Assembly (NCBI GenBank): GCA_001803205.1
Contig: MHBE01000060.1
Span: 1 to 55,148 of the forward strand
DNA from: Lentisphaerae bacterium GWF2_38_69
GTDB lineage: Bacteria; Verrucomicrobiota; Lentisphaeria; Victivallales; GWF2-38-69
DNA: 55,148 bases
Direction of reading: 5' to 3'
A program made the position numbers and the translations under genes. Positions within the stretch are counted from its first letter, which is position 1, and every line of letters begins with the position of its first letter. Below, piece after piece: positions 1-55,148 of the stretch. Under the pieces are notes generated by a model. It ran no database searches. It was not told where the DNA came from and saw only the letters and a list, made by a program, of their open reading frames with translations.

Positions 1-3000
1 AGCTCCTTCAATAAGATTATGTGCATGCAATGGTAGAAAATCAGGAATTTCCATATTCCATTCATTTTCAGAAAAATATTTTATTAATTTACATAACGAA
101 AAATTCATATCATTAATAGTTTTTTCATCAAAAAGTTCTTCCACATACATCCAAGTGCTTTCAAAGTAATCATAACAATCCACAGCCTGCAGATCTATCC
201 AAGCCTGAGAAGTTTGGCCATTCCAGACTCTCAGATCTATGTTTTCTGTTTTATCAAGGAACCAAATATCTTCTTTTGCAGTTTGATTATTTTTAAAAGA
301 CATTTTTTGTTTTCGGGCGGTAAAAACAATAGGAGACACAGCGCTTTGCGGATTTAAATTGTTTTTTTTAATTAAATTTTTCTGTACAGTCACCCCAGAA
401 ATTAAATTACTATGTTCAACATCTTCCCATAATTTTTTATGATTGAATTCTACATTTGATAAAAAGGTTTTATCTGGGAAAGCTTCAAAGTCATACACAA
501 TAGTTGAAGTAAAATCACCGTAAAGTTTTTCTACATTTTCACATAATCCTAGCCTATTAAATAATGTTAAAGTTAATAAAAAATCCGAATTAGAGCTCCA
601 GCGTTTAATTACTAAACCAAACAATGTCATAATAACCGAAGAAGGCGAAACTCCATATTTAAAAGCCTGTTCTTTAAAATTTAGCCAATTTGTTTTTTCT
701 ATTTTTAGGGTATGAAGTTTAAATGTAGGTTTTATTATATCTTCAGGATTCATCAACAATGAGAGCTTGGGTCTATCAGGATAATTTGAAAGCCTTTTTT
801 CCCAGTAAGCTTTTTCTTCATCATACCATAAGGAGCTTTTTAAAGATTCATAAGCAACCATATAATCACGGAAAGTCACTTGACTATAAATCTCAGGTTT
901 ATAGCTAATATCATTGTAAAGACAATGTATAAGGTTAAATAATTTTATACGACTATCAACATCAAGTAATATCAGGTCTATACTTATATGCAGTATGTAA
1001 TATTTAGAGGTTTTAGTAACTTGAAAATCAAACAAAGGATAGTTTGTAGTATCATAAACTTGACGAGATAATTTCAACGCTTTAGCTTTTAGAATATTAC
1101 ATACTTCTGATTCTGGCTTGCCTGACAAGTCTTCAAATTTGATTGAATACTGAGGTATGTTTTTGGAGTAACATTGAGTGAGTGTGTTTATATTAAATGT
1201 AAGAGTTAACTCCGGGACTAAATGAATTATTTTATTTATAACTTTATTTAATAATTCTATATCAAGATGTTGGTATTTATATTCGTTGTAACTATGGTTA
1301 GCTATATTGCCAATCTCAAATGAAGCACCTCTTCCTATCAAGTAAGCTTTTTGAATATCAGACATTGGGAATGGATCAAAACTAGCACCATCATCATGCC
1401 CGACCTGCATTGAATGTAAATCTTTAATCAGTGTTTTCTCTAAAACAGACTGATTTTTTTTAATACAAACTACTAATTTCTCTATTGTTTTTGCATTAAT
1501 AATGTCTTTTGGAGAACAAGGCAAACCTATACTGGACAGACGTGAACTTAACTGAATTCCTAATATTGAATCCCCACCTATTTTGAAAAAATCATCAAGT
1601 AAACCAATTTTTTCTATACTTAATAAATTTTGCCAATTTTCTGCTACAAGTTTTTCAATATTATTTCTTGGTTTGACATATTTTATGAAAGTATTTTCTC
1701 TTTTTCGCGATCCGCTATTTATAATAAATTTATTAACTTCATCAATACTATTTATTTTCTCAGCAAACGCTTTGATTGCATTTATTTCCTTTTCTGTCCT
1801 ATTGTTAGTTTTTACTGCCAATTTAGTAATTGGTTTTTGATCGAAAATTTTACTAAGTTGTTTTGAATTAAAACAAATATTTACCGCATCGTCTACTGAA
1901 ATAGAAAATATTATTTTATTATCTTTGAATGACTCATTTTGATTTTTAATATTTTTTAAAAAATTAAAAATAGGAATGTTTTTCCCGCTATGTGCAAAGT
2001 CTATTTTAATGTTATTAATATTTTTAGATTTTGCAAAATGTCCAACCTCTCTTAAAAATTTATGTTCTACGCCTTTACCAAGAATCCTGCAACTTAAAAC
2101 AAAAGATTCAACAACAAAATCATTATTATTTAAATATCCAATAATAGCTCCTACCAACCCATAATCACCAAACCTATCATTTACTTTTACTGTAAAAATT
2201 ATAAACCCATCTTCATAAAGTAATTTTTTAATTTCATCTTCACTTCTTCTTATTGTTGTAGAGTTAAACTGGTTTACGCGCTGCGTTAGCTGCGCAACTC
2301 TCGGTATATCATCAAAATTAATAGCCTCAACTAAAATTTTTAATTCTAATTCCTTTATAAATTCTTCAAAATTAAAATGTTCTTTTCTAATATTCTCTCT
2401 CTTAATATTGTCCCGATACTGCTTTGTTCTTATCTTATCTTCATCAGTAGCTGTTAATACATCAAAAGCCCAGACATTCTTTAGAAAACGCTCTAGTAAC
2501 AGGTTACCTTTTGGGATATTTAGCGTAAGAACTTCTGGGAGCTTTGATCTTATCTCTGCACATTCAACAGGATTATCATCAATAAAAATAAAACTATCTA
2601 ACCCTAAATTTAATTCAGTAGCCAGATCATATATATTCTTAGACTTTGCATTCCAGTTTATCTTCCAATTAGCTAAATGTTCTTTTCTTAATACCATTTC
2701 TTTGTTTTGCTCAAAAACTTTAAATACATCTTCTTCAGTATTCTTACTGCATAAACAAATTAAAATACCGTTTGTATACATATCTAATATTTTGTTCTGA
2801 AAATCACGCCTAACTGTATCAATTTCTATTTCGTAATTTTCAGATTCTCCGCAAACTCCTTTCCAAAGGGTATTATCGCAGTCCACTACCAATACTTTAT
2901 AAGGTAATTTTATTAATGCGTAGACTCTACGTGCAAGAAACATTCCTAGGATATTATAAAAACAACTCGTATAAGATATATGGCCCTCTTTATACCCTGT

Positions 3001-3534
3001 ATAATTAAATATTTCCTCAAAATCTTCAAAACCTAACACGTCATTATAAGATAAAATATAGTCTTCTTTCATTCTTAACTTAAGCTCTGCTAAAAGGCTT
3101 GATTCTAATTCTAAGATTTCCTGTTTGGATTCAAGATTATCATCGATAATAATTGAAGGACATAAGCAAAGGATAGTTTTAGTCGTTCTATTTTTTTTAT
3201 AATTTTCAAGAGCACATAAAAAGCTGTTGATATTTGATTTTAGTCTTTCTAAATAAACCATTTTGTTCTCAATTTTACTATTTGGAACCCAGTCAGTAAG
3301 GGAAAACAATATGATATTTATCCCTGATTCATTCATATGAAATTTACTCGCTTCAACTAAAAGCTCTTGAAATATCTGGTTGTATGAAGAGAACTCAACA
3401 TTACAATTAATGCCCAATTCAGATAAAAAGCATTTTAGAGCTACTTTTATTGGTTCTGGTGTAAAAGATGCAGATATCACTATATTTAAACAAAACAAAG
3501 AGTCTTCTCTTTTCTGAATTTCATAAGAATCCAT
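1..3534 (-). CDS. NRPS, N-terminal part: FkbH starter domain, carrier protein, heterocyclization domain (runs off left edge)
   Basis: Reading the minus strand from an ATG at 3534 (AAAGGA Shine-Dalgarno just upstream) gives 1178 codons without a stop to the window edge. Residues 1 to about 200 look like the N-terminal region of FkbH proteins. A HAD motif DCDNTLWKGVCGE starts near residue 218, and QLTQRVNQFN, DRFGDYGLVG and SCRILGKGVE complete the FkbH signature. A carrier domain has GGDSILGIQLSSRL with the phosphopantetheine serine at about 656. A cyclization-type condensation domain follows: FPMSDIQKAYLIGR near 722, DLILLDVDS near 853 (the DxxxxDxxS active site of heterocyclization domains), then GDFTSTIVYDFE, PIVFTARKQK and SQAWIDLQ. 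FkbH proteins of known pathways load a glyceryl unit from 1,3-bisphosphoglycerate onto a carrier protein. Cy domains condense and cyclize Cys, Ser or Thr. I infer a glyceryl-primed thiazoline or oxazoline product. The adenylation domain should lie beyond position 1. Confidence 0.9.
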   Translation of the reverse strand, partial: MDSYEIQKREDSLFCLNIVISASFTPEPIKVALKCFLSELGINCNVEFSSYNQIFQELLVEASKFHMNESGINIILFSLTDWVPNSKIENKMVYLERLKSNINSFLCALENYKKNRTTKTILCLCPSIIIDDNLESKQEILELESSLLAELKLRMKEDYILSYNDVLGFEDFEEIFNYTGYKEGHISYTSCFYNILGMFLARRVYALIKLPYKVLVVDCDNTLWKGVCGESENYEIEIDTVRRDFQNKILDMYTNGILICLCSKNTEEDVFKVFEQNKEMVLRKEHLANWKINWNAKSKNIYDLATELNLGLDSFIFIDDNPVECAEIRSKLPEVLTLNIPKGNLLLERFLKNVWAFDVLTATDEDKIRTKQYRDNIKRENIRKEHFNFEEFIKELELKILVEAINFDDIPRVAQLTQRVNQFNSTTIRRSEDEIKKLLYEDGFIIFTVKVNDRFGDYGLVGAIIGYLNNNDFVVESFVLSCRILGKGVEHKFLREVGHFAKSKNINNIKIDFAHSGKNIPIFNFLKNIKNQNESFKDNKIIFSISVDDAVNICFNSKQLSKIFDQKPITKLAVKTNNRTEKEINAIKAFAEKINSIDEVNKFIINSGSRKRENTFIKYVKPRNNIEKLVAENWQNLLSIEKIGLLDDFFKIGGDSILGIQLSSRLSSIGLPCSPKDIINAKTIEKLVVCIKKNQSVLEKTLIKDLHSMQVGHDDGASFDPFPMSDIQKAYLIGRGASFEIGNIANHSYNEYKYQHLDIELLNKVINKIIHLVPELTLTFNINTLTQCYSKNIPQYSIKFEDLSGKPESEVCNILKAKALKLSRQVYDTTNYPLFDFQVTKTSKYYILHISIDLILLDVDSRIKLFNLIHCLYNDISYKPEIYSQVTFRDYMVAYESLKSSLWYDEEKAYWEKRLSNYPDRPKLSLLMNPEDIIKPTFKLHTLKIEKTNWLNFKEQAFKYGVSPSSVIMTLFGLVIKRWSSNSDFLLTLTLFNRLGLCENVEKLYGDFTSTIVYDFEAFPDKTFLSNVEFNHKKLWEDVEHSNLISGVTVQKNLIKKNNLNPQSAVSPIVFTARKQKMSFKNNQTAKEDIWFLDKTENIDLRVWNGQTSQAWIDLQAVDCYDYFESTWMYVEELFDEKTINDMNFSLCKLIKYFSENEWNMEIPDFLPLHAHNLIEGA

Positions 3535-3743
3535 AATTTTTCCTTTGTTTTAATAATTTTATGGGTTGTATCATCACGTTAAAATTTATCCCCGATAAAC
3601 ACATCAATATAAAAATCTATTGCATATCAGAAGTTTTATAATTTTTTAAGAAGAATCAGAAAACAGAGGTTTTTTAGAGCAACTAAAATATTCTTATTCC
3701 CGTTCTTCTTATCTAAACTTTATCCATAAATTTTAAATTTACA

Positions 3744-5039
3744 TTAAGCTGAACGCCTCAAAAACAAAAAGATGAAAATATTTTCAAGGGACTTGAGCCC
3801 TTTATAGCAAGTACTATCGAAAATAGGATTCTCGTAAACCTCATTACTGATTTTTCTTCTGATATCTCCAAAGGAAAAAAGGCTTGATCTGGCAGAAACA
3901 TATTTTCGTTCCGGCGCTTTTGTCTGTTTTAAAGCATAGAGCCAAGCCGCGGTCTGAGCAATGGAACAAAGTTCAAAATGATTTTCAACGCTTTCTCTTT
4001 TTCTTGCCTGATTATCTATTGCCCCAAGTTCATGCTTGAGTTCCTTAAATCCGCTTTCAATCTTCCATCTGGCCGAATAGTATTCTATCATCTGCTTTGC
4101 GCTCAGAGATAAGTCTGTTGAGACTATCGGAAAGATATATCCATTCCTGTTATAAATCAGAACCACCTTGACCTGTCTCATAAAGCCCCTGTGCATGGCT
4201 ATGAATTCTGAATATTCGCATTCCCTTTTCCTTCCGTAGATCAAAAGGCTCTCTTTTATTCTTTCAAGACTCCCGGTCATCTCGTATAACTTTGGAAGTT
4301 TCTTTCCGTACTTGCGTTTCCGCCCTTTTTTTCCGGTATCTTCTACGCTAACTTCACAGAGCCGAGTGTCCTTTCTAAGCCTCGTAAGGATATTGATTCT
4401 TTCAACAAGTTCTTTGCCCAGCTCTTTAATCAGAGTTTTATTCCCGAACCAGCTGTCTGTGGCAATAAGGATATTGCATGAGAATCTTTCACTTGCCTGG
4501 CGTATGAGCTTGCCTGCTATTTGTAGCTTTGTCATAAAATGCTCTTTGTCAACTGACTTCTTGAGCCTGTAAAGGCCATTGCTTATTGGCAGGCATGCCC
4601 AGCGATTGTGTATAAAGGCAAGAACTCCCAGAAGAACACGGCAATGACCATGGATGTATTTTGAGGAATTAATCTTAGAAGCATGGTCATAATGAGAGTC
4701 GCATCCTGCTATCTTCCTGCCTGTTTTTCCATAGGTTGTGTCGTCCAGCAACAATATTAACCGTCCTGCAGTCATTAGAGATTCTCCAAACATTGCCAGC
4801 AATCTATCCCATACCTTACCAAGAGGAAGTTTTCCTGATTGGAGAAATCCATAAAAACATCTCCGGCTTATCCCCATGGAAAACATCAGTAGCTCAAACA
4901 TCCTGAAGATGCCGCTAATGCACTTATTGCTTTCTCCAACAATCATTCCGATTATCACAGCTTTGAATATTGCTTTCCTGTACTTTGGAATCTCTCCTGA
5001 TATTGTCTCAATAAGATCTTTGAACTTTACCTCTGCCAT
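3744..5039 (-). mobile_element. IS4-family transposase
   Basis: A 431-residue DDE transposase. The first catalytic aspartate is in LLLDDTTYGK (99-100), the second in IATDSWFG (about 195), and the glutamate in YSARWKIESGFKELK. The last matches the IS4 signature Y-x2-R-x3-E-x6-K, with Y321, R324, E328 and K335. The frame is intact, so the element may still be active. Base composition is less AT-rich than the NRPS gene to its left. I could not identify terminal inverted repeats or a target duplication by eye, so the ends of the element are undefined. It separates the NRPS gene from the exporter operon and lies beside a truncated folE2, so it may have taken part in rearranging this region. Confidence 0.88.
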
Positions 5040-5231
5040 AGCCTTACTCCTTATACATTAATAATTTAAACTAGGAGTAATATAGCATTTCAATAGCAAT
5101 AAATGAATGTCGCATACTGTTGGATATAAGGATGTTATGTTATATTATTTGACATCGGCAAACAGTGCTAAAAACAATTTTTCAGGCAGAAACCTCAAAA
5201 ACTTCATCTCAAGGGTCTTATGTGCGCCTAA

Positions 5232-5339
5232 ATGCACTCAAATGGCTCTAAATGCGATTACATGGAGGCATTAAAAAAAATTGGCCATCCTGATGTAAAA
5301 ACACTTAAGAAAAAACTTTCATCTTTTCTCAACAATTGA
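5232..5339 (+). other. Unrecognised 35-codon open frame in the gap right of the transposase
   Basis: A short frame starting ATG CAC TCA and ending at a TGA at 5337-5339 would encode a lysine-rich tail (HPDVKTLKKKLSSFL near its end). No Shine-Dalgarno sequence is evident, and a stop codon lies directly before the ATG. It could be the surviving C-terminal end of a lost gene or chance. The preceding bases contain three imperfect copies of CTAAATGCNNT. Confidence 0.15.
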
Positions 5340-5383
5340 TTCTCGGAGATCTACCACCTATAATTTTGTTCAGCTTTTCAAAA

Positions 5384-5406
5384 AACACCCCCCATAAAAA
5401 ATGGGG
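5384..5406 (-). terminator. Hairpin, terminator-like on the minus strand
   Basis: CCCCAT at 5390-5395 and ATGGGG at 5401-5406 form a 6 bp stem around a 5-nt loop. Read on the minus strand, the stem is followed by GGTGTTTTTT, which fits a Rho-independent terminator. It lies directly after the minus-strand folE2 remnant. Confidence 0.5.
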
Positions 5407-5419
5407 AAACTTTAGCTTC

Positions 5420-5503
5420 TTATATTAAATACTTTAATTTTCTTATCCCGACTTTATCTAGTTTCAGCCCTCTGTTATCAAGCATCGACTGGACATCATT
5501 CAT
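5420..5503 (-). pseudogene. folE2: Truncated folE2 (GTP cyclohydrolase IB), first 27 codons only
   Basis: On the minus strand a strong Shine-Dalgarno (GGAGAAGG at 5507-5514) precedes an ATG at 5503. The 27-residue product begins MNDVQSMLDNRGLKLDKVG and ends KLKYLI, then TAA. This is the conserved N-terminus of FolE2 (DVQ, D-x-R-G, KVGI, K-L-K/R-Y-P-I). The family's usual KYPI has become KYLI directly before the stop, and the remaining 230 or so residues are missing. FolE2 makes 7,8-dihydroneopterin triphosphate for folate and queuosine. The remnant, with its ribosome site and a following hairpin, marks a deletion or insertion junction near 5420. Confidence 0.65.
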
Positions 5504-5689
5504 ATTCCTTCTCCAGTTTCATAAATAGTGTTAATTGTTATTGATTGCTATTAATAATATGTAACTATATTTCATAATACAAACAATAAAAGCAACAAAG
5601 TTGCATTATTGTGTTATTTGAATTTTTATTATTATGCCACTATAATAATACAACTCGATTTTATTTATTATTTATGATTCTATGAAGTT

Positions 5690-6337
5690 ATGTATTCAGA
5701 AGTAATTGAAAACCCAACGTTGATTTTAAAACGACTTTTAGCTATTTATGAAGTAACTCCGGCAGAATTAGCCAGAAAGATAGGAGTGCATCGTGCTACA
5801 ATGTTGCGAATAATAAATGGAGATATCAAAAAAATCAAAGAAGAATATTTTAAATCAATAGCAGAATATTTTTCTCTTACTATAGATCAGATAAAGGGAC
5901 TAAAACCTATTTATTGGGAAAATATAAAAGGAGTCCTCAACCTTCAGGTGGGTAGGCGTATACCAATTTATTCCTGGCAATTGGATGGGAATAAACTGGT
6001 TCCAGAAATTATGGACAGAACAGAATTAACAACATTAACAGACATTGAGGTAAGCGATAATGCTTTTTCTCTAATAATAAAAGATTCAATAATGGAACCA
6101 CTATTCCCAAAAGGAACGATAATCATATGTGATCCAATCAAAGAAGTAACTAATGACGCCTATGTTGTCGTAAAATTGCACAATTATAATCAATTAATCC
6201 TCAGGCAAATATTAATAGATATTGATTATAAATATTTAAAAGCACTTAACAAGACACTTAATGCTAGTATGAGAATAATGACACCAAAAGATAAAATTTT
6301 GGGAGTGGTCGTACAGAGCAAATATGATTTTCATTAA
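5690..6337 (+). CDS. XRE-type repressor with S24/LexA-like C-terminal domain
   Basis: 215 residues. The N-terminal helix-turn-helix (about 12-65) reads LAIYEVTPAELARKIGVHR and is Cro/CI-like. The C-terminal half (about 88-210) has the S24 fold signature, with S133 in KDSIMEPLFPKG at the nucleophile position of LexA/CI proteins. Where the catalytic lysine is expected, about 39 residues later in NQLILRQI, I read an arginine, so self-cleavage may be lost. It is the first gene of a plus-strand run ending at 10713 and probably controls it. The start is the first ATG of the frame; no good Shine-Dalgarno is visible. Confidence 0.8.
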   Translation: MYSEVIENPTLILKRLLAIYEVTPAELARKIGVHRATMLRIINGDIKKIKEEYFKSIAEYFSLTIDQIKGLKPIYWENIKGVLNLQVGRRIPIYSWQLDGNKLVPEIMDRTELTTLTDIEVSDNAFSLIIKDSIMEPLFPKGTIIICDPIKEVTNDAYVVVKLHNYNQLILRQILIDIDYKYLKALNKTLNASMRIMTPKDKILGVVVQSKYDFH

Positions 6338-6364
6338 AATAATAAGGATGTTTTAATAATAAAA

Positions 6365-6883
6365 ATGACAACAAAAATACTTCGTTCATTTTGGGATATA
6401 GTTAGACTTTTTTTCTTATCTTACAAAGACAATAACCAGCAATATCCTTATAGACTAGTTGAAGTCAAGAAAAGTAACAAAGAAGAGCACGTTCTGACAA
6501 TAAAAATAACTAATAAAAATGCTATCTTTAATCAAAAAGCTATTGATCTTGTTAATGACGATGTTACCCTAAAAGGGTTTTCCGCATATGACATAAGGAC
6601 TATATGTTACTATGCTTTTACAGATCATAATAGCCCCCAATTTAAAATAATTTCTCAACTTTTTACGCCAGATGCTAATGGTATGTTAACATTAAAAAAA
6701 AGAGGGGAAAGAGAGTTTATAAAGAAACATGTTACTGACATTGTTTGTAATGAAAAAATTATTCAATCTATCCATTCTAAAGATGCTGTCCGCCTAGGAT
6801 ACATAAAAGCAAAAACTGAAGAATTAGAAGATAATTTAGAAAAAGAAAAATTAAAAAAAGAACTTCAAAGTTTTAATTCATAG
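6365..6883 (+). CDS. Hypothetical protein, 172 aa
   Basis: I do not recognise this protein. It has no signal peptide or membrane segment. The N-terminal half is mixed alpha/beta, and the last 35 residues are charged and helical (KTEELEDNLEKEKLKKELQ), likely a short coiled coil. It lies 27 bp after the XRE-S24 gene and 19 bp before the exporter, so it is probably co-transcribed with them. An AAGGATG sequence upstream is rather far from the ATG for a ribosome site. Confidence 0.65.
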   Translation: MTTKILRSFWDIVRLFFLSYKDNNQQYPYRLVEVKKSNKEEHVLTIKITNKNAIFNQKAIDLVNDDVTLKGFSAYDIRTICYYAFTDHNSPQFKIISQLFTPDANGMLTLKKRGEREFIKKHVTDIVCNEKIIQSIHSKDAVRLGYIKAKTEELEDNLEKEKLKKELQSFNS

Positions 6884-6902
6884 ATTTTTACCTAGGCTTA
6901 CA

Positions 6903-8429
6903 GTGCTTAATAATATACGAAGTATAAACTTAAAATGGATAGTATTAATAGGGATGTCCCTTTTAATTTTTTTAGGAAACTTTGATTTTACAGCAGTAGC
7001 TTTAGTCTTGCCTCAAATATCAAAAAGTTTTGGATCGGATCTATCGAGATTACAATGGATAATGATAAGCTATATTATTGCTTCAGCATCATTCATTATA
7101 ATAAACACGCAAATATGTAATTTTTTCGATAAAAAGTATATATTCATTATAGGGTGTATGCTTTTTTCATTAACATCCTTGTTTTGTGGTCTTTCTTTTA
7201 ATGTAGATATATTAATTACAATGCGATTCTTGCAAGGAATAGGATATGCTCTTACATTTCCATTAATATATGATTTTGTATTTAGTATATTTCCTAATGA
7301 AGGACGAGGATTTGCTATAAGTGTTCTACACTTCACAACAGGAATAGCTCAAACAGTAGGGCCTGTTCTAGGTGGAGTTATTTCTTATTACTTCGGTTGG
7401 CGCACTGTTTTTTTTATTAATTTTCCAATATGCGTACTTATCATTTTTTTTACTATTATGAATTTACCTAAGGATAACTATCAAAAGAAGTCAAGTTTAT
7501 TAGGAGTAAGCAATGCGTTTCTTATGTTTTTGATTATAGTGACTTTAATGCTTGTATTGAATCAAAATCTTTTTGAATTAAACAAGAATATAATTAAAAA
7601 CACTTTCTGGGGAATATTTATCTGTTTGATACTATTAATTATCTTTATTTTTAGAGAAAAAAACAACCCAATTCCTGTTTTTAATCGCTCATTATTGTTA
7701 GATAAACAATTTATAAGAATTAATATAATAAGATTTTTCATACAAATAATTTTCGTAATATTTATATTCATTCCTAATCTTCTTCTACAAAATATACTAG
7801 GATATAGCAGCACTTTTACGGGCATAATATATTCTTCTATGACATTGGTTTTTGCTATGTTCAGTATTATTTCAGGAAAAATCATAGATCGTCATGGACC
7901 AAAGTATCCATTAATAACCGGAATAATAAGTTTAATTTTAGGATGTTTATTTTTAGTTTTTTTACCATACACATGTTCCCTTTCAATAATCTTCTCATCT
8001 TTTATAGTAATAGGAATCGCATTGGGCTTAACATTTCCTAGTAGTTTATTCATTTGTCTGAGTAACACAAAAAAAGAAAACAGAGCAGCAGCATCAAGTA
8101 TTTTCTTAATGAATGCTTTGTTAGGATGCTCTTTTGGTGTAGCATTTTCCGGACTCATTTTATCAATTACAACAAAGTTTAAACTTTATAATATTTTAAA
8201 TATAGGCAAATTAAGCCTAAACAATATACAAGAAACATTGTTAGGCAAATTAATGACAGGAGTAGAACCGCTTAAAAATGTAAGCTCTCATATTTTAAAT
8301 ATTGATCTTATTCATTACGCAACATCCAGTTTTTTAATTTCGCTACAAATAATTATGCTTATATGTCTCATGATTTCAGTTGTTGCGTTATGGTTAAGTT
8401 TTAAATTGTTTAGGAAAAAAGTGATTTAG
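6903..8429 (+). CDS. MFS drug/metabolite exporter, DHA2 (14-TM) type
   Basis: 508 residues with about 14 hydrophobic segments. The N-terminal part carries FLGNFDFTAVALVLPQI, RLQWIMISYIIASA, MRFLQGIGYALTFPL and GPVLGGVISYYFGWRTVFFIN, which are hallmarks of the EmrB/QacA group of proton-driven exporters. A GTG start at 6903 is used; the next in-frame ATG is inside the first membrane segment. It sits between a regulator and small tailoring-type enzymes, consistent with export of, or self-protection against, a small molecule. A link to the NRPS gene across the transposase is possible but only inferred. Confidence 0.85.
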   Translation: MLNNIRSINLKWIVLIGMSLLIFLGNFDFTAVALVLPQISKSFGSDLSRLQWIMISYIIASASFIIINTQICNFFDKKYIFIIGCMLFSLTSLFCGLSFNVDILITMRFLQGIGYALTFPLIYDFVFSIFPNEGRGFAISVLHFTTGIAQTVGPVLGGVISYYFGWRTVFFINFPICVLIIFFTIMNLPKDNYQKKSSLLGVSNAFLMFLIIVTLMLVLNQNLFELNKNIIKNTFWGIFICLILLIIFIFREKNNPIPVFNRSLLLDKQFIRINIIRFFIQIIFVIFIFIPNLLLQNILGYSSTFTGIIYSSMTLVFAMFSIISGKIIDRHGPKYPLITGIISLILGCLFLVFLPYTCSLSIIFSSFIVIGIALGLTFPSSLFICLSNTKKENRAAASSIFLMNALLGCSFGVAFSGLILSITTKFKLYNILNIGKLSLNNIQETLLGKLMTGVEPLKNVSSHILNIDLIHYATSSFLISLQIIMLICLMISVVALWLSFKLFRKKVI

Positions 8430-8431
8430 CT

Positions 8432-9139
8432 ATGAATTATCAAAACACAGAAAAGTATAATTATAAATTTCTTTTAATGTTTATTATTTTTTATATTTCT
8501 ACTTTTCCTCTTGTAGGGTTAAGTCTGCATAAACCTGTAGTTTTAGGGCCATTGCACTTACAAGCTAGTTCTTTAATTTATCCTCTTACCTTTTTCTTAG
8601 CCGATATTATCACTGAAGTTTACGGTTATAAAATCAGCAGACAACTTATTTGGTGCCAAATCCCTTGTACTATTTACTACCAATCAATTCTTCTTTTAAT
8701 ACTATTTGGAGTACCAACTCCTGTAAATTGGCAATATCAATATGCGTATGATTATGTATTTAAAGGAATGGGAATTATAGGATTTTTTGGAGATTTCGGA
8801 TTAGTAATTGGTTTCTTTCTAAACAGTTTTTTGATCTCAAAGTGGAAAATACTATTAAAAGGAAAGTATTTTTGGCTAAGAGCAATAGGAGCTAGTGTAT
8901 TAGGCGAAAGTATTCAATTAAGCATTGGTCTAATAGGAACGTTTTTTGCAAAGATATGGACGCCAAGTGAAATTATAATACTGTTCAGCAATGTAATAAT
9001 TTTTAGACTAATAATGACTATAATATTATCTGGGCCAGCAAATATTATTGCGACGCTACTAAAGAAGGTTGAACGTACTGATATATATGACTATAAAACA
9101 AATTTCAATCCATTTATTTTCTATATTAAAAATGAGTAA
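8432..9139 (+). CDS. yhhQ: VUT-family queuosine-precursor transporter (YhhQ-like)
   Basis: 235 residues, about six membrane segments. The family's conserved FLADIITEVYGYKISRQLIW is at about residues 55-75, with the later glycine-rich helix RAIGASVLGESIQLSIG. YhhQ proteins import queuosine precursors (preQ0/preQ1). It starts 2 bp after the exporter stop, so the two are translationally coupled. Its place between an exporter and a hydrolase is unusual for a queuosine salvage gene; it may import or export another purine-like compound. A folE2 remnant lies 3 kb to the left; FolE2 acts at the start of queuosine synthesis. Confidence 0.75.
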   Translation: MNYQNTEKYNYKFLLMFIIFYISTFPLVGLSLHKPVVLGPLHLQASSLIYPLTFFLADIITEVYGYKISRQLIWCQIPCTIYYQSILLLILFGVPTPVNWQYQYAYDYVFKGMGIIGFFGDFGLVIGFFLNSFLISKWKILLKGKYFWLRAIGASVLGESIQLSIGLIGTFFAKIWTPSEIIILFSNVIIFRLIMTIILSGPANIIATLLKKVERTDIYDYKTNFNPFIFYIKNE

Positions 9140-9163
9140 TTATATCAATTAAAAGGAATTCTT

Positions 9164-9943
9164 ATGAGCAATAAAAACTTGCTTTATTACGAAATACATG
9201 GAGAAGGAGATCCCCTTTTGCTAATTAGCGGATTGAACGCAGATCATTTTTTCTGGATACCAGTTGCTAATATCTTAAAGAAATATTTCAAAGTAATCAT
9301 CTGTGATAATAGAGGAGTAGGTGAATCTCAATTTTTCGAAACTCCATGTACAATAAATTTAATGGCTAATGATGTTCTAGAATTATTAAACCACTTAGAT
9401 ATTAAACATACACATGTCATCGGGCATTCTCTTGGGGGTTGTATTGCTCAACAGATTGCCATTAGTAATCCTGAATATATTGATAAATTAGTCCTATGTT
9501 CTTCTGAGTCAAAAATATCTCCTTTACGCGAGTATTATATTCGAACATCTATGGAATTAATGAAATCAAACAGTCCAAGAGAACTTATAGTAAAAAATGC
9601 TTTGTCTTGGTTATTTACTGGTGATTTTTTACAAGACAATACAAAATTGCAAAATTTAATTACACTTTCACTCGCAAAACCTTTAGAAGAAAGTCGACGT
9701 AGTTTTTTTTATCAGTCAGATGCTTTATTTAAAAACAACACAGCTAACAAACTTGGAGAAATTCATTCTCCAACATTAATTATTAATGGAGAGGATGATA
9801 TATTAATCCCTCTAAAAGATGCACTTTTCCTAAAACAACATATTGCATATTCGATACTTACTATCGTTCCCAAAATGGCACATATGCTTCCTCTTGAAAA
9901 CCCAGAACTATTTTGTAAATATATATATAATTTTTTAATTTAA
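9164..9943 (+). CDS. Alpha/beta-hydrolase fold enzyme
   Basis: 259 residues. The core shows the oxyanion-loop segment PLLLISGLNADHFFW, the DNRGVGES turn, the nucleophile elbow GHSLGG with Ser at about 89, an acid in NGEDDILIP and a histidine in KMAHMLPLE. This order is that of enol-lactonase/esterase-type hydrolases. AAAGGA lies 8 nt before the ATG. In an operon with an exporter and a methyltransferase it could be a thioesterase- or esterase-type tailoring enzyme; the substrate cannot be read from the sequence. Confidence 0.82.
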   Translation: MSNKNLLYYEIHGEGDPLLLISGLNADHFFWIPVANILKKYFKVIICDNRGVGESQFFETPCTINLMANDVLELLNHLDIKHTHVIGHSLGGCIAQQIAISNPEYIDKLVLCSSESKISPLREYYIRTSMELMKSNSPRELIVKNALSWLFTGDFLQDNTKLQNLITLSLAKPLEESRRSFFYQSDALFKNNTANKLGEIHSPTLIINGEDDILIPLKDALFLKQHIAYSILTIVPKMAHMLPLENPELFCKYIYNFLI

Positions 9944-9948
9944 CAAAA

Positions 9949-10713
9949 ATGCAAGGCTCAAACATTCCAAATGACATAGTCCCTGGATTGGTTCCTACCA
10001 TGAATCAATATGGGCTAATGACTAAAATTTTTGATATTTATACTAAAAAATTTATTAAATACACATTATCACTAGAAAGTGAAATTCATGTTGCTGAATT
10101 GGGTGCTGCTTATGGAGCTGTAACACAAGAAATAATCAGACATAACAAAAAAGTAAAAATTACAGTAAATGATTTAGATAAAAGACATTTAACAGTATTA
10201 CAAAAAAAAATCAAAAATCAAAATAATTCTATTCAAATTAAACCTAAAATAGTTATTGGGAGACTCCCTGATGGAATAAACTTTGCAGAAAATACCTTTG
10301 ATGCAATTTTGGCAGCAAGAGTAATGCAATATCTTCTCCCAAGAGATCTAATAAAAGCTTTAAAAAAAATTAGACTATGGTTAAAGCCAAAGGGTAAATT
10401 ATTTTTAGTAACAAAGACGCCCTATATTAAAATGTTAAGTACATTCATTACTACATATGAAAGAAGAAAAAGCAGAGGAGATCGATGGCCAGGTGTAATC
10501 AAAGATTTTAACCAAAGATTTAATCATGACATTTCTATATCCCATATTGTGCCTAAATTTATTCATGTGTTCGATCCAGATATTTTAAAACGAGCATGCA
10601 TTGAATGTGGGCTAATAATAGAAGAATGCTCCTTCATAAATCGCAAAGACCTTCCTTTAGACATTAGGCTTACAGGAAAGGAAGAAGTCGGATTAATAGC
10701 GCATAAAGAGTAA
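9949..10713 (+). CDS. Class I SAM-dependent methyltransferase
   Basis: 254 residues. Motif I is AELGAAYGAVTQEI near residue 50, the acidic end of strand 2 is TVNDLDKRHL, and the post-I region has FDAILAARVMQYL followed by LKPKGKLFLVTK. This is the Rossmann-like methyltransferase layout. The ATG is 5 nt after the previous stop with no separate Shine-Dalgarno, suggesting coupled translation. It is the last gene of the operon. The substrate is unknown. Confidence 0.8.
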   Translation: MQGSNIPNDIVPGLVPTMNQYGLMTKIFDIYTKKFIKYTLSLESEIHVAELGAAYGAVTQEIIRHNKKVKITVNDLDKRHLTVLQKKIKNQNNSIQIKPKIVIGRLPDGINFAENTFDAILAARVMQYLLPRDLIKALKKIRLWLKPKGKLFLVTKTPYIKMLSTFITTYERRKSRGDRWPGVIKDFNQRFNHDISISHIVPKFIHVFDPDILKRACIECGLIIEECSFINRKDLPLDIRLTGKEEVGLIAHKE

Positions 10714-10832
10714 AAATGTATTATTTAGGATTTGATCTGATTGTTACACCTAAGTCACTGCTTACGATTGTCAGGCTACTATTACTGTCCGTCCATATCT
10801 CTGTAGTACGCTCTGGCTCTGACACAAGTTCC

Positions 10833-11228
10833 TTATAGTTGAGTAAAGTAATTTCTCTTTGTGTTATACAGGAACAGGTAAGATTTTTTGGTTGAATCAT
10901 TAAGGAATGATCTGCCTATAAGGGTTTCGACAAGGGATTGTCTTTCAAGGAAAGGTTTAAGCAGCTTTTCAATTCTTTGAGATGAAACTCCGATCCTTTT
11001 TCCAAACTCAATAAAGTCTTCTCTTCCTGGATGACCGTTTACCTTGCAGTGATAACTTTTGAAATCATCGGAGAAAAGACCTTTATCGAGGGCAAAATCA
11101 CTGTCATTTACATGTATTTTAGAATTAATCATGTCATACGCTGGGTTCAGAAGATAGTCGCTCTTGTACGATTCAAGAATAGAAAAATTTTTCAAGTTGG
11201 TGTCACTATTGGAAAAAAAGATAGTTAA
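10833..11228 (-). pseudogene. hipA: hipA remnant: catalytic loop and C-terminal part only
   Basis: The minus-strand frame is open from a stop near 11229 to 10833. It begins FLTIFFSNSDTNLKNFSIL, which is the HipA kinase catalytic loop, and continues with LLNPAYDMINSKIHV and FALDKGLF, typical of the HipA C-terminal domain. Full HipA toxins are 400 or more residues; about two thirds at the N-terminal side is missing and no HipB antitoxin gene is near. An ATG at 11195 would give 120 residues, starting inside the active-site loop. The loop has Asn where HipA proteins usually have His (N-x-D-x-H). I take it as a decayed toxin gene. Confidence 0.75.
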
Positions 11229-11478
11229 AAACTACCAGGGAGAATAATTTCTCTATCTCAACTCTCCATGCTGGAACATGTTTCTGAATCAGAAGTTTAT
11301 TTTAAAAATTTATCCTGCCAAGTTGCGGAACATTACTGAATTGCGAATAGCTCAAATAAATGTAACGAAACGCAACTTCATAAATGAAGCAGTTTCTAAA
11401 ACAATAATCGCCATTGTCTATAAATGTTCAATTTTATTGTCGCCCCTTTAAACCACAAACAAAGAAAGGTAGTGACAA
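11229..11478. other. Intergenic, probable promoter region of the replication block
   Basis: No coding sequence is supported here. It holds a weak GAGAA-TAAT-TTCTC hairpin at the left end. A purine-rich AAAGAAAGGTAGTG lies before the gene starting at 11479 and supplies its ribosome site. No clear sigma-70 promoter could be fixed by eye. Confidence 0.3.
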
Positions 11479-11784
11479 ATGGAACTGACAAAACAAACAA
11501 TCTGCCTTATCAGAGAGTACGCAAAGACTCTTGTTAATGCAGGAATAATCAACCAGAAAGAACTTTCTGAAACAATCCAAAGGCTAAAAGGAACTCCGGA
11601 AAGTCTACCAGAAGAAAAAGAAGACAGGTTGGTTTCCAAAAAAGAGATAGCAAGACTCTTGGGTTATAAATCTCCGAGGACTGTAGATCGCCTGGAAAAG
11701 AAAGGGATCCTCGAAAGAGCCCAAAACCACTTCGGACAGGTGCGATACAGATTTTCTGATGTCGATAAATACATAGGAGTCTGA
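11479..11784 (+). CDS. Excisionase/MerR-like helix-turn-helix protein
   Basis: 101 residues. The C-terminal half reads LVSKKEIARLLGYKSPRTVDRLEKKGIL, then YRFSDVDKYIGV. This is the HTH_17/excisionase pattern: helix-turn-helix, a wing with RxF, and a final helix. The N-terminal half is helical. It is the first gene of the replication/mobilization block and is followed after 3 bp by a Rep-like protein. With no integrase in the window, a role in excision is not supported; control of replication or copy number is equally likely. Confidence 0.7.
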   Translation: MELTKQTICLIREYAKTLVNAGIINQKELSETIQRLKGTPESLPEEKEDRLVSKKEIARLLGYKSPRTVDRLEKKGILERAQNHFGQVRYRFSDVDKYIGV

Positions 11785-11787
11785 TCT

Positions 11788-12087
11788 ATGGCCACATACC
11801 GAATTAAAAGGGACAGCAGCCCCTATGTAGTACTCAACAAAGGCTTCCTTAATAATCCTGAAATGTCAATGCAATCAAAAGGGCTATTAGCATATCTGCT
11901 CTCTTTGCCGGATGACTGGATAATCAATCGGCGTGAACTGCCACGGCATTTCTCTAATGGACTTGGAGCTATATCTACGGCATTGAAGGAGTTGATTAGA
12001 GTCGGATATATAACAAGAAGCCAGGAACGAGCAAAAGGCCAGAAATTCGGAGAGGTTATTTATGATGTTTTTGAAACTCCAAAATGA
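11788..12087 (+). CDS. Winged-helix protein, replication-initiator-like
   Basis: 99 residues, starting MATYRIKRDSSPYVVLNKGF and continuing with a winged-helix region (MQSKGLLAYLLSLPDDWIIN, then ISTALKELIRVGYITR). This layout is common in phage and plasmid replication-associated proteins in which a small HTH_36-type domain binds the origin. It is much shorter than most stand-alone Rep proteins. Directly downstream are two perfect palindromes and AT-rich direct repeats, which fits an origin-binding role. I infer the function from fold and context only. Confidence 0.6.
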   Translation: MATYRIKRDSSPYVVLNKGFLNNPEMSMQSKGLLAYLLSLPDDWIINRRELPRHFSNGLGAISTALKELIRVGYITRSQERAKGQKFGEVIYDVFETPK

Positions 12088-12098
12088 TAACAAAAAAA

Positions 12099-12224
12099 CC
12101 GCGGATCAAAAACCGTGTCACGGTTTTCCGCGAACGGTTTTCCGTGTCACGGAAATTGACCACTACTAATTAATAATAACTAAATAACAATCCAACCAAC
12201 CAATAATAACTAAGTAATAACTAT
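12099..12224. other. Candidate replication origin: two perfect palindromes and AT-rich direct repeats
   Basis: AAAACCGTGTCACGGTTTT at 12109-12127 and TTTCCGTGTCACGGAAA at 12139-12155 are both perfect palindromes about the same CCGTG-T-CACGG core, with centres 29 bp apart. CCGCGG lies at 12099-12104. To the right, AATAATAACTAA occurs at 12172-12183 and again at 12202-12213, with a third partial copy at 12213-12223. Protein-binding repeats beside an AT-rich stretch, between a Rep-like gene and another gene, are the usual features of an iteron-type origin. The palindromes could instead be operators for the downstream gene. Confidence 0.5.
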
Positions 12225-12235
12225 AGGATAAGACA

Positions 12236-12760
12236 ATGAATAGGGATGATTTAACACTTGAGTTAATAGATTTTGGGTATGCAGGAAAAGTAAACGATTT
12301 GATAGACTATGCCGGATCGCTAGAGGCTTTGTCCTGGTATTGGGAAAGCTACCTGAAGAAATTATTAAAAGCTTCCAGAAGTTATTTTAGAGGCGGCTTT
12401 ATCAGAACAAAGGTTAAAAGAGAGGCTAGGACAGCCTACGAAAAACATGTTTATGAATCAAAAAAGGATAAAAGAGCCATTGCTGAAGAGATTGAAGCAC
12501 TAAGGAAAAAACAGGCTAAAGAAAAAGCTTTTGAAGAGCAACTTGACAAATGGTTTTCCTCTTATGAGAAGCAAACTGATAAAGAACAGCAATACGAGGA
12601 CTTAAAAGAATTCGTTGAATACTCAGGACACTTTGACTATATGGATAATTTTCATAAAAGATCTCTCTTGAGCATAGAATCACCTGTTCATTTAAATCAT
12701 GTCAAAAGGAACCTTTTCTATCATTACTTTAACTTAAAAAGCCAAGGTCTCAGTATATGA
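12236..12760 (+). CDS. Hypothetical protein, 174 aa, charged and helical
   Basis: Not recognised. The N-terminal 60 residues are compact (LIDFGYAGKVNDLIDYAG, then SLEALSWYWESYLKKLL). A lysine/glutamate-rich helix follows (about 70-125, EEIEALRKKQAKEKAFEEQL), then a tyrosine-rich tail. There is no signal peptide or membrane segment. It lies directly downstream of the palindrome/AT-rich region and upstream of the hairpin cluster, so a role in replication or mobilization is plausible but not shown. Confidence 0.65.
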   Translation: MNRDDLTLELIDFGYAGKVNDLIDYAGSLEALSWYWESYLKKLLKASRSYFRGGFIRTKVKREARTAYEKHVYESKKDKRAIAEEIEALRKKQAKEKAFEEQLDKWFSSYEKQTDKEQQYEDLKEFVEYSGHFDYMDNFHKRSLLSIESPVHLNHVKRNLFYHYFNLKSQGLSI

Positions 12761-12791
12761 ATAGGTTTTTATTTTTTTATATAGACTATCG

Positions 12792-12878
12792 TCTTAGCTT
12801 TGCTAAGAGATTCCTAGAAGTTCAAACGAACTTAAAACATTGTCCCAATAAAGCTCCAATGTGTTGGAACATTATTGG
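12792..12878. other. Hairpin cluster, candidate oriT
   Basis: Three stem-loops in 87 bp. TCTTAGC-TTT-GCTAAGA is at 12792-12808 and AAGTTC-AAAC-GAACTT at 12818-12833. A two-tier hairpin has an outer stem CCAATAA/TTATTGG (12845-12851 and 12872-12878) and an inner stem TCCAA-TGTG-TTGGA (12855-12868). GAAGTTCA recurs at 12817 and 12878. The cluster is non-coding and lies directly upstream of TraK-, TraL- and TraM-like genes, the position of oriT in IncP plasmids. The nick site is unknown. Confidence 0.45.
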
Positions 12879-12909
12879 AAGTTCATTTGAGCAATAAAAG
12901 AGGCGTATT

Positions 12910-13236
12910 ATGTATGGTAAGCCATTTCAGAGCAAACTATTACCTCATTATGAGAAGATAAAAACAGCCAGGCGTGAGGGTTTTAGTTATCAGAAGATCT
13001 CTGCTTTGCTAAAGGAAGAATACGGGTTAAAAGTCGATCAGTCAACAATATTTTCTTTTGTTAAAGCACGATCTAAGAAAAGAAAGAAAGTCATATCGAT
13101 CTGTGAAGATAAAAATCCCGAACCTCCAAGGAGCTCTTTTTCACAGATGCTGTCTAATTCTAAAGATCTCAAAAAAGAACCAAAAAGCAAAGATGATTTT
13201 GTCTTTGACTTTAATCCGGATGAACCAATTTACTGA
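12910..13236 (+). CDS. TraK-like small DNA-binding protein
   Basis: 108 residues. An N-terminal helix-turn-helix spans about 20-55 (REGFSYQKISALLKEEYGLK, then VDQSTIFSFVKAR). A basic stretch (RSKKRKK) and a disordered acidic tail follow. In IncP plasmids the order is oriT-traK-traL-traM, with TraK binding next to oriT. Here a hairpin cluster lies just upstream and a ParA-like gene follows at 13251, the same layout. GAGGCG lies about 8 nt before the ATG. The assignment rests on size, HTH and order, not on close similarity. Confidence 0.6.
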   Translation: MYGKPFQSKLLPHYEKIKTARREGFSYQKISALLKEEYGLKVDQSTIFSFVKARSKKRKKVISICEDKNPEPPRSSFSQMLSNSKDLKKEPKSKDDFVFDFNPDEPIY

Positions 13237-13250
13237 AAGGAAATTATAAA

Positions 13251-13958
13251 ATGAATAAACTTGTAGTTTTTACGATGGGCGGAAAAGGCGGAGTTGGAAA
13301 AACAGCCTCGCTTGTATCGTTGGTAGAATATTATGATGAAAACAAAATATCCAGAAAACTTATAGATTGTGATATGGAGAATAAAAAAGCAGGAAGCCTT
13401 AAAAGGTTCTTCCCTGAGGCCGAGAAAATAAATATCAGGCAGCCTAATGGATTGGATGTCTTTATAGATATTGCCTCCTCAGAGGATTCTCCTGTTGTTG
13501 TGGCTGATCTGGGTGCCGGATCAAGCGTGGATTTAATTGGATGGTTTGAAGAAATGTATCCGGCAGCTAACGATCTTGGCATCATGTTTCTTGCCATAGG
13601 CAGTGTGACAGCCAATCCAGGATCAATTGAAACTGTGTTCAATTGGGGAAAAGCTCTTCAGCAAAGAGTTAAGTACTTAATAATAAAAAATACATTTCAG
13701 GGGATACCTGATTTATGGATTACCGGAGAAAAAGCAATTCAGTTCAAAGAAGGTTTTAAAACCGATGAAATTGAAATGAAACCTAGAATTCCTGAATGGC
13801 AGACTGAACTCGAAAACCATGGTCTGACTTTAACAAAAGCAATGGATAGCAGCTTACCTATGTTCTCTAAAATTTCTGCAAAATGCAGGCTTCACATGTG
13901 GAGGAAGCAGATATTTAACGAATTTGACAGGGTTAAAGCAATCCTGTTACCTGCGTAG
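13251..13958 (+). CDS. TraL-like/ParA-family ATPase
   Basis: 235 residues. The deviant Walker A motif GGKGGVGKT (10-18) defines the MinD/ParA group, with LIDCDMENKKAG as the following switch region and VVVADLGAGSSVD as Walker B. It may act as TraL of the mobilization block, given a TraK-like gene before and a TraM-like gene after it, or in partition of the element. No ParB is evident nearby, which favours TraL. An AAAGGAAA Shine-Dalgarno precedes the ATG. Confidence 0.72.
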   Translation: MNKLVVFTMGGKGGVGKTASLVSLVEYYDENKISRKLIDCDMENKKAGSLKRFFPEAEKINIRQPNGLDVFIDIASSEDSPVVVADLGAGSSVDLIGWFEEMYPAANDLGIMFLAIGSVTANPGSIETVFNWGKALQQRVKYLIIKNTFQGIPDLWITGEKAIQFKEGFKTDEIEMKPRIPEWQTELENHGLTLTKAMDSSLPMFSKISAKCRLHMWRKQIFNEFDRVKAILLPA

Positions 13959-13967
13959 TTAAACAAT

Positions 13968-14000
13968 GGGAGAAAATGCCTCACAAGAGCACTTTCTCCC
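13968..14000 (+). terminator. Intercistronic hairpin
   Basis: GGGAGAAA (13968-13975) and TTTCTCCC (13993-14000) are perfectly complementary over 8 bp, and TGC/GCA can extend the stem after one mismatch. TCTTTATATT follows. It may partly terminate or stabilise the transcript between the TraL-like and TraM-like genes. There is no long U tract. Confidence 0.4.
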
Positions 14001-14027
14001 TCTTTATATTGAAAGGCGTTGTTTACA

Positions 14028-14609
14028 ATGAAAACATCATTGGAAATACTTTTGGAGAATTTGAATCTTGGAGAAGAACAGAGAACAGAACTATACAAGA
14101 ACTTACGCAGTTTAGACATACATGATGACAACGATCCATTGATAAAAATCAGCCTTGTACTCTCAATAATCGCAAAGTTTGTTGGAGAAGTCCCTGAAAG
14201 AATGGTCTATGAAAGACAGTCCATTGAGAATATCCTGAAAGAGCAGAAGGATATTGGTCAGAAATTATCAATGGAAATAAATGATTTCAAAAAATCCCTG
14301 CCGTCAAACACTATTCAAGAGACTAATTCTCAGTCAGCCATAAAGGATAAGAAGAATATCTATAACCGCCTTCATATTGCTATTGTTATTTTAATTACGC
14401 TTATGGGTTTGGTATTCAACTACTGCTACACATCTAACTCCATAGAGAAAACTTATAATGCCAGAAAAGAGTTCCTGGAGAAGTGCAGCAAGGCACCGGA
14501 AGTATTCAAAGTGAAGGACAGGGATGGCTGGTATCTTACTATTGAGCCGGATTCAGTTATCAGTCTTCAGAATGGGCAGTCTGCGGCTCAGATAAAAGGG
14601 TACTATTAA
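14028..14609 (+). CDS. TraM-like protein with one membrane segment
   Basis: 193 residues from the ATG at 14028; a TTG at 14019 is also in frame but sits only 2 nt from the GAAAGG ribosome site. The N-terminal half is helical (LGEEQRTELYKNL, FVGEVPERMVYERQSIENIL), a likely coiled coil runs to about 90, and a single hydrophobic segment (about 115-135, LHIAIVILITLMGLVFNY) precedes a 55-residue C-terminal domain. The position after the ParA-like gene matches traM in IncP-type elements. It may tether mobilization proteins at the membrane. The assignment is by position and rough layout only. Confidence 0.55.
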   Translation: MKTSLEILLENLNLGEEQRTELYKNLRSLDIHDDNDPLIKISLVLSIIAKFVGEVPERMVYERQSIENILKEQKDIGQKLSMEINDFKKSLPSNTIQETNSQSAIKDKKNIYNRLHIAIVILITLMGLVFNYCYTSNSIEKTYNARKEFLEKCSKAPEVFKVKDRDGWYLTIEPDSVISLQNGQSAAQIKGYY

Positions 14610-14625
14610 TTTTAGGGAGTATTTT

Positions 14626-17622
14626 ATGTTATCAGGAAAAGCTTTTACAAATGGTCAGGGATATGCTGAGAACCATCTAAAATCTAATGACTACTACGAA
14701 AAAGGGAAGAGTGTAACAGGTTACTGGCTGGGGAAAGCATGTAGTGATTTTGGTGTTCAGGAAGGGCAAGTTGTAACTGATAAAGAATTTGAAGCACTAA
14801 GGAACAATATGAATCCAGTAACCGGAGAACAGTTAACTCTTAGAAATAATACGACACGAACAGAGTCTATAACTCTTGGCAATGAATTAGTGTCAAAAGA
14901 AATTTCCAATAGAAGAAGTTTTTATGATTTTACGATGTCTGCTCCAAAAAGCTTTTCTGTTATGGCTGTTACTCTTGATGACAGCAGAATCAGAAACTGG
15001 CATGACAGGGCTGTAAGAAAAGCAATATCCGAGATGGAGCATTATACATCAAGACAGGAGCATAAAACAGAAGATGTTGAGAAAACCGGAAAGTTCTGCA
15101 GCGCCTATTTTAAGCATGATGCAAACAGATCTCTTGAACCTCAAATCCATGATCATATTGTCATATTCAATGCAACTCCTTCAGCTAGTGGAAATAACTA
15201 TGCGATAGAGTTCGGAGAGTTCTACAAACGATGCAAATATATAACGGCGGTCTATAGGGATGAACTTGCAAAAGAGGCTATCAAAGGCGGTTATGAGATT
15301 GAGATAGACGATCAGGGAGCACCGCAAATTAAGAACACAGAAGATATTATCAGACATTTTTCCGGAAGAACCAGAATTATTGAAGATCATGTAAAAAGAA
15401 TTGAAGACGAGATAGGAACTGTTCTTAGTAATTCGCAGAAAAAACTCATTTCATTTGCTACCAGAGGCTTTGATGAAGATAAATTTAAAAGCCTATACAA
15501 CGAAGCTAAAAATGGCCGGAACTGGACAAAAGAATCATTTTTCAATGAATACCTGAAATTTATCAGCAGAGCAAGCGACTCAGGTCTAGTTGAAGCAACT
15601 ACACCCGATGTGATAGAAAACCAAAAGAAAAGCCTATCAGAAGAACAACTGATGAGATTGGAATACATTTTGGAACAGTCAATCCGGCGTGAATATCAGA
15701 TGAAAACAGAACAATCAGAGAGAATATCTTCTCATAATTTAAGAGAGTCTATGGATTACTCTAAGGATCATCATTTTGAAAGGAAGAGCGTCATCAAGGA
15801 TTATGACTACTTCACAACTGTGCTAAATCATTCATTGGGACGGGGGACTGATTTGAAAATGATGAAGAATTATCTTTCCTATATGATGGAAGATAATGAG
15901 CTTATCAAAATTAAAGATGAAATAGCCACGAAAAAGCACCTTGAGCAGGAACTGAATATTATAAACTATATCAAAGAGGGCAAAAACAAATTCAAGGGAA
16001 TTCTCAAAAAGGATTTTAATTCCTCTGAAAAACTTAATGAGGAACAGAAAATCGCCGTTAATGAGATCATTTCTTCAGAAGATCAGTTTAATGCTTTAAT
16101 AGGCAGAGCAGGAACAGGCAAGACTTTTACTGTCAGTGAAATAGTCAGAGCCAATATAGAAAATGGCTATGATGTTCTTTTATGTGCTCCATCTAATGGA
16201 GCCAGAGATGTATTGCGAGAGGACGGAATAAAAATAAAAACTGATTACAACCAACCATTGACGGCCAAAGCATTTGAGGAGGCTGTTTCATTACAAAAAT
16301 TACTTGTGGATGAAAGTCTGCAATCTATATATAAAGCAAACTCTCTTATCATTCTTGATGAAAGCGGAATGGCTTCACTAAAACAGCTTAATGATCTTGG
16401 AGTGCTTGCAAGAAAAAACAACTGGAGAGTGCTCCATGTGGGGGATATTAGGCAGCATATCTCCGTTGAAGCCGGAGACGCATTCAGGATTGAACTCAAA
16501 TATTCTGATATAAAAAGATGTCAACTGAAAGCTATCCAAAGACAGAAAAAAACAGCGATGAAAGGCAAATACAGGCAAATAGCAATAGACCTTGCCTTTG
16601 GACGGATAGCAGAAGCTTTTAATAGCCTTGATAATATCGGAGCCATTATCGAAGTTAAAAACTATGATATGTATAAGAAACTGGCAGAAGAATACATCCA
16701 ATACTATGCACAAGACAAAACCGTTATTGTTGTTAATACAACACATAAAGAGAATTTGTTAGCATCTGAGGCAATAAGAGAAAAGCTTAAAGAAAAAGGA
16801 TTAATCAGAGATGAACGAAAGGTGACCGTTAATATCCCTTTAAACTGGACTAATGCACAGAAAACAGAGTATAAGAACTATAAGCCTAGAATGATTATAG
16901 AATCTGTAAGAGGAAAAGATAAAGGGCATTTTTGGACAGTTGAAACTGTTGATCCCAGCAAAGGTTTGGTATGTATTTCATCAAAAGGAGAGCGACAGAC
17001 TTTCATCAAAGATAATCTCAAATTTTATGATGTGTGCGTCCCTAAAGAAATCATGCTTGGCATTGGCGATAAAATCATGCTTAGAACTGGAGAGAAAAAC
17101 AGAACCGGGGAATTAATTAACGGTGAAATATTACAGGTCAACGGATTTGACAGTTCAGGAAATATCATCACAAATGACAACAAAGTGATTACGACCAGAA
17201 AATTTACATACGGATATGCGTCCACTTCTCATAAATCACAGGGGAGGACAACTGAATCCGTTCTGATAGCCTTTGACAGGTTTTCCGTAAGATTTGCTGA
17301 TAAGAAAACAGCCTATGTCGCTGGAACCAGAGGAGTAGAAGAGATGAAAATCTTCTGTGAGAACAAACAGGACTTGATAAAAATCGACAGTAAAGAAGGT
17401 GACAGAAAGTCTGTACTGGAACTCGTTGAAAATAAAAGACATGAAATCTCAGAGAACAGAAAGACTGGTATTATTAATGCCTTATCCGAATTCACAAGAA
17501 AAATTAAGCAGAAGTTGAATTTGATTTTAGGATACAATAAACAAGAGCATAGCTTTTCAAAAGTCATAAATTTTGAAGAAAAACTCCAGCCAGGACGCTA
17601 TATGGCCTATGGCGTAGATTAA
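14626..17622 (+). CDS. MobF-family conjugative relaxase-helicase (TrwC/TraI type)
   Basis: 998 residues. The N-terminal relaxase has a tyrosine pair (NDYYEKG, Y23-Y24), TMSAPKSFSV, and histidines in PQIHDHIVIFNAT (about 175-177) for metal binding. The C-terminal half is an SF1B RecD-like helicase: GRAGTGKT near 495, ILDESGM near 578, and YGYASTSHKSQGRT plus YVAGTRG near the end. Such enzymes nick oriT, stay bound to the 5' end and unwind the strand for transfer through the T4SS. It starts 16 bp after the TraM-like gene. Length is typical of TrwC (about 970). It should act with the coupling protein at 51531. Confidence 0.92.
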   Translation: MLSGKAFTNGQGYAENHLKSNDYYEKGKSVTGYWLGKACSDFGVQEGQVVTDKEFEALRNNMNPVTGEQLTLRNNTTRTESITLGNELVSKEISNRRSFYDFTMSAPKSFSVMAVTLDDSRIRNWHDRAVRKAISEMEHYTSRQEHKTEDVEKTGKFCSAYFKHDANRSLEPQIHDHIVIFNATPSASGNNYAIEFGEFYKRCKYITAVYRDELAKEAIKGGYEIEIDDQGAPQIKNTEDIIRHFSGRTRIIEDHVKRIEDEIGTVLSNSQKKLISFATRGFDEDKFKSLYNEAKNGRNWTKESFFNEYLKFISRASDSGLVEATTPDVIENQKKSLSEEQLMRLEYILEQSIRREYQMKTEQSERISSHNLRESMDYSKDHHFERKSVIKDYDYFTTVLNHSLGRGTDLKMMKNYLSYMMEDNELIKIKDEIATKKHLEQELNIINYIKEGKNKFKGILKKDFNSSEKLNEEQKIAVNEIISSEDQFNALIGRAGTGKTFTVSEIVRANIENGYDVLLCAPSNGARDVLREDGIKIKTDYNQPLTAKAFEEAVSLQKLLVDESLQSIYKANSLIILDESGMASLKQLNDLGVLARKNNWRVLHVGDIRQHISVEAGDAFRIELKYSDIKRCQLKAIQRQKKTAMKGKYRQIAIDLAFGRIAEAFNSLDNIGAIIEVKNYDMYKKLAEEYIQYYAQDKTVIVVNTTHKENLLASEAIREKLKEKGLIRDERKVTVNIPLNWTNAQKTEYKNYKPRMIIESVRGKDKGHFWTVETVDPSKGLVCISSKGERQTFIKDNLKFYDVCVPKEIMLGIGDKIMLRTGEKNRTGELINGEILQVNGFDSSGNIITNDNKVITTRKFTYGYASTSHKSQGRTTESVLIAFDRFSVRFADKKTAYVAGTRGVEEMKIFCENKQDLIKIDSKEGDRKSVLELVENKRHEISENRKTGIINALSEFTRKIKQKLNLILGYNKQEHSFSKVINFEEKLQPGRYMAYGVD

Positions 17623-17634
17623 AGTAAAATAAGT

Positions 17635-17655
17635 TTTAAACTTTATAGGTTTAAA
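17635..17655. promoter_or_regulatory. Inverted repeat upstream of the defence operon
   Basis: TTTAAAC (17635-17641) and GTTTAAA (17649-17655) form a perfect 7 bp inverted repeat in the 139 bp gap between the relaxase and the helicase. No gene is seen in the gap. It may be an operator for the downstream operon; a promoter could not be fixed with confidence. Confidence 0.25.
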
Positions 17656-17761
17656 TACATCTTTAAAATAAGACAGCATAATGATAAAATATTTATTAAT
17701 GGGAAGATAGAATAAATAGTGGCTAAGAAGAACTATTTCTGAAGGAACTTAAAATACAATC

Positions 17762-20700
17762 ATGCAAATATTAGATAATATAAATACGCTCTGGGGCGAT
17801 GATTTGAAAAAATCAATTAAACCAGGGGTAAAACTTAAAATAGCTGCTTCCTGTTTTTCTATATATGCTTATGAAGTATTGAAGCAAGAACTTGAAAAGA
17901 TTGATTCTATTAATTTTATATTCACTTCTCCATCTTTTGTGCCCAATCAAGTTACAGATAAAATATCAAAACATAGAAAAGAATTTCATATTCCTAAGAA
18001 AATAAGAGAGAGTAATTTATACGGTAGTGAATTTGAAATTCAACTAAAAAATAAATTAACTCAAAAAGCAATCGCAAAAGAGTGTGCCGAATGGATAAAA
18101 AGAAAAGCTGTTTTTAAATCTAATAATACGAATTATCCGATGCAGCAATTGGCGTGCTTAGAATCTAATGATGTAAATATTATATATACTCCGCTACATG
18201 GTTTTACTGCAGTTGACCTTGGATATCAGAAAGGAAATGCTGTTTCGAATTTTATAAATAAAATTGACGAAGCGCCTCTTTCGAGTGCGTATATTCAGCT
18301 TTTCAACCAAATCTGGGATGACAAATCAAAGGTTGAAGATGTTACGGAAAATATTTGTAATCATATTGAATCTGTATATCAGGAGAACTCGCCAGAAAAA
18401 ATATATTTTTTTATACTCTATAATATTTTTAATGAATTTTTATCGGATTTAAATGAAGATATTCTACCTAATGACCTTACTGGATACCAACAAACCTTAA
18501 TATGGAATAAACTTTTCAATTTCCAAAAAGATGCCGCAACTGGAATTATTAATAAGCTCGAAAATTACAACGGATGCATTTTGGCTGATAGTGTAGGATT
18601 AGGTAAAACATTTACTGCGCTGGCTGTTATAAAATACTACGAACTCAGAAATAAATCTGTCCTTGTTCTCTGTCCTAAGAAACTAGCCGATAACTGGTTG
18701 AACTATAATCGAAACTTAAAGACAAATATTTTTGCTAAAGATAGATTCAATTATGATGTTTTATGTCATACAGATTTGCAACGAACTACCGGAGAATCAT
18801 TTGGTACTCCTTTAAATAGAGTCAACTGGGGGAATTATGATTTAGTTGTAATTGATGAATCTCACAATTTCCGAAATAACGAAGCCTATAAAGATAAAGA
18901 GACGCGTTATCAAAAGCTTATGAACGCGGTTATTCGTGAGGGAGTTAAAACTAAAGTATTAATGTTGTCAGCGACGCCTGTAAACAACAGGTTTAATGAC
19001 TTAAAAAACCAACTGGCCCTAGCGTATGAAGGCGACTCAGAAAGTCTAAGCAAAAAACTCCGTACAGATAAAAGCGTTGAAGAAATTTTCAGACATGCTC
19101 AATCCATGTTTAATCAATGGTCAAGACTTCCACCAGAAGAAAGAACAGCCAAGAGAATATTAGAATCTCTTGATTTTGATTTTTATGAACTTTTAGACAG
19201 CGTGACTATCGCAAGATCTAGAAAACATATAGAAACTTTTTACGACACCAAAGATATAGGTAAATTCCCATTGAGGCAAAAACCTATATCTATTAGATGT
19301 CCTTTATCTGAAGGAATTGAGACTATTAGTTTTAACGAAATATACAATCGTTTAACTATCTTGAAATTATCTATATATGCTCCTGTAAGTTATATTTTAC
19401 CAAGCAGGCTAAAGAAGTACGAAGATTTATATGATACCTCCGTAAGTGAAGGAAGGGGGAAACTCCGTCAGGTAGATAGGGAAAGAAGTCTTCAGGCTCT
19501 TATGACTACTAACCTTCTAAAACGTCTTGAAAGTTCTGTAGAGTCTTTCAGGCTTACTTTAACTTTCCTCAAAAACAATCATACAAAACTAATAGAAAAA
19601 ATTAAGCTATTTAATACTAACGGTTATGAATTTTCGGTTCATGATATTGCTGATACTCTAAGTGATCTAGAACCCGAAGAAGACGATATATCAATTTTGG
19701 GCGACTTTTCCACTGAAGGCAAAGTTCAGATCAGTTTTTCTGATATGGATTTAACTTCATGGGAATATGACTTAGAAGCTGATTTAAAAATTATTTCCGG
19801 ATTGCTTATGGAGATGACTAAGATAAAACCGAAAAATGATGCGAAACTTCAAAATCTGAAAGAGCAAGTTGTAAATAAGATAAATAATCCTATTAATCCG
19901 GAGAATAAGAAAATACTTATATTTACAGCCTTTGCTGATACAGCAAATTACTTGTATGAAAATTTATCTCCATTCCTATTGGATATAGGACTGCATTCAG
20001 GAAAAGTAACAGGCAAAGATACCCCAAAAACAACTTTGAAAAAGGGATATGATTTTCAATCTGTTCTGACTCTTTTTTCTCCGCATTCAAAAGAAAAATT
20101 ATTAGCTTTACCCGAAGAAAAAGGCGAAATTGATGTACTGATTGGGACAGACTGTATATCTGAGGGCCAGAATCTTCAGGATTGCGATTATGTAGTTAAT
20201 TATGATATTCATTGGAATCCGGTGAGGATAATCCAGAGATTTGGCAGAATAGATCGTATAGGATCAATAAATAAAATAATCCAACTTGTTAATTATTGGC
20301 CAAACATTTCACTCGATGAGTATATAAACCTAAAAGAGCGTGTAGAAAACAGGATGATGATAGTAGATGTTACTGCTACAGGGGATGACAATGTATTATC
20401 TGCCCAATCTAATGACATATCATATAGAAAAGAACAGCTTCGCAAACTCCAGGATGAAGTAATAGAGCTTGAAGACCTTAAAACAGGCGTAAACATAACA
20501 GATTTAGGGCTAAATGACTTCAGGATGGATTTGATCAACTATATTAAAGATGGTAATGACTTATCAGATGTACCTAACGGAATACATGCTGTTATCAACG
20601 CGAATTCAGACTTAGGACTATCCCATGGCGTAATCTTTGTACTGCGAAACAGAAACACAAATGTCAACATCAATAAGCATAACCGTCTCCATCCCTATTA

Positions 20701-21046
20701 TCTGGTCTATGTGGATACCAATGGACAGGTTATCTTAAACCACATGGAAGTAAAAAAACTTCTGGATATTATAAGAGCATCTTGTCGAGAATCAGATAAG
20801 CCAATAACAAGTTTGTGTAAGCTCTTTAATACTGAGACAAAAGAAGGAAGTGAAATGACTAAGTACTCTCAGTTGCTCAGTCAAAGCATAAGTTCAATAA
20901 TCGAGATAAAAGAGGATAAGGATATTGACAGTCTGTTTACTGGAAACAGAACCAGTGCATTAATAGATACGCTGCATGGATTGGAAGATTTTGAATTGAT
21001 AACTTTTCTTGTAATTATGAAGGATGAAGGCGGAAGGATGAAATGA
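17762..21046 (+). CDS. SNF2-type helicase of the type III R-M/DUF4391 group
   Basis: 1094 residues. The N-terminal 200 residues occupy the place of the PLD-like domain of related helicases, but I see no HKD (HxKxxxxD) motif. The motor has ADSVGLGKTFTALAV (near 278), LVVIDESHNF (near 364), MLSATPVNN, and a helicase C domain with LIGTDCISEGQNLQ and IIQRFGRIDRIGS (near 831). The SNF2-like motor should translocate along duplex DNA. Genes like it recur beside DUF4391, mod and res genes, as here. The last residues (DEGGRMK) are encoded by a GGATGAAGG repeat belonging to the next feature, so the original C-terminus has probably been replaced. Confidence 0.85.
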   Translation: MQILDNINTLWGDDLKKSIKPGVKLKIAASCFSIYAYEVLKQELEKIDSINFIFTSPSFVPNQVTDKISKHRKEFHIPKKIRESNLYGSEFEIQLKNKLTQKAIAKECAEWIKRKAVFKSNNTNYPMQQLACLESNDVNIIYTPLHGFTAVDLGYQKGNAVSNFINKIDEAPLSSAYIQLFNQIWDDKSKVEDVTENICNHIESVYQENSPEKIYFFILYNIFNEFLSDLNEDILPNDLTGYQQTLIWNKLFNFQKDAATGIINKLENYNGCILADSVGLGKTFTALAVIKYYELRNKSVLVLCPKKLADNWLNYNRNLKTNIFAKDRFNYDVLCHTDLQRTTGESFGTPLNRVNWGNYDLVVIDESHNFRNNEAYKDKETRYQKLMNAVIREGVKTKVLMLSATPVNNRFNDLKNQLALAYEGDSESLSKKLRTDKSVEEIFRHAQSMFNQWSRLPPEERTAKRILESLDFDFYELLDSVTIARSRKHIETFYDTKDIGKFPLRQKPISIRCPLSEGIETISFNEIYNRLTILKLSIYAPVSYILPSRLKKYEDLYDTSVSEGRGKLRQVDRERSLQALMTTNLLKRLESSVESFRLTLTFLKNNHTKLIEKIKLFNTNGYEFSVHDIADTLSDLEPEEDDISILGDFSTEGKVQISFSDMDLTSWEYDLEADLKIISGLLMEMTKIKPKNDAKLQNLKEQVVNKINNPINPENKKILIFTAFADTANYLYENLSPFLLDIGLHSGKVTGKDTPKTTLKKGYDFQSVLTLFSPHSKEKLLALPEEKGEIDVLIGTDCISEGQNLQDCDYVVNYDIHWNPVRIIQRFGRIDRIGSINKIIQLVNYWPNISLDEYINLKERVENRMMIVDVTATGDDNVLSAQSNDISYRKEQLRKLQDEVIELEDLKTGVNITDLGLNDFRMDLINYIKDGNDLSDVPNGIHAVINANSDLGLSHGVIFVLRNRNTNVNINKHNRLHPYYLVYVDTNGQVILNHMEVKKLLDIIRASCRESDKPITSLCKLFNTETKEGSEMTKYSQLLSQSISSIIEIKEDKDIDSLFTGNRTSALIDTLHGLEDFELITFLVIMKDEGGRMK

Positions 21047-21450
21047 AAGATCTAAAAACAAGAACTAAGGAATTTGCTCTTAGTGTAATTAGATTATACA
21101 CAGAACTGCCTAAAACAACGGAAGCTCAAATTATAGGAAAACAGCTTCTTAGATCCGGGACTTCTGTCGGGGCTCATTATCGAGAAGGGATGCGTGCCCG
21201 TTCTGACTCAGAATTTATTAGTAAAATTGAAGGCGGCTTACAGGAACTTGAAGAAAGTAGTTATTGGATGGAATTACTTCTTGACGCTGGAATAATTTCA
21301 GAATGCCAACTCATAAATTTAATAAATGAGGCGAATGAATTGACGGCTATTTTGACTACATGTTCGAAAAATGCCAAGAACAGAAAAGGAAATAGTAAAT
21401 GATATCTTCCAATCATCCTTCCGCTTTTCGCATTCATCCTTCATCCTTCA
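21019..21450. repeat. Inverted GGATGAA-type repeat arms around the four-helix-bundle gene
   Basis: The left arm is purine-rich (21019-21049: GAAGGATGAAGG, CGGAAGGATGAA). The right arm is its pyrimidine-rich counterpart (21413-21450: TCATCCTTCCGC, TTCATCCTTCATCCTTCA). GCGGAAGGATGA at 21030-21041 and TCATCCTTCCGC at 21413-21424 are perfect 12 bp inverted copies. The left arm codes the last residues of the helicase and the right arm codes extra residues at the start of DUF4391. Confidence 0.7.
21043..21402 (+). CDS. Four-helix-bundle protein (23S rRNA intervening-sequence family)
   Basis: 119 residues matching the S23/IVS family: TRTKEFALSVIRLYTELPKT, then QLLRSGTSVGAHYREGMRARS, KIEGGLQELEESSYWMELLL and NELTAIL. 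The ATG overlaps the helicase stop (ATGA) and its own stop overlaps the next start (ATGA). Inverted GGATGAA repeats lie at both ends. Members of this family occur inside rRNA genes and as scattered orphans; no clear molecular function is established. It interrupts an otherwise functional defence operon and looks like a passenger that inserted without breaking translation. Confidence 0.85.
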   Translation: MKDLKTRTKEFALSVIRLYTELPKTTEAQIIGKQLLRSGTSVGAHYREGMRARSDSEFISKIEGGLQELEESSYWMELLLDAGIISECQLINLINEANELTAILTTCSKNAKNRKGNSK

Positions 21451-22112
21451 CACTTCACCCCTTCGCATTTCCCTGTAATGCCTGTGTAGGAAAAATCCTT
21501 CCCAAGAACAAAATTTACGAGCATGGTTCTCCTTCTGCGTCAATAAAAGAGAGTTTTGTAAAAGACATAGAAAAGATCATCTGGGCATACAAGCTTTCGC
21601 CTGAAACAATTAATGTTCCCGCAAATGGTTTTGTTCAGGAAATACAAATCTTTAAAGTAATTCTTAAGAAAGAATCAATAAAAGACGAAACTCTTGCTGT
21701 TATTGATAAATCAATTCCGTCTCCTATCCTTTATGAAATTATATTCAATAATAAGTTCCGTTATGCGGCTGCCTATAAAAGACAAAGTGAATCTGATAAA
21801 ACAAAATGGGTCGTTAGTTCGTATTTTTATACTTCCTGGTTTTCTGAAGACACTCAAAGGAGTCCAATACCAATAGCCCTTGATTTGCAGACTTTATATG
21901 AAACACTAATCGCTAATATTCTACCTATTAGATCAAGACAGAATGAAAATATTATAGAGTTAGTCGCGAGAGCTGAAAGAATTGAAATGAAGAATCGTGA
22001 AGCTGCTCAACTTGAAATTAGTATGAATAGAGAAAAACAGTTTAACAGAAAAGTTGAGTTAAATTCAGAACTTAGAAAACTGAAACAAGAAATTAAAGAA
22101 TTGAGTTTATGA
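21399..22112 (+). CDS. DUF4391 protein of the helicase/type III R-M group
   Basis: 237 residues. From about residue 28 it reads FPCNACVGKILPKNKIYEHG and DIEKIIWAYKLSPETINVP, the N-terminal signature of DUF4391 proteins. The C-terminus is a charged helix (MNREKQFNRKVELNSELRKL). Function is not established; these proteins accompany SNF2 helicases and type III R-M genes. The first 27 residues (NHPSAFRIHPSSFTLHPFAF) are translated repeat sequence, which suggests the native start was displaced when the four-helix-bundle element inserted upstream. It overlaps the SIR2 start by 4 nt. Confidence 0.75.
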   Translation: MISSNHPSAFRIHPSSFTLHPFAFPCNACVGKILPKNKIYEHGSPSASIKESFVKDIEKIIWAYKLSPETINVPANGFVQEIQIFKVILKKESIKDETLAVIDKSIPSPILYEIIFNNKFRYAAAYKRQSESDKTKWVVSSYFYTSWFSEDTQRSPIPIALDLQTLYETLIANILPIRSRQNENIIELVARAERIEMKNREAAQLEISMNREKQFNRKVELNSELRKLKQEIKELSL

Positions 22113-23209
22113 ATATAGAAAGAACTGAAAAAATTAACTACACAGACCTAGTTGAACATGTTACTGAAGGGCAACTAAATCACGAAAAAGTATTCTTCCT
22201 GGGATCAGGTTTTTCTAAAGGAATTAATTGTGAATATCCCACTTTAACTGAATTGTCGAAGAAAATAGAAAATATTTACTCTTCTGACAAGGTAGAAAAA
22301 TCCCTACAGGAACACTATAAAACTATCCCGGATAAATTAAAAAATAATATTGAAGAACTCCTCTCATACCTTTCAGGCAAACTTATTTGGAAAGATGAAA
22401 TAACTAACGCACTGGATAAAGCTTTATATATAGATATTACAAAAGAAAGTGTAAAGCATCTTAAAGATCTGGAAAATAAAGATCAAGACAAAAATAAAAT
22501 ATTGGACTATTTGTCAAAATTTATCTTAGAAACCAAATCTCCCACAATAACACTTAATTACGATTTACTTATCGAAAAAGCTCTAATAAGTAACTCTCAT
22601 ATAACTTTAACAAATGAATATGATTATCTATATCAAATACCTATTTTACATGTCGCAAATAGAGTTCAAAGGATAACTAATTGTGTTAGAGATTTAAAAA
22701 ATGAACTCTTTCCTCATGTAGTTAAGCTCCATGGTTCTGTTAATTGGCTCTATCAAGGCGAGGACTATTCTAATCAGATTTATTTTACCGATAAGGTATC
22801 TGAAGCTGAGGCTTACATAAACGGTCAATATGCAAAGAGAAAATTCAATAGTGATTTAATTCCTTTTATTATCCCACCGGTATTGGTAAAAGATGCCTTG
22901 TATGAAAATAATATCCTTAAAATACTTTGGATTAAAGCCCATGAATATTTGGCTAATGCTAAGGAGATTTATGTAATTGGGTTTTCTTTCCCTCAAACTG
23001 ATTTGTATGTAAAATTCTTGTTCCAGTCTGCGTTGAAGTCTAATAAAGATGCAAAAGTTTATGTTATAAATACCGACACAACTAAAGAATTAAAATGTAG
23101 ATATAGAAAGGCTATTGGAGGGCGTAGGCTAAATTGGAATTTTTGTAAAAAAGAAACTCCAATAAACTCTTTTGTAGATAAAATTATAGAAAATAATAAG
23201 GGATCATAA
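22109..23209 (+). CDS. SIR2-family protein, probable NAD-consuming defence effector
   Basis: 366 residues. FLGSGFSKGINCEYPTL (30-46) is the nucleotide-binding GxGxS segment of SIR2-like domains. TLNYDLLIEKAL near 148 carries the expected asparagine and VVKLHGSVNW near 206 the expected histidine. YVIGFSFPQTDLYVKFLF near 290 is the second Rossmann element. In several phage-defence systems SIR2 domains deplete NAD+ once triggered. The ATG overlaps the DUF4391 stop, and the mod gene follows after 2 bp, so it is translated as part of the R-M operon. Confidence 0.8.
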   Translation: MNIERTEKINYTDLVEHVTEGQLNHEKVFFLGSGFSKGINCEYPTLTELSKKIENIYSSDKVEKSLQEHYKTIPDKLKNNIEELLSYLSGKLIWKDEITNALDKALYIDITKESVKHLKDLENKDQDKNKILDYLSKFILETKSPTITLNYDLLIEKALISNSHITLTNEYDYLYQIPILHVANRVQRITNCVRDLKNELFPHVVKLHGSVNWLYQGEDYSNQIYFTDKVSEAEAYINGQYAKRKFNSDLIPFIIPPVLVKDALYENNILKILWIKAHEYLANAKEIYVIGFSFPQTDLYVKFLFQSALKSNKDAKVYVINTDTTKELKCRYRKAIGGRRLNWNFCKKETPINSFVDKIIENNKGS

Positions 23210-23211
23210 TT

Positions 23212-25242
23212 ATGGATAAACTGAAGATGCGAAGTCCGAATCTGACAGAAGAAAATATAGAAAAAATTGCAGAACTTTTTCCTAACTGTGTTACCGAAAT
23301 ATCAGGAGAAAACGGTTCACTTAAAAAAGCTATTGATTTTGATCTACTGAAGCAGGAGCTTGCAGATAAGATAGTCGAAGGGCCTCAGGAACGCTATCAT
23401 CTGAATTGGCCAGGCAAACGGGAAGCTCTACTGACGGCAAATGCCCCGATTGCCAAAACTCTCCGTCCATGCCGTGATGAAAGCGTAGATTTTGATACTA
23501 CAAAAAACTTATTCCTTGAAGGCGACAATCTGGATGCTCTGAAACTTCTTCAGGAAACATACCTTGGAAAAGTTAAGATGATCTACATCGATCCTCCGTA
23601 TAATACAGGTAATGATTTTATCTATGAGGATGACTTTGCTGAAGATTCAGAAGAGTTTTTAAAGCGCTCCAATCAGAAGGATGAACATGGAAATCGGCTT
23701 GTTGCTAACACCGACTCAAATGGCCGTTTCCACTCTGACTGGCTCTCTATGATATATCCCAGACTCAAACTGGCAAGAAACCTTCTAAGAGATGATGGCG
23801 TAATCTTTATTAGTATTGATGATAATGAAGTCCATAATCTGAGAAAGATTTGTGATGAAATATATGGCGAACAAAATTTTACTGCTCAAATAATTTGGAA
23901 AAAACGTAGCACCCCACCTAATGACAGAATCATTGCTGCCCAACATGAATACATTCTATGTGTTACGAAAAATAGCAATAGCTTAGGATTGAATTTGAGA
24001 CCAAGAACAGAAGAACAAATCAGCCGATACAAGAATTCTGACAACCACCCAAAAGGCCCTTGGACTGCTGGCGACTTGATGGCTAATGTAAAAGGAGGAC
24101 GTTATGTTACATCACTATACTTTCCAATAGTCAATCCGCGAACGGGTCAGGCGCACTATCCTTCATCAAATGGAAATTGGCGTTTCAATAAAGAGCGGAT
24201 TGATTTCCTTATTAAAAACAATGAAATTTATTTCGGAGATAACGATCAAGGACGTCCAAAGCTTAAAAGATTCCTTTGTGATGTAAAAGAAGGGATCACA
24301 TGGACGACGCTTTGGGATTTTACTCCGTTCAATACCGTTGGTTCATCTGAGATGACGGATATCTTTGGAAATTTGACAACGTTTGAAAACCCGAAGCCTA
24401 CCGGATTGATTTTGGATATAATAAGAGCTGGGAGTAATCCAGAAGCAATCATTCTCGACTTCTTCTGTGGTTCCGCAACAACAGCCCACGCAGTAATGCA
24501 GTTAAATGCTGAAGATGGAGGGAATCGCAAATTCATAATGGTTCAGCTTCCTGAAGAGTGCGATGAAAACTCAGAAGCTTTTAAAGCTGGCTACAAAACA
24601 ATAGCCGAAATCAGCAAGGAGCGTATCCGCCGCGCAGGGAAGAAAATCAAGGAAGAGAATGCTATTACTGCACCGAATCTTGATATTGGATTCAGGGTTC
24701 TGAAAGTTGATTCATCCAATATGTCAGATGTTTATTATACCCCGGATGAAGTAAATAAAGATATATTATTCCGTACTACGGATAACATAAAATCAGATAG
24801 AAGTTCGGAAGACCTTTTGTTTCAGGTATTGCTTGACTGGGGCGTAGACTTAACTCTTCCGATTAGGAGAGAGATCGTCAGAGTTAAAAAGGCGGAAGGC
24901 GGAAGGATAAAGGATGAAAAAGAAAAGCCTGAAGATAAAAACTTATCATTTGATAATATTCATCCTTCAACCTTCATCCCTCATAATTCCAAAGATTCAG
25001 CCTTCAGCCCTCAACCTTCATCCTTTCAAGAGTTTGAAGTCTATTTTGTAGACAAGAACTCTTTGGCCGGTTGTTTTGTCAGGAATGGCGAGATAACTGA
25101 TGAATTCTGCAAGGAATTAGCTGCCTATAAACCTCTTAGAGTAGTATTTTGTGATTCAGGTTTCAAGGATGACAGCACCAGAATCAATGTAGAACAGATT
25201 TTTAAACTGCTCTCACCGCACACTGAAATCAAGACAATTTAA
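23212..25242 (+). CDS. mod: Type III restriction-modification methyltransferase (Mod)
   Basis: 676 residues. LFLEGDNLDALKLLQETY and IYIDPPYNTGNDF (DPPY near 127) are motif IV and its surroundings. ILDFFCGSATTAHAVMQLN (near 415) is motif I (FxGxG type), giving the beta order of type III Mod enzymes. The target-recognition region lies between, about 230-390. It should methylate adenine in an asymmetric site and guide Res. Residues of about 559-607 are encoded by purine- and pyrimidine-rich repeats (EGGRIKDEK, HPSTFIPH, SPQPSSF) and separate LPIRREIVRV from FEVYFVDKNSL, segments that are normally close. The frame is kept, so the enzyme may remain active. Confidence 0.92.
   Translation: MDKLKMRSPNLTEENIEKIAELFPNCVTEISGENGSLKKAIDFDLLKQELADKIVEGPQERYHLNWPGKREALLTANAPIAKTLRPCRDESVDFDTTKNLFLEGDNLDALKLLQETYLGKVKMIYIDPPYNTGNDFIYEDDFAEDSEEFLKRSNQKDEHGNRLVANTDSNGRFHSDWLSMIYPRLKLARNLLRDDGVIFISIDDNEVHNLRKICDEIYGEQNFTAQIIWKKRSTPPNDRIIAAQHEYILCVTKNSNSLGLNLRPRTEEQISRYKNSDNHPKGPWTAGDLMANVKGGRYVTSLYFPIVNPRTGQAHYPSSNGNWRFNKERIDFLIKNNEIYFGDNDQGRPKLKRFLCDVKEGITWTTLWDFTPFNTVGSSEMTDIFGNLTTFENPKPTGLILDIIRAGSNPEAIILDFFCGSATTAHAVMQLNAEDGGNRKFIMVQLPEECDENSEAFKAGYKTIAEISKERIRRAGKKIKEENAITAPNLDIGFRVLKVDSSNMSDVYYTPDEVNKDILFRTTDNIKSDRSSEDLLFQVLLDWGVDLTLPIRREIVRVKKAEGGRIKDEKEKPEDKNLSFDNIHPSTFIPHNSKDSAFSPQPSSFQEFEVYFVDKNSLAGCFVRNGEITDEFCKELAAYKPLRVVFCDSGFKDDSTRINVEQIFKLLSPHTEIKTI
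24887..25028. repeat. In-frame repeat insertion within mod
   Basis: A purine-rich arm (24887-24928) and a pyrimidine-rich arm (24961-25028) of the same GGATGAA/TTCATCC type as around the four-helix-bundle gene. AAAGGATGAA (24909-24918) and TTCATCCTTT (25017-25026) are perfect inverted copies. There is no gene between the arms. The insert is translated in frame. Confidence 0.65.
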
Positions 25243-25260
25243 GGGAAGGGATTTTATATT

Positions 25261-26364
25261 ATGAAACCATACGAACCGAATAAACTGCCTCTTGAAAATC
25301 TTGATTATAAACGACTGTTTGCTTTTGTGGGAGAGGCAAATTCAGAACTTGCACGGTATGACGGGCTGCTTCAGGGAATAGTAAATCCTTCTATCATGTT
25401 ATCGCCTCTTACCAATGAAGAGGCTGTCCTTTCGTCAAAAATAGAAGGCACACAGGCAACAATTGATGAAGTTCTAGAACAGGAAGCCGGAATAATCAAA
25501 GAGGGTGAAAAATATAATGATATCCAGGAGATTATTAATTATCGAAAAGCTCTGCAGTCAGCACATAAATATCTGGATGATAGGCCAATCACATTGGCGT
25601 TTGTCAGAGAGCTTCATAAAATTTTACTCAATAGCGTACGAGGTCAGGACAAAACTCCAGGGGAATTTCGCAAAGATCAGAACTGGATCGGGCCTTATGG
25701 CTGTACTATTGAGCAGGCAACTTTTGTGCCTCCAAATCCGTTTCAACTGTTAGACTATCTTGAAGCATGGCAAAAATATCTGGAAATAAATGACATTGAT
25801 TTGCTTTTGCAAATATCAATAGTGCATGCTCAATTCGAGCTTATTCATCCATTTAAAGATGGAAACGGGCGTATCGGCCGCATACTGATCCCGCTATTTC
25901 TCTATCAAAAGAAGAAACTCTCCAAGCCTATGTTTTATCTTAGTTCTTATCTTGAATCCAACAGAGAGGAGTATTATGTCCGCCTGCAGAATATCTCAAA
26001 AGAGAATGATTGGAATGGCTGGATAGAGTTTTTTCTGAAAGCTGTAACAGCTCAGGCAATTTCAAATAATCAGAAGGTAAAGGCTATTATGAATCTATAT
26101 GAATCAATGAAAAAACAGATTCATGAGCTTACACATTCCCAATATACAATTCATCTTCTGGATGCTATTTTTGATAAACCTATATTTGAAACTATGGATT
26201 TCGTAAGAAGAACCGGTATCCATAAGCCTACGGCCATGGGACTGCTGCGATCGCTTAAGCACGAGAATATTCTAAAAGAGTTACGACCAGGAAGTGGACG
26301 TAGAGCTGCAATATTGAGCTTCCCTAAGCTCATTAATATAGCCGAAGGAAGACAAGTATTATGA
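25261..26364 (+). CDS. Fic-domain protein, N-terminally autoinhibited class
   Basis: 367 residues. The Fic motif HPFKDGNGRIGR (196-207) is complete, including the catalytic His. An inhibitory helix motif S-x3-E-G is present at S58-E62-G63 (SSKIEG), which places it in the class where the helix is N-terminal. A winged-helix domain follows (TMDFVRRTGIHKPTAMGLL). Such Fic enzymes usually AMPylate target proteins. It sits between mod and res, 18 bp after mod, with a Shine-Dalgarno AAGGGAAGGG. Genes of this type are common passengers of type I and III R-M operons; a role as toxin or regulator is inferred. Confidence 0.88.
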   Translation: MKPYEPNKLPLENLDYKRLFAFVGEANSELARYDGLLQGIVNPSIMLSPLTNEEAVLSSKIEGTQATIDEVLEQEAGIIKEGEKYNDIQEIINYRKALQSAHKYLDDRPITLAFVRELHKILLNSVRGQDKTPGEFRKDQNWIGPYGCTIEQATFVPPNPFQLLDYLEAWQKYLEINDIDLLLQISIVHAQFELIHPFKDGNGRIGRILIPLFLYQKKKLSKPMFYLSSYLESNREEYYVRLQNISKENDWNGWIEFFLKAVTAQAISNNQKVKAIMNLYESMKKQIHELTHSQYTIHLLDAIFDKPIFETMDFVRRTGIHKPTAMGLLRSLKHENILKELRPGSGRRAAILSFPKLINIAEGRQVL

Positions 26365-26542
26365 TTTATTTTGTGTATTGTACAGCATTCATAATGAATA
26401 TTGTGTATTGTGATGATGGCAATGCGATACACAAATTGCTTTGTGGATTGCAGAATGTCCACAAAATACTTAGTGGTTATTATCTTTGCTTTTACTGTCC
26501 ACAAAGTTTAACTGCAGAAGATTTTCCCCGGGAGCTTTTCAG
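26365..26542. promoter_or_regulatory. Repeat-containing leader upstream of rhuM
   Basis: TTGTGTATTGT occurs at 26371-26381 and 26401-26411, exactly 30 bp apart, with an inverted near-copy CGATACACAA further right. CTTTGTGGA and TCCACAAAG form a second inverted pair. A frame is open through this stretch, but its translation is low-complexity and I do not take it as a gene. It may be an operator/promoter for rhuM or a short-repeat insertion. Confidence 0.4.
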
Positions 26543-27613
26543 ATGAAGAACAAAAAAGACAGAAAAGATCCGAAAAATAAGCTGGCACGAAAAGGTATGA
26601 CGGAATTTTTACTCTATACTACTCCAAATGGAGATGTTAGAATAGAAATATTTTTAATGAATGAAACTATATGGCTTTCTCAAGATAAAATTGCTGAACT
26701 TTTTGGGGTTAATCGGCCTGCGATAACAAAACACCTTAAGAATATTTTTGATAGCGGAGAACTTGACGCAAATGTGGTTAGTTCCATTTTGGAACATACC
26801 ACTAAACACGGTGCCATCGAAGATAAAACGCAAACCAGGCCAGTAAAATATTATAACCTTGATGCAATTGTTTCAGTAGGGTACCGCGTTAATTCTACTA
26901 GAGCTACACATTTCAGAATATGGGCTACAAAAGTTCTGAAAGAGTATATTATCAAAGGATTTGCCATGGATGATAAAAGGCTTAAGAATCCTGATAATAT
27001 ATTCGGGAAAGATTATTTTGATGAACAGCTTGAGCGTATCCGTGATATACGGTCGAGCGAAAGAAGGTTTTACCAGAAGATAACTGACATATATTCACAG
27101 TGCAGCGCTGATTATGACAAAAACAGCGAAGAGACACAACTTTTCTTTGCCACAGTTCAAAACAAACTTCATTGGGCCATCAGCGGACAAACAGCTGCAG
27201 AGATAGTCTATTCAAGAGCAAGCAGCGATAAACTAAATATGGGGCTGACTTCATGGAAAAACGCTCCGAAAGGTATGATAAGGAAAAACGATGTGTCCAT
27301 AGCCAAAAACTATCTCAACGAAAAAGAACTTGATGGGTTAAACCGTATTGTCAGTATGTATCTGGATTATGCAGAGATGCAGGCTATGAAGAAGCAAGCC
27401 ATGTACATGAGTGACTGGATAGAGAAGCTGAATGCTTTCCTTAAGTTTAATGAAAGAGACATTCTGGACAATCCGGGTAAAGTAAGCGCTGAGCTTGCGA
27501 AGTCTTTTGCTGAAAGCGAGTTTGAAAAATACAGTATTGTACAAGACAGACTCTTCGAAAGTGATTTCGATAAAGTTGTCAAGCAGATTGGAGAGAAGAA
27601 AGATGAAGTTTAA
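26543..27613 (+). CDS. rhuM: RhuM-family virulence-associated protein
   Basis: 356 residues from the ATG at 26543; the longer frame from 26486 would add 19 low-complexity residues and lacks a ribosome site. [20 protein letters not shown] and [12 protein letters not shown] form a phage-antirepressor-like helix-turn-helix. [20 protein letters not shown] and [17 protein letters not shown] are hallmarks of RhuM. RhuM genes are frequent in islands and R-M loci; biochemical function is unknown. The end overlaps the res start (ATGA-type overlap at 27603), so it is embedded in the operon. Confidence 0.85.
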
Positions 27614-30600
27614 ATTTAAAAAGCAGCAATATCAGACCAATGCGGTTGACTCTGTAATTGACTGTTTTCAAGGACAGCCGAATACTTCAAAAATAACCTA
27701 TCGTATAGACCCTGGAGTTTCAAAATCAAAAGATGCTGCATTGCCCGGATTTGAAGAATCCGGATTTAAAAATCAGGGTCTGCTTATCAGTGAAGCTCAA
27801 TTATTGGAGAATATTCAATCTGTACAGAAAAGGCAAAATCTGCCGATATCAAAAGAACTGGTAAAAAGTAAAGTCTCTCCAGTTAATCTTGATATCGAAA
27901 TGGAAACAGGGACAGGCAAGACCTATTGCTATATCAAAACGATATTTGAAATGAACATCAGATATGGTTGGAGCAAGTTCATAGTTGTAGTTCCAAGCAT
28001 AGCTATTAGAGAAGGTGTTTATAAATCTCTTGAAATTACAGCAGAACATTTCCTTGAGGATTATCACAAGAAGGCGAAGTTCTTTATTTACAATTCAAGC
28101 CAGCTTCATAACCTGGAAAGTTTTTCATCCGATGCCGGAATTAATATTATGGTAATAAATGTTCAGGCATTTAATGCTACAGGAAAAGAAAACCGCAGGA
28201 TATATGAAGAATTAGATGATTTTCAGAGTAGGAAACCTATAGATGTAATTAAAGCAAACCATCCGATACTGATTATTGATGAGCCCCAAAAAATTGAGGG
28301 AGATTCCAAAAAGGAAAGTAAAAGCTTCCAATCTTTGAAAGAATTTAATCCTTTGATGATCCTGCGTTATTCAGCCACACATAAAAAGGAACACAATAAA
28401 ATACACAGGCTTGATGCATTGGATGCGTATAACCAGAAACTTGTCAAGAAAATCGCAGTTCGTGGGATTTCGGTAAAAAATTTAGCTGGCACAAATGCAT
28501 ATCTGTATCTTGAATCTATTGAAGTATCAAAGCAAGGGCCAATGGCACGAATAGAGTTTGAATTAAGGCAAAACAACGGCATTAAAAGGATATTCAAAAA
28601 GTTTAAAAAAGGAGATAACCTTTTTGTTCATTCAAATGGGTTAGAACAATACAAAGACAGGTTTGTAATAACTGATATAAATGCAAACAGCGATACTATC
28701 AGTTTTGGGAATGGGCTTGATTTAGTAGCCGGAGAGGCAACCGGAGATGTAAATGAAATAATGTTAAGAAGAATACAAATCCGTGAAGCAATAAGAGCCC
28801 ATCTTGAAAAAGAGATAGTTTTATATCATCAGGGGATAAAAGTTCTATCTTTGTTCTTTATTGATGAAGTGGCAAAATACAGACAATATACAGATGACGG
28901 AGAAGAAGGCGGAGAATATGCAAAGATATTCGAAGAAGAATATATCGATGCAGTTAATGAATTAGCACTCCTGGACAAAGCAGAGTATAGAAAATATCTC
29001 GATTCTATCCATGTAGAAAAGACACATGACGGATATTTTTCAATTGATAAAAAATCAAAAAGGCTTCTTGATCCTGAAACAGGGAAAAAATCTACTGAAA
29101 CAGATGATGTGGATGCGTATGATTTGATACTCAAAAATAAAGAGAGACTTCTTTCTTTGAGTGAACCTGTTCGTTTCATATTTTCACATTCTGCGTTGCG
29201 TGAGGGATGGGATAATCCAAATGTATTTGTGATATGCGCTCTTAAGCATAGCGATAATACGATATCACGCAGGCAGGAAGTGGGACGCGGACTAAGAATT
29301 GCAGTAAATAATTTAGGAGAAAGACAGGATAATCCTGCCACTGTTCATCAGACAAATGTCCTTACAGTTGTAGCCAATGAAAGTTATAATGATTTTGTTG
29401 CCGGGCTGCAAAGCGATATCAGCAGCTCTCTTTCGGAAAGGCCGCGTTTGGCAAATGAAGCATATTTCACTTCTAAAATTATAAATATTGATGGCAAAAA
29501 TGTCGAAGTCACTCAACAGATGGCAAAACAGATATACAGGTATCTTGTAAAAAATGATTATACCGATGACAATGACCACATTACTCAGGAATACCTGGAA
29601 GCCGTTAAAAACAATACTCTAGCTTTATTACCTGAAGAACTAATTCCTTTTAAGTCTCAAATTTACCTTCTCATAGACTCTGTTTACAGCGATGCAAAAT
29701 TGCCTCAAATCGAGAATGACCGTGGCGCTAAAATAAACCCGCTGAATGCGAACTTCGAAAAGAAAGAGTTTAAGGAACTCTGGAATAGAATCAACAATAA
29801 GGCTGTCTATAGTGTTAATTTCGATAGTAGCGAACTCGTAACAAAGTGTGTTGAATCATTAACCCATAATCTTAGAGTCACTCCTTTGAAGTACAAGATA
29901 GAAAGTGGCATACAAAAAGATAGCAATACATTCGAAGATATATTATCCGGTGACGGCTTTGATATTAAAGAAACCAGGACAGAAACTAACCGAAGAACTG
30001 TTCATTCTTCAGTCAAATATGATCTTGTGGGTAAAATTGCTGCAGAAACGTTGCTTACTAGAAAAACTGTATCTGAAATCTTATCAAAAATAGATAATGC
30101 TGTATTTAATCAATTTAAAATAAATCCTGAAAGTTTTATTTCTGAATCAATTATACTAATCAAAGAGCAGAAGGCAACAGTAATTATTGAACATCTTACA
30201 TACAATGCTGTTTCCGAAAAGCATGATATAGACATTTTTACAGATTCACAATTAAAACAGAATTTTAGTAATGCCGGAGAACCATTGAAGAAACATATTT
30301 ACGATTATGTTGTTACTGATTCAGGAACTGAAAGGACTTTTGCAAAAGAACTTGATACAAGCTCAGAAGTCGTGGTTTATGCTAAATTACCAAGAGGCTT
30401 TGAAATACCCACACCAGTAGGAAATTATAATCCAGACTGGGCTATATCATTTAAAGAAGGACTTGTGAAACATATATATTTTGTTGCAGAAACGAAAGGT
30501 TCTTTGTCTTCAATGGAACTTAGGGAAATAGAGAAAACCAAGATTGGTTGTGCTAAAAAGTTCTTTGCTGAAATCAATAAGAAAGTAGATCAAAATAAAG

Positions 30601-30671
30601 TCAAATATGATGTTGTTGACAGTTACGGTAAGTTGATGGAAATCGTCGGAGTGAAAACTAAGTCCGAATGA
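27603..30671 (+). CDS. res: Type III restriction enzyme (Res), helicase-nuclease
   Basis: 1022 residues from the ATG at 27603; an upstream in-frame ATG at 27495 lies deep in rhuM and is rejected. SF2 helicase motifs: METGTGKTY (near 100), LIIDEPQ (near 226), RYSATHK (near 257), [11 protein letters not shown], and [13 protein letters not shown]. The C-terminal PD-(D/E)xK nuclease is YNPDWAI (near 942) with VAETKG (near 962). The protein has full family length and all key residues. With Mod it should cleave DNA carrying unmodified sites, using ATP-driven one-dimensional sliding. Confidence 0.92.
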
Positions 30672-30682
30672 GGGAAAGATAA

Positions 30683-32860
30683 ATGAACAGATTAAAAGTC
30701 AATCTAAAAAACTGTTATGGTATCCAGTCTTTGGAGTATGAATTTGATTTCAGCATTGGTGATCCAAATAGACAAAAAGCCAAGGCTTATGCTATTTATG
30801 CCCCTAATGGACTAATGAAATCTTCTTTCGCCAGAACTTTTGATGTCCTTTCTAAAGGCGAATCTCCAAAAGAAGAGCGTTACAACCGTAAGACAGCATG
30901 CGTAGTTGAGATAGATGGAATGGCAATTCAAAAGGAAAATATCTATGTTCTTAAAGCAGAAATAGACATCAACACCGACAGTCCGGCTATTACCAACATA
31001 CTTGTCAATCCTGAAAACAAGGCCAAATACGATGATTTGCTTATTGAACTCGACAAACTAAAAAATAAGTTAATCGGATCTCTTCAGAAATCATCGAAAG
31101 TAAAGAAAGGAGACATTGAAAAGACAATACTCAATAACTGGTTGGAGACAAGCTTTCCTGCCTGCATTGAAAAAATAAAAAAAATCTCTATTGAGGATGA
31201 TTTGAGCCTCTATGAATATGCAATAATTTTCGACCCTAAAGTCATCGAAATCTTGAAAAGCCAGGAATTCATAGATAAAGCCAGTGAGTTTAATAAGCGT
31301 TATCAAGAGCTTTTTAACCAGATTGGGACAATATACCAAAAGGGAGTGTTTAATCCATCAAAAGCAGAAGCATCGTTTGGAACATTGGGAAAACAAGGAT
31401 TTTTTACAGCTGGGCACCGCGTTCATTTCCGAGGAGAACCAGCCTCCATTGATAAGGCTGAGTTGGAGCAAAAACTTCAAGTAATTCATGCAAGCATTGA
31501 TGGTGATGAAACGCTGAAAAAACTTCGCAACAGTCTTGCTCAAAATGCTCAAACTCAGGCATTAACCGATCTAATTGAGAAACTTTCACCAAGTCAGATT
31601 GAATTTTTGCTTGAAAAACTCAAGCCAGAGAATCAAAACCAGTTTCGCAAGGATCTTTGGGTATATTACATAAAAGAGAACACGGATGCAACAGCTTATC
31701 TTGAGGCGTATAACACTAGCAAAAATGAAATAGAATCCATTGAAGCCGCTGCTGCACAAGCTACACCAAGATGGACAAAAGCTATCGAGCTTTTTAATGA
31801 CCGATTTGTGGATATGCCATTTACGCTTTCTGTATACAATCAGACTCAAGTTGCACTTGGTAAAGAGAATGCTAAACTGAAATTTACTTTCAAAGATGGT
31901 CCTGATATTGTCGAGTGCTCTCGCTCTGAGATCAAGACTCTAAGTCAAGGCGAAAAAAGGGCTCTTTATCTTCTCAATTTCATTTTTGAAGTAGAATCTC
32001 GTAGGATAAACAACCAAGAGACATTGTTCATCTTTGATGATGTTGCAGATTCTTTCGACTACAAGAACAAACATGCCATTGTTCAGTATTTGAAAGACCT
32101 TACTAACACTAGTTATTTTCAAGGAATTATTTTGACCCACAATTATGACTTCTTTAGAACACTCGCCAACATTTTTGTTCATCGAGACAGATGCCTAATG
32201 GCCAATCGTAGTATCAATGCAGTTCTTCTTACAAAAGCAGAGGGAGTTAATAATTACTTTATTGGAAAATGGAAAGACAATGTAGCTAATAACGACATTA
32301 TCCTATGTGCCACTATTCCTTTTACAAGAAATCTTATCGAATATACTAAAGGTGAGCAAGACACCGATTATGTGAAACTCACTAGTCTATTGCATTGGAA
32401 GAATGACACAGAACAAATCACTGTTGGCAATTACCTTGAGATTTATAACCGGCTTTTTGGTGCTGGACACATCACCAGCAATGCAAAACTGGTAAAAACT
32501 CTTCTCTTGGACAAGGCTGATGAAGTTTGTAATAGGAGTGTGCAAGATGGTTTGAATCTAGAGGATAAAGTTTTACTGTCTATAGCAATTCGTATGCAAG
32601 CTGAGATATTTCTAATCAATAAGATTCGAACTCTAAAAAATGATTCGACTTATTGGTCTCAATCTGAAAATCAGTTTGGCTGTCTAATGAAAGAATATAC
32701 ATTATTAGATCCAACAGCAATAGAATTACGAACATTAGAAAAGGTAAGCATTACTGTCAACTCCAACATACACCTTAATTCATTTATGTATGAACCCATT
32801 TTGGATCTGAATATCGAACATCTTGTAAAACTATATCGAGAAGTATGCAATCTGGTGTAA
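30683..32860 (+). CDS. AAA_13-type ABC-like ATPase (RloC/PrrC-related group)
   Basis: 725 residues. An unusual P-loop YAPNGLMKSSFA is at 39-50, with GLMK replacing the usual G-x-GK. The ABC signature is LSQGEKRALYLL (near 420) and the Walker B is TLFIFDDVADSFD (near 450). The middle region (150-390) is helical. This layout is that of AAA_13 proteins, the group containing the anticodon-nuclease regulators RloC and PrrC and various abortive-infection ATPases. I do not see a clear nuclease motif or zinc hook. It starts 11 bp after res, so probably serves as a further defence layer. Confidence 0.75.
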   Translation: MNRLKVNLKNCYGIQSLEYEFDFSIGDPNRQKAKAYAIYAPNGLMKSSFARTFDVLSKGESPKEERYNRKTACVVEIDGMAIQKENIYVLKAEIDINTDSPAITNILVNPENKAKYDDLLIELDKLKNKLIGSLQKSSKVKKGDIEKTILNNWLETSFPACIEKIKKISIEDDLSLYEYAIIFDPKVIEILKSQEFIDKASEFNKRYQELFNQIGTIYQKGVFNPSKAEASFGTLGKQGFFTAGHRVHFRGEPASIDKAELEQKLQVIHASIDGDETLKKLRNSLAQNAQTQALTDLIEKLSPSQIEFLLEKLKPENQNQFRKDLWVYYIKENTDATAYLEAYNTSKNEIESIEAAAAQATPRWTKAIELFNDRFVDMPFTLSVYNQTQVALGKENAKLKFTFKDGPDIVECSRSEIKTLSQGEKRALYLLNFIFEVESRRINNQETLFIFDDVADSFDYKNKHAIVQYLKDLTNTSYFQGIILTHNYDFFRTLANIFVHRDRCLMANRSINAVLLTKAEGVNNYFIGKWKDNVANNDIILCATIPFTRNLIEYTKGEQDTDYVKLTSLLHWKNDTEQITVGNYLEIYNRLFGAGHITSNAKLVKTLLLDKADEVCNRSVQDGLNLEDKVLLSIAIRMQAEIFLINKIRTLKNDSTYWSQSENQFGCLMKEYTLLDPTAIELRTLEKVSITVNSNIHLNSFMYEPILDLNIEHLVKLYREVCNLV

Positions 32861-32879
32861 TAGAGTTTGATGACATCTT

Positions 32880-34121
32880 ATGAAACTTTTGCATACATCA
32901 GACTGGCACTTAGGCCGCTCCCTTTATGGGAAAAACCGCTATGAGGAGTTCGAGGCGTTTTTATCTTGGCTGGCAGAAATAATTCAACAGAATGGAGTTG
33001 ATATTCTGCTTGTAGCTGGAGATATCTTTGATACCAGCACGCCTGGCAATAGGGCACAAGAACTCTATTATCGCTTCCTTTGTAAGATTTCATCAGCTAC
33101 ATGCTATTGCCAAGTTGTTATTATTGCCGGAAACCATGATTCTCCTTCGTTTCTTAATGCTCCTAAAGAGCTTTTGAGAGCAATGAATATTCATGTAATT
33201 GGTTCTATGACAGAATCTATTTACGATGAAGTTATTATTCTTAAGAAAGATGGACAGCCTAAGGCAATTGTATGTGCAGTACCATATTTGAGAGATAAGG
33301 ATATTAGAACGGTTGAACCTGGAGAAACCATAGATGACAAAAATGCCAAGCTAATTGAAGGTATAAAAAAGCACTATAATGATGTATGCAAAGTTGCTGA
33401 AGATAAGCAACTAGAATTAGAGAAGGAAAGCCATGCGCCTATTCCTATAGTAGCTATGGGGCATCTATTTACTGCAGGCAGTAAGACTGTAGACGGCGAT
33501 GGAGTAAGAGAGCTTTATGTAGGATCACTTGCGCATGTCGAAAAGGATGTCTTCCCATCGACAATTGATTATCTAGCTCTTGGGCATCTGCATATTCCTC
33601 AGTCAGTTGGAGGGTCAGAACGCATTCGATATAGTGGATCACCAATCCCAATAGGGTTTGGTGAGGCTGCACATGGAAAGAAAGTCATTATGATTGAATT
33701 CAAAAATAAAACTCCAGTTATTATTGAAATCCAAGTACCGTGCTTTCAGCAATTAATGAGAATATCAGGCGATCTGGATGATATCCAAACGAAGTTGCAA
33801 GAATTAAAAGACGAAAATAGTCAGGCATGGATTGAAGTTGAATATACAGGTAGTGAAATAATAGGGAATCTACGTGAAACTATAGAAGAAACTCTTACTG
33901 GTTCTTCTATAGAAATTCTACGTATAAAAACTAAGCCAGTTATTGAACGGACAATAATTGGTATAAATGAGAATGAAACTCTTGACGATCTGGATGCAAA
34001 TGATGTTTTTGATCGTTGCCTTGATACTTATGAGATTTCCGCTGATGAGCGAGAGGAACTGAAGGTTTCATATGATGAAATAATCAAGTCTCTCCAAGAG
34101 GAAGACACAAACGCGGAGTAG
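32880..34121 (+). CDS. sbcD: SbcD nuclease subunit
   Basis: 413 residues. All Mre11-type phosphoesterase motifs are present: SDWHLGRSLYG, AGDIFDTSTPGN, IAGNHDSPSF, MGHLFTAGSK and LALGHLHIPQ. SbcD with SbcC forms an ATP-dependent exonuclease and hairpin endonuclease that processes DNA ends and palindromes. It lies 19 bp after the AAA gene and 11 bp before sbcC. Its position downstream of a restriction enzyme suggests the pair degrades the cut DNA; alternatively it is a second chromosomal-type copy picked up by the element. Confidence 0.95.
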   Translation: MKLLHTSDWHLGRSLYGKNRYEEFEAFLSWLAEIIQQNGVDILLVAGDIFDTSTPGNRAQELYYRFLCKISSATCYCQVVIIAGNHDSPSFLNAPKELLRAMNIHVIGSMTESIYDEVIILKKDGQPKAIVCAVPYLRDKDIRTVEPGETIDDKNAKLIEGIKKHYNDVCKVAEDKQLELEKESHAPIPIVAMGHLFTAGSKTVDGDGVRELYVGSLAHVEKDVFPSTIDYLALGHLHIPQSVGGSERIRYSGSPIPIGFGEAAHGKKVIMIEFKNKTPVIIEIQVPCFQQLMRISGDLDDIQTKLQELKDENSQAWIEVEYTGSEIIGNLRETIEETLTGSSIEILRIKTKPVIERTIIGINENETLDDLDANDVFDRCLDTYEISADEREELKVSYDEIIKSLQEEDTNAE

Positions 34122-34132
34122 AGAGGCTAGTC

Positions 34133-37100
34133 ATGAAAATACTTGAACTTAGATTCAAAAATCTCAATTCTTTATACGGAGAGTGGATTATTGATTTCAC
34201 AAATCAGGAATATGTATCCAATGGGATTTTTGCACTAACCGGATCAACGGGAGCAGGGAAATCCACTATTCTTGATGCCATTTGTTTAGCTCTTTACGGG
34301 GCAACCCCACGCTTAGGAAAAATCACCAAGAGCGGAAACGAAATTATGTCCCGTCAAACAGGTGAATGTTATGCTGAAGTCTTGTTTGAATCACAGTCAG
34401 GCCGTTTCCGTTGTCATTGGGAACAGCGACGCGCTCGGAAAAGAGCAGATGGTAATTTACAGGATCAGGAACATCAAATAGCGGATGCATATACTGGTAA
34501 GCCTATTGAAACTAAAAGAAGTCTGGTGTTAGGCATTGTTGAAGAGAAAACCGGAATGGATTTTGATCGTTTTACTAGATCCATACTGCTTGCTCAAGGC
34601 GGCTTTGATACTTTCTTAAGAGCTGATACTGAGCATAAATCCAAAATTCTTGAACAGATCACTGGCACAGAAATTTACTCACAAATATCCATCCGTGTTC
34701 ATGAAAAGGAGCGATCTGAATTGGAAAAGCTAAATCTGTTGCAAGCCGAAACAGCAGGTATAGTGATTCTTGACTCTGAACAGGAGAAAGAGATTCAAAT
34801 TGAGCTTGATGCAAAGCAGAAAGAAGAAATTAATATCAGTAGTAAATTTGCCGAAACAGGAAAAGCTATTACTTGGCTTACTTCTATTGATGGATTGAAA
34901 AAAGAACTTAGTAGTCTTACGGAGGAAACGGTTAAACTCCAGAATGATTTAGAGGCTTTTAAGCCGGAGCGATGCAAACTGGAACTTGCTATAAAGGCCT
35001 TTTCATTGGAAGGAGTATATGCAACACTTTCAGCACTCCGCAAGCAGCAATCTGATGACCATACTGCACTTAAAAAGGTGGAAACAACTATTCCAGGACT
35101 GGAGACTTCAGCTAATATCCAGTCTGAATCACTTAAAACAGCTGAACAACTTACCATAAAAACCAAAGAAGATCTGAAAATTGCCTCTCCACTGATTCAG
35201 CAAATCCGTTTACTTGATCATAAGATTATTGAAAAGAGCAGAACTGTTTCAGAAAGCTCTGAGAGATGTACCAGAGATGCAATAAAGATTAAGACGAATA
35301 AGCAGATTCTGACAAAAGAACATGAAAAGCGAATATTGGCAGAAAAATCATTGAATACTGTGGAGCAATATCTCAAAGAGCATGCACAGGATGAATGGCT
35401 GATCAGTGGGCTGACTGGTATAGAAGAACAATTCGGAAACCTTCTTATAAAACAAATAGAGATAAAACAAAAAGAGGCTGATTACAAAAAGGCCTGCAAG
35501 TTTCTGGAACAAACAGTAAAAGCACTGGGTGACATAACAAAACAAAGCGGATTTTTCAAACAAAAGCTTGACGAGTTATCTAAAAATATTCAATATGGCA
35601 AAGTTGCATTAAGTGATTTGCTTGGCGACAGACTACTTCGAGAATATCGCACCGAGAAGGAAACCATGCTTCGTGAAATGGCTTTTATCAAAAAAATCGA
35701 AGAGCTTGAAGACCACCGTGCTAAGCTGGAAGATGGCAAACCATGTCCACTCTGCGGTTCTATTGATCATCCTTTTGCCAAAGGAAATATTCCTGTACCA
35801 GATGAAACAGAAAAGAAAATTGAGGCATTTACAAAACTTATCAATAAAGCTGAGAATATTGAGACTGCTAATAAGAAACTGGAAGAAGCTGAAACATCAG
35901 CTCGCAATAACCTGACTGTTAATGAAAAACTGGAAGCTGCTGCAGAAAACGATAAAAAAGCTGCAGGAAAAAGAATTCTGGAATTGCAGGATAACTTGGA
36001 GAAACTTCATACTGGATTTACCGAACTGAAACTGGCAGTATCCGGCAAGCTTCAACCGCTTGGAATTAAGGAAATACCTGAAGCACAGTTGTCATCACTG
36101 CTTGATTCTCTAAAATCCCGCTTGAAAACATGGCAGGAACATATCAGGCAAAAAACGGAAATTGAAAAACAGATAACAGGTATTGATAGTGAGATAAAGC
36201 GTCTGGATGCCGTAATTGAAACTCAAAATAATGTTTTGGCAGAGAAGAAGGTAAATCTGGAAAAGCTAATAAAGGAACATGCTGCGGGGATAGAAGAACG
36301 GAATACATTGTATGGTAAAAGAAATCCTGACGAGGAAGAAATCCGCCTGAATAAAGCAATTACTAAAGCTGAGGAAGCAGAGAAGAAAGCCAGAAATCTG
36401 AATACTGAGTTGCAGCAGAAACTGACGAGTGCTAAAACGCACGTTGAATCTCTGAAAAAGCGTATCGTGCAAAGAGTGCCAGATCTGCAAAAAGCGGAAA
36501 CAGAATTTTTAGCAGCACTGTCTCCAGCTGGATTTACAGATGAAAAACAGTTCATTGAGGCCAGACTGGCTAATGAGGAACGCGAATCTTTGTCTTGCCG
36601 AGCAAAGGATCTGGATAATGCTCAAACCGAGCTTAAGGCAAAAGGTAAAGACAGGGAAACGCGCTTGGCCACTGAGACCGCCAAGAATGTTACCGATAAA
36701 TCAATTGAGGAGTTGGAGCCACTCTTCAAAGAAAATGAAGAATTACTGAAAACGCTACGCGATGCAATTGCCGGGCTCAAACATAAGTTGACTGAAAATA
36801 CAGTAGCCAAGGAACGAATTAAGGAAAAGCAATTTGCCATTGAGGCACAGAAACAAGAGTATTATCGCTGGGGCAAACTGCATAACCTTATCGGTTCGGC
36901 TGACGGAAAGAAATACCGCAACTTTGCTCAAGGATTAACTTTTGAATTAATGGTTTCGCATGCCAATCGACAGTTGGAAAAGATGACCGATCGTTATCTG
37001 CTTATGCGTGATTACGACCAGCCTCTGGAGTTGAATGTCGTTGATAATTACCAGGCTGGGGAAATTCGATCCACCAGGAATCTATCAGGAGGTGAAAGTT

Positions 37101-37384
37101 TTATTGTGAGTCTTACTTTGGCTTTGGGCCTGTCCAAAATGTCCAGTCGTAAAGTTCGCGTAGATTCTTTATTTCTCGATGAAGGCTTCGGCACCCTTGA
37201 TGATGAAGCTTTGGAAACATCACTGGAGACATTGTCCGAGCTACAGCAGGACGGCAAGCTAATTGGAATTATTTCCCATGTATCTGCGTTGAAGGAAAGA
37301 ATCAGCACACAGATAAACATAATACCTGTCTCTGGAGGAAAGAGCACAATTAGCGGGCCTGGAGTATTTTCTTGTAAAAGTTAA
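34133..37384 (+). CDS. sbcC: SbcC ATPase subunit
   Basis: 1083 residues. Walker A TGSTGAGKSTILDAICLAL is near 37-55. Long coiled coils run on either side of a zinc hook CPLC (C538, C541). The C-terminal part has LSGGESFIVSLTLALGLS (signature) and LFLDEGFGTLDDEALE (Walker B and D-loop). The length is normal for SbcC (about 1050). It is the last gene of the co-directional defence run; the next gene converges on it with an 8 bp gap. Confidence 0.95.
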   Translation: MKILELRFKNLNSLYGEWIIDFTNQEYVSNGIFALTGSTGAGKSTILDAICLALYGATPRLGKITKSGNEIMSRQTGECYAEVLFESQSGRFRCHWEQRRARKRADGNLQDQEHQIADAYTGKPIETKRSLVLGIVEEKTGMDFDRFTRSILLAQGGFDTFLRADTEHKSKILEQITGTEIYSQISIRVHEKERSELEKLNLLQAETAGIVILDSEQEKEIQIELDAKQKEEINISSKFAETGKAITWLTSIDGLKKELSSLTEETVKLQNDLEAFKPERCKLELAIKAFSLEGVYATLSALRKQQSDDHTALKKVETTIPGLETSANIQSESLKTAEQLTIKTKEDLKIASPLIQQIRLLDHKIIEKSRTVSESSERCTRDAIKIKTNKQILTKEHEKRILAEKSLNTVEQYLKEHAQDEWLISGLTGIEEQFGNLLIKQIEIKQKEADYKKACKFLEQTVKALGDITKQSGFFKQKLDELSKNIQYGKVALSDLLGDRLLREYRTEKETMLREMAFIKKIEELEDHRAKLEDGKPCPLCGSIDHPFAKGNIPVPDETEKKIEAFTKLINKAENIETANKKLEEAETSARNNLTVNEKLEAAAENDKKAAGKRILELQDNLEKLHTGFTELKLAVSGKLQPLGIKEIPEAQLSSLLDSLKSRLKTWQEHIRQKTEIEKQITGIDSEIKRLDAVIETQNNVLAEKKVNLEKLIKEHAAGIEERNTLYGKRNPDEEEIRLNKAITKAEEAEKKARNLNTELQQKLTSAKTHVESLKKRIVQRVPDLQKAETEFLAALSPAGFTDEKQFIEARLANEERESLSCRAKDLDNAQTELKAKGKDRETRLATETAKNVTDKSIEELEPLFKENEELLKTLRDAIAGLKHKLTENTVAKERIKEKQFAIEAQKQEYYRWGKLHNLIGSADGKKYRNFAQGLTFELMVSHANRQLEKMTDRYLLMRDYDQPLELNVVDNYQAGEIRSTRNLSGGESFIVSLTLALGLSKMSSRKVRVDSLFLDEGFGTLDDEALETSLETLSELQQDGKLIGIISHVSALKERISTQINIIPVSGGKSTISGPGVFSCKS

Positions 37385-37392
37385 TGATAATA

Positions 37393-37926
37393 TTACTTTA
37401 CCGATCCAAACTTAACCCTGCCTTTCTCGAGGACTTTTTCATAGCCAGAAGAGTCATCTATAGAACAGAGGATTTTCTCCGGATTATCTGTTGACCAGGC
37501 AGTCAAAATCTCTCCGACAAAGATCGTATGATCACCTGTAATGAGTTTATGAGCCAGTCTGCATTCATAATTGGCAACGGTATTCTCAATAATAGGGACG
37601 GATACAATTTCCGGTTTGCCAAATTTTAGATTCGGTAATGAACTCATTTTGTCGATATTATTTCCTGAATTTGTCCCGCAAAAATAAGTTTCTTCTGCCA
37701 GATCTTTTCCCGGCCAGGCAATAACAAATTCACCTGTCTCAGAAATAGCCTTATGTGTGTAATGTTTATTATAGACACTAACAGCAAACATAGGAGGCTC
37801 TTTTGATGTTAACATTTTCCAGCCAATCGGACAGATATTGACTTTCTTATAGTTTGTTACGACCCAGACTATCCGCTCCGGCTTTTTGCATATTTTATGG
37901 CATGATTCTTTATCAAAAATCTTCAT
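37393..37926 (-). CDS. Flavin reductase-like FMN-binding protein
   Basis: 177 residues. IVWVVTNYKKVNICPIGWKM, HYTHKAISETGEFVIAWPG and ANYECRLAHKLITGDHTIFVGEI match the flavin-reductase-like (split-barrel FMN-binding) family. These proteins bind FMN and often use NAD(P)H; some act as flavoredoxins. It is the second gene of a minus-strand pair behind a multi-PAS regulator, 33 bp apart, so it may supply or sense flavin redox state for that regulator. This link is inferred from position only. Confidence 0.8.
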   Translation of the reverse strand: MKIFDKESCHKICKKPERIVWVVTNYKKVNICPIGWKMLTSKEPPMFAVSVYNKHYTHKAISETGEFVIAWPGKDLAEETYFCGTNSGNNIDKMSSLPNLKFGKPEIVSVPIIENTVANYECRLAHKLITGDHTIFVGEILTAWSTDNPEKILCSIDDSSGYEKVLEKGRVKFGSVK

Positions 37927-37959
37927 ATAGGTTCATCCACGAATTAGCCGAATTTTCTA

Positions 37960-39783
37960 TTATTTATTAGCACATTTACATCTGTCTGTAATATCTCTGA
38001 TTACGCCGAAGTCAACCATGTTGCCATTTTCGTCGATATCCCTGAAACTGGAGCTTTGAAGTTTTCTAGTTTTGCCGTCAGGACGAATGATCCTGTAAGT
38101 CCTATGCATAGGGAATTCATCCTTTTCAATTGCTTCTTTTTCAGTTTCTCTATCATCAGGATGAATAAACTCAAGCCATCTCTTTGCATCATCTTTAAAT
38201 TCCTCGACTGATCTTCCCCATATTTTTTCTATAGCATCACTTATATACAAATATCTGGCATTAGGCGGCGGTGTACAAACCCATACAAGGTCATCGACTT
38301 TATTAATGACATCTTTCAAAAGTCTTAAAGTTGTTGAATTCTGGATTTCTTCTGTAATATCTCTCAGAATTCCATATCGTATCCCTCTTTTTCTAAGCAC
38401 AGGGTCAGAAAAAATCTGCTCTTCCACCCAGACACTCTTTCCATTCAGTAATAACTTGTACCTAAGAAAGGTTTTGATGGTCTTTGCAGACTTGTTATTC
38501 CACCATTTTGAGTCGCTAATCGACTCTTTCCAGTCAATGTATTTTTGAGTGTCTTCCGGATGAATAAATTTTTCATACATTTCCTGGCTGTTGAGGACAA
38601 ACTTTGAATTAGAATCCAGATAAGGTTTATATGTATCTGTAATCATGTCAACCTTCTTGCCGTAATCGCTTGACAGCCATATGACATAGGGAACTTTGTG
38701 TATAATATCAAGAAGCAGTAACTGATATTTTTCAGCTTCCATTTTGCTTGTTCTATCTTCAATTACACCAAACTGCATCCCATTTTCAGAATAGCACTTT
38801 TCCCTGAGATATTTAATTTCCCCATTGGCAGTTAGTATTTTATAATCAACTGGTTTTTCCCAGTTTCTCTTCTTGTAAAACTCCAGAACATGCCTTTTAG
38901 AATCAGGATGAACAACGGTATCAATCCAGAATCTCACATTGTTATTAAAATGCTTGATTTTATAACCTGTGATCCTATCTATCGAACTGCTGATGAAGGA
39001 ATAACTATTTTCGTTCCTGATATCTTTAATCCAGAGAATATCCTGAGATAAATTAACTGCATCTTCGAGCTGCTTATATCTTGCTATGGCTATAGATTTG
39101 TCGGTGATATCCTCTATAGAAACGGCGATTCCTGATATGATTCCATTATTATCATATATAGGATTACCTGAAAAATAGCCCTTTCTTTGTCTTCTTGTGC
39201 CAGGAATTATAATCTCATGATTTGTAATTCTTTCGCCTTTAAGAATCCGCACCTCCAAGGAATGAACAAGACTCATTTCTTCTCCTAAAAACAAACTGGA
39301 GTTGTTAGTTCCTACAAGTTTGTTAGTAGAGAGGTTAAGAGTTTCAAGAAAAGCTTTATTAGCAAAGACAAATTTAAGACTGGAATCCTTCCTATATATC
39401 AAGGTCTGAATGTTGTTGGCAATGCTTTGGAGTTCCTTTTTTTCTCTTTGCAGGTAACTAACCTTTTTCCTTAAAGCCAAAAGCTCATGCTCAATGCCTT
39501 GTAAATAAATTCTGTCTTCAATTGAAAGAGGGGCGCTGATATTATCTGCAATATTTGAAGAATCGCTATCATCTGATAGACCTGTTTTAATATCTGAGAT
39601 TTCAGATATATCTACATGTAATATCTTAGCTAATTCCCTTATGTCAGAAAGACAAGGTTTTTGCTTGCCGCTTTCCCACGCCCAGACAGTTACTCTATGC
39701 TTATTGAGTGCAATAGATATTTCTTTTACCGCAATATTTTTTTGCTCTCTGATCGCTTTAAATTTCTCAAAATAGAATTCCAT
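37960..39783 (-). CDS. XRE-type regulator with about four PAS domains
   Basis: 607 residues from the ATG at 39783, which directly begins the helix-turn-helix domain (EFYFEKFKAIREQKNIAVKE and HRVTVWAWESGKQKPCLSDI) and follows AGAGGGAG. An ATG 8 codons upstream lies inside an operator palindrome. After a linker, about four PAS repeats follow: LIYRKDSSLKFVFANKAFL, ILWIKDIRNENSYSFI, VIWLSSDYGKKVDMI and LVWVCTPPPNARYLYIS, most ending in a PAC-type (GVIEDRT, GILRDITEE, GVIRDITDR) segment. There is no kinase or cyclase output, so sensing seems wired straight to DNA binding. It is divergent from the T4SS operon. Confidence 0.85.
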   Translation of the reverse strand: MEFYFEKFKAIREQKNIAVKEISIALNKHRVTVWAWESGKQKPCLSDIRELAKILHVDISEISDIKTGLSDDSDSSNIADNISAPLSIEDRIYLQGIEHELLALRKKVSYLQREKKELQSIANNIQTLIYRKDSSLKFVFANKAFLETLNLSTNKLVGTNNSSLFLGEEMSLVHSLEVRILKGERITNHEIIIPGTRRQRKGYFSGNPIYDNNGIISGIAVSIEDITDKSIAIARYKQLEDAVNLSQDILWIKDIRNENSYSFISSSIDRITGYKIKHFNNNVRFWIDTVVHPDSKRHVLEFYKKRNWEKPVDYKILTANGEIKYLREKCYSENGMQFGVIEDRTSKMEAEKYQLLLLDIIHKVPYVIWLSSDYGKKVDMITDTYKPYLDSNSKFVLNSQEMYEKFIHPEDTQKYIDWKESISDSKWWNNKSAKTIKTFLRYKLLLNGKSVWVEEQIFSDPVLRKRGIRYGILRDITEEIQNSTTLRLLKDVINKVDDLVWVCTPPPNARYLYISDAIEKIWGRSVEEFKDDAKRWLEFIHPDDRETEKEAIEKDEFPMHRTYRIIRPDGKTRKLQSSSFRDIDENGNMVDFGVIRDITDRCKCANK

Positions 39784-39793
39784 ACTCCCTCTT

Positions 39794-39842
39794 ATGTAAT
39801 GAATCATTACATGTTTGCAAATAAATCTAATTTATGTAATGA
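39794..39842. promoter_or_regulatory. 19 bp palindrome plus extra half-site between the PAS regulator and T4SS operon
   Basis: ATGTAATGA-A-TCATTACAT at 39794-39812 is a perfect palindrome. The half-site ATGTAATGA recurs at 39834-39842, 40 bp away. The palindrome lies 11 bp upstream of the regulator's start codon and about 140 bp upstream of the first T4SS gene. It is the natural operator candidate for the adjacent XRE-PAS protein. Confidence 0.65.
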
Positions 39843-39953
39843 AAAGCAACCGAATGTATTTATGACTCTCTCTTTTGCAATTATAAAAATCGAAAAAAGA
39901 TGGAAATAGTTGCTTCAGGTACAAACCCATAAAAGAGTGAGGTAAATGCTTAA

Positions 39954-40211
39954 ATGACAAATGAAAATCTAAACGGACTTTTAATCGAAAAAGTTCAAAG
40001 TGTAAAAAACAACGCAAGCAGCCTGGCAATGTCTCCGCCTTTGAATGTGATAAGAGAGGTACTTGTCATTCTGAAGAGTAAAGGAATGTCTGTTGCAAAG
40101 ATAGCGGACTTTCTGAAAAACCAGAACTTCATGTACAGGCGTGGTCAGATTAGATATTATCTGATGAAAAATCCCATAACCCGGCACGAGTTGTCAACTA
40201 TCGAACTCTAA
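39954..40211 (+). CDS. Small HTH protein at the head of the T4SS operon (TraK-like)
   Basis: 85 residues, with VIREVLVILKSKGMSVAKIA and DFLKNQNFMYRRGQIRYYL forming a helix-turn-helix at about 27-70. It resembles in layout the 108-residue protein at 12910 (HTH with a short variable tail) and may have the same ancestor. GAGTGAGG precedes the ATG by about 11 nt. As the first gene of the transfer operon it could autoregulate it or bind the transfer origin. I cannot assign a precise function. Confidence 0.55.
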   Translation: MTNENLNGLLIEKVQSVKNNASSLAMSPPLNVIREVLVILKSKGMSVAKIADFLKNQNFMYRRGQIRYYLMKNPITRHELSTIEL

Positions 40212-40229
40212 TCATAAAGCAAAGGGAAT

Positions 40230-40553
40230 ATGAATATACTCATCAAATTAATCCTTAGCGGAAGTGTTTTTAGCACTGTAGTAATTACTGGCTGCAGCAA
40301 TATCCCGGAAAAGTCTCCTATGTCACAGGTTAAATCAGGAATGACAAGAGGTGAAGTAATAGACATCCTTGACGCTCCTAATGATGTCTCACAGGAAAAA
40401 ACCTGGCGGGCTGATCTTATTCCATGGAAAACCGATAACGACTACAGGACGGTTTATTCCTATGAAGGTCTGGGAAGCATTGAGTTTGACAGGGGCGGCT
40501 CAAAGGTAGTTCAAAATATTAATTATTCAGGAGTGAAGGAGGAACAAAAATGA
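40230..40553 (+). CDS. BamE/SmpA-like lipoprotein
   Basis: 107 residues. A signal peptide ends in a lipobox VITGC (Cys near 22). The mature part has the BamE/SmpA-type segment VKSGMTRGEVIDILDAPNDV. BamE-like domains occur in small outer-membrane-associated lipoproteins. Within the T4SS operon it may help place or stabilise the outer-membrane core. Its last codons overlap the next start (ATGA). Confidence 0.65.
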   Translation: MNILIKLILSGSVFSTVVITGCSNIPEKSPMSQVKSGMTRGEVIDILDAPNDVSQEKTWRADLIPWKTDNDYRTVYSYEGLGSIEFDRGGSKVVQNINYSGVKEEQK

Positions 40554-41455
40554 TTGATTTATCAATGGCAGGCAAATTAAAACTACTGGAAACTACTCTC
40601 AAGTTAAAAATTAAAGGCCAGGATCATGTAATCCCTGAAATAGTACAAGTGCTGCAAAACGGGGAATTCGGATTGAAATCCAAAGACAGGCCAAAAGGAT
40701 CGTTTCTTTTTCTGGGACCGACAGGAGTAGGGAAAACCGAAATTACTCTGACCTTTAGCGATTATCTATTCGGTAAAGGAAAACTTCATAGATTCGATAT
40801 GTCTGAATTCATGCACTTTGACAGTGTCAAAGAATTCAGAGGCGATGAAGCAGGTCACATTGGAAGGCTTGAAGAAGTACTGAAAAAATATGATGATGGT
40901 GTTCTTCTATTTGATGAAATGGAGAAAGCCGACAAGAGAATATTGGATCTGTTTTTACAGATACTTGACACAGCCACAGTTACTCTTGCCAGAGGAGCTA
41001 AATATAATCTTTCAAACTTCTATATTGTTTTTACATCCAATATCGGTTCAGGGAGAATTAAGGATTCAAAGTACCTTACTTACGGAAGAATAAAGAAAGC
41101 TATAATGCTCGAACTAAAATCTGTTTTAAGGCCTGAATTTGTAGCAAGAATATCGAATATCTGCGTATTTAGAAAGCTTGAATATGACACTCAGAAAGAA
41201 ATAGCACAAAGTATGCTCAATTCAGAGATTAGCCGCATAAAACTTCTTGGTCAAAATATCTCATACGACAGCACTCTTCTCAATTATGTAATCCGTAATG
41301 GTATTGACCGTAATATGGGAGCAAGGCCATTGCGAAACTGTATAGAAACTACAGTACAGACAGCAGTTTCAAACAGATTGCTTAATGGTTTTTCCGCAGA
41401 CGGAATGATTAAGGCTGATCTTAAAAACAACAAAGTAGTTATTGCCAATATTTAA
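40550..41455 (+). CDS. Stand-alone ClpA/B-type AAA+ ATPase domain
   Basis: 301 residues, corresponding to the second ATPase domain of ClpB. Walker A LGPTGVGKTEI is near 55, Walker B VLLFDEMEKAD near 117, sensor 1 VFTSNIGS, an LRPEFVARI segment and sensor 2 GARPLRNCIE. No N-domain, first AAA domain or ClpP-binding loop is present. It directly precedes virB2 and the operon lacks a recognisable VirB11 ATPase, so it may drive assembly or pilus dynamics in its place. That is inference. Confidence 0.82.
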   Translation: MIDLSMAGKLKLLETTLKLKIKGQDHVIPEIVQVLQNGEFGLKSKDRPKGSFLFLGPTGVGKTEITLTFSDYLFGKGKLHRFDMSEFMHFDSVKEFRGDEAGHIGRLEEVLKKYDDGVLLFDEMEKADKRILDLFLQILDTATVTLARGAKYNLSNFYIVFTSNIGSGRIKDSKYLTYGRIKKAIMLELKSVLRPEFVARISNICVFRKLEYDTQKEIAQSMLNSEISRIKLLGQNISYDSTLLNYVIRNGIDRNMGARPLRNCIETTVQTAVSNRLLNGFSADGMIKADLKNNKVVIANI

Positions 41456-41472
41456 ATAGAAGGGAATTCAAG

Positions 41473-41793
41473 ATGCTAATGAAAAGATTGTACAGATGGT
41501 ATGTAACAATGGTTATGTTTTTTATCTCTAATTTCATTTTTGCGGGAGACGAAGGAACGACTCTGAAAGAGGGAATCGGAACATTGCAGGGAATTATGTA
41601 TGTAGTTTCTGTGCCATGGTGCCTGATAGTCATCTGGCATGGAGTTCAGGCAAAGAAGAAAGGGGACAGCGATGCTTACAACTCAATGATAGCAGGACTA
41701 TGGATCCCAGCTTCAATCCTCATAGTAGGAATAATATTTACCATCATGGGTATGGGCGATGCTGTCCAGGCTACCAACTTTGATTTTCAATGA
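41473..41793 (+). CDS. virB2: VirB2/TrbC-like pilin
   Basis: 106 residues. An N-terminal signal region ends around FISNFIFAG, then two hydrophobic segments (GIMYVVSVPWCLIVIWHG and GLWIPASILIVGIIFTIMGM) are separated by a short basic loop (VQAKKKGDSD). This is the VirB2/TrbC pilin layout. Position directly before virB3 and virB4 agrees. An AAGGGAAT Shine-Dalgarno is present. Confidence 0.75.
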   Translation: MLMKRLYRWYVTMVMFFISNFIFAGDEGTTLKEGIGTLQGIMYVVSVPWCLIVIWHGVQAKKKGDSDAYNSMIAGLWIPASILIVGIIFTIMGMGDAVQATNFDFQ

Positions 41794-41819
41794 TACACGA
41801 ACAAACAGGTAGATAAAAA

Positions 41820-42164
41820 ATGGACGAAGAACTTAAAATATCGACATCAAGCGCAATGAAAGTATCACAAGGCGTGGCATTCGGGCTTGAAGGCAATCTA
41901 TTTATTATACTTTTAGCCGGAGTCCTTGGGACTATGTTCCTCCTGATACTTTTAATTGGCTTTATAAAGCTTCCTCTGATAAATGCAATAACAGTAAGTA
42001 TCATGCCTCTACTTCTAGTAATGGTTTACCTGAAAATATTCAGGATAGGGAAACCGCCTGCATATCAGAAGGATTTAATAGACCTGCTTATGAGAGGAGA
42101 CACGATTAATCCGCATCCCAAACAGCAAAAACGGAATCCATATATTTCTACAAGGAGTAATTAA
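41820..42164 (+). CDS. virB3: VirB3/TrbD-like inner-membrane protein
   Basis: 114 residues with two closely spaced hydrophobic segments (FIILLAGVLGTMFLLILLIG and ITVSIMPLLLVMVYLKIF) and a basic C-terminus, as in VirB3. It lies between the pilin and the VirB4 gene, the conserved order, and ends 2 bp before virB4. Sequence alone is not diagnostic; the call leans on position. Confidence 0.7.
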   Translation: MDEELKISTSSAMKVSQGVAFGLEGNLFIILLAGVLGTMFLLILLIGFIKLPLINAITVSIMPLLLVMVYLKIFRIGKPPAYQKDLIDLLMRGDTINPHPKQQKRNPYISTRSN

Positions 42165-42166
42165 TT

Positions 42167-44893
42167 ATGAGACAACCAAATGGATGGTTTGTAAATAATA
42201 TGATAGTATTCGGTGATCTTGATACTAGAGGATATGTGTCAAAAGGTTTCAAGATAAATACCTGCGACTCACGTCAGTCATTTAATATGACATTGAACGA
42301 AATTCATCATAGATTGAACACATTTCTTCGAACCATAGAGCATGATACAAGAGTTCAATTCCAATGGGGAGTAGATTCTGACTATCAACGAGAACTGCTT
42401 TTATACAGAGCGGAAACTGAAAAAACAGCAAAAAATGAATGGACTAAGTTTGTCCGGGAAGAAAGGTTCAACAGATACTGGAAGATGATGTTAAATAGAG
42501 AATTAAGAAGAGAAAATCTCTATATATACGTCACTAAAAAAATAAAAGAGCATGTGCCTAATAATCTTACTGATGATGAACTGGAGGATTTCTACACAGA
42601 CCTGCTGAAGAACTATCAGCTATTTTTTAATCGTAAATTTAATGAACTTCAGGCCATTCTCTCTAATGGTTCAACAAAAGTCTCGGCGATGACAGATGAA
42701 GATCATTTTCTACATTGGGTAAAATTCTTAAACCCTTCTTTTTCAGACAGAGATATGGAGTTTGATCCATTAACTCTTTTTGAAGCTGATTCAACAATAC
42801 AGGACAATTGCTGGTTCAGTGGATTCAAGGGAAATAATAAGAGAAACATCAACAACGATTTTGCCTTTTTTATGGATGAATATTATCACGATATTATCCT
42901 GATAAAAAGAATGCCAGAGACAACTTATCCAGGAATAATGCATCAATTGACATCATTGCCTATCATCAATTATTCCATCACTGTAAACATCTACCCGATA
43001 CAGCTCGAAGTTAAAATCGATGAGACCGAAAGACTCATTGAAAGGCTCAAAGGCGATATGGCCGCGGAAAGAAAAGCCAGCCTGGAAGCCAGCATAGATA
43101 AAGCACATGACAGGCTCTATAACATTTCATCAGGAGAAAAGATTCCCTTTAAAGCAGATGTAATAATAAGGCTTTGGGCAAGTAATACAGAACAGTTGAT
43201 AAACAACGCATCAATAATAAAGAGCCAGATCAATCTGATGAACGGTTCCAAATATTGGGAAATCCCTAACTGCACAACAGCGAAAAATTTGTTTTACATG
43301 ACATGGCCTGGATGGACATTCAGTGAATATTCTGATGAAGGATACGCTATCGAAGAGGATGATCCCAAACTCACCGATATGATCCCTTTTAGTTCTACAT
43401 ATACCGGATTGCTTGAAAATGCCGAAGCTCTATATGACGGAGATTTGTATAACATAATTGGAGTAAAAACCTTTAAAGCCAATTCACCACAACACTCTGC
43501 CGTATTCGGGTCTACAGGGGCCGGAAAATCGGCGACAATTATTGATCTTCTTTCTCAGACTGAATGTTTTTATGATTTTAGCTGCATCATTGAAGATGGG
43601 CTTTCCTATGGAGTGATGACCAGGGCTTATGGAGAAGTACCTATAATCTTTAATCCCAACTCGACATACATAATCAACTATCTTGATACTGGTAGGCTTC
43701 CTATAACTCCGCAGCATATTTCATCGGCATCAGGACTGGTTGCCATGATGTGCGGTCACTCAACAGATGAGAGTCTTATGAAAAGGCGCACATCAATTAT
43801 TACGGAGCATATAAACATGCTTTATGAGGACAAATACAACGACTGGAAAGAGTCTCATCAGGATATGATCCCTGACATTGCAAAGACTGTTCTTGCAGTA
43901 AATAAATACAAAACAAAGGAAATGCCAGAAGGATCTTCTTTCATTGAGGCATGGGTGGAATTCAGAGACATCAGGAATGATCCAGAAAGTATAGCCAAGG
44001 AGATATTAAACAGTATCTCAGAGGATGATATTTCGAAGCTAATGGTAAGCGATGAAGAGAGTATCAAAAATGTTGCATATGCATGGTTCAATAATAACGA
44101 GTATCCCGTGCATTCAGAACTGTATGAGCTTATAAGAATGTCTTCTTTTGAATTCGGATCTGATAAAGAAATTGGCAGCATCGCTCAGCAGATAAAAGAC
44201 TGGTGCTATAATGGCAAACATGGTTGTCTATTTGATGGATTTACAAATGTCAGGTTTGATAGAAAAATTGTCCACTTTGAACTTGGCAGACTTTCTTCAG
44301 CAGATAAACAACTCAAAGAGATCGTAGTATTTCTTATAAGCAATCAGATTAGAAATCATATAATCTCACTGCCGAGAAAATGCAGAAAGAGAATTGTCTT
44401 TGAAGAGGCAGGCAAACTTCTGAATATTCCCGGAGGAACAGAAATCATATCTGAAGCTTATGCCCAGATGAGAAAACTAAATACGTTTGTTCTGACGATA
44501 GTTCAGCAATATGCGATGTTCAAAAACGATGCCATTCGCCCGATTATAATGGGAAATTCCAAACAGTTCTTTATTTTGAAACAACTGCTTGGAAGTGATC
44601 TTGATGATCTAAGCAAGGACATAACCATTTCTGAAAGAGCAAAGAATATCATAAGGGAATATAAAAGCCCTGCAGATAATGAGGCATTGGATAAGTATGC
44701 TTCATTCACCTACCATTTTGACAGTTATCCGGTTCCGGAATACGGAACGGTCAGAAACATCTGTTGTCCTGAAATGCTTTATGTGAGCAGTTCGAATGCC
44801 GAATTATTTGATATTCGTTCAAGGCAGCTAAAAAAAGAGCCAAACCTTGTTGAAGCAATAAAAAGATATTCCAGAAATATTGCTATAGCGTGA
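42167..44893 (+). CDS. virB4: VirB4-family T4SS ATPase
   Basis: 908 residues. The N-terminal 400 residues resemble the VirB4 N-domain. Walker A VFGSTGAGKSATIIDLL is near 448 and a Walker B-like RIVFEEAGKLLNIPGG near 745, with Glu in place of the usual Asp. TFVLTIVQQYAMF is typical of the region after it. VirB4 energises pilus assembly and substrate transfer at the inner membrane. It is slightly longer than the usual 800 or so residues. Confidence 0.9.
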   Translation: MRQPNGWFVNNMIVFGDLDTRGYVSKGFKINTCDSRQSFNMTLNEIHHRLNTFLRTIEHDTRVQFQWGVDSDYQRELLLYRAETEKTAKNEWTKFVREERFNRYWKMMLNRELRRENLYIYVTKKIKEHVPNNLTDDELEDFYTDLLKNYQLFFNRKFNELQAILSNGSTKVSAMTDEDHFLHWVKFLNPSFSDRDMEFDPLTLFEADSTIQDNCWFSGFKGNNKRNINNDFAFFMDEYYHDIILIKRMPETTYPGIMHQLTSLPIINYSITVNIYPIQLEVKIDETERLIERLKGDMAAERKASLEASIDKAHDRLYNISSGEKIPFKADVIIRLWASNTEQLINNASIIKSQINLMNGSKYWEIPNCTTAKNLFYMTWPGWTFSEYSDEGYAIEEDDPKLTDMIPFSSTYTGLLENAEALYDGDLYNIIGVKTFKANSPQHSAVFGSTGAGKSATIIDLLSQTECFYDFSCIIEDGLSYGVMTRAYGEVPIIFNPNSTYIINYLDTGRLPITPQHISSASGLVAMMCGHSTDESLMKRRTSIITEHINMLYEDKYNDWKESHQDMIPDIAKTVLAVNKYKTKEMPEGSSFIEAWVEFRDIRNDPESIAKEILNSISEDDISKLMVSDEESIKNVAYAWFNNNEYPVHSELYELIRMSSFEFGSDKEIGSIAQQIKDWCYNGKHGCLFDGFTNVRFDRKIVHFELGRLSSADKQLKEIVVFLISNQIRNHIISLPRKCRKRIVFEEAGKLLNIPGGTEIISEAYAQMRKLNTFVLTIVQQYAMFKNDAIRPIIMGNSKQFFILKQLLGSDLDDLSKDITISERAKNIIREYKSPADNEALDKYASFTYHFDSYPVPEYGTVRNICCPEMLYVSSSNAELFDIRSRQLKKEPNLVEAIKRYSRNIAIA

Positions 44894-44920
44894 TAATTAA
44901 GTAAATAGAAGGGTATTCCA

Positions 44921-45193
44921 ATGTTCAATATAATCAGGATATTATCCTTTTCTTCTCTAATAGTTTCTCTCGTCTCCATTACAGCTTGTTCGTCCACTGA
45001 TGAAATCAGGGATGCCTATGATCTTGGAATGGGTGACACAGTTAAACGGCAATACTGGATAATCCAGAGCCAGCAGAAAAAAAGCGATGATAAAAACTAC
45101 AACATCAAGTATTACAAAATTCAATCTCCAACAGATGTGGACGGAGTAAAATTCGTTCCGCATACCATAACAGTAAGGACAATCGATGTATGA
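44921..45193 (+). CDS. Small lipoprotein, VirB7 position
   Basis: 90 residues with a signal peptide ending in lipobox SITAC (Cys near 23). The mature part is about 65 residues (DEIRDAYDLGMGDTVKRQYW) and not recognised. The stop overlaps the next ATG. Small lipoproteins anchor the outer-membrane ring of T4SSs by binding VirB9; this one or the lipoprotein at 50879 could fill that role. Confidence 0.65.
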   Translation: MFNIIRILSFSSLIVSLVSITACSSTDEIRDAYDLGMGDTVKRQYWIIQSQQKKSDDKNYNIKYYKIQSPTDVDGVKFVPHTITVRTIDV

Positions 45194-46089
45194 AAAAATA
45201 TATTACATGCACATTAATTACAGTAATTATATTAACTTTAGGATGCTGTGAAATATTTGCATTTCCTGTGGTTGATGTAGGGACACATTCATTGCTTTCG
45301 GCACAGACAACAAACGATATTGTCGAAGGCATAGACAGAGCACAAGAGGCTTTAAGAGCATATAGCCAAAGCATTAAACTCTACGAAAATGCCATTGACC
45401 GATTCAATAAGCTTCAGGACATATATAAAAACGATATAGAACGAAACAGCCTGATTAATACAATTAAGGATTTCAAAGGCGATCCGCAGGAACTTATCGG
45501 CATCCTTGCAAATACAAAAAGAACTGTCAGGCGATATGACTACTACAGTAATCGTTACTATCAGAATCCGGAAGACATAGTGACAGATCAGAACCTCTGG
45601 AAAAATTTCGAAAGAGCTTACGGACATGTAGATAATGTTACCTATAGATTCACCGGGGATAATACTAAACAGCATTATGAAAACCTTCAGGAGCTTGCGA
45701 CATCATATTATGATTATGACACCTTGATAAAAGAAAATATCGCAAAAAAACAGACATTGCAGAAAGAGCTCGAAAGGCTTCAGGATTGTTATGATAATGC
45801 TGATACAGAAAACAAAAGACTTGCCTATGCTAAAGGAATGGATGTCGTAAAACAAAGCCTTAATCAGATACAGGATCAGGAAGAGAATTCGTACAGAAAT
45901 CTTCAAGTTTTAATGAACAGGGAGAAAATTTACAGTTCTGTTCGTAATTATCTGGACGATAACAATTATGCATATCAGGAAACCAAGAACAGGGAAAATT
46001 CTAAATATCTGACTAATGAAGAAGCATATAACTCTCTTCGAGAACAGGAAGACAAAGCATTGGCCAGAAATGATCTGAACCTTTGGTAA
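45190..46089 (+). CDS. virB5: VirB5/TrbJ-like secreted protein
   Basis: 299 residues. The signal peptide ends around ILTLGCCEIFAF. The mature protein is mostly helical and coiled-coil-prone (EGIDRAQEALRAYSQSIKLY, LQKELERLQDCYDNADTENK). TrbJ/VirB5 proteins are periplasmic, helical and sit at the pilus tip. Position before the VirB6-like gene matches the vir order. Confidence 0.68.
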   Translation: MKKYITCTLITVIILTLGCCEIFAFPVVDVGTHSLLSAQTTNDIVEGIDRAQEALRAYSQSIKLYENAIDRFNKLQDIYKNDIERNSLINTIKDFKGDPQELIGILANTKRTVRRYDYYSNRYYQNPEDIVTDQNLWKNFERAYGHVDNVTYRFTGDNTKQHYENLQELATSYYDYDTLIKENIAKKQTLQKELERLQDCYDNADTENKRLAYAKGMDVVKQSLNQIQDQEENSYRNLQVLMNREKIYSSVRNYLDDNNYAYQETKNRENSKYLTNEEAYNSLREQEDKALARNDLNLW

Positions 46090-46105
46090 ACAGGAGAGAA
46101 ATAAT

Positions 46106-47143
46106 ATGGATTTCAACGGACTTGATTTTGCCTTAAAGATCAGAAATGTGCTTTTGCCTGTCGCTTTTATCATAATCCTCTTCGGATGGTTATGGCAGGT
46201 AAAAAACTATACTGTCAATTCATCTTTGAGCACAATGAAAAATATTGTGGGAACCTTTATGATCACGGCATTGATCATGGGATATCCGACACTTCTTCTA
46301 AAAGGAACCGATGCTGTATATGACGCTTCAAAAGAGGCTACAGTACAGGTAGACCAGGCAATGGACACATGGAGCAAGGCTTCTATCGAAGGAGAAAACT
46401 CCACATTCAATTTTACTGCCAAAATATCTAAGTTTTTTTATAATCTTGGATTCGGAATGTCAAGAATTTTGCGCAAGTTTCTATTGAGTATGCAGAGATG
46501 TCTTGAGTATGTTCTTATAGCTCTATCTCCATTAATGATAGCATTTCTTAAACCTGAAGATACACGGCCAATCGGAGCTAAGTTTCTTATCACCTCAATT
46601 GGCGTAATGATGTGGATAATCGGTCTTAATATTGCTGATCTCATGATGTTTCAGTCATGGGATCTCATTGCAGGGCTTATTACATTTGGAGGGGCAGCAG
46701 CAGGAACAGCTTCAGCTACATTTGTTGCCGGGAGTTCTGTTATATCAGGAGCCATTCCTCTTACGATCTTTGGTTCGATTGTCACAGCTTTATTCTTCCT
46801 TATAAGCACCGTTCTTTTTTATATGCTTGGTCCGATAATCGTAATGAAGCTGATTAATGGAGCTGATCCAACACAGGCGGTATTAAACACCGTTACAAAG
46901 ACTGCTGTTATGGGAGCTGGTTCCTCAGCTTTGCAAAAAGCAATTGCCACTGGTGCCTTTAATCTTCAGAAAAATATCACTAGTGCAGCAGGTAACGCTG
47001 CCAGTGGGATTAGCAATTATGTCCGGAATACATTACATGGTTCCGGAACTAATACATTCGCATCTACAGGAAGCAGAAAACCAAATCTCGATTTAAGGGG
47101 CAATCCAGTTAAACCATTCACTGCAGACAAAGGGAATAAATAA
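46106..47143 (+). CDS. virB6: VirB6/TrbL-like polytopic membrane protein
   Basis: 345 residues with about six hydrophobic segments (VLLPVAFIIILFGWLWQV, VLIALSPLMIAFL, FLITSIGVMMWIIGLNIADL, a Gly/Ala-rich segment near 195, IFGSIVTALFFLISTVLFYM) and a polar C-terminal tail of about 80 residues. This matches VirB6/TrbL, which forms part of the inner-membrane channel. AGGAGAG lies before the ATG. Confidence 0.78.
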   Translation: MDFNGLDFALKIRNVLLPVAFIIILFGWLWQVKNYTVNSSLSTMKNIVGTFMITALIMGYPTLLLKGTDAVYDASKEATVQVDQAMDTWSKASIEGENSTFNFTAKISKFFYNLGFGMSRILRKFLLSMQRCLEYVLIALSPLMIAFLKPEDTRPIGAKFLITSIGVMMWIIGLNIADLMMFQSWDLIAGLITFGGAAAGTASATFVAGSSVISGAIPLTIFGSIVTALFFLISTVLFYMLGPIIVMKLINGADPTQAVLNTVTKTAVMGAGSSALQKAIATGAFNLQKNITSAAGNAASGISNYVRNTLHGSGTNTFASTGSRKPNLDLRGNPVKPFTADKGNK

Positions 47144-47146
47144 AAA

Positions 47147-47854
47147 ATGAAGTTTACTTTTTTCAAAAACAAGGCAAAAAAGGATCCTATAAAGGAGCCT
47201 AATCTAAAAGGTATAAACAAAATAGATGTAATCAAAAAATTTAATCCAGCCTTACTCTTTGCTAATAATATGAAAGCTGCAAGATTCTGGATGTTTTGTT
47301 GTTTCGTAATGCTTGCCGGACTGATAATACAACCAATCCTCATGACATACTTTTCTACAAAAAATAAAGAAAACATTGTCATTATGGATCCATCCGGGGA
47401 CTTCCATATTGATCCTGTCATTGGAATGCAAAAAGCATTAAAAATGCACGAATACATAGCTGAACTTGCGGCTATAGCTTTCCTTAACAGGAATCCAAAT
47501 GGCCTGGATAATTCTGAACTTCTCAGTCAGACTTTTTCCAATAGTGCTATTGAGAAGATCAAGCAAGAGATGAGTAAGGATTCAGACAGGTTTTCAAAAC
47601 GTCTGATCCATCAGAAAGCTGAGATAAAGTCTATAAAGGCAATAAGAACCACTGACAGACAGGTGATATGCCAGGTAAAAGGGCAGCTAATAAGAAACGG
47701 CACATACAGAGGACAACCTTTTCAGGAAGGGATGAATTTCACTCTGGACTTGTTGATGCAGAAGAACCCAGATTTCGGAAATAATCTTAGGCTTCCGCTT
47801 GCCGTCATAAAATATTCCCTGGCTACAAGCCCTCTAGAGAACAACAAAGCTTAA
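47147..47854 (+). CDS. virB8: VirB8/TrbF-like protein
   Basis: 235 residues: a short cytoplasmic basic N-terminus, one membrane segment at about 46-66 (FWMFCCFVMLAGLIIQPIL) and a periplasmic NTF2-like domain (IKSIKAIRTTDRQVICQVKG), which is the VirB8 topology. It starts 3 bp after virB6. VirB8 is a core assembly factor contacting VirB10. Confidence 0.75.
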   Translation: MKFTFFKNKAKKDPIKEPNLKGINKIDVIKKFNPALLFANNMKAARFWMFCCFVMLAGLIIQPILMTYFSTKNKENIVIMDPSGDFHIDPVIGMQKALKMHEYIAELAAIAFLNRNPNGLDNSELLSQTFSNSAIEKIKQEMSKDSDRFSKRLIHQKAEIKSIKAIRTTDRQVICQVKGQLIRNGTYRGQPFQEGMNFTLDLLMQKNPDFGNNLRLPLAVIKYSLATSPLENNKA

Positions 47855-47864
47855 AGGTCGTAAG

Positions 47865-48869
47865 ATGAAGAAAATTATATACATAATATCTGTTCTCTTA
47901 TTAGGCTCTTCAATATATGCGGGGCCTATTAAACAGTTTATCCTCGATTCAAACATTGTTTATACATTGAACATTTCCCGTGATGGAAGTGTTACAACCG
48001 TAATGTTTCCTTCTCCAATACAGGGCATCTATGGTTCAAACATCATCAGTGATCCTTCAAAAGCAAAAGATAATGGGGCATATCTGCTAACTTATCAGGA
48101 AGGGAATTATTATTTCTCAATTAAGTCAATAAGAAGTGATCAGACAGCATCTTTAAATATTGTCTATAACAGGAAAATATATGTTATCAATTTAAAAAGT
48201 GTGTCAGAGAATGAAGCTTATAACTCTGTGACATTTGAAACAGGTAATTCATCTCTAGGCTCTTCAAACGGTAACAGTAATCCGAGAGTTGGTCCGTCTT
48301 TATTAGTATCTGCGATTGATAAAGCGAAGATGTATCCATTGTTATTGCAGCAGTTTCCTGATAATGTCGCAAATATTCAGTACAGACATAGAGAAGACTT
48401 GTTCAAGTACAAAGGATACTCGGTAAAACTCAATGCTATCTATAGATTTAATGATATTGATACTCTTGTATTTTGGGTAATCCTTACAAATTCAACGGAT
48501 CAGAAAATAACCTACGATCCTGCAAACATAGCAATAAGGTGCGGAGAGAAAATATACTTCTCATCGCTTTCGGATGCATCCGGAGTCATCCCTCCAAATG
48601 GAACAACTCAGGCATATTTCTGTATAACAGGAACTCCTGATGGCAGTAAGAATTGGCTGTCAGTAGATAACAATTTTCTTGTGCTTTTGGCTGTAAATAA
48701 TCCTGACTCTTCAAAGGATGCTCCAAATAATGATCCTAACGCGATGAAAAAGCTTATTCTTGAACAGAGACTTAAAGACCTTAATAGTGAACTTGATAAA
48801 GCTGACACTCAAAAGGAAATAGATGACATTCAGCAAAAGTTCTCAGAAATACAAAAGCAGCTAAGCTAG
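47865..48869 (+). CDS. virB9: VirB9/TrbG-like outer-membrane-complex protein
   Basis: 334 residues with a signal peptide (IISVLLLGSSIYAG). The mature N-domain has VYTLNISRDGSVTTVMFPSP, similar to the first beta-rich domain of VirB9/TrbG. The central part is beta-rich, and the last 50 residues form a charged helix (QRLKDLNSELDKADTQKEID) not typical of VirB9. The order between VirB8 and VirB10 supports the call. Confidence 0.68.
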   Translation: MKKIIYIISVLLLGSSIYAGPIKQFILDSNIVYTLNISRDGSVTTVMFPSPIQGIYGSNIISDPSKAKDNGAYLLTYQEGNYYFSIKSIRSDQTASLNIVYNRKIYVINLKSVSENEAYNSVTFETGNSSLGSSNGNSNPRVGPSLLVSAIDKAKMYPLLLQQFPDNVANIQYRHREDLFKYKGYSVKLNAIYRFNDIDTLVFWVILTNSTDQKITYDPANIAIRCGEKIYFSSLSDASGVIPPNGTTQAYFCITGTPDGSKNWLSVDNNFLVLLAVNNPDSSKDAPNNDPNAMKKLILEQRLKDLNSELDKADTQKEIDDIQQKFSEIQKQLS

Positions 48870-48892
48870 TTGAATTAGAAAGGAAATAACAT

Positions 48893-49639
48893 ATGAAATA
48901 CATACACACGATACTAATATTCTTTACCTTCTCATCAATTCTATTGGCAGAAGATCTTCCAAAATATGAAGAAGCAGTAAAACTTAACCAGAGGCTCGAA
49001 CTCATAAGTAAGGTTAATAGTCTGACGGATAGTCTTAATAGGCTAAATAAAGATCATGTTGCGAAGATGAACCAATATGCCGGACTTCTGGAAGAAAAAG
49101 ACCTTGAGCTGAAAAAACAGAAGGAAGAATATGATAAGAAAATTGATGAATTAAAAACAGAAAATCAGAAAGATCGAGAGTCTTTTAATAAGGAATTGGA
49201 TAATCAGCGTATATGTCTAAGAGACCAACAATCAAAATATTCAGATAGTATTGAGAAAATTAATTCCGAAAACTTTGATGCAATTTCAAATCTTAAAGAA
49301 AAATATGAAAGTCTTTTAAAAAAATCCGCTTCTGATTATCAGAAGGAATTATCCTCACAGCGAAATCATTACACCGAAAACATTTCAACACTTCAAAATG
49401 ATATCAAAAATAACAACGATTCTCTGAAATTAGAACTCAGCGAATTCAGAAAAGATGAGAATAAAGTTATATCTGATATTCAAAAAAGACTGACTGCCAT
49501 TGAAAACCAGCAGAAAACCAATCTTCCAGCGCCTATATCAGATAGAGGGCTTGCGTTAAAAGATGCGCCTATTGATAAACAGTCTCTGCCTAATATAGAA
49601 CACAATTATTTTTATAGGCTTATACATAAATTCATTTAA
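48893..49639 (+). CDS. Exported coiled-coil protein of the T4SS operon
   Basis: 248 residues: a signal peptide (LIFFTFSSILLAE), then an almost continuous coiled coil (about 25-215), including LEEKDLELKKQKEEYDKKID and FDAISNLKEKYESLLKKSA, then a short tail ending in FYRLIHKFI. I know no standard T4SS component with this form. Being between virB9 and virB10 it probably acts in the periplasm with the core complex, perhaps as a spacer or surface filament. Confidence 0.65.
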   Translation: MKYIHTILIFFTFSSILLAEDLPKYEEAVKLNQRLELISKVNSLTDSLNRLNKDHVAKMNQYAGLLEEKDLELKKQKEEYDKKIDELKTENQKDRESFNKELDNQRICLRDQQSKYSDSIEKINSENFDAISNLKEKYESLLKKSASDYQKELSSQRNHYTENISTLQNDIKNNNDSLKLELSEFRKDENKVISDIQKRLTAIENQQKTNLPAPISDRGLALKDAPIDKQSLPNIEHNYFYRLIHKFI

Positions 49640-49658
49640 CTAAATAGGCACTTTAGAT

Positions 49659-50864
49659 ATGAAAGACGCACGAAGTATTATCAATTTTATAAAGACGCCT
49701 ATAGGAAAGTTTGTCATGCTTTTTATTGTTCTTTTGTTTATTATGGTAATATCCCCATTTTTAAGAAGCCTGCTTTCTGCAGAAATGCCAAAAGGTGGCA
49801 ACTATACTATTCAGGAATCCGAAGGCTCGGTAGTTCTTAATCCCGGGAAGTTTATTCCAGGGAGCGAAACCACAAATGTTATAGTTAGGAATGATTCTGA
49901 ACCTGATACAAGTATCCCAGAAAAGAGGGCTGTTCCTAATGTTAAAACCTTTGAAGCAGCAGAAACAAAGCAACAAAACAAGGATTCTGTTAGTAATATC
50001 TATAGTAACACCAGAGCACTTAGTATTACTCCTCTTGATCTATACACTGCAAAGTCACAGGATAATAGCTCACCTATGACAGAATTTGCTCCTTATGGAA
50101 GGCTGATTCCTTGTGAACTTATAAATACTATAGATTCGGCCAATACAGAAACACCAATAATAGGACTTGTAACAGAAGATGTTTATAACGAAGGGAAACT
50201 TATAATTCCTTCCGGAACTGAAGTACATGGAACTGCACGTTCAACGCCAATCAGAGATCATATTGCAACAAGTACTTCATGGATTCTTGTGTGGAGGTCT
50301 GATAGCACAGATAATGGACTTGAATTAAAAGTAAAAGGGATTGCCCTTGAAGATGGTAGAATTGCAGGATCAGAAGGTAAAAAATGGTCTATTACTGACG
50401 GGAGCGCTGGGATTAAAGGATATACAATCGATAACAGAAGTCTTGCCGAACTTAAAGCAATAGCATTAAAAATGCTTGCAGGTATGGGACAGGGTATGTA
50501 CAAAAATAATATTGTTGGAATGTCCGGAGGAGCCGCAATGATTGAGTCCGGAGGGACGTGGGCTGATTCATTAGGTAAAGGTCTTGAGCAATCTGCTGAT
50601 CTTTATGCCGATATAATGCTAAGTCATATCATGAAGGATGGATTTTTTGTCAGATGTCCTGCCGGATCAACTTTTTATCTTTATGTAGAACAAACTATCG
50701 ATATGAGAAAAGCGTCCATAGCTGGTTCTCGTGTCGATCTGACTAATAACAATGAGAAAAGTGATGAAAAAGTATTCACATCTCAGGAGGATATCTATCC
50801 AAAAGCCAATGAACTGGAACAGAAAAAAGAAATGTTATTAAAAAATTACCCAGGATTACAATAA
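49659..50864 (+). CDS. virB10: VirB10/TrbI-like core protein
   Basis: 401 residues. A short cytoplasmic N-terminus, one membrane segment (about 17-37, FVMLFIVLLFIMVISPFL), a linker, then the C-terminal TrbI domain. The latter includes PYGRLIPCELINTIDS, PIIGLVTEDVYNEGKLIIPS and GTEVHGTARS, and finally VRCPAGSTFYLYVEQTIDM. VirB10 spans both membranes and relays ATP-driven changes. The domain is complete. Confidence 0.85.
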   Translation: MKDARSIINFIKTPIGKFVMLFIVLLFIMVISPFLRSLLSAEMPKGGNYTIQESEGSVVLNPGKFIPGSETTNVIVRNDSEPDTSIPEKRAVPNVKTFEAAETKQQNKDSVSNIYSNTRALSITPLDLYTAKSQDNSSPMTEFAPYGRLIPCELINTIDSANTETPIIGLVTEDVYNEGKLIIPSGTEVHGTARSTPIRDHIATSTSWILVWRSDSTDNGLELKVKGIALEDGRIAGSEGKKWSITDGSAGIKGYTIDNRSLAELKAIALKMLAGMGQGMYKNNIVGMSGGAAMIESGGTWADSLGKGLEQSADLYADIMLSHIMKDGFFVRCPAGSTFYLYVEQTIDMRKASIAGSRVDLTNNNEKSDEKVFTSQEDIYPKANELEQKKEMLLKNYPGLQ

Positions 50865-50878
50865 CTAAGGAATAAGAA

Positions 50879-51526
50879 ATGAAGAAAATGATAGTAATAA
50901 ACATAGTTTACGGTACAACTCTTATAATATTAAGCGCTTGCAGCAGTACTCCAAAAGTTGAACCTCAAACACAGGTTATGACACCTGTTTATGTAGCTGG
51001 AACAAATGTGTCTGAAATAAGAATGAATGATGTCAGGAATCCAGAAAATGTCGAAGTATATACTGTTGGCAGATACATTGATCCAAATAACAGCGACATC
51101 ATGTATGAAAAGAGTGAGCTGTACAGGCTTGCCAATTCATCAACATGGAATAGGCGTCCAAATCCGCCAATAAAGCTATCAGATGGTTCTACTTTTCTTG
51201 AGCCTGAGGCGTCCAATACTGCAGAGATAAAACCTTTATATGTTGAATTGGAAAAAAGGATCATGGATTATAGGGATGCAGTAGCTCAGAATAATCAAAA
51301 ATATGCCGAGATGATAAATAAAGGAGCCCAGGACATAAATCAGTCTGCACAAAAGATGGATGCTCTTATAAAACAGAATGAAGCCATGATTAAAAATCAG
51401 AATGAACTGAATGAGAAAATTAAAAAGCAATCCGAAACTACAAATGAGTTGAAAAAACTGATTGAGGCAAAACCTCAGGAAAATACAGTTGATAAAACAT
51501 CTCCAATCTCAGATGTAAAGGCTTAA
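50879..51526 (+). CDS. Lipoprotein with C-terminal coiled coil
   Basis: 215 residues. The lipobox is LSAC (Cys near 21), followed by a proline-rich region (VEPQTQVMTPVYVAGTNVSE), a central domain, and a coiled coil at about 120-200 (KMDALIKQNEAMIKNQNELN, KIKKQSETTNELKKL). It could be the functional VirB7/TrbH partner of the outer-membrane ring. It precedes the coupling protein by 4 bp. Confidence 0.65.
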   Translation: MKKMIVINIVYGTTLIILSACSSTPKVEPQTQVMTPVYVAGTNVSEIRMNDVRNPENVEVYTVGRYIDPNNSDIMYEKSELYRLANSSTWNRRPNPPIKLSDGSTFLEPEASNTAEIKPLYVELEKRIMDYRDAVAQNNQKYAEMINKGAQDINQSAQKMDALIKQNEAMIKNQNELNEKIKKQSETTNELKKLIEAKPQENTVDKTSPISDVKA

Positions 51527-51530
51527 ACAA

Positions 51531-53111
51531 ATGGATATTTCTAGCACAGTCGAAAATATTTTCGCATTTGCCAGAAATTATCCTGAAAAATGCCTGCCTC
51601 TGTTGATGTTCGGACTGTCTGTTTTGGCTATCAGAAACATAGAATCAATTACAGAACAACCCTTAAGGCTGATAAAATTCTGGCTGCCATGCATAGGTTT
51701 GATAGTTTCTTCTTACATGTTTTATACATCTTTTCATGATAATATAGCTGTAATGATTGTCATACCTTCTATCGGAGTGCCGTTGGTTTATCATCTAAGG
51801 AAAAGTAAGACTATCAGTTTTGATAAAGGCAAAACAGTTTTAACTCTCTCAAGTCTCAAATGGGACTTGAGAGAATTCTGCAGAGGTTGGCTTATTACAG
51901 GTGAAACCGGAAGCGGAAAAACTTCCGGAGCTATCCAGACAATCTACAGGCAGTTGTTTAAATATGTTCCTGACTGGGGTGGTCTGATTGTTGACGCCAA
52001 AGGTTCATGTTATAGGGATATAGAAAAAATAGCGCCTGAATTTAACATGGCTGATAAAATTATAACTCTTAAGACAGGTCAAAATATCAGACATAAGTTT
52101 AATCTACTTTCTTACAGGAAAATGCCATGGCATACTTACGCTCAGCTGATAGCAAATGTGGCTTCATCAATGGGGCAGGCAAAAGGTATGGGAAGTACTG
52201 AAAATTTCTTTAAACATCAGGCAACTATTGCCATCAGATATGCTATGGAATTATTAGACAAGATATATTTGCTTGAAGGAAATAAGCGCCAAGTTACCCT
52301 GAAAGCTATAAAGGACATCCTATCAGAAAAAGGTATTAACAAACTATTTGAATCATTGCCGAAACAATTGTATGAGGATGAAGCAGTTAAATACTTTGTC
52401 GAAGATTTTCTTGAACAATCAAAAAAGGCTCCTCAACAGTTTCAGGGAGTTGTTTCAACTATCAACAACTACTTATCTCCATATACGGATGACGAAGTTG
52501 TAGAAGTATTTTGTTCAGAAGACAGCACTTTCAATTTTGAGGATATTGATAATGGGAAGATTGTCTGTATTGCTGTATCAAATGTTTATTCTCAAAGGAA
52601 TTACATCAATACTTTTATGAAACTTCTTTTTTATTACCATGCCCAGCTAAGAGAAGATTTATCCATTGCAGATAAAGAAAATAAAAATCTCCTGGTCTTC
52701 TTTGCCGATGAAGCCCAGGCTGTTGTTACGAGTGCTGAAGGTATGGATGATTCGACTGTTGTGGACAAAATAAGAAGCACATATTCAACAGTCGTTTTCA
52801 GCACTCAAAGTACAACTAGTTTTCTGAATAAGCTGGACGTTTATAAGACAGAAACTTTGCTTCTTAACCTCTGTAATAAAATTTATTTTCGACAGGCAGA
52901 TGAACGGGCTGCTAAACTTGCAGAATCAGATCTTGGCAAATCTGAGGTTTTCCAGAAACAGTCTTATGGTTTTTCTCAGAATAGGGGGAATGTAACCTAT
53001 CAGAAAAAAGAAACTGGGGAATACAAATATTTCGACCTTCGCAAATTAGCTGACTTCGAGTGCGTGGTAAAGCACTGTAAGGGATTTGTAGTTAAAGCAT
53101 TTCTAAAGTAA
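51531..53111 (+). CDS. virD4: VirD4/TraG-type coupling protein
   Basis: 526 residues. Two N-terminal membrane segments (CLPLLMFGLSVLAIR, FWLPCIGLIVSSYMFYTS), then Walker A ITGETGSGKTSGAIQTIYR (near 124), GLIVDAKGSCYRDIEKIAPE, Walker B LVFFADEAQAVV (near 390) and STVVFSTQSTTSFLNKL. Coupling proteins bring the relaxase-DNA complex to the secretion channel. It closes the transfer operon. Confidence 0.9.
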   Translation: MDISSTVENIFAFARNYPEKCLPLLMFGLSVLAIRNIESITEQPLRLIKFWLPCIGLIVSSYMFYTSFHDNIAVMIVIPSIGVPLVYHLRKSKTISFDKGKTVLTLSSLKWDLREFCRGWLITGETGSGKTSGAIQTIYRQLFKYVPDWGGLIVDAKGSCYRDIEKIAPEFNMADKIITLKTGQNIRHKFNLLSYRKMPWHTYAQLIANVASSMGQAKGMGSTENFFKHQATIAIRYAMELLDKIYLLEGNKRQVTLKAIKDILSEKGINKLFESLPKQLYEDEAVKYFVEDFLEQSKKAPQQFQGVVSTINNYLSPYTDDEVVEVFCSEDSTFNFEDIDNGKIVCIAVSNVYSQRNYINTFMKLLFYYHAQLREDLSIADKENKNLLVFFADEAQAVVTSAEGMDDSTVVDKIRSTYSTVVFSTQSTTSFLNKLDVYKTETLLLNLCNKIYFRQADERAAKLAESDLGKSEVFQKQSYGFSQNRGNVTYQKKETGEYKYFDLRKLADFECVVKHCKGFVVKAFLK

Positions 53112-53163
53112 CTAACATTAATTATGAATCTATATTTTGCTTTCTTTATGTTTAATATTGATA

Positions 53164-53219
53164 TTGGCTTTTATTGTAATATGTCGTATACTTGTAAGTA
53201 TTAAGTGTCGTATATTTGT
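53164..53219 (+). promoter_or_regulatory. Promoter and operator of the AbiE-type toxin-antitoxin operon
   Basis: TTGGCT (53164-53169) and TATACT (53187-53192) are spaced by 17 bp and form a sigma-70-like promoter. A direct repeat TGTCGTATACTTGT (53182-53195) and TGTCGTATATTTGT (53206-53219), 13 of 14 identical, 24 bp apart, covers the -10 box. AbiEi-type antitoxins repress their own promoters by binding such repeats. Confidence 0.6.
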
Positions 53220-53238
53220 TAAAGAGATGAGGCTGATA

Positions 53239-53661
53239 ATGAGAATAATAACTAACTCATTGGAAAATAAAATTAGATATAGAATAAATAGAAGTAAATA
53301 TTCTTCTTTCATTCTGAGTGATTTTTCTGATTTATCAGATAGAGATCAAGTGCTTAGAGTTTTAAGAAAACTTATAAGCGAAAATAAACTAATACGTCTA
53401 GGGCAAGGAGTTTATGCCAGAGCTAAGATTTCAACAATAACAAATAAGCCTATTCCTGAAAAAAATTTGAGAGCTTTAGCGATAACTGCATTAAAGAAAT
53501 CCGGAATACGAATTTTCCCAACTAGGATGGAAAACGAATACAACGAAGGCAGATCAACGCAAGTTCCTACGGGATTAGTTATCGGCGTAAATAAAAGAGT
53601 AAGCAGAAAGATTGGATTCAACGAACGTTATATAAAATATGAAAAAGTATCCCAATCGTGA
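53239..53661 (+). CDS. abiEi: AbiEi-like antitoxin (DUF6088)
   Basis: 140 residues from the ATG at 53239, which has GAGG 6 nt upstream; longer frames from 53137 and 53227 would read through the operator region. The N-terminal winged helix ends in LRKLISENKLIRLGQGVYA, the antitoxin signature, followed by TRMENEYNEGRSTQVPTGLV. It overlaps the toxin start by 23 nt. It should bind the two upstream repeats and neutralise the toxin, and so favour retention of the element. Confidence 0.82.
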   Translation: MRIITNSLENKIRYRINRSKYSSFILSDFSDLSDRDQVLRVLRKLISENKLIRLGQGVYARAKISTITNKPIPEKNLRALAITALKKSGIRIFPTRMENEYNEGRSTQVPTGLVIGVNKRVSRKIGFNERYIKYEKVSQS

Positions 53662-54553
53662 AATAATAGAAGATATTTCTTTGGAACTTGGGGCTGCGCC
53701 AGCTTTTATTGAAAAGGACTGGTATGCCGTAGAGATTTTGAAAATTATTTCTTCAATAATAGATATTCCAATAATCTTTACAGGTGGCACTTCTCTTTCA
53801 AAAGCCTATGGCTTAATTAAGCGTTTCTCTGAAGATTTGGATTTTAGAATTTTAGATTATAATCTAAGCCGAGAAGAGAGAAAGAATCATCGCTTTGCTA
53901 TAATCGAGAGAATTCGGAATATGGATAATATTTCTATAGATGAAAAATCCATCGAGTCTAAAAACAAGAGCAGTTTTTTTAGTTTCAATATAAACTATCA
54001 TCAATATTTTGAACTACCTTATGCACTAAGACCGTATTTAAAACTTGAATTCTCTTTTGATGAAAGAGAATTATTGACAGAATTAAAGCAGATACAATCT
54101 TTTATAACTTTATATACATCTAAAGATCAATATGATTGCCAGATCAAGACTATCTTACCTCTAGAGACAGCATCTGATAAATTTTGCGCTTTGCTATGGA
54201 GAATCGATATAAAAAATCGTGACCTTGAGATTGGTTGTAAAGAAAATGATCCAACTATAATTCGACATCTTCATGATCTGTCTGCATTAACTTCTATTGT
54301 TTTAACTAACAAATTACAATTTAAAGATCTTGTTGACGTAATATATAGAAAGGACAAGAGTAGAGGAAGGAGCAATCGTTCTGGAAACATCAGAGACTTA
54401 GCTCAAAGAACTTTGCAGAATTTATCTGAAGATAAGCTTTATGAAAACGAATATAAGAGCTTTGTTGATGGTATGTCTTACGCTCCTGAAAGGGAGAAAA
54501 TAACTTTTCAAGATGGATTAAAATCTTTAGAATTAATAGTTGAAATTTTATAA
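53639..54553 (+). CDS. abiEii: AbiEii-family nucleotidyltransferase toxin
   Basis: 304 residues. The nucleotidyltransferase motif is IFTGGTSLSKAYGLIKRFSE followed by DLDFRI (49-70, GG-T-S with acidic residues in EDLD), the hallmark of AbiEii/AbiGii toxins. The family modifies tRNA acceptor ends or other targets to stop growth. Translationally coupled to the antitoxin by overlap. The reading frame is intact. Confidence 0.88.
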   Translation: MKKYPNREIIEDISLELGAAPAFIEKDWYAVEILKIISSIIDIPIIFTGGTSLSKAYGLIKRFSEDLDFRILDYNLSREERKNHRFAIIERIRNMDNISIDEKSIESKNKSSFFSFNINYHQYFELPYALRPYLKLEFSFDERELLTELKQIQSFITLYTSKDQYDCQIKTILPLETASDKFCALLWRIDIKNRDLEIGCKENDPTIIRHLHDLSALTSIVLTNKLQFKDLVDVIYRKDKSRGRSNRSGNIRDLAQRTLQNLSEDKLYENEYKSFVDGMSYAPEREKITFQDGLKSLELIVEIL

Positions 54554-55050
54554 TAAATTTTTTAAGCTCTTTATCTTCCTCAAAAGCAAAGTGACTCACA
54601 TTAATCTACATAAAATAAGGCTTATAGTTTAATATATAAGATAGAATATTTAAAATGTTGATATTGTGTATAATAAAATAAACTATTTCAGTGTATTGGA
54701 TAAGCACTTTTATAGCCTAAAGGCTGTTTTTCAACAATAAAAATCAGATGAGTTCCGTTTTACGGCAAATTTGTTCTGTTAATTGTTCTTAAGTTTTTCA
54801 TTACTCATTTTTTAGCTCCCTTATTCTGTTTTGATTATCCTAAGCTTTCAGTCTCGACTTTTCCCTGCAGAAAATAACTCCGATTTAGTAAGGAAAAATA
54901 GATTTTTTATTCCTACCTAAAAGCATTCGTTACCTCAACTTTTCTAATCAGAATCATTTTTGCTACGGTCAAAACGGTCGGACATCAGCTACCCGAAGGG
55001 GCGGATAAACCAACTCAGAACAAGGGATTTAAACTTAAAAAAGGAGTAGC
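54554..55050. other. Non-coding AT-rich stretch
   Basis: No supported gene over about 500 bp. A weak hairpin AGCC-TAAA-GGCT (54714-54725) followed by GTTTTT may terminate the toxin-antitoxin transcript. The segment near 54960-55010 is more GC-rich and contains CTACGGTCAAAACGGTCGG and a small CCC-GAA-GGG hairpin. Its nature is unclear. Confidence 0.4.
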
Positions 55051-55056
55051 ATCATG

Positions 55057-55148
55057 AGAGCGCCAAGATAAGCTGGTGCAAACAAGTTGGAAAAAAAACA
55101 ACCTAGGTAAAGCCTAACCAGCAGCCTAGAACTGAACCTCGCATATGG
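55057..55148 (+). ncRNA. Probable 5' end of a group II intron (cut by right edge)
   Basis: The run starting GAGCGCCAAGATAAGCTGG, preceded by an AAGGAG, resembles the GUGCGCC-AGAUA-GG-GUG start of group II introns. Nested stems are visible: GCTGGT (55072-55077) with ACCAGC (55117-55122), GTTG (55086-55089) with CAAC (55099-55102), and AGG (55105-55107) with CCT (55113-55115). The text CTAGAACTGAACCTCGCATATGG looks like domain I sequence. Only 92 bases are in view, with no domain V or reverse transcriptase, so this is provisional. Confidence 0.42.

Follow-up and report, generated by a model that had tools for sequence, protein, structure and literature searches.

Glycerate loading by FkbH domains has been reported in NRPSs, as in the case of vioprolide (PMC8949500; cited in PMC10099666), and in the vioprolide, corramycin and cystomanamide synthetases, as proposed for the gene analyzed here, FkbH replaces an A domain and loads glycerate onto an NRPS carrier (PMC8949500, PMC10099666). 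According to the same papers, the vioprolide and corramycin lines comprise the order FAAL-ACP-C-FkbH-T and, unlike the present gene, place a condensation domain ahead of FkbH (PMC8949500, PMC10099666). AerB from the suomilide/varlaxin pathway, a member of the aeruginosin family, shares with our gene an FkbH-PCP unit serving as the NRPS starter module, but its glycerate is methylated/sulfated, the next module adds Ile and no Cy domain is described. The fusion of FkbH to an NRPS, regarded as unusual in itself by the first-pass annotation, is thus used by the vioprolide, cystomanamide, corramycin and suomilide/varlaxin systems alike. With regard to heterocyclization (Cy), the bacillamide synthetase BmdB provides the closest solved Cy domain, with catalytic residues that align with those of our gene; this synthetase is not known to contain FkbH and uses an amino acid as the starter.

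The window, the whole stretch of 55,148 nucleotides analyzed here, corresponds to an entire contig (C60) of an assembly of 66 contigs and 3.12 Mb, the window edge being the contig edge. An open frame of 1178 aa, with an ATG start and no stop up to this edge, comprises the following features:

1..3534, minus strand: 5' part of the NRPS gene (FkbH N-terminal region, FkbH, PCP and Cy), exiting the contig
2902..3534, minus strand: N-terminal region of the FkbH unit, aa 1-211, bearing the family motif [AS][TS]FTxEP (alignment, pattern)
1939..2901, minus strand: FkbH (HAD-IIIC glyceryl transferase/phosphatase) domain, aa 212-532, with DCDNTLW at aa 218-224 (TIGR01686, 288.8 bits against a cut-off of 146.65, 5e-86)
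1471..1647, minus strand: peptidyl carrier domain, aa 630-688, with GGDSI and the pantetheine Ser656 (PF00550)
73..1380, minus strand: Cy domain, aa 719-1154 (PF00668, solved relatives, tree)
952..978, minus strand: Cy active-site motif DLILLDVDS (DxxxxDxxS), aa 853-861 (motif reading)
319..321, minus strand: Thr1072 of SPIVFT, matching the cyclodehydration Thr of BmdB Cy (alignment)
193..195, minus strand: Asp1114 of AWIDLQ, matching the cyclodehydration Asp of BmdB Cy (alignment)

The occurrence of FkbH, a carrier and Cy in one chain that runs off the window edge, as originally annotated, is borne out by the three domain models (TIGR01686, PF00550 and PF00668) and the open frame, and the DxxxxDxxS motif, which takes the place of HHxxxDG, is complete, as had been claimed. 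The FkbH domain preserves the HAD motif with the catalytic Asp and is probably a loader of glycerate onto the adjacent carrier, as predicted from its sequence. The FkbH-PCP unit precedes an NRPS condensation-type domain within the single chain, the arrangement of an FkbH-primed NRPS of the vioprolide and aeruginosin type. This last domain matches the condensation superfamily (PF00668) at aa 755-1154, and its best solved relatives are the Cy domains of BmdB (4.9e-53), EpoB and HMWP2. In a tree of 34 domains (18 Cy rows versus 16 C rows) it falls inside the Cy clade with an SH-aLRT of 100, on a long branch, and T1072 and D1114 align with the Thr/Asp cyclodehydration pair of BmdB. By these sequence comparisons, the domain is a Cy and not a C domain, with its catalytic residues intact.

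Four AMP-binding matches are present in the genome, only one of which, located on the 20854-base contig C41, adjoins an NRPS/condensation domain. At the right end of C41, an A domain is represented by its last third (AMP-binding_C), which is followed by a carrier and a stop, in the same direction as the window gene; the next protein, of 2428 aa, displays the order TubC-type docking (TubC_N)-C-A-PCP-KS-AT-ACP-TE and is followed by a type II thioesterase, a Bcr/CflA MFS exporter, an alanine racemase (alr) and a PPTase. The racemase was considered as the sole supplier of D-Ala and dropped, the genome holding four racemase-like genes. GC and GC3 are 0.29 and 0.216 for the window gene and 0.31 and 0.217 for the C41 megasynthase, with a GC of 0.364 for the remaining window; codon usage of the window gene matches the C41 part at 0.96, barely higher than the 0.943 obtained with an unrelated window gene. 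Searches of both contig ends against the own genome disclosed no linking contig, and the assembly lacks about 400 aa of the first A domain together with the specificity code (ca. 398 aa by the template of a cyanobacterial locus, L059). Judging from the sequence on either side, the window gene almost certainly continues on C41 across a gap lacking sequence coverage, a join supported by the matching domain order of L059. Extension of the contig to the left in order to read the A code, proposed in the first-pass annotation, would through this join recover the C-terminal third of the A domain and a PCP, whereas the code itself falls in the gap. Read by eye, the second A domain on C41 carries the code DMIQATLVWK, which matches no known code with confidence and is Gly-like at best.

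The L059 locus, from the uncultured cyanobacterium Ki2-D3 bin-0622 (CAIPYC010000128.1), displays FkbH-PCP-Cy-A-PCP in one 1772-aa frame and TubC_N-C-A-PCP-TE in the next, the second A code being Val-like when read by eye. The window gene aligns with it at 33% across aa 13-1175, the C41 end at 40% (4e-41), and the second C41 subunit at 35% with its counterpart. If the join is correct, the two lines have in common FkbH-PCP-Cy-A-PCP in one chain followed by docking-C-A-PCP; they differ in that L059 (i) is missing the terminal PKS module of the C41 line and (ii) has lost the first Asp of the Cy motif. At 12113-13333 of L059, this Cy domain carries Tyr for the first Asp of DxxxxDxxS (YALIIDAWS) and keeps the Thr/Asp pair. 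A second cyanobacterial genome (G771, contig 327) encodes FkbH-PCP-Cy-A-PCP-TE in one chain, as part of a larger line. In contrast to the window gene, its FkbH is internal, after a C domain and a PKS, and an oxidase-like insert lies within the A domain, so that a thiazole is expected. The line spans 12002-44780 as a PKS-NRPS with two cysteine-code Cy-A modules, one of them after the internal FkbH-PCP. In both loci the A domain that follows FkbH-PCP-Cy shows the code DLYNLSLIWK, read by eye, which we take to be a cysteine code.

A scan of genome contigs with the protein alone gave no matches, whereas one based on an alignment around the FkbH N-terminal motif succeeded. Outside the own genome, FkbH-PCP-Cy was found in 2 of the 386 cyanobacterial genomes sampled, one of which had been picked as a centre, and, at the thresholds used and with some of the partial-length matches inspected, no case turned up among 379 Myxococcota, 398 Bacillota and 387 further genomes from the own phylum; on this sampling, the order seems uncommon. 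A Chroococcidiopsis plasmid match was rejected as the same architecture because FkbH and Cy lie on separate genes, and Polyangium, Calothrix, Paenibacillus and other FkbH-PCP matches were rejected for HHxxxDG C domains or the absence of Cy. Within the same phylum, the FkbH starter of one genome (G277) leads into a PKS in a single chain, FkbH-ACP-KS-AT-ACP-aminotransferase-C-A-PCP-TE, and another, of the same class as the window genome (G373), encodes FkbH-PCP alone as an ORF, next to a PKS that carries AT, aminotransferase and C domains and is truncated by the contig end; both were set aside. The FkbH domains of the three FkbH-PCP-Cy proteins do not group in the FkbH tree, so L059 is treated as an analogue in order and not a proven orthologue, and FkbH-PCP-Cy may have been assembled repeatedly or through shuffling.

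The surroundings of the gene within the window comprise the following additional features:

5690..10713, plus strand: low-GC (0.291) divergent block with an S24/HTH regulator, a protein of unknown function, a DHA2 MFS exporter, a Vut_1 transporter, an alpha/beta hydrolase and a methyltransferase (domain models, GC)
14626-17622: TrwC-type relaxase of a conjugative element
51531-53111: T4SS coupling protein of the conjugative element

The divergent block may be part of the NRPS cluster, with possible tailoring and export genes. An IS701-family transposase (3744-5039; GC 0.41 versus 0.29 around it) lies directly upstream of the NRPS gene, and a short ORF at 10833-11195 shows a weak, sub-threshold HipA C-terminal match, perhaps a fragment. 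The conjugative element (11479-55148), which also carries a TrbI/VirB10-like gene, a type III restriction-modification pair and an AbiEii toxin-like gene, lies next to the NRPS gene, and the assembly line may therefore be mobile.

Taken together, we consider the window gene to be the first subunit of a glycerate-primed hybrid NRPS-PKS that makes a glyceryl-thiazoline extended by a second residue and a C2 unit, with a probability of roughly 0.7. According to this proposal, FkbH would dephosphorylate D-1,3-bisphosphoglycerate (or a 3-phosphoglycerate) and load D-glyceryl onto the adjacent PCP; Cy would condense the glyceryl thioester with the amino acid that the following A-PCP supplies, most likely Cys and less likely Ser/Thr, and cyclodehydrate the adduct to a 2-(1,2-dihydroxyethyl)-thiazoline-4-carbonyl thioester; the second C41 subunit would add a second residue and one unreduced C2 unit, presumably derived from malonate; and TE would release the chain. 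The C41 portion of the first A domain shows no oxidase insert, so the ring should remain an azoline. The original prediction of a glycerate-primed azoline thus gains support, with FkbH feeding Cy and then an NRPS A domain, by strong inference across the assembly gap.

The choice of Cys stays provisional because the specificity code is missing from the assembly. Any of Cys, Ser or Thr can serve as a Cy substrate (PMC8949500), and with the code of this A domain falling outside the assembly the same line could load Ser or Thr to give a glyceryl-oxazoline or methyloxazoline; the cysteine code in both readable equivalent A domains, those of L059 and G771, argues against this, and we regard it as unlikely. 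The gap itself could hold an insertion sequence within the A domain, in which case the gene would be broken and the cluster decaying. The contig break does fall inside the A domain, transposase genes lie beside both parts (the IS701-family gene and several transposase-like ORFs at 1-8200 of C41, read by eye), and short-read assemblies commonly break at IS repeats; nevertheless, both sides are open frames, stop-free up to the contig ends, and no near-identical copy of either end occurs elsewhere in the assembly. We regard disruption as a slightly less probable explanation still.

Least probable among these alternatives is a metallophore, in which glycerate and thiazoline would bind metal. Siderophores are products of many Cy-containing NRPSs, and an alpha-hydroxyl beside the azoline nitrogen can chelate; on the other hand, the annotated neighbourhood genes show only exporters, the Vut_1 transporter and the type II thioesterase. 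Among the subset of neighbourhood ORFs scanned, no siderophore receptor, uptake system, metal transporter or metal-responsive regulator was recognized, and the suggestion of a metal chelator in the first-pass annotation is left unsupported.

The glyceryl-thiazoline hybrid would, if correct, add a glycerate-primed azoline to known starter chemistry, and its predicted dihydroxyethyl-thiazoline would be searchable by mass spectrometry. The chances are about even that it represents an undescribed glyceryl-thiazoline-aminoacyl-ketide, from a line that primes Cy directly with glycerate and, lying beside a conjugative element, is perhaps mobile. No described NRPS product from Lentisphaeria, the class of the source bacterium, was found in the titles and abstracts searched. 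Likewise, no paper describing FkbH feeding a Cy domain, or the resulting product, was found in a literature search that covered only a minority of subscription journals and is weak evidence of absence. The architecture is consequently not tied to a known product in the searched literature, although the proposed search of other genomes places the order itself in the two cyanobacterial loci, to which no product is assigned here. Compared with the described systems, priming of an NRPS by FkbH has clear precedents, the direct step from FkbH into Cy being one of its uncommon forms, and the locus points to a small molecule made by an assembly line of known type, not to a new kind of system.
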